IMG/VR virus record: IMGVR_UViG_3300037961_003616
Coordinates: 1 to 24,424 of that record
From: a virus
Direction: 5' to 3' (one strand)
DNA length: 24,424 bases
In this document: positions 1-24,424 of the stretch, in pieces
Numbering within the stretch: the stretch's first letter is position 1
Layout of the letters: each line of letters begins with the position of its first letter
Notes under the pieces: generated by a model
What the model saw: only the letters and a program-made list of their open reading frames with translations
Databases searched by the model: none
What the model was told of the DNA's origin: nothing
Made by a program: the position numbers and the translations under genes

Positions 1-23
1 GTTCTAGTTGTATGAACAACACT
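1..23 (+). promoter_or_regulatory. Truncated copy of the repeated promoter-hairpin element
   Basis: The first 23 bases match positions 605-627 with a single difference (C at 4 versus G at 608). They are therefore the right-hand end of the same element seen complete at 578-627. The inverted repeat GTTG-TATGAA-CAAC encloses the start codon at 12, as it does in the other copy. The conserved upstream half lies outside the window, so promoter function is inferred only from the complete copies. Confidence 0.55.
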
Positions 24-254
24 ATAAAAAACGAAATGACTTTCCGCTATGCACTTTCTGTTCTTGAGGAACAATTTGATTCCACTTATCGTGGCATTTC
101 AACTGTAAAAGAAATGACAACTGATCTCATGTCTGCTATCAGTTTTGAGGGTGAAAATCCCGAGACTGTTTATCATCGGTTTGAGACTAAAGTTGGTCCG
201 AATCGTATTGTTAAAGAGGATCAAGTTATTGCACTTGCACAACACTACGTCTGA
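12..254 (+). CDS. Small hypothetical protein (80 aa)
   Basis: An open frame of 80 codons starts at the ATG embedded in the repeated promoter-hairpin element and ends with TGA at 252-254. I do not recognise the protein. It is soluble-looking, with no membrane segment or signal peptide, and mixed charge; the stretch around residues 15-45 looks helical. There is no Shine-Dalgarno sequence before the ATG. The gene at 264 follows after 9 bases, so the two are probably co-transcribed. Its first four residues (MNNT) recur in the protein starting at 616, because both starts lie inside copies of the same DNA element, so this does not show protein homology. The start could also be an internal ATG, but the recurrence of the element favours position 12. 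Function unknown. Confidence 0.7.
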   Translation: MNNTIKNEMTFRYALSVLEEQFDSTYRGISTVKEMTTDLMSAISFEGENPETVYHRFETKVGPNRIVKEDQVIALAQHYV

Positions 255-263
255 ACATTTCTG

Positions 264-563
264 ATGAACTACACACTCAAAGAACTGCAACAAAGAGTTA
301 ATCAACTCATCGAACAACAAGGTGAAAATGCATATTGTGCCGCATGGATTTACACCAAGGATGATTGTTATGTGAGGGATTTAGATGGTGAACTTAACTA
401 TGATCTAAACGTAGATGAACCTGAAGTTGTTGAACGTATCTTCAATGATGTAGGGAACATTGATTACATCTATCAGGTGATTCAAGAGTGTGTAGATGAA
501 TCTACTGAAGAACAATATATGGCATATCAACAAGAACTGGACGAATCACCATTAGTTCAATAA
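264..563 (+). CDS. Small acidic hypothetical protein (99 aa)
   Basis: A 99-residue frame begins 9 bases after the preceding stop. The protein is strongly acidic, rich in Asp, Glu and Gln, with no Cys-pair metal motif and no membrane segment. The N-terminal part (about residues 1-20) reads as an amphipathic helix, and residues 30-70 carry several short hydrophobic strands between acidic turns. Small acidic proteins of this kind are common among phage early proteins, where some act as decoys or inhibitors of host proteins, but nothing here points to a particular target. No Shine-Dalgarno is visible, and initiation may depend on coupling to the gene before it. Function unknown. Confidence 0.75.
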   Translation: MNYTLKELQQRVNQLIEQQGENAYCAAWIYTKDDCYVRDLDGELNYDLNVDEPEVVERIFNDVGNIDYIYQVIQECVDESTEEQYMAYQQELDESPLVQ

Positions 564-577
564 CAAGAACTTTGGCG

Positions 578-627
578 CTCTTAAAAGTTACTCACCTCGA
601 AAGTGTTGTAGTTGTATGAACAACACT
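578..627 (+). promoter_or_regulatory. Repeated promoter-hairpin element, copy A
   Basis: Bases 578-607 are identical over 30 positions to 1015-1044, and a 15-base core (AAAGTTACTCACCTC) also occurs at 2302-2316. The element sits just after one gene and ends at the start of the next. Arms AGTGTTG (602-608) and CAACACT (621-627) form an inverted repeat with the ATG at 616 in the loop. A weak -10 candidate is TGTAGT (607-612); the other copies have TATAGT in the same part of the element. Transcription would then start very near the ATG. Promoter activity is inferred from repetition and position. Confidence 0.55.
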
Positions 628-792
628 CTTTTTTCCGACTCTAACCTGACTGAACTTCAGGGTTTCATGTTTGACACAATGGCATCTGCTGATATGGCAG
701 TTGATTGGTTCTGCGAACGTTTCGATGTAAGTGCTACTGATGAAGTCATTGATTTTGTCATTGATGCACACTTTGCCTTTTTCGGTGAATGA
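616..792 (+). CDS. Small acidic hypothetical protein (58 aa)
   Basis: This short frame runs from the ATG at 616, inside the repeat element, to TGA at 790-792. It encodes 58 residues, is acidic and rich in Phe and Asp, and has no recognisable domain. Two things support it as a gene. The ATG falls at the same place in the repeat element as the gene at 12. Its stop overlaps the next start in an ATGA arrangement at 789-792, typical of translational coupling. No Shine-Dalgarno precedes it, and if transcription starts where the -10-like box predicts, the mRNA would be nearly leaderless. Function unknown. Confidence 0.65.
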   Translation: MNNTLFSDSNLTELQGFMFDTMASADMAVDWFCERFDVSATDEVIDFVIDAHFAFFGE

Positions 793-1007
793 CAGATAAC
801 GTCAAAACTTATCCACTCTTTTCTGAACTTTATCAAAAAACTATGTTTCAACACAAACTACCAAACGGCAAGATTATTATGCACTCAGGATTGCCCAAAC
901 ATCTTGCTATCAAACGCACGGAAGATTACAAGCGTTGGGAACAAGAACACCGTGAAGAATTAGAGGTTTCTTCACAACAACTGTTCGATGATATGTTTGG
1001 AGGTTGA
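789..1007 (+). CDS. Small basic hypothetical protein (72 aa)
   Basis: A 72-residue frame starts inside the stop codon of the previous gene (ATGA at 789-792), so the two are probably translated together. The middle third is basic and aromatic (about residues 20-50), and the C-terminal part (about 48-70) is acidic and probably helical, ending in Gly-Gly. No membrane segment, Cys cluster or known motif is visible. It is followed after 7 bases by copy B of the repeat element, so the 616-789 pair looks like one short transcription unit. Function unknown. Confidence 0.7.
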   Translation: MTDNVKTYPLFSELYQKTMFQHKLPNGKIIMHSGLPKHLAIKRTEDYKRWEQEHREELEVSSQQLFDDMFGG

Positions 1008-1014
1008 TTTACTC

Positions 1015-1075
1015 CTCTTAAAAGTTACTCACCTCGAAAGTGTTCTTATAGTGTGAGGCACAACTCACACAACAC
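1015..1075 (+). promoter_or_regulatory. Repeated promoter-hairpin element, copy B
   Basis: The first 30 bases equal those of copy A. A good -10 box, TATAGT, lies at 1047-1052. The hexamer 17 bases upstream is GTTACT (1024-1029), which is not a standard -35. Immediately downstream is a perfect inverted repeat, GTGTGAG (1051-1057) and CTCACAC (1064-1070). An outer pair, GTGTT (1040-1044) and AACAC (1071-1075), mirrors the arm position in copies A and C. An unstructured CA-rich leader then leads to the gene at 1098. Confidence 0.6.
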
Positions 1076-1097
1076 AAACCAACTTTAATTCTCTCAA

Positions 1098-1445
1098 ATG
1101 CGTAAGATCGAAAAGCAAATGTGTCAAGCAGTTCAGTCTAACAAAGATTGGCAATCTGGTAACACTTCTGTTCACTTTGATCCTGAAACTGGTGTTTCTA
1201 TTGTTCGCCTTCATGGTAACAAAATCGCTGAGGTTTCTGATAACGACATGACTATCTTTGATGGTGGTTATCAGTCTCTCACTACAAAGTCTCGCCTTAA
1301 TGCACTTTGTGATTATTTCTGCATTGATGGTGAAGGTGTTTTCCAAAAGGATTTCACCTGGTATGTAAGAAAGTTTGTAGGTGCAATTAACGGACAATCT
1401 AAGTTCGTCACTGAAACTTTCAACAACGGTTATGTCTTTGCCTGA
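1098..1445 (+). CDS. Conserved cyanophage hypothetical protein (115 aa)
   Basis: This frame encodes 115 residues from ATG at 1098 to TGA at 1443-1445. From memory it resembles a small protein found in many cyanophage genomes: it begins MRKIEKQM, has HGNKIAEV near residue 40, then YQSLTTKSRLNAL, and ends in an aromatic segment near a QKDFTWYV motif. No function is assigned to that family that I know of. Strands alternate with basic turns and there is no membrane segment. The leader is CA-rich with no Shine-Dalgarno. Promoter copy B lies directly upstream. Recognition is by recall, not by a database search. Confidence 0.8.
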   Translation: MRKIEKQMCQAVQSNKDWQSGNTSVHFDPETGVSIVRLHGNKIAEVSDNDMTIFDGGYQSLTTKSRLNALCDYFCIDGEGVFQKDFTWYVRKFVGAINGQSKFVTETFNNGYVFA

Positions 1446-1503
1446 TGTAATCATAGAGGGGTTACTAACACTCTCCTCTCTATAATTACTTCACTTAATT
1501 AAC

Positions 1504-1555
1504 AATCTAGGCAGTACAGGATTGGGAGACTGATTCACAACGTAAGACCTAGATT
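1504..1555. other. Inverted repeat closing a 52-base intergenic segment
   Basis: Arms AATCTAGG (1504-1511) and CCTAGATT (1548-1555) are perfectly complementary over 8 bases and enclose 36 bases between two genes. As RNA this would be a closed stem with a large internal loop. It lacks the T-arm consensus and length of a tRNA, and there is no T-run, so it is not an intrinsic terminator. A TATAAT box at 1481-1486 lies upstream and could drive it or the gene at 1580. It may be a small structured RNA or a leader of that gene. Confidence 0.4.
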
Positions 1556-1579
1556 TAACTATCACTTTCTTTTCTTATT

Positions 1580-1714
1580 ATGTCTAAGGAAACTGCAATC
1601 GGTATGCTCAAAGTGGGTAACACTGGAGACGATATTCTTCGGATTCTAGATGTTATTGTTTCTGATATTGAGAGTGAGAAAACTATCAATGAGATTGCTG
1701 AAATCCTGTTCTGA
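1580..1714 (+). CDS. Small conserved hypothetical protein (44 aa)
   Basis: A 44-codon frame runs from ATG at 1580 to TGA at 1712-1714. The protein is predicted to be two helices joined by a loop: residues 1-11 and about 17-43, with a GNTGDDIL turn between. I recall similar short proteins with a G-N/S-T-G-D/E-x-I-L motif followed by a Leu/Ile-Val-rich helix in other cyanophages, but know no function. A strong intrinsic terminator begins 17 bases after the stop, which supports this being a real transcribed gene. The 5' region contains the 1504-1555 inverted repeat. Confidence 0.7.
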   Translation: MSKETAIGMLKVGNTGDDILRILDVIVSDIESEKTINEIAEILF

Positions 1715-1730
1715 TTGATAGTTACTAGAG

Positions 1731-1761
1731 AAGGGGGAAATAACACAAAATCCCCCTTTTT
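1731..1761 (+). terminator. Rho-independent terminator
   Basis: Stem arms AAGGGGGA (1731-1738) and TCCCCCTT (1751-1758) pair over 8 bases around a 12-base loop, followed by a T-run to 1761. It lies just after the 44 aa gene and closes that unit. Confidence 0.85.
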
Positions 1762-1784
1762 CTGCCCAAATATATAAAGATTGC

Positions 1785-1812
1785 CCTTTTTTTATATTAA
1801 AAAAGGTTTTTT
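1785..1812. terminator. Possible second or bidirectional terminator
   Basis: CCTTTTTT (1785-1792) and AAAAAAGG (1799-1806) pair around a 6-base loop and are followed by six T at 1807-1812. The stem is AT-rich and so weaker than the one at 1731. It is also T-rich on the opposite strand. Confidence 0.4.
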
Positions 1813-1864
1813 AAATGTATTTGAATTGTTTGTATCGCTTCTAACATTATGGTAAAGGAGTTAC

Positions 1865-1966
1865 TTAAGAGGGTATCTAAAGGGTCTTCAGAGTATCTTT
1901 GCAGTCACTTTATGTCCTCTTAAATCCTCTCAGGTCTTGTGATCTTAGCCCGCACTCTATCACAAG
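1865..1966. other. Structured gene-free stretch with two inverted repeats
   Basis: The 400 bases from 1715 to 2114 hold no convincing gene. Besides the terminators, they contain two perfect 8-bp inverted repeats: TTAAGAGG (1865-1872) with CCTCTTAA (1916-1923), closing 43 bases, and CTTGTGAT (1936-1943) with ATCACAAG (1959-1966), closing 15 bases. A 24-codon frame at 1849-1923 has no ribosome site and is not called. The paired arms make a small structured RNA or protein-binding sites plausible. Neither has a T-run. Confidence 0.4.
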
Positions 1967-2025
1967 AACGCAGAAAAGTCAAGCACCCCCGCATAAGTTT
2001 TTCAGGGACTTGACACGCAAAAAAC

Positions 2026-2086
2026 ATAAGCGTCCCTCATAAATAACCGTTGTGAGGTTGACATATAGAGACGCTTATTCTACACT
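2026..2086 (+). promoter_or_regulatory. Sigma70-type promoter with overlapping 9-bp inverted repeat
   Basis: TTGACA (2058-2063) and TACACT (2081-2086) are spaced by 17 bases, a strong vegetative-type promoter for the gene at 2115. The sequence ATAAGCGTC (2026-2034) pairs perfectly with GACGCTTAT (2070-2078), and the right arm lies inside the promoter spacer, as an operator would. A shorter pair, CCTCA (2035-2039) and TGAGG (2053-2057), is nested within. Regulation by a bound protein is inferred. Confidence 0.7.
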
Positions 2087-2114
2087 GTAAAAGCATCACA
2101 CCACTCGGAGAATT

Positions 2115-2288
2115 ATGCCCACTATCTACCAACAGGCACAGAAGCAACGTTATCGCATCACCTTGGATATTGAGGCACTGGGAGATTTTGACCCCCATAA
2201 TATCAACTGGGAAAGGTTGTTTGAACTCGAAGGTTCTGAGCGTTGTGATGCTTATGTGGAGGACCTAAGTACACCTGACACTTGGTGA
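2115..2288 (+). CDS. Small hypothetical protein (57 aa)
   Basis: A 57-codon frame runs from ATG at 2115 to TGA at 2286-2288. It has the best Shine-Dalgarno of the early block: GGAG at 2107-2110, four bases before the ATG. It also has a clear sigma70-type promoter upstream (-10 at 2081-2086). The N-terminal 20 residues are basic and polar, then a hydrophobic, acidic C-terminal half includes NINWERLFEL and ends in Trp. No domain is recognised. Copy C of the repeat element starts about 12 bases after the stop, so this gene may be transcribed alone or read through into the gene at 2356. Confidence 0.7.
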   Translation: MPTIYQQAQKQRYRITLDIEALGDFDPHNINWERLFELEGSERCDAYVEDLSTPDTW

Positions 2289-2300
2289 TTACATAGGGTT

Positions 2301-2343
2301 CAAAGTTACTCACCTCCAAAGCGTTCTTATAGTATAGGAACGC
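2301..2343 (+). promoter_or_regulatory. Repeated promoter-hairpin element, copy C
   Basis: The core AAAGTTACTCACCTC (2302-2316) equals copies A and B, and TATAGT at 2328-2333 has the same spacing from GTTACT as in copy B. Arms GCGTTC (2321-2326) and GAACGC (2338-2343) form an inverted repeat at the place where copies A and B have different but also complementary arms. An SD-less CA-rich leader follows, to the gene at 2356. Confidence 0.6.
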
Positions 2344-2355
2344 AATCAACCAACA

Positions 2356-2691
2356 ATGACCACCAAATCCCTCGACAATCTTCTGGAGATTTCTAACACT
2401 CTCGAAGCACAAGGTAAGAAGGTCAGTGTTAAGGTTCTCAAGACACGTGGACCCCGTAAAGGTGAAACAATGCAGCGCAATTCACAGCACGGTCGTGGTT
2501 ATGCTCTGGGTAACATTGGCGCTGGTGATTGTCAATTAGCGTCTCATGCTGTTGGTGGTGGTAAAGGACAAACCATCACTAAAGTTACTGGGTTGGGTAA
2601 AGAAATGGTGTCAAATCTTTCTGAGGTTCGGCGTCGTTATGCAGCACAGATTAAAGCAGATCGTAAGGCAGCAGCATTGGACCGTCGTTGA
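2356..2691 (+). CDS. Basic hypothetical protein (111 aa)
   Basis: A 111-residue frame runs from ATG at 2356 to TGA at 2689-2691 and ends just before an intrinsic terminator. The protein is strongly basic. Residues 1-20 are probably helical, and 21-40 contain Lys/Arg clusters (VKVLKTRGPRKGE). Residues 40-75 are Gly-rich with polar patches, and the last 30 residues form a highly basic Ala/Arg/Lys helix. This composition fits a nucleic-acid-binding protein, but there is no zinc site or helix-turn-helix I can name, so that role is inference. It is driven by promoter-hairpin copy C and has no Shine-Dalgarno. Many CGT codons give it a more host-like look than the AT-rich structural genes. Confidence 0.75.
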   Translation: MTTKSLDNLLEISNTLEAQGKKVSVKVLKTRGPRKGETMQRNSQHGRGYALGNIGAGDCQLASHAVGGGKGQTITKVTGLGKEMVSNLSEVRRRYAAQIKADRKAAALDRR

Positions 2692-2698
2692 TACTTAG

Positions 2699-2732
2699 AG
2701 GGGGCACGGTGGTTGACACTTTGTCCCCTTTT
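2699..2732 (+). terminator. Intrinsic terminator with an internal promoter
   Basis: AGGGGGCA (2699-2706) pairs with TGTCCCCT (2722-2729), with one G-T wobble, and is followed by TTTT. The loop contains TTGACA, the -35 box of the next promoter, so one unit ends and another may begin within the same 45 bases. Confidence 0.65.
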
Positions 2733-2742
2733 ATGCTATTAT
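2713..2742 (+). promoter_or_regulatory. Sigma70-type promoter
   Basis: TTGACA (2713-2718) and TATTAT (2737-2742) are separated by 18 bases. Its nearest good downstream gene is at 2951, about 200 bases away, leaving a long leader. A 28-codon frame begins at 2749, about where transcription should start. Confidence 0.6.
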
Positions 2743-2780
2743 GGCAGTATGCGTGTTCGGCAGTTATTGTGCCCTTATGT

Positions 2781-2813
2781 GTTAACGGGCGGGGCGCGTA
2801 ACGGGGGGCGTTA
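2781..2813. other. G-rich pocket with small repeats
   Basis: This stretch has G-runs of 3, 4 and 6 in otherwise AT-rich DNA. Similar units starting TAACGG occur at 2783 and 2799, and TAACG (2799-2803) pairs with CGTTA (2809-2813) across five G. The rest of 2743-2950 shows AT-rich sequence with no clear gene. Confidence 0.45.
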
Positions 2814-2950
2814 TAAAAATCGCATAAGTCCCTAACCTACACTGTATGTCTTTTGCGAGCTCTATATCACTCTCATAAAAAAATTCCGGCAGATATAAAA
2901 ACGCCTGTAAGGTTCGCTATATAAGAAAAAATTTTCCCCATAAAAAATCT

Positions 2951-3148
2951 ATGAAAAAGGAAAAAGTATATCACATCTATGCAAAGGAAGAATGTATATA
3001 CAATAATTTGACAGAGAAAGAATTTGAGAAGACGTGGCAATCATTAAAGGGTATGGTTGGACTTATGAAGACTGATTATACAGAAGAGGATATTAGTTAT
3101 GAAGTATGTGAGGTGAACCGAACTTCAACGGTAGACACTAGTCATTGA
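2951..3148 (+). CDS. Small conserved cyanophage hypothetical protein (65 aa)
   Basis: A 65-codon frame runs from ATG at 2951 to TGA at 3146-3148. From memory it resembles a short protein in several cyanomyoviruses that begins MKKEKVYHIYAKEECI and has a helical LTEKEFEKTW segment and a GLMKTDYTEEDISYE tail. Its function is not known to me. It is highly charged, with an N-terminal beta strand pair followed by one long helix, and no membrane segment. The stop codon overlaps the TTGACA box of the next promoter. No good ribosome site is visible, and the upstream 20 bases are very AT-rich. Confidence 0.75.
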   Translation: MKKEKVYHIYAKEECIYNNLTEKEFEKTWQSLKGMVGLMKTDYTEEDISYEVCEVNRTSTVDTSH

Positions 3149-3173
3149 CAACGGATAGATAGCACAGTATAAT
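3145..3173 (+). promoter_or_regulatory. Perfect consensus sigma70 promoter
   Basis: TTGACA (3145-3150), 17 bases, then TATAAT (3168-3173): both hexamers and the spacing are the exact consensus. Transcription would start near 3180, about 15 bases before the glycosyltransferase start. The -35 box shares bases with the stop codon of the preceding gene. Confidence 0.85.
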
Positions 3174-3194
3174 TGAATTGAGTTTCTAAGACTT

Positions 3195-3962
3195 ATGGCA
3201 AAAGGATTTACAGTTAAAGCAGCAGCACCAAAGAAGAAAGCAGAAGATTGGGATATTGCTGCAATTAAGGAAAGGATGCGAGGAAAGCAGATTGTATTCT
3301 GTCTACCTGGACGTGGGTGTTCTTTTACGTTTCTGAAGAACTTTGTACAACTGTGCTTTGATATGGTACAGAATGGTATGGGTATTCAGATTAGTCAAGA
3401 CTATTCGTCTATGGTTAACTTTGCACGTTGTAAGGTACTTGGAGCGAATGTATTGCGTGGACCGAATCAGATTCCATGGGATGGTAAGTTGAATTATGAT
3501 TATCAATTGTGGATTGATAGTGATATTGTATTTGACACGAATAAGTTTTGGCAGTTGTGTGACTTAGCATTGAATGCAGAAGGTGAAGAGAAAGAGATTG
3601 TAAGTGGTTGGTATGCAACTGAAGATGGACATACAACGAGTGTTGCACATTGGTTAGAGGAGGATGATTTCCGTAAGAATGGTGGAGTGATGAACCACGA
3701 GACTGTGGAATCAATTCAGAAGCGGCGGAAGCCTTTCACTGTAGATTACACAGGTTTTGGGTGGGTGCTCATTAAGAAGGGAGTCTTTGAGAATCTTGAG
3801 TATCCTTGGTTTGCACCGAAGATGCAAGTCTTTGAATCTGGTGCAGTACAAGATATGTGTGGAGAGGATGTCTCATTCTGTCTTGATGCAATTGAAAAGA
3901 ACTTCAAGATTTGGTGCGATCCTCGGATTCGTGTTGGACATGAAAAGACTCGTGTGATTTGA
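3195..3962 (+). CDS. Putative glycosyltransferase (family 2-like fold)
   Basis: This gene encodes 255 residues with features of a GT-A type glycosyltransferase, an enzyme that moves a sugar from a nucleotide-sugar to an acceptor in the cytoplasm. Residues 31-40 (KQIVFCLPGR) form the first strand. WIDSDIVF at 106-113 carries the Asp-x-Asp (108-110) expected to hold the metal and sugar nucleotide. GED at 223-225 precedes a helix, and a late His (249) follows strand WCDPRIRVGH, the usual order in such enzymes. The N-terminal 18 residues are basic and probably disordered. The donor and acceptor cannot be read from sequence; candidates are phage DNA bases, virion proteins or host surface glycans. 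It starts an operon-like run, with the next gene 3 bases after its stop, under a perfect promoter. Similar genes lie near baseplate genes in other cyanophages (recall). Confidence 0.72.
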   Translation: MAKGFTVKAAAPKKKAEDWDIAAIKERMRGKQIVFCLPGRGCSFTFLKNFVQLCFDMVQNGMGIQISQDYSSMVNFARCKVLGANVLRGPNQIPWDGKLNYDYQLWIDSDIVFDTNKFWQLCDLALNAEGEEKEIVSGWYATEDGHTTSVAHWLEEDDFRKNGGVMNHETVESIQKRRKPFTVDYTGFGWVLIKKGVFENLEYPWFAPKMQVFESGAVQDMCGEDVSFCLDAIEKNFKIWCDPRIRVGHEKTRVI

Positions 3963-3965
3963 CCC

Positions 3966-4139
3966 ATGTATAACATCTTATGCAATGGACGTAAGATACA
4001 TGAGAATCTCAGTGCTGAAGAATGTGCTGAGATTCTTGACGATTATGCTCAGAAGTATTATGATAATACTGATGACACCATCAAACCCGACCAATATAAA
4101 ATTGAGGTAATTGAAAATGGCAATGATGAAGCAGGGTAA
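3966..4139 (+). CDS. Small conserved cyanophage hypothetical protein (57 aa)
   Basis: A 57-codon frame begins 3 bases after the glycosyltransferase stop and ends with TAA at 4137-4139, overlapping the next gene. The protein opens MYNILCNGRKIHENLSAEEC, continues as an acidic helix (AEILDDYAQKYYD) and ends in an acidic tail. I recall short proteins with the same CNG-x-x-I-H-x-NLSAEEC start beside this glycosyltransferase in other cyanophages; their role is unknown. The tight spacing implies co-translation. It might be a partner of the glycosyltransferase, but only position suggests that. Confidence 0.75.
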   Translation: MYNILCNGRKIHENLSAEECAEILDDYAQKYYDNTDDTIKPDQYKIEVIENGNDEAG

Positions 4140-4251
4140 TTATATTCCCGGGAAACCGAAAAAGACGCGGCAGGGTAATTCGCAGAACACTCTACTTGCA
4201 GCAACGAGTCGTAATAAGAAAAAGAAGCGTTATCGTGGGCAAGGTAAATAA
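4117..4251 (+). CDS. Very basic 44 aa conserved cyanophage protein
   Basis: A 44-codon frame starts at ATG 4117 and overlaps the end of the preceding gene by 23 bases in another frame. It is extremely basic: MAMMKQGNYIPGKPKK at the start and a Lys/Arg run near residues 34-44, rich in Gly, Asn and Gln and with almost no acidic residues. From recall, a close version (GNY-x-PGKPK, QGNSQNT, RGQG) is found in many cyanomyoviruses, with no function known to me. Its composition is that of a disordered nucleic-acid or ribosome binder. The later in-frame ATGs at residues 3 and 4 are alternative starts. Confidence 0.75.
   Translation: MAMMKQGNYIPGKPKKTRQGNSQNTLLAATSRNKKKKRYRGQGK
4243..4251 (+). promoter_or_regulatory. 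Weak late-promoter-like box
   Basis: GGTAAATAA resembles the T4 late box TATAAATA in its last six bases. It overlaps the stop of the 44 aa gene, 18-22 bases before the gene at 4273. The match is less good than the boxes at 5122 and 19441. Confidence 0.35.
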
Positions 4252-4272
4252 ACATAGCGAAAACAATTATGA

Positions 4273-4965
4273 ATGGCTTGTTTAATTACGAACTTACCAT
4301 CAGTTGAAGTCTGGGTAAGAAAAGAATATCTCACTGACCATCAAAGTGGTCATGGTGAATTTGTAAAGGGCGTTTGGGTATCGTGTAAATCGATGCCTGG
4401 ACGTGCTTTTTATTTTGAGACATACTTACCAGAATATGCTGCAATGTATGATAAATTACCGATTAGTGCCTTTGTAACTGATCCTGAGACACCAAGTCCT
4501 GATATGAATCTACCAAATCTACAGTTTTGGAATTGTATGGACTATGGTGTGGTAAGTATTGACAAGAAATTCATTGGTAGTATGGACTTTGAGGTCTATA
4601 CAAGAGACTATGGTAATATGAAAGGTACATATGTATGTACAATTGACAATTATCATCATGATCCAGACTATGTTGACTATGCAACAAGTGAAAATCCTGC
4701 TGAACATAAGTCACATAACCTAATTGAACTTGAAAATGGGCAATATGCACTCTATCCAAACAATAGAATGCGTATCTATGATAACAGTTTGACTCCTGTT
4801 GAACCAAAAATGCCGGATTTTAAGGTCTCAACCCAATATTACCAAGTTGAAAACGGTTTTGAGCGTCTTGGAATGGGTCGTGAGGACGAATATTTCTGGA
4901 AAACATCAAAAGAACGCCAAAAATTAGAAGAAAACGCCACTGAGGAGCAAAATGGGCAACGCTAA
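4273..4965 (+). CDS. Conserved cyanophage hypothetical protein (230 aa)
   Basis: A 230-residue protein that I recognise from memory as a family conserved across marine cyanomyoviruses next to the gp25-gp6 baseplate genes. Conserved-looking blocks are LITNLPSVEVWVRKEYL near the start, GVWVSCKSMPGRAFYFETYL at about 34-53, LQFWNCMDYGVVSI at about 83-96, LYPNNRMRIYD near 160, and PDFKVSTQYYQVENG at about 181-195. The fold appears mostly beta and there is no membrane segment. Position suggests a virion or assembly role, but none is established that I know of. An out-of-frame ATG four bases earlier (4269) opens only a 12-codon frame, so 4273 is preferred. No clear Shine-Dalgarno. Confidence 0.82.
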   Translation: MACLITNLPSVEVWVRKEYLTDHQSGHGEFVKGVWVSCKSMPGRAFYFETYLPEYAAMYDKLPISAFVTDPETPSPDMNLPNLQFWNCMDYGVVSIDKKFIGSMDFEVYTRDYGNMKGTYVCTIDNYHHDPDYVDYATSENPAEHKSHNLIELENGQYALYPNNRMRIYDNSLTPVEPKMPDFKVSTQYYQVENGFERLGMGREDEYFWKTSKERQKLEENATEEQNGQR

Positions 4966-5125
4966 AGTTGACAGAGACGAGGATTTTATGAAAAATGAGC
5001 ACGGAACTGAAGGATTAATCACTGATTATGATAGTGTCTATGATCGATGGGTACAGAAGAAAGAAAAAGAGTTAAAAGAAGTTGATTTTGAAGAAATTGA
5101 CGACAAAACTTTCCTAAAAGACTAA
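4952..5125 (+). CDS. Acidic 57 aa hypothetical protein
   Basis: A 57-codon frame starts at ATG 4952, overlapping the preceding gene by 14 bases in another frame, with a good Shine-Dalgarno (GAGGAG at 4942-4947). The protein is highly charged. A segment HGTEGLITDYDSVYDRW (residues 18-34) is followed by a Lys/Glu helix and an acidic end EEIDDKTFLKD. No domain is recognised. Overlap plus a good ribosome site makes it a convincing gene. Its stop codon lies inside the late-promoter box that precedes gp25, so this is the last gene of the glycosyltransferase run. Confidence 0.75.
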   Translation: MGNAKVDRDEDFMKNEHGTEGLITDYDSVYDRWVQKKEKELKEVDFEEIDDKTFLKD

Positions 5126-5135
5126 TAAATAAATA
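5122..5135 (+). promoter_or_regulatory. T4-type late promoter before gp25
   Basis: CTAATAAATAAATA contains AATAAATA, one base off the T4 late box TATAAATA, 19-32 bases before the gp25 start. The same 14 bases occur at 19441-19454 before gp8. In T4-like phages such boxes are read by RNA polymerase carrying gp55 and gp33 (established for T4). Use here is inferred. Confidence 0.65.
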
Positions 5136-5153
5136 TATGTTTATTGAATTACC

Positions 5154-5555
5154 ATGCCTGTCGAAAGGGTAAGTAAAGGTTTTAGGGATATTGGGAGTGC
5201 TTTTCAGGTAAGTCCACTGTCTAATGATCTTCTTGCAATCAAAAATGAGACTGCAATCGCAAGATCAGTCAGAAATCTTGTATTTACTCTTCCAGGCGAA
5301 AGGTTTTTTAACGAAGACCTTGGTTCTAGGATATCAAGATCACTTTTTGAGAACATTGATACCATTTCTGCATCTTTAATTGAAGATGAAATCAGAAATA
5401 CCATTGATAATTTTGAACCAAGAGTTGAATTGATTAATGTAGTCGTTGCTCCAAACTATGAGGACAACGAATTTAATGTGACGATTAGTTATAATATTGT
5501 TGGTGTTGATGCTTTACAACAACAATTATCATTCGCATTACAACAGACACGATAA
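5154..5555 (+). CDS. 25: Baseplate wedge subunit gp25
   Basis: At 133 residues the protein is almost the length of T4 gp25 (132 aa). It belongs to the GPW/gp25 family, which in contractile machines (phage tails, T6SS TssE) helps bind the inner baseplate to the sheath. The hallmark segment is at about residues 38-65: SVRNLVFTLPGERFFNEDLG, followed by a helix (ISRSLFENI). The C-terminal half alternates strands and ends with a Gln-rich tail. It follows the late-promoter box and overlaps gp6 by one base (TAATG). No strong Shine-Dalgarno is present. An out-of-frame ATG at 5137 was considered and dismissed. Confidence 0.93.
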   Translation: MPVERVSKGFRDIGSAFQVSPLSNDLLAIKNETAIARSVRNLVFTLPGERFFNEDLGSRISRSLFENIDTISASLIEDEIRNTIDNFEPRVELINVVVAPNYEDNEFNVTISYNIVGVDALQQQLSFALQQTR

Positions 5556-7468
5556 TGCCGTTAGTCAATTTCACAAATCTGGATTTTGATCAGATAAAAA
5601 CTTCTATTAAGAGTTATCTTCGATCAAACTCAAACTTTACTGACTATGATTTTGAAGGTTCTAACCTTTCAACAATAGTTGATGTATTGGCGTATAATAC
5701 ATATATTTCCTCATACAATGCTAACATGGTTAGCAATGAGGTTTTTGTTGATAGTGCAACGTTAAGAGAGAACGTTGTTTCTTTAGCACGTAATATTGGA
5801 TACGTTCCTAGGTCAAGAACAGCAGCAAGATCTGCAATTACGTTTACTGTTGATACTACAGACTTCGCTACCAATCCAACTGCAATCACCCTTAAGAAGG
5901 GCGTAGTTGCCTCTACAAGCGCGTTTGGAGGGGATAGTTATACATTTGCCATACCAGAAGACATTACGGTTCCTGTCGTCGATGGAGTAGCAACTTTCGA
6001 CAGTATTGATATTTTTGAGGGAGAATTTTTAGTTGATAACTTTACAGTAGAAGCAGAAAATCCTGCACCTCCACAAAAATATATTTTAAGCAATCCACAT
6101 ATTGATACTTCCACTTTAAGAGTTTTAGTTAGAGATACTGAGTCGAGTACAACCAGCAGAAACTTTTTACTATCAGATAGTCTCTTTGAAGTCACGGGAG
6201 ACTCAAGAGTTTATTTCATCCAAGAAATAGAAGATCAAAGATATGAATTGATTTTTGGTGATGGTATTTTTGGCGAAAAATTAGAAGAGTTGAGTTTTAT
6301 TGAAGTTTCATATATTAGAACATCTGGTGAAGAAGCAAACGGATTATCAAACTTTAGTTTCAGTGGAATACTTGTAGACAATAATAATGTTTCTGTTGCA
6401 GATGGTATTTCATTAATTACTACAATTACTGCGTCAGAAAGTGGAAAGGAAATTGAGTCTGTAGATTCTGTTAAGAACTATGCGACTAAAATTTATGCAT
6501 CTCAAAATAGAGCAGTCACTGCTGCAGATTATGAAGCATTAATTCCAAAAATCTATCCCGAGACACAATCCGTCTCTGTATTTGGTGGAGAAACGCTATC
6601 TCCTCCACAATTCGGAAAAGTTTTTATTACTATCAAACCATTCTTTGGTCCATTCGTGCCAAATTCAATCAAAGACAATTTAAAAAATCTTTTAAGAAGA
6701 TATAGTGTTGCTGGTATTGTTCCAGAAATATTAGATCTTAAGTATTTGTATGTTGAAACTAACTCAACTGTCTATTATAACGAAAATTTAGCACCAGGAT
6801 CGGACTTTGTTAAGTCTATTGTTTCTACTAACGTTGATAATTATTCCAATTCTACTGAGTTGAATAAGTATGGTGCAAGATTTAAGTATAGTAGATTCCA
6901 AAATATTATTGATAATAGTCATGAATCTATTACCTCTAATATTACTACAGTGCAGATTAGAAGAGATATGAAGGTAAGGCTAAGTCAATTAGCGAATTAT
7001 GAAATCTGCTTCGGAAATGAGTTCTATATAAAGAGACTTGACGGATATAATATTAAAAGTTCTGGATTTAGAATATTTGGAGTCGATGATGTTGTATATC
7101 TTGGCGATGTTCCAAATCAAGATCAAGTAACTGGAGAAATTTTCTTATTTAAATTAAATTCTCCAACTCGACCAGGAATAGTAAGAAGGTCTGTAGGGAC
7201 AATTAATTATGAAAAGGGTGAAATATTATTAGATAATATTAATATTGTTTCGACCTCTAAAACGGTTCAGAGACAACCAATTATCGAAATCTCTGCTTGC
7301 CCAAGATCGAATGACGTGATCGGATTGCAAGACTTATATCTCCAATTAAACACTAGCAATAGTGTGTTAAATATGTTAAGCGATGAAGTTGCTTCTGGTG
7401 CGGATCCATCAGGAACTACGTATATAACGACCTCAAGCTACACAAACGGAAACTTAGTACGTTCATAA
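5555..7468 (+). CDS. 6: Baseplate wedge subunit gp6
   Basis: A 637-residue protein, close to T4 gp6 (660 aa), the wedge subunit whose dimers form the continuous inner ring of the baseplate and which works with gp25 and gp53. The N-terminus has the family pattern: NFTNLDFDQIKTSIKSYL (residues 5-22), then DYDFEGSNLSTIVDVLAYNT (about 30-49), and a helix leading to ARNIGYVPRS. A middle block FGDGIFGEKL (about 234) and an AADYEALIPKIYP segment near residue 330 also match the gp6/J-like baseplate superfamily. Start and stop are tightly packed: TAATG with gp25, and 3 bases to the next gene. AT-rich codon use matches the rest of the virion block. Confidence 0.93.
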   Translation: MPLVNFTNLDFDQIKTSIKSYLRSNSNFTDYDFEGSNLSTIVDVLAYNTYISSYNANMVSNEVFVDSATLRENVVSLARNIGYVPRSRTAARSAITFTVDTTDFATNPTAITLKKGVVASTSAFGGDSYTFAIPEDITVPVVDGVATFDSIDIFEGEFLVDNFTVEAENPAPPQKYILSNPHIDTSTLRVLVRDTESSTTSRNFLLSDSLFEVTGDSRVYFIQEIEDQRYELIFGDGIFGEKLEELSFIEVSYIRTSGEEANGLSNFSFSGILVDNNNVSVADGISLITTITASESGKEIESVDSVKNYATKIYASQNRAVTAADYEALIPKIYPETQSVSVFGGETLSPPQFGKVFITIKPFFGPFVPNSIKDNLKNLLRRYSVAGIVPEILDLKYLYVETNSTVYYNENLAPGSDFVKSIVSTNVDNYSNSTELNKYGARFKYSRFQNIIDNSHESITSNITTVQIRRDMKVRLSQLANYEICFGNEFYIKRLDGYNIKSSGFRIFGVDDVVYLGDVPNQDQVTGEIFLFKLNSPTRPGIVRRSVGTINYEKGEILLDNINIVSTSKTVQRQPIIEISACPRSNDVIGLQDLYLQLNTSNSVLNMLSDEVASGADPSGTTYITTSSYTNGNLVRS

Positions 7469-7471
7469 AAA

Positions 7472-10400
7472 ATGTTAGAAAGCAGAATCAAGATTAGCAG
7501 TGTTGTTGCAAACCAACTTCCAGAGTTTGTGCGAGAGGAATTTCCTCTTGTTGGAGAGTTTTTATCGCAATACTACCTTTCATTAGAAGGTCAAGGTTCT
7601 ACTTTAGATATTTTACAAAATATTGATCAATATGTAAAGGTTGATAATTTAGCAAATCTGGTTGATTCTACAGAATTGACTGCTGATGTAGAATTTATTG
7701 ATGATACAATTACTGTTAAATCAACCTATGGATTTCCAAAATCCTATGGACTGATTAAAATTGGTTCTGAAATTATTACATATACTGGAATCACGTCTAC
7801 TACCTTTACTGGTTGTATTCGAGGATTTAGTGGAGTTACTTCGTACCAAGGTTCAAATACTCCAGATGAATTGGTATTTGAAGATACTGATATTGCTGAG
7901 CACAAATCTGGGAGTACTGTAACTAATTTAAGTATTCTTTTCTTAAAGCAATTCTTAAGAAAAGTCAAAAATCAAATTACACCTGGTTTTGAAGACCGTA
8001 AGTTGTATTCTGGTTTAGACGAAAGAATTTTTCTAAAGCAATCTAACGATTTCTATACTTCTAAAGGAACTGATCAATCTTTTGAAATACTATTTCGTGC
8101 TCTCTATGGTGAAGATGTAGAGGTTATTAAACCAAGAGACTATCTGTTCATTCCTTCAAGTGCTGAATTTAGAGTATCCAAGGATTTAGTTGTAGAAGTA
8201 TTGGAAGGAGATCCAAACGATTTAGAAAATAGAACTCTTTTCCAAGATGAAACCGATGAATATCCTGGTGCAAGTGGGTCTATTAATAAAGTTGAAAAGA
8301 TTGTAAGAGATGGCAAAGTATATTATATTTTAAGTTTAGATTTTGATTATGATAAAGATATTAATGTAAGAGGGTCAATTTTTGGCACCTTTTCAATCCA
8401 TGCAAACACAAAAGTAATTACACCCGTTTCTGCAGATGATACAACGATTGATGTAGATTCAACAGTAGGATTTCCAAATTCAGGAACTTTAATTGCAAGT
8501 TATTCTGATGGTTCTTCCATAGAGATTACGTATAAGTCAAAATCTTTGACTCAATTTTACGAATGTAGTGGAATAAGTAGGAGCATTGAATCTGCACAAA
8601 ATTTAAGAATAGATGCTTTTGCATATGCATTAACTGATCCAAATAATATCGACTCGAAAGTTAAAGTCAGAGTTACTGGTGTTATTTCTGATTTAAATTT
8701 ATACGAATATTCTCGTTATTATGAACCAGGAGATATTGTTGCTAATAAAAACTTAGGTATTTCCTTAGATTCTACATTTGGAAATAGTTGGTTTTTTAAC
8801 GTTGCTACAAGATATAAGATAAAAACAATAGAAGTTATCGATAATATAAACTTTACTTATAAGATAACAACCATTGATGAGCATGGGTTTTCTATTGGAA
8901 ACTTTGCAAAGTTAATTTTTAATAGTGGAGTTACTGTAGAAACTAATATTATTTCTATTTTGAATAAAGATAGTTTTGTAATTGGTGGACAGGGACAACT
9001 TCAACTTGCAGGTCTTCAGAGTATAGAAAGAAAAATATCTAAATCTGATTCTACAGAGTATCCAAGTTCTAGCGTTTATGCTACAAATGTTCAGAATGTT
9101 TATGCTGACCGAGAGTCGATTCATATTGCATCTTCTTCGATTCCAAGTTATCTGAATGAACCACTTGATACAACTGACAGATCTATAAAGTTCTCTGGAA
9201 CATTTAACGGTTTAGATATCACTTTTGCAGATCATGGATTTCAAACTGGAGATGCAGTAACTTACATTCCTGAAAGTTCAACTAATACTCTGAATATTGA
9301 CGAAGGATCGTATTTTGTAAAAAGAATTGATAGTAACACTATTAGATTATCTAATAGTAGACCAAATATTAGTAATGGAACTTTTATAACTCTCAAAGGA
9401 ACTGTAACTAATAGTGTCTTAAGATACACCAACTTTGTTAATCAAGAGTTGGATAGTCAAAAAATTATTAGAAAACTCGTAGACCCAGTAACTGATACTG
9501 AAACTCATACTACAGATCCTGGACCAACAGGAATTTTAGTTAATGGTGTTGAGATTTTAAATTATAAGTCTAATGATTCCATTTTCTATGGATCTATTCA
9601 AGACGTTGAAGTTGTATCTAAAGGAGAGGATTATGATATTATCAACCCTCCAATTTTACAAACAAACGATTCAGTAGGAGCAGGTTTCTCTGCTTTTTGC
9701 GGTATAACAGGTTCTTTAGGTAAAATTGATGTTTTAGATCCTGGATTTGATTATGTCACAATTCCAACGATTAGAATTACTGGCGGTAGCGGAAAAGGTG
9801 CTGTTGCACAACCAATTCTTAAATCAATTTCCCACTCTGTAAGTTTTAATTCAATTCAAGATGCTGGATTGGTTGACTTAACCAATAATACAATCTCGTT
9901 CTCTGAATTTCATAAGTTTAGAGATGGAGAACTGGTTATTTACAAAACTGATGGGCAAACTGCAGTAGGTGGTTTGTCTACTGATTCTCAATATTTTGCA
10001 TCTATTCAAGATGCGTATAAAGTTAAACTTCATAAAACATATGATGATGCTATTTCGGCATCAAATGCAATTGACCTCACTGGATTTGGTGCAGGAAATC
10101 ATAGTCTTAGGTGTGCAAATTCAAAAAATATAATTTCTTCTATTTCTGTAACAAATCCTGGTAGTGGATATAAAAATAAAAGAACTACAGCAACCTCTAC
10201 AGGCATTAGTACGTCATTAAATACAATTACATTAAAATCTCATGGATATAAAAGTGGTGAAGTAATTAAATACACTTCAGGAACTACTGCAATTGGTGGT
10301 CTCTCTGATGGATCTTATTACGTAACTAAAATTGACACAGATAATATTAAACTTTCTCAAGTTGGAGTAGGTTCAACATCTCCTGAGTTTTATTATGCAA

Positions 10401-13400
10401 ATGAAGAATACATAAATCTAACTTCTTCTGGTTCTGGAACACAAACGTTTAACTATCTACCAATTACCGTAGAAATAAAGGGTGAAATCGGAGTATCTAC
10501 TCTTACGGGACAAAATTTCAACGCACAACTTCAACCTATTTTTAGAGGAGAAATTGAATCTGTATTTGTTGAAGATGGTGGAGTTGGATATGGTTCTTCA
10601 GAAATTCTAAATTATAACAAACAACCATCACATACTTTGAGTAGTGGTTCGGGTGCTCAACTCAAACCAATTGTTTCTCGTGGAAAAATCACACAGGTTT
10701 TAATTCTTAATTCTGGAACTGGCTACAATTCTCCTCCAACATTAAAAGTAGATGGTTCTGGAAATGGTGCAGTTCTTGTTCCAGTGGTAACTAATGGAGT
10801 TATAACAGAAGTAAAAGTAAATAACAGTGGATTTAATTATCTAGAGAAAGATACTACGATTACAGTAGACGAGGCAGGAGATGGAGGATTATTTAAATTC
10901 AATCCAAAGACCTGGACTGTAAACATTTTTGAAAGACTTTTTGATAATAATCAAATATCAGATGATGATGGAGTTATATTTAATGGAACAAACTCTGCAT
11001 ATGGATTACAGTATACTCATGTATATTCTCCAAGAAAACTGAGAAGGTCTATTTTAGGAACCAAAATTGTAAACGGCGAAGAAACATTTGTTACTGACCT
11101 TAGACTCCAGAATGGAAGAGAAATAGTATCTGATACTCACTCTCCAATCATTGGTTATGCATATGATGGAAACCCAATTTATGGACCATATGGATATAGT
11201 AATATTGATGGAGGACTTCCAAAATTACTAAAGTCTGGATATGTTTTATCGCCAAGTTCTGATAGACCAAATCCACTAGACGCTAATGGAAATGAAATTT
11301 ATCCTAATGGATTTTTTGTTAATGATTATGTTTATGATGGTTCTGGAGATCTTGATGAATATAATGGCAGATTCTGCAAAACTCCAGAATTTCCAAATGG
11401 AATTTATGCTTACTTTACCACAATCAATACAACTGCAGTAGATTCCTCGGGTCCGTTCCAAAATTACAGAAAACCCGAATTTCCATATTTTATTGGCAAT
11501 AAGTATAAGTCATCTCCTATTAAGTATAACTTTGATAATAGTTCAAATCAAGATACATTTGATTTGAATGCAACTAGTTTGTCAAGAAATACTACTCCAT
11601 ACGGGGTACTGCAAGATAATACTGAGTATGATTTTGTCGTAGACTCCAATAAAATTCACAAACAAAATACTATTATCAAGTCTACAACAAAAGGTGGAGT
11701 TGAGTTTGTTGGTATCAATAGTGGAGGTTCACTTTATCGTATAGGTGATCAAATTGTATTCGATGATAACAAAACTGATGGATTTGGTGCAAGTGCTGAA
11801 GTTTCTAGAATAGGCGGTCAGAGAATTAATAATATTAGTGTTGCAAAGACCACGGTATCAAATGTAGAATTTTATCCTTTAGATGGTACATCTCAGTTTA
11901 TTGGATTTGCAACCTCTCCTCATAACTTAGTTAACTATGATAGAGTTTCCTTATCTGGCGTTTCTACAGATGCAAATATTGATGGTAGATTTTTCTTAGT
12001 TGGAGTTTCAACTGAGAAGTTGAATCTTGCTTTAGATGTTCAAGATGCTTCTACCACTGGCATTGTGACATATTTTAATGTGACTGGTGACCTCACATTT
12101 CCAAGAGTTAGAGAGAACGATATTTTAGGAATTGGAACCGAAACAATTAAGGTTTTGAATGTAGATGAATTGTCGTCTAGAATTCGTGTTGAAAGATCTC
12201 ATAATGGGACAGTTAGTTCTGCACATACTGGATCTACAACTATAACGGAAAGTCCAAGAAAGTTTGGTATTAACTTTACTGGCATAAATCGAGCTGCAAG
12301 ATTTGATTATAGCAGAGAGTTGTATTTTGATCCAAGAGAAACCGTTGGATTAGGAACTATTGCTGGTGTTGGTATTGGGTCAACCTTGATCTTTGCCAAT
12401 CCTGGAGCAGGTATCTCAAATATCAATATTCCAACGAAAGCATTGTATCTTCCAGATCATAGATTAAAAACTGGAGATACTCTGACCTATTTGAGTAACC
12501 AAGGAACTACTCTTGGAGTGTCCACTGATGGTATCAATACCTTTAGTCTTACAAATGGACAGACAGTATATGCAGGTAAAATATCCAATGATCTGATTGG
12601 AATTGCAACTGCTAAAATTGGTATTGGTTCAACTGGTTCTTTCGTCGGTCTTAACAGTTCAGTCTATGTTAATACTTTGTTCTTCACTGGTATTGGAACT
12701 GGAGAAAAGCACAGTTTAAAAACAAATCCAGAAAATACTTTAACTGCCAACGTTGATAAAAATTCTGTAACTGTAACTGCAGGGTCAACTCATGGTCTTC
12801 AGTTTAATGATCAAGTATTCTTGAGTGTTCTTCCAGGAATTACAACTACAATTTCTGTGGCATACAATGATTATCATAGAAGACTTGTTATTGATCCTAG
12901 AAGTTTTACCGCTTCTGATGTAGATATTACAAATAATACTTTAACTATTCCAAATCATAATCTTACCAGAGGACAAAAGGTAATTCACACTGCTACAACT
13001 CCAGCAGCGGGTCTTTTGGATAACAAAATTTATTATGTATTTGTAGTAGATAGAAATAAGATTAAACTTTGTGAAACTACAACTGATATTGAAAGAGTAT
13101 TCCCAATTGTAGTTGATATTACTGGAACATCTTCTGGAACAATTTCAAAGGTAAATCCTCCCATAGCTATAGAGAAAAATAAAACTATAGAGTTTGATCT
13201 TTCGGATTCTTCACTTTCATTTACAAATAATTCAATTTCTTATTCGGCATTTGATTTTGGGATATTCTATGATAGAGAACTTAAGAATCAATTCTATTCT
13301 TCCACTGTTTCAGATGAGTTTGAAGTAATTAAAACTGGTCCCGTAGGATTAAGCACTCTCGCAAAATTATCTCTCAAAGTTAATGACAATCTTCCAAATG

Positions 13401-16400
13401 TTTTATATTATGGAGCAGTTCCAATTAATTTGGATCTGAATACAAATGTCAAGAAAGAGATTTTTTCTGACTCAGAGAATATTAAAAATTGCAGCGAATT
13501 GGTTGTAGTAGATAATCCCTTAACTGGTAATAGAAATTTTGTAACTGGTATTGGGACCACAACTTTCTCATTTAGTATTTTTGATGCTCCTAATGAATCT
13601 GAATATGATCCAACTAATTCGGAATTAACATACACTACAAACTCTACTACAGCATATGGAGCAATAGATGGCATTTCTATGCTTTCTAAGGGAAGAAACT
13701 ATAGTGTACTACCAGAAATTACAGAGATCAAAACTGTACTTGGAAAAGATGCAATTCTTTCTCCACAAGGATATAATATTGGCAGAATTAATAAAGTAGA
13801 TATTCAAGACATTGGTTTTGAGTATTCTGCAGATAATACTTTAAGACCACAAGCAGAACTACCACAAATCCTTAAATTAAACACATTAAATTCATTTGAT
13901 TCTATTGGAATAACTTCTGTCGGTCAAAATTATGTCTTTGCTCCAAATTTAATTGTCATTGACAATGTAACAAAAAAAGTTATTTCGGATGTTGATTTAA
14001 ATTATGAACTTGGAGACGATACGGTCACCATTTCGAGAAACACATTCTCGCTAAATGACGTTACTCCAACCATCATTCCGACGAATAATACTAATGGTGT
14101 TTCAATTACAAATGTTGTATTTGACTCAGCAACTAAAGATGTTACCGTCTCCCTAGGTTCTAGCTATAGTAGTTTAGCAGACTTCCCATTTGCTGTTGGA
14201 GAAACCATCTTAATTGAAAATGTTAGTGTTGGAATAGGAACTACTGCAAAAGGATATAACTCTTCCAGGTACAATTATAGTCTTTTTGAGGTTACTCAAA
14301 CTGATCCGAATATTGGTGGTGCAGATGGTACAGTTACATATAATCTTTCAGAGTATCTTGCCAGTGGAGAAATTCCAGGAACATATGATGCTCTAAACTC
14401 TGTTGGTAAAATAATTCCATCAAAACATTTCCCAATATTTGACATTTCTTTAAAGACAACTAATTTTAACAAAGGAGAAACTGTATTTTCTCCATCTTCA
14501 TCGGGAGTTGTTAATTCTTGGAATCCTAAGACAGGATTCCTCAAAGTTTCTACAGCAAAACCATTTAAAGTTAGTGAGCATATTACGGGTTCTTCTTCAA
14601 AAACTGTAGCAAGAGTTACTGAAACAATTCTCTTTAATAATTTCTTTAAAATTAATGACTCTTCGATAGTTGAAAAGGGTTGGTTGACTGACACAGGATT
14701 CTTGAATAATAATCTTCAAAGATTACATGATAATGATTACTATCAGTATTTCTCATACTCCATAAAATCTAAAGTTGATTACAGTAAGTGGGATAATGCA
14801 GTAAGTTCTCTTAATCACACTGCAGGATTTAAGAAATTCTCAGATTTAATTGTTGAATCTAAAGATTCTAATGATGTTGGAATTAGCACAACTCAAGATG
14901 AGAGCACAGTTATTGGAATTGCCGATTTCATATCAGAAATCGACTTGAATTGTGTAAACGATTTTGATTTGGCAACAGAATTGACCTTAGAGGTTGATAC
15001 TACAATTGCATCAAATGAAATTGTATTTAAGAGCAGTACACTTCAAGACTATATTGAGTCTGTTGGAAATCGTGTTTTGATGATTGACGACTTAAGTCCA
15101 CAATTTAATGATAAACCAAGGGAAGAGAGATTTAATAGTGTTGATCTTTTTAATATTGATGACGCAAGAACTAAAAAGTATTTTGCACTAATTGATGACG
15201 TAAGATTTACAGACGAAAAACAACTTAGTATTATTACAATCGTTCGCGATCATAATGGAATTGCATATCTTAATGAATATGGTGATATTCCAACTTTCGA
15301 TAACCTTGGAACTTTTGAATTTAACATTCTAGGATCTGAAGGTCAATTATTATTCTATCCAACCAAGTATCAATTCAATGATTATAATGTGAGTTTGATT
15401 TCATATAATATTGAAGATTCTACTGCAGGTATTGGTAGTACTTCTTTTGGAGATACTGTTAATATCGCTAGTAGTACTGCGACTGTTGCTCTTGGAGCCA
15501 CTGCTGCAACCACAATTGTTGGTATTGCTTCAACATATAGAGCATCTAAATTATTAGTTCAATATTGTGCAACTGACAACTCATATTTTGAGTTTGACGA
15601 ATTGACAGTTATTCATGATGGAACTACTGCTGATCTGCTTGAATATGGTCAGATAGTATCAGAATCGGGTGGTGCTTCTCCAGGAATTGGAACTTACAAT
15701 GCATACTTATCTGGATCAAATGTCAATATTGATATTACTCCAAATGTAGCACTTGCGTCTACTTTCACAGTAAACACAATCAGAGTTTCTATTGCAGATA
15801 CGTCTTCAGTGGGTGTTGGAACCTATACAATGAATACTGCACGATTGAACTCCACAATAACTTCTATTGCATCTACATCTTCTCCAGTAGCAACCGCAGT
15901 TGCTCAGTATACGTCAGATGACTTTGATTGTGCTCACTATATTGTAACTGTTGAGGACAAAACCAATTCTCAATATCAAATTTCAGAAATTAATCTTGTT
16001 AGCGATTCTAGAGATGCATATATATCGGAATTTGGTAATTTAGAAACCAGTTCTAGTATTGGTGCTTTTGACGCTCAACTTTCTGGTGGTAATACTGAAC
16101 TTACCTTTACCCCAATTGCATCTGCAGATGTTGAAGTTCGTGTTTTCCAAAAAGCACTTCGTTTGGTTGATACTGACAATACTAATACAAGTATTGATCT
16201 TACTAATGCATCAATCTTAACTGGAAATGGAAATTATACTGGAACTGACAGTGATGTTAAGAGAGAGTTTGAATTAACTCATACACAACTTCCAATTTTT
16301 GAAAGATATTTTGTAGGAAGTGCATCTACTGTAGTTGATACTACAAATAATCTAATTAAGATTCCCAATCACTTCTTCGTGACTGGCGAAGAGTTGACTT

Positions 16401-19400
16401 ACAATCATGCTGGAACAGGAACAACCCAAGCAATTGGAATTGTTACCGCAACTATCGCTGGCATTGGAACTACAGATAAACTTCCAGAGAGTGTTTATGC
16501 AATTAAAGTAGATGATATTTCAATTCGAGTTGCAGGTAGTGCAGAAGACGCTCTCAAGACCATAGCAGTTCCTTTAACACTTTCTTCCGTTGGAATAGGA
16601 ACATCTCATTCCTTTGTATCTAAGAAACAAAATTCTAGAGCAATGCTTTCTATTGATAATGTTATTCAGTCTCCGATTGTCTCCACTGCAGTTACATCAT
16701 CTTTATCTGAGGAATTTAAAGTAACTGAAAATACTTTGACTGTAAGTGGTATAACGTCAATCTTTGGTGGAGATTTGCTTGAGATTGGTAATGAGATTGT
16801 AAAAGTTGAAGCAGTTGGAGTTGGAAGCACCAATATTTTAAGAGTTAGAAGACCTTGGATGGGGACAGGCGTTTCCACTCATTCTAGTGGAGAATTGATA
16901 ACTAAGGTTCAAGGCGATTATAATATTGTCAAAAATAAAGTCAATTTTGTAACAGCGCCATTTGGATTAACTCCGATTGGTACTACTACTGGAAGTCCAG
17001 ACGAAGTAGATTATATTGGCATTGGAACGTTCTCCACGTTTACTGGAAGAACCTTTATGAGGTCTGGAATACCAGATACTACCACAGAACCATATGCAAA
17101 TAATTATGTTTTTGATGACGTATCATCACAATTTACTGGATTCAATACGGCGTTTAACTTGAAGTCAAGTGGTTCAAACGCAACTGGATTCTCCACAGAT
17201 AATGCAATTATTCTGGTCAATCAAATATTCCAGGGACCACAGTCTGCACATAAGACTGGAGATTATACTCTTGCAGAAACCTCTGGTATTACCAGTGCAA
17301 ACTTCACCGGAACAATTTCTTCAATAACGTCTGATGTCAGTGGTTCAAATGTTCCTATTGGAGGAGTTATTATTTCCGTTGGTTCTACTGAAGGATTTGG
17401 ATATCAACCACTGGTTGCTGCTGGAGGAACTGCTACTGTATCTGGTCTTGGAACTATTACTTCCATTAGTATTGGAAATAGTGGTTCTGGATATAGAGCA
17501 GGAATTCAAACGGTTGTAAATGTTGGAATTGCAACGTCTAGCACTGGAATTCCTAACATTGAATTTATTGGTACTGCTGCTATTAGTGGTGGACATATTG
17601 TGAGTGTTGCTATCACTAACCCAGGAACTGGATATACATCCACAAATCCACCAGTTGTTATCTTTGATGATCCATTATCTTATTCCAATATTCCCCTTGT
17701 CTATAGTTCTTCCTCTAATTCTGGTTTGGGAAGTCAAGCAACTGCTAATATCGTAGTCGGACAAGGTTCTAGTGTCATTGAGTTCTCTATTGAAAATAGT
17801 GGTTATGCATACGGACAGGGAGAAGTCTTGACTGTATCAATTGGTGGACCTACTGGAATTCCAACTAATCCCACATTATCATTTGAAGAATTCCAGATTA
17901 GTGTCCAAAACACTTATTCTGATAGTTTCTCTGGATGGTCTGTTGGTAATTTGTTGGTCATTGATAATATTGATAATTTGTTTAATGGATCAAGAAAATC
18001 ATTCCCAATTAAAGTTGGATTACAGCAAAAGACAATTAGATCTGCAGTTGGTTCTTTAGTTGATGTTGAAGCAACTCTTCTGATTTTTATTAATGATGTT
18101 CTTCAGGTTCCTGGAAAAGGTTACACTTTCGATGGTGGCAGTTTTATCAATTTCACAGAGGCACCAAAAGCAGGAGACACTTCAAAGATTCTCTTCTATC
18201 AAGGATCTTCTTCCGTGGACGTTCTTGATGTTGACGTGCTGGAATCTATTAAGACGGGAGACACCGTTACATTAAACAGTGATGATTTCACTTTCCAACA
18301 GGATTCTAGAATCGTTCATAATGTTAATTCCACCGATACTGTTGATACTAACTTATACTCTGGTCCAGGAATTACAACTGATGACACGTTTACTAGACCA
18401 GTCAAATGGTGCAGACAAACTGAAGATAAATTTGTAAATGGTGAGTTTGTTGCAAAAGATAGAATCATCTATGAGCCACTAATTCATCCAAATACGAGAA
18501 TTATTCAGTCTGTTGGTGTTGGTTCTACATTCATCTTTGTTGAAAATGTAAGAACATTCTTCGATAATGCAAAAGAAAATACGACTGATAATAAGCACAT
18601 TAGAATAACATCTCAAGATGCTATTGTCGGTGCTTCTGCAACCGCAGTTGTATCTGGATTGGGAACTATCAGTTCTATTTCTATTACTGGAAGTGGAATT
18701 GGATATACTTTTACTCCTTCCATAACTATTGCAAATCCAGTTGGATTGGGAACAACGCAAAGAGCATCGGCAGATGTAACTATTTCTGGAGTTGGAACGG
18801 TTTCTGCAATAACTGTTTCTTCGCCAGGAACTGGATATACAACCACAAATCCACCAGTGGTCTTGATTGAAAAACCAAGAACTCCTGTCGAAGAAATCAA
18901 GACAGTAACTTACACGGGTGACTTTGGAATTATTTCAGGTGTTTCCACAACTTCTGTTGGTGTTGCTTCTACTGGTATTGTATTTGACCTTGTTATTCCA
19001 AGTGATTCTCTATTCAGAGATTCTACTATCGTTGGAACTGCAATTACAGTAAGTGGAATTCAAACTGGATACTACTTTGTCACATCTAAAACAAACCTTG
19101 GTTTTGGAGTAACATCCTTGAAACAAGATAACAGTGTTGTTGGTGTTGGTTCAACCTTCCTTGATAACATTTATGAAGTTGCTGCTGTTTCTATAGCACA
19201 AACTGCGGTTCAAGGTATCGGCATTACATATGTCGCCCAGGTCACAGTTAGTGTTGAAAACTTTAATGGTCTTGTTGGAACAGGACATAGCAACTTCTTC
19301 GGTGAGTATAGTTGGGGTAGAATTTCTGTTCCAACAAGAACTGATGCAAATGTCTTTACGGCATATAATACTGGATTGGTTGGTGTTTCTACATCTCCAA

Positions 19401-19444
19401 TCGTTGAGAGATTTGACCCCCTCAAGTATTCAAATTATAACTAA
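7472..19444 (+). CDS. 7: Giant gp7-like baseplate/tail structural protein (3990 aa)
   Basis: One uninterrupted frame of 3990 codons sits in the gp7 position, between gp6 and gp8. Residues about 16-60 and 180-230 match the C-terminal part of T4 gp7 (1032 aa); the clearest piece is DFYTSKGTDQSFEILFRALY against DFYSTKGIEASYKFLFKVLY (T4, from memory). The rest has no T4 counterpart and is a mosaic. It contains RG-x-x-G turn repeats (about 92-152, 320-385, 1546-1605, 3098-3165) and H-x-x-x-x-G-D/E strand repeats (near 585, 808, 917, 1482, 1660, 1772, 1825, 2960). It also has GSGY-x-x-x-P-P-x-V repeats (about 712-786, 1028-1140, 2064-2175, 3321-3400, 3724-3803), a YHYH-like domain (about 1175-1345) and three units at 2569-2897. 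Many GIGT/VGVGS turns occur. The C-terminus is GEYSWGRISV...FDPLKYSNYN. No signal peptide, protease or coiled coil is apparent. It probably forms the wedge arm and an outer beta-rich extension. Large ORFs here occur in other cyanomyoviruses (recall). Confidence 0.85.
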   Translation: MLESRIKISSVVANQLPEFVREEFPLVGEFLSQYYLSLEGQGSTLDILQNIDQYVKVDNLANLVDSTELTADVEFIDDTITVKSTYGFPKSYGLIKIGSEIITYTGITSTTFTGCIRGFSGVTSYQGSNTPDELVFEDTDIAEHKSGSTVTNLSILFLKQFLRKVKNQITPGFEDRKLYSGLDERIFLKQSNDFYTSKGTDQSFEILFRALYGEDVEVIKPRDYLFIPSSAEFRVSKDLVVEVLEGDPNDLENRTLFQDETDEYPGASGSINKVEKIVRDGKVYYILSLDFDYDKDINVRGSIFGTFSIHANTKVITPVSADDTTIDVDSTVGFPNSGTLIASYSDGSSIEITYKSKSLTQFYECSGISRSIESAQNLRIDAFAYALTDPNNIDSKVKVRVTGVISDLNLYEYSRYYEPGDIVANKNLGISLDSTFGNSWFFNVATRYKIKTIEVIDNINFTYKITTIDEHGFSIGNFAKLIFNSGVTVETNIISILNKDSFVIGGQGQLQLAGLQSIERKISKSDSTEYPSSSVYATNVQNVYADRESIHIASSSIPSYLNEPLDTTDRSIKFSGTFNGLDITFADHGFQTGDAVTYIPESSTNTLNIDEGSYFVKRIDSNTIRLSNSRPNISNGTFITLKGTVTNSVLRYTNFVNQELDSQKIIRKLVDPVTDTETHTTDPGPTGILVNGVEILNYKSNDSIFYGSIQDVEVVSKGEDYDIINPPILQTNDSVGAGFSAFCGITGSLGKIDVLDPGFDYVTIPTIRITGGSGKGAVAQPILKSISHSVSFNSIQDAGLVDLTNNTISFSEFHKFRDGELVIYKTDGQTAVGGLSTDSQYFASIQDAYKVKLHKTYDDAISASNAIDLTGFGAGNHSLRCANSKNIISSISVTNPGSGYKNKRTTATSTGISTSLNTITLKSHGYKSGEVIKYTSGTTAIGGLSDGSYYVTKIDTDNIKLSQVGVGSTSPEFYYANEEYINLTSSGSGTQTFNYLPITVEIKGEIGVSTLTGQNFNAQLQPIFRGEIESVFVEDGGVGYGSSEILNYNKQPSHTLSSGSGAQLKPIVSRGKITQVLILNSGTGYNSPPTLKVDGSGNGAVLVPVVTNGVITEVKVNNSGFNYLEKDTTITVDEAGDGGLFKFNPKTWTVNIFERLFDNNQISDDDGVIFNGTNSAYGLQYTHVYSPRKLRRSILGTKIVNGEETFVTDLRLQNGREIVSDTHSPIIGYAYDGNPIYGPYGYSNIDGGLPKLLKSGYVLSPSSDRPNPLDANGNEIYPNGFFVNDYVYDGSGDLDEYNGRFCKTPEFPNGIYAYFTTINTTAVDSSGPFQNYRKPEFPYFIGNKYKSSPIKYNFDNSSNQDTFDLNATSLSRNTTPYGVLQDNTEYDFVVDSNKIHKQNTIIKSTTKGGVEFVGINSGGSLYRIGDQIVFDDNKTDGFGASAEVSRIGGQRINNISVAKTTVSNVEFYPLDGTSQFIGFATSPHNLVNYDRVSLSGVSTDANIDGRFFLVGVSTEKLNLALDVQDASTTGIVTYFNVTGDLTFPRVRENDILGIGTETIKVLNVDELSSRIRVERSHNGTVSSAHTGSTTITESPRKFGINFTGINRAARFDYSRELYFDPRETVGLGTIAGVGIGSTLIFANPGAGISNINIPTKALYLPDHRLKTGDTLTYLSNQGTTLGVSTDGINTFSLTNGQTVYAGKISNDLIGIATAKIGIGSTGSFVGLNSSVYVNTLFFTGIGTGEKHSLKTNPENTLTANVDKNSVTVTAGSTHGLQFNDQVFLSVLPGITTTISVAYNDYHRRLVIDPRSFTASDVDITNNTLTIPNHNLTRGQKVIHTATTPAAGLLDNKIYYVFVVDRNKIKLCETTTDIERVFPIVVDITGTSSGTISKVNPPIAIEKNKTIEFDLSDSSLSFTNNSISYSAFDFGIFYDRELKNQFYSSTVSDEFEVIKTGPVGLSTLAKLSLKVNDNLPNVLYYGAVPINLDLNTNVKKEIFSDSENIKNCSELVVVDNPLTGNRNFVTGIGTTTFSFSIFDAPNESEYDPTNSELTYTTNSTTAYGAIDGISMLSKGRNYSVLPEITEIKTVLGKDAILSPQGYNIGRINKVDIQDIGFEYSADNTLRPQAELPQILKLNTLNSFDSIGITSVGQNYVFAPNLIVIDNVTKKVISDVDLNYELGDDTVTISRNTFSLNDVTPTIIPTNNTNGVSITNVVFDSATKDVTVSLGSSYSSLADFPFAVGETILIENVSVGIGTTAKGYNSSRYNYSLFEVTQTDPNIGGADGTVTYNLSEYLASGEIPGTYDALNSVGKIIPSKHFPIFDISLKTTNFNKGETVFSPSSSGVVNSWNPKTGFLKVSTAKPFKVSEHITGSSSKTVARVTETILFNNFFKINDSSIVEKGWLTDTGFLNNNLQRLHDNDYYQYFSYSIKSKVDYSKWDNAVSSLNHTAGFKKFSDLIVESKDSNDVGISTTQDESTVIGIADFISEIDLNCVNDFDLATELTLEVDTTIASNEIVFKSSTLQDYIESVGNRVLMIDDLSPQFNDKPREERFNSVDLFNIDDARTKKYFALIDDVRFTDEKQLSIITIVRDHNGIAYLNEYGDIPTFDNLGTFEFNILGSEGQLLFYPTKYQFNDYNVSLISYNIEDSTAGIGSTSFGDTVNIASSTATVALGATAATTIVGIASTYRASKLLVQYCATDNSYFEFDELTVIHDGTTADLLEYGQIVSESGGASPGIGTYNAYLSGSNVNIDITPNVALASTFTVNTIRVSIADTSSVGVGTYTMNTARLNSTITSIASTSSPVATAVAQYTSDDFDCAHYIVTVEDKTNSQYQISEINLVSDSRDAYISEFGNLETSSSIGAFDAQLSGGNTELTFTPIASADVEVRVFQKALRLVDTDNTNTSIDLTNASILTGNGNYTGTDSDVKREFELTHTQLPIFERYFVGSASTVVDTTNNLIKIPNHFFVTGEELTYNHAGTGTTQAIGIVTATIAGIGTTDKLPESVYAIKVDDISIRVAGSAEDALKTIAVPLTLSSVGIGTSHSFVSKKQNSRAMLSIDNVIQSPIVSTAVTSSLSEEFKVTENTLTVSGITSIFGGDLLEIGNEIVKVEAVGVGSTNILRVRRPWMGTGVSTHSSGELITKVQGDYNIVKNKVNFVTAPFGLTPIGTTTGSPDEVDYIGIGTFSTFTGRTFMRSGIPDTTTEPYANNYVFDDVSSQFTGFNTAFNLKSSGSNATGFSTDNAIILVNQIFQGPQSAHKTGDYTLAETSGITSANFTGTISSITSDVSGSNVPIGGVIISVGSTEGFGYQPLVAAGGTATVSGLGTITSISIGNSGSGYRAGIQTVVNVGIATSSTGIPNIEFIGTAAISGGHIVSVAITNPGTGYTSTNPPVVIFDDPLSYSNIPLVYSSSSNSGLGSQATANIVVGQGSSVIEFSIENSGYAYGQGEVLTVSIGGPTGIPTNPTLSFEEFQISVQNTYSDSFSGWSVGNLLVIDNIDNLFNGSRKSFPIKVGLQQKTIRSAVGSLVDVEATLLIFINDVLQVPGKGYTFDGGSFINFTEAPKAGDTSKILFYQGSSSVDVLDVDVLESIKTGDTVTLNSDDFTFQQDSRIVHNVNSTDTVDTNLYSGPGITTDDTFTRPVKWCRQTEDKFVNGEFVAKDRIIYEPLIHPNTRIIQSVGVGSTFIFVENVRTFFDNAKENTTDNKHIRITSQDAIVGASATAVVSGLGTISSISITGSGIGYTFTPSITIANPVGLGTTQRASADVTISGVGTVSAITVSSPGTGYTTTNPPVVLIEKPRTPVEEIKTVTYTGDFGIISGVSTTSVGVASTGIVFDLVIPSDSLFRDSTIVGTAITVSGIQTGYYFVTSKTNLGFGVTSLKQDNSVVGVGSTFLDNIYEVAAVSIAQTAVQGIGITYVAQVTVSVENFNGLVGTGHSNFFGEYSWGRISVPTRTDANVFTAYNTGLVGVSTSPIVERFDPLKYSNYN
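10994..11506 (+). other. YHYH-like domain inside the giant protein
   Basis: Residues about 1175-1345 contain GYAYDGNPIYGPYGY (1228-1242) and, 50 residues on, LDEYNGRFCKTPEFPNGIYA (1294-1313), the two blocks I associate with the YHYH domain family (Pfam, from recall). In other proteins this domain is extracellular, of uncertain function. It is flanked by GSGY-type repeats, so it appears inserted as a module. Confidence 0.7.
15176..16162 (+). repeat. Three diverged protein-level tandem units in the giant protein
   Basis: Units at 15176-15412, 15548-15799 and 15935-16162 start 372 and 387 bases apart, i.e. a period of about 124-129 residues. Each has a D-rich turn and E-Y/F-G motif (AYLNEYGDI, ADLLEYGQI, AYISEFGNL), then a strand pair (LGTFEFNILGSEGQLLFYP, GIGTYNAYLSGSNVNIDITP, IGAFDAQLSGGNTELTFTP). 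DNA similarity is low, so the duplication is old. Confidence 0.75.
17431..18880 (+). repeat. Pair of long GSGY-type repeat blocks
   Basis: Two blocks, about 17431-17672 and 18640-18880, are similar along their length. Each begins T-x-V-SGLGTI-T/S-SISI, has two GSGY/GTGY turns and ends with STNPPVVIFD or TTNPPVVLIE. They are the least diverged of the repeats in this gene at DNA level, suggesting a later duplication than the other copies. Confidence 0.7.
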
Positions 19445-19454
19445 TAAATAAATA
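19441..19454 (+). promoter_or_regulatory. T4-type late promoter before gp8
   Basis: CTAATAAATAAATA is identical to 5122-5135 and again contains the preceding stop codon (TAA 19442-19444). It lies 16-29 bases before the gp8 start, and would let gp8 and the following gene be transcribed independently of the 12-kb gene before them. Confidence 0.65.
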
Positions 19455-19469
19455 AAAAAACTCGCAAAA

Positions 19470-21029
19470 ATGTCTGCAATTATAACTGATCAGTTAAGGA
19501 TTTTAAATGCGAAGAATTTTGTAGCAGCAGCGACCTCATCCACAAACTCTTATTATTCGTTTGTTGGTTTGCCAAACGCTACTGATTATTCTTCAACTTG
19601 GAACAATAATCCTCCTGCTCCTAAGGACTCCTTTGAGCAAGAAAATGATTATTGGGATACGATGGTTGCTGTGAAGAAAATTGGTGGGAGTGATGTTAAT
19701 CAGGTAATTAGAAAAGTTACCTGGAAATCTGGCACTACTTATGACATGTATCGCCATGATATAAGCAGAACGAACACGTCAAAACCATCTGGTGCAACAA
19801 GTTTATATTCTGCAAATTATTATGTTGTAAATGAAGATTTTAAAGTTTATATTTGCTTAAATAACGGAACAGATCCAGAAAATACAACTGGGAAACCATC
19901 TTTAGATCAACCAACATTTACTGATCTAGAACCAAGAACTGCTGGTGACAGTGGAGACGGATATATTTGGAAATATCTTTATACAATTAAACCAAGTGAC
20001 ATTGTAAAGTTTGATTCTACAAACTTTATGCCAGTTCCAAGAGATTGGGAGTCAAATACAACTGACGCGGCAGTTAGAAATAATGCAGCATCAAGTGGGC
20101 AATTAAAGATTGTCACAGTTACTAATAGAGGTGCAGGTATTGGCACTGCAAATAGAACTTATACTGGAGTTCCTATTAAAGGAGATGGTTCTGGTGCAGA
20201 GGCAACTATCGTTATCAATAATGACTCTAAAGTAGAATCTGTAACGATTTCCAAGGGCGGTTCAAATTATACTTTTGGAACAGTTGATCTTGTTGCAGGA
20301 AATGTTCCTACTGGAACCACTGCTCCAGTGTTTAATGTAATTATTCCCCCTCATGGAGGACATGGGGCAGATATTTACAGAGAACTTGGAGCACATAATG
20401 TTCTGATTTATTCTAGAATTGAGAATGATGTTGAAAATCCAGACTTTATTACTGGAAACCAGATTGCTAGAGTTGGACTTATTGAAAATCCAGAGGCATT
20501 TAATTCTTCTGCGGTGCTGACTTTAGAAAAGGGTAGCGCATCTTTCGCACTGAAATTAGTAGGTGCTGGATATAGTACTGCAACATTTACTCCCGACTCG
20601 GAGATCATTCAGACTGTCGGACTTGGTTCTACTTCTGTTGGTAGGGTAATTTCTTATGACCAAAATACTGGAGTATTAAAATTCTGGCAAGATAAGAGTC
20701 TTGCTGGTTTTAACACCGATGGTTCATTAAAAGTAAGTCCAAAGTATGGATTTAACTTGCATAGATTCACTGCAAACCCAGATTATGCAAATAGTGGTAC
20801 TGTAAATATTGTTGGTGGAAGCGTAACTTTAGGTATTGATACTAACTTTACGGGTCTCTCTACCTCAATAAATAATAGGACGTATTACCTTGGGAACTCT
20901 TTTACCCAGGGGGTTGCTAATCCAGAAGTTAAAAAATATTCTGGAAATATAATCTATGTGGATAATAGACCTTCAATCACAAGGTCAACTAATCAAAAAG
21001 AAGATATCAAAGTCATTTTGCAATTCTAA
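19470..21029 (+). CDS. 8: Baseplate wedge subunit gp8
   Basis: The 519-residue product matches T4 gp8 (334 aa) at both ends. T4 gp8 is a wedge subunit that dimerises and joins the gp7/gp10 arm of the baseplate. SGDGYIWKYLYTIKPSD (161-177) corresponds to GDGYVWEYLFEIPPD of T4, and the last residues IYVDNRPSITRSTNQKEDIK...LQF correspond to IYMENRPPIIMAMDQTEEIN...FTF. Between about residues 212 and 275 lies a GSG-type repeat segment (VTVTNRGAGIG, SVTISKGGSNYTFG) of the same sort as in the giant protein and absent from T4 gp8, which explains part of the extra length. IIPPHGGHGADIYRELGAHN (291-310) is a second block without an obvious T4 match. It starts after a late-promoter box and has no clear Shine-Dalgarno. 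Confidence 0.9.
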   Translation: MSAIITDQLRILNAKNFVAAATSSTNSYYSFVGLPNATDYSSTWNNNPPAPKDSFEQENDYWDTMVAVKKIGGSDVNQVIRKVTWKSGTTYDMYRHDISRTNTSKPSGATSLYSANYYVVNEDFKVYICLNNGTDPENTTGKPSLDQPTFTDLEPRTAGDSGDGYIWKYLYTIKPSDIVKFDSTNFMPVPRDWESNTTDAAVRNNAASSGQLKIVTVTNRGAGIGTANRTYTGVPIKGDGSGAEATIVINNDSKVESVTISKGGSNYTFGTVDLVAGNVPTGTTAPVFNVIIPPHGGHGADIYRELGAHNVLIYSRIENDVENPDFITGNQIARVGLIENPEAFNSSAVLTLEKGSASFALKLVGAGYSTATFTPDSEIIQTVGLGSTSVGRVISYDQNTGVLKFWQDKSLAGFNTDGSLKVSPKYGFNLHRFTANPDYANSGTVNIVGGSVTLGIDTNFTGLSTSINNRTYYLGNSFTQGVANPEVKKYSGNIIYVDNRPSITRSTNQKEDIKVILQF

Positions 21030-21035
21030 GGAATC

Positions 21036-24000
21036 ATGCCCCAGGAAACTAATCTCAATACCGCTCCATATTTTGACGATTTTGATCCTCAAAATAACTA
21101 TTACAAGGTTTTATTCAAACCAGGATATCCTGTTCAGGCTAGAGAATTAACAACTCTTCAATCGATTTTACAAGATCAAATTGAAAAGTTTGGCAATCAT
21201 GTCTTCAAAGAAGGAGATTCTGTAACGGGTGGTGGTGTTCGTTACAATAATTCTCTAAATTCTGTTCTTATTAACGAAGAATTTACTGGTCTTAGTGTAA
21301 CCAATTACATTAATGATTTAAATGATAAGATAATAGTCGGTTCTATTTCTGGTATTAGAGCAAAAGTAAAGGCACATTTAAACGTAAGTGCATTTCCTGG
21401 TAGACCATATACTTTATACGTAAACTATATTAGTTCTCCAGAAAGTGGAGATAATCAGGGATTTCTTGATGGAGAAACTTTAACTGTAGAAAGAGGTTTT
21501 TCTAATAGTCTCGTTTCTTTCCAAGATGGAGAATCTTTCGCTACTGTTGTTGCACAAAATGCAACTTCTCAAAGTTCTGCAGCAACTTTATCTTCAGGAG
21601 TTTATTTTGTCAGAGGATATTTCATCGAAATTCCTGAGCAAACAATTATTCTAGACCCATATAGCAGATTTCCATCATATAGGGTTGGTTTAGAAGTTTT
21701 TGAAGAGACCATTAATTCTGACATAGCTCCCGATCTTAACGATAACGCACAAGGATTTTCAAATTTCACTGCAGCAGGTGCAGATAGATTAAAAATACGA
21801 GCATATTTAACAAAAAGACCAATAGATGGAGTTAAATATGAGAACTTTATCGAATTGATGGAAGTTTCTAATGGCGAAATTAGTGCCATTAGAAAAGATA
21901 CGGAATATAACGAAATTGCAAAAGAATTTGCAAAAAGAACATATGATGAATCTGGGGATTATTATGTAAGAGAGCCATCTCTTCAAGTAAAAGAAACTTT
22001 AAACAATTTAAAAGGAAATAGAGGAGTTTTTGTCGAAGGACAAACAACATATAATGGAAATGCTCCTGCAGAAAGTCTGGGTACATATGTAATTAGTCCA
22101 AGTAAGGCATATGTTAAAGGATATGAGGTAGAAACGGTTAGTCCAACTTATGTGGACTTCCAAAAACCAAGAACCACAAAAACTCTTGAAAATCAAAGTA
22201 TTAATTATACAACCGGACCAACATATGCTCTTAATAGGGTAAGTGGTTCTCCAAGTATTGGTATTGCTACAAGTTATACCGTAAGTTTAAGAGATAATAG
22301 AATTGGTGGAACCAAAACTGCAGCTGCAGGTAAAGAAATTGGTTTAGCAAGAGTTTATGACTTTGCGTTGGAATCTGGTTCATACAGTGCCACCAACGCA
22401 GACGCAAATGTATGGGATGCTTCTTTGTTTGACATTCAAACATATACATCAATCACATTAAATCAAGATATTACGTTATCAACACCAACTCACATTAAAG
22501 GAAAGGCAAGTGGTGCCACTGGATTCTTAAGATACGGTGTTACTAATGCAGGAATTATCACTGCATATAACGTAAACGGCAGATTTTCTGTTGGGGAAGA
22601 ATTTGAATTTGATACTATAGCAAATACTAGAGTATCAACTGCAGTAACTGCACATAGTACAAAAGATGTTCAGTCAATCTTTGGTATCGTTGGTAGTGCA
22701 TCTACTTTCAATGCTGACGTTATTCAGAGTCCTTTAACAAACCTTGGTCAAGTTAATATCACCGGAAGAAGTGGTGGTATTAGCACGGTAACTAATACAG
22801 ATTTGTCTAAATTCTTTGTCGGTATTACTACTGTCGGAGATTTGGTATCTTATTCTGTTCCAGGACTTACTGTTCCAACGTTCTCTAAAGTTGAGTCTGT
22901 TTCTCAACATAGTCTGACCTTAACTGGAATTACGAGTGTAACTGATGTTTGTGACGGAGGTCTTCCAAGTTCCGATATCAATCCAAGTGATTTTACAATT
23001 TTATCTTCTAATTTCCAAGAGGGATTAGATAGAACTTTATTTACAGTTCTTCCAAAACAAAAAGTTGCTTCTGTTGATTTAACAGATTCTACTTTGACGA
23101 TTAGAAAGCAATTTGATGTTGACATTGCTTCCAACTCCACTGGTGCAGTTTCTTCTGGTTCTGCTTTAGAGACTTTCTTACCTTTTGATGAGGAAAGATA
23201 TGTTCTTATCAGAACTGATGGAACCACTGAGGCACTGAGTGCAGATAAGTTTGTATTTGGAAGTGGTGGAACAACTGTAACTATTAATGGTTTAGGTACT
23301 AATAGTCCTGCAAAGTTAATTGCTACTTTAAGAAAGACGGATGTAAAGTCTAAAATTAAGAATAGAAATAAAATAAAAACAATTACTGTTACAAAATCAA
23401 AATTACAACAGTCTGGTATTGGAGCAACCACTTCAAATGATGGTTTAACTTATGGTACTGGATATGGTACTAGAGTTCAAGACGAAGAGATTTGTCTACT
23501 TCTTCCAGATGTATTTAAAGTTCATGGAGTTTTTGAATCCTCAACCACTTCTGACGCAACTCTTCCAAAATTAACTTTAACCGCTATTTCTGGTCCTACA
23601 ACTAAAACTGGAGACCTTTTAGTAGGAGAAGAGTTTACGAGTAATAATAGCAAATTCGTCGGTGTTTATGTTGGGGCAGTTGATGATTTAAACGTAAATT
23701 ATATTCCACTAAATGGTAAAAATTTAGTTGCAGGAGAAGTAATTACGTTTAAAAATTCTGGAATTACTGCAACCATCTCTGTAGTTGAAAAAGGTGATAA
23801 CAACATTAGTGCTAACTTCACTTTTGACAATGGTCAAAGAGACACAATCTACGATTATTCTAGAATAGTTAGAAAACCCAATACCAAAGCTCCAGAGAAA
23901 AGACTTAAAATTGTATATGAATATGCAGATTTTTCTGCCTCTGATACAGGAGATATCACAACAGTCAACAGCTACGATGCTTTTGATTATTGTGATCTGC

Positions 24001-24424
24001 CAAGAATTAATGGAGTCAGTGTCTCTGACATAATTGATATCAGACCAAGAGTATCTGAATTTACATCAACAACCACATCTCCATTTGAATTTAATGCAAG
24101 AGAGTTCACCTCTAACGGAAACTCAGCTGCAAACGTCCTTGCTTCTGATGAATCAATCAATATTGATTATTCATTCTATCTACCAAGAATTGATAAAATT
24201 TACCTGAGTAAAGATGGTACATATCAACTAATTAATGGTATTGCAGCAGAAACTCCTTTACCACCAAATAACATTGAGGATGCTTTAGAAGTTGCAACCT
24301 TAACACTTCCTGCTTATCTCTGCAACGTTGATGGAGTTGGAGTATCTTTGAATGATCATCCAAGATATACTATGGATGATATTAAGAAACTTGATAGAAG
24401 AATTAGAAATCTTGAATTCTATAC
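21036..24424 (+). CDS. DUF4815-type virion structural protein (partial, N-terminal 1129 codons)
   Basis: An open frame begins at ATG 21036, 6 bases after the gp8 stop, with AAGGA (21028-21032) as ribosome site, and runs off the window without a stop. The first 65 residues carry the block I associate with DUF4815 proteins of cyanophages: YFDDFDPQNNYYKVLFKPGY at 13-32, then VQARELTTLQSILQDQIEKF and GNHVFKEGDSV. The middle (about 150-950) is beta-rich and repetitive. Near the end come DYCDLPRINGVSVSDIIDIR, FYLPRIDKIYLSKDG, and DDIKKLDRRIRNLEFY, a conserved helical stretch in this family. T4 has gp9 and gp10 at this map position, so a role in the outer baseplate or tail-fibre attachment is likely. 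Classification is by recall; the C-terminus is not visible. Confidence 0.85.
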   Translation, partial: MPQETNLNTAPYFDDFDPQNNYYKVLFKPGYPVQARELTTLQSILQDQIEKFGNHVFKEGDSVTGGGVRYNNSLNSVLINEEFTGLSVTNYINDLNDKIIVGSISGIRAKVKAHLNVSAFPGRPYTLYVNYISSPESGDNQGFLDGETLTVERGFSNSLVSFQDGESFATVVAQNATSQSSAATLSSGVYFVRGYFIEIPEQTIILDPYSRFPSYRVGLEVFEETINSDIAPDLNDNAQGFSNFTAAGADRLKIRAYLTKRPIDGVKYENFIELMEVSNGEISAIRKDTEYNEIAKEFAKRTYDESGDYYVREPSLQVKETLNNLKGNRGVFVEGQTTYNGNAPAESLGTYVISPSKAYVKGYEVETVSPTYVDFQKPRTTKTLENQSINYTTGPTYALNRVSGSPSIGIATSYTVSLRDNRIGGTKTAAAGKEIGLARVYDFALESGSYSATNADANVWDASLFDIQTYTSITLNQDITLSTPTHIKGKASGATGFLRYGVTNAGIITAYNVNGRFSVGEEFEFDTIANTRVSTAVTAHSTKDVQSIFGIVGSASTFNADVIQSPLTNLGQVNITGRSGGISTVTNTDLSKFFVGITTVGDLVSYSVPGLTVPTFSKVESVSQHSLTLTGITSVTDVCDGGLPSSDINPSDFTILSSNFQEGLDRTLFTVLPKQKVASVDLTDSTLTIRKQFDVDIASNSTGAVSSGSALETFLPFDEERYVLIRTDGTTEALSADKFVFGSGGTTVTINGLGTNSPAKLIATLRKTDVKSKIKNRNKIKTITVTKSKLQQSGIGATTSNDGLTYGTGYGTRVQDEEICLLLPDVFKVHGVFESSTTSDATLPKLTLTAISGPTTKTGDLLVGEEFTSNNSKFVGVYVGAVDDLNVNYIPLNGKNLVAGEVITFKNSGITATISVVEKGDNNISANFTFDNGQRDTIYDYSRIVRKPNTKAPEKRLKIVYEYADFSASDTGDITTVNSYDAFDYCDLPRINGVSVSDIIDIRPRVSEFTSTTTSPFEFNAREFTSNGNSAANVLASDESINIDYSFYLPRIDKIYLSKDGTYQLINGIAAETPLPPNNIEDALEVATLTLPAYLCNVDGVGVSLNDHPRYTMDDIKKLDRRIRNLEFY

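Follow-up and report, generated by a model that had tools for sequence, protein, structure and literature searches.

A repeated promoter-like element of T4-like cyanophages whose box is near-constant in each phage and differs between phages

Introduction

The function of the early genes of T4-like cyanophages is mostly unknown, and hardly anything is known about how these genes are switched on. A stretch of viral DNA of 24,424 nt, hereafter called the window (bases 1–24,424 of a virus record 24,717 bases long), has a short element repeated in front of small genes. The first-pass annotation had described this element as a promoter ending in an inverted repeat, the arms of which change in sequence and stay complementary to each other. 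Here we ask which part of this repeat is conserved in the phages that carry it, and what might recognise it.

Results

Copies of the element in the window

The isolates nearest to the window are T4-like cyanophages, with Bellamy and S-SM2 at the top. A run of small genes occupies positions 1–4,965 and is closed by the baseplate genes gp25/gp6 (5154–7468); in SynMITS9220M01 also, the element is in a small-gene region that ends at the baseplate genes. The three full copies and one partial copy that had been described are all present (Table 1), with boxes at 587, 1024 and 2305 and the fourth clipped by the contig start; base 1 of the window is also base 1 of the contig, which is why the copy at position 1 has no upstream half. 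The pattern AAGTTACTCACCTCSAAAGYGTT has three matches in the window and none in 100 shuffles. The upstream halves are near-identical, as had been stated: the 30 bases of 578–607 and those of 1015–1044 are the same, and a core of 15 bases, AAAGTTACTCACCTC, recurs at 2302–2316. All the quoted arms are also in place. The inverted repeats were said to occupy the same relative place, and this is true of copies 585 and 2303, which share a common register, but not of the outer stem of copy 1022.

The ATG embedded in copy 585, at 616, opens the ORF 616–792, while copy 1022 precedes the ORF 1098–1445 (Kyano_Gp96) and copy 2303 precedes the ORF 2356–2691. Host-like promoters, in which TTGACA is combined with TACACT, TATTAT and TATAAT, were observed at 2058, 2713 and 3145. 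These sit between the cassettes or just downstream of them, and are compatible with a middle-gene class.

Table 1. Positions of the repeat copies and of their inverted repeats in the window
Feature	Position	Strand	Description	Measure
Partial fourth copy	1–23	+	Downstream part (−10 region, embedded ATG at 12)	96% identity to 605–627
Full copy 585	580–623	+	A/T tract; box GTTACTCACCTC at 587–598; −10-like TTGTAT at 612–617	
Full copy 1022	1017–1060	+	Box at 1024–1035; −10-like TAGTGT at 1049–1054	
Full copy 2303	2298–2341	+	Box GTTACTCACCTC at 2305–2316; −10-like TAGTAT at 2330–2335	
Inverted repeat of copy 585	602–627	+	AGTGTTG/CAACACT (602–608/621–627); register as in copy 2303; unconserved in the family	
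Inverted repeat of copy 2303	2321–2344	+	GCGTTC/GAACGC (2321–2326/2339–2344), spanning the −10; unconserved in the family	
5′-leader hairpin of copy 1022	1051–1070	+	GTGTGAG/CTCACAC (1051–1057/1064–1070); resembles the gene-specific covarying kind	−8.0 kcal/mol, z −4.0

The element belongs to a family with very many copies in T4-like cyanophages

An exact search of viral contigs with a 14-base core returned at least 119 stretches, several of which hold 5–9 copies per 10 kb. The profile of the core gave at least 443 copies, compared with none in reversed sequence, and a box-blind profile gave at least 969 copies (866 distinct), compared with 4 in reversed DNA; the contigs are partly redundant, and the copy totals from both collections are lower bounds. 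The element belongs to a family that is very abundant in these phages. Complete or near-complete genomes have 11–14 copies each, on a single strand and inside one block of 14–18 kb. We observed 11–12 copies in SynMITS9220M01 (all plus, 36.3–50.0 kb), 14 in G004 (all minus, 45.5–60.9 kb) and 14 in G001 (44.1–62.3 kb), every one of the latter with ACTTGGATCCTC. In the annotated genomes, the copy blocks lie upstream of the baseplate genes. The T4 gp23 capsid gene was found in G002 to G005 and in G008, where the length of the record suffices, and was not found in the record of G001, the same phage as G002. These two records carry identical cassettes in opposite orientation and are evidently one phage, one record being 79 kb longer. 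Syn9 gave zero copies with the box-independent profile, and the box itself gave no promoter match there. De novo counting of 16-mers in the isolates returned mainly coding low complexity, but revealed the S-SM2 repeat.

Two other origins were considered. A host regulon site was rejected on a single exact scan covering 84,980 genomes of prokaryotes, which returned 3 unrelated matches and no cyanobacterium among them. A mobile element was also rejected: the cassette keeps to orthologous genes, and the flanks are unrelated between copies.

The conserved anatomy is promoter-like

We built a logo from 252 dereplicated copies, setting position 0 at the first A of AAGTTACTCACCTC. Its upstream part has two A/T tracts, AAnTT (−16 to −12) and, eleven bases further on, AATTAA (−5 to 0), a spacing like that of UP elements. 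They are followed by the near-invariant box GTTACTCACCTC at 2–13, AAAGTG at 15–20 and TAGTRTRA at 27–34, with no conservation past about position 46. In the last motif T27 (89%), A28 (84%) and T32 (90%) are conserved together with T30, and the hexamer has the conserved T-12, A-11 and T-7 of a sigma-70 −10 element. The −35 hexamer TTGACA, looked for at 16–18 bp, is absent from that place in all the box types. The distance from the box to the −10 is fixed in 209 of the 252 copies. The leader downstream is poor in G (41% A, 33% C and 5% G), and this composition, along with a conserved CA at 36–37, is consistent with a start ∼7 bp past the −10. If TAGTRT is the −10, the predicted transcription start would be at ∼37–39, which would place the box at about −35 to −24. 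Judged from its phased A/T tracts, box and −10, the logo reads as promoter-like, in agreement with the first-pass annotation, which had proposed a repeated promoter element before many small cyanophage genes that overlaps the −10 and sometimes the start codon. The cassette genes are probably early in timing.

Where a copy has no embedded ATG, the median distance between the box and the gene start is 50 bases. About half of the copies, that at 616 in the window for example, have an ATG at 31–33, within the −10 itself (TATGA). In 389 of 409 cases this ATG shares its frame with a long ORF (the other frames account for 4 and 13), and A31 together with G33 was observed 422 times against 286 expected under independence. 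A second in-frame ATG, close to the ordinary start position, follows 4–9 codons on in 222 of 400 cases. A large share of the embedded-ATG genes are without a second nearby ATG, and therefore need transcripts starting further upstream; read-through from a neighbouring promoter would be the simplest account of such transcripts. Where the second ATG is missing, the embedded start codon is hard to square with a start site at 37–39. A leaderless start at the embedded ATG is disfavoured, since the −10 would then land on GTCC/GGAC. A Shine-Dalgarno-like tetramer is present in 4 of 320 short leaders. The box sequence TCACCTCC (587–599 in the window) is identical to what we take to be the anti-Shine-Dalgarno tail of 16S rRNA, and this is probably a coincidence because it is absent from the other box types.

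The hairpin of the repeat is mostly incidental

The covarying arms had been interpreted as a conserved hairpin or cruciform. In 511 dereplicated copies, however, the arms pair no better than reshuffled ones, and further copies with non-complementary arms were found, the very outcome that the first-pass annotation had named as refuting its interpretation. Stems of ≥5 bp are present in 75 of 235 copies after filtering (77 of 252 before), whereas permutation gave a mean of 59 when any right arm was allowed and of 73 when the right arms came from copies with the same left spacer. In register 59, which is common to copies 585 and 2303, we counted 31 stems of ≥5 bp against 28.9 expected, and no register of the 511 copies rose above permutation in a manner that would back a conserved stem. 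Because permuted arms pair nearly as well, the excess of pairing arises mostly from the composition of the consensus, which has GTG on the left and is rich in C/A on the right.

A hairpin or cruciform at the transcription start, kept by compensatory change and acting as a regulon-wide switch, would fit the observations that the arms are 5–7 bp long in each of the three full copies of the window, that the inverted repeat of copy 2303 folds strongly as a naked strand (z −4.3), and that complementarity is commoner near the start (75 of 235 copies) than further downstream (23 of 235). However, in the leaders of ordinary copies a 5′ stem occurs in 0.3%, against about 6–7% of shuffled leaders, so that stems are depleted there, and the hairpin is not kept among orthologues of the same gene. 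We therefore regard such a switch as highly improbable, and conclude that the hairpin of the repeat is mostly incidental.

A minority of the copies behave differently. Those with long leaders have a 5′ stem in 14%, compared with 7% when shuffled. In the MTFYWKF and KIAQVK-type genes the arms are GTGGGGA/TCCCCAC, GGGAGGA/TCCTCCC, GTGAGGA/TTCTCAC and GGGGCA/TGCCCC, some pairs being changed on both sides, where the compensatory pairs were read by eye in a small sample. Hairpins right at the start of long leaders, compensatory between phages, were also seen in L116, L192, L193, L112 and L158. Only the 1051–1070 hairpin of the window resembles this real class of minority, gene-specific 5′ hairpins with compensatory changes. 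As a guess, leader hairpins of this kind might shield the mRNA at its 5′ end.

The box is uniform within a phage and differs between phages

Among contigs chosen regardless of their box, two boxes differ on average at 1.2 of 12 positions within a contig and at 6.4 of 12 between contigs, whereas the outer flanks have random-level similarity both within and between contigs. We then grouped the genes by protein similarity: the boxes of different genes in the same contig differ by 1.16, those of the same gene in different contigs by 6.22 and those of different genes in different contigs by 6.26. The box thus goes with the phage rather than with the gene: across contigs, same-gene boxes are no more alike than boxes of unrelated genes.

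Aligned orthologous copies with flanks of ≥95% identity nearly always have the same box. Boxes differing at ≥4 positions make up 30% of the pairs when the flanks are 90–95% identical, and 62% when they are 85–90% identical. L089 and L141 exemplify such a swap (GTTACTCACCTC vs AACTGGGCCCCT), and L172 and L177 are a second example; S-SM2 has the same downstream half with yet another box, AAGGGGGGTCGCC. A scan by the downstream half revealed many further boxes in the identical place. There were 46 consensus boxes among 159 listed loci. These fall into roughly 14 classes with differing conserved footprints, such as GTTACTCACC, ACTGGGCCC, GGGGCCTT, AAGGGGGGACG and ACTTGGATCCTC, and type-dependent footprints of this sort are as would be expected of different binding specificities.

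The uniformity has exceptions: in ∼40% of the contigs with ≥4 copies, one copy or more falls outside the main class; such copies are mostly near variants, and some are clearly foreign. In L231, ten GGGCCC copies are accompanied by one GTTACTCACC. More generally, L150, L231, L156, L186 and L011 combine one box type with a lone copy of a different one, as if a cassette had come in from elsewhere. Among the 114 families of the early block we found no gene whose variation tracks the box (median rho −0.03).

Discussion

We consider it probable, on the strength of the sequence patterns, that these elements are the early promoters of a large T4-like cyanophage group and that they are read by a fast-evolving, phage-specific putative factor. 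In this model, the phased, UP-like A/T tracts and the TAGTRT −10 hexamer would position the host RNA polymerase, and the box of 10–13 bp at about −35 to −24 would replace the usual −35 and be recognised by a phage-specific DNA-binding factor. About a dozen cassettes of one block would fire together, and box and reader would change jointly; such joint change would explain why the boxes agree in one phage and differ at the same genes in its relatives. The putative factor, its source and its sign are all inferred, and an activator appears the likelier sign because no −35 consensus is left.

The main rival to an activator is a stoperator-like repressor, for which the box would be the operator: a phage-specific early repressor would stop the early promoters and silence superinfecting phages of the same type, and escape from exclusion would drive the diversity. 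To our knowledge, neither a repressor nor lysogeny is known for the phages with the element. Cluster A mycobacteriophages have stoperators, 20–30 dispersed sites of 13 bp that all point the same way and whose consensus is particular to the phage; they are mostly away from promoters, and both consensus and repressor vary between immunity groups (PMC6550527). The element is likewise dispersed, in one orientation and phage-specific in consensus, and an operator would account for the very fast divergence among close relatives. However, every copy of the element is part of a promoter and has one fixed spacing, whereas most stoperators lie away from promoters (PMC6550527); an unaided polymerase would be left without a −35 consensus whatever the box; and these phages are regarded as lytic, with no repressor candidate found in the early block. 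An operator seems to us unlikely.

It is also conceivable that there is no trans-acting reader, and that a near-neutral box is homogenised in each genome by recombination, through concerted evolution or PeSL-like shuffling. T4-like phages recombine strongly, homogeneity declines with the distance from the box, and cassettes do move, since L150, L231 and L156 carry single foreign-box copies. Nevertheless, the edges of the uniformity are sharp and type-dependent, the flanks show no uniformity, and the box is nearly invariant within a phage, more so than the adjacent −10, which is unexpected of a neutral stretch. We consequently give recombination without a reader a low probability, and prefer a phage-specific factor.

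The element may be compared with several known systems. The study of Syn9 by Doron et al. in 2016 reportedly described a repeated non-host element before the early genes and host-like promoters at the middle genes. The likeness lies in a repeated element before T4-like cyanophage early genes, and in the TTGACA/TATAAT-type promoters that the window also has. The Syn9 genome sequence, however, is without the present element. At orthologous early genes, Syn9 (L126–L129), Bellamy (L123) and S-SKS1 (L136) have another promoter module, AAGGTGGCACA ... GTGTATTCTATAAGAGTC.

In T4 middle promoters, the MotA box also stands upstream of the −10 as an activator box in place of the −35. As far as we know, its sequence is unrelated to the boxes described here. 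Cyanophages are without motA/asiA and T4-like middle promoters (PMC5780444).

PeSL cassettes (promoter-early stem-loops; Arbiol 2010 and Comeau 2014, as cited in PMC4503421) are short early promoters scattered among the small variable genes of T4-type phages. Dispersed promoters in hyperplastic regions, which here would be early by inference, are common to both. A stem-loop terminator of the PeSL type was found in 16 of 393 upstream stretches, compared with 9.2 in shuffles, and with no clear excess of terminators the element was not classed as a PeSL cassette with a linked terminator. We know of no phage-specific box as a part of PeSLs.

Since the box is uniform per genome and swapped between relatives with ∼90% identical flanks, it would offer a simple sequence label for specificity groups, and the question of what reads the early promoters becomes an ordinary matter of DNA pull-down and RNA-seq. 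It is possible, though short of an even chance in our estimate, that T4-like cyanophages comprise dozens of promoter specificity groups, in each of which about a dozen early boxes are rewritten jointly with a fast-evolving reader of their own. If so, the early genes would answer solely to their own factor, and the box type would gate how marine phages exchange genes, co-infect and exclude one another.

Finally, a dispersed repeat unrelated to the element, CTCACTAAGTAACACTCAC, occurs in ∼20 loose copies between the small genes of S-SKS1 (L136, 5000–8300).
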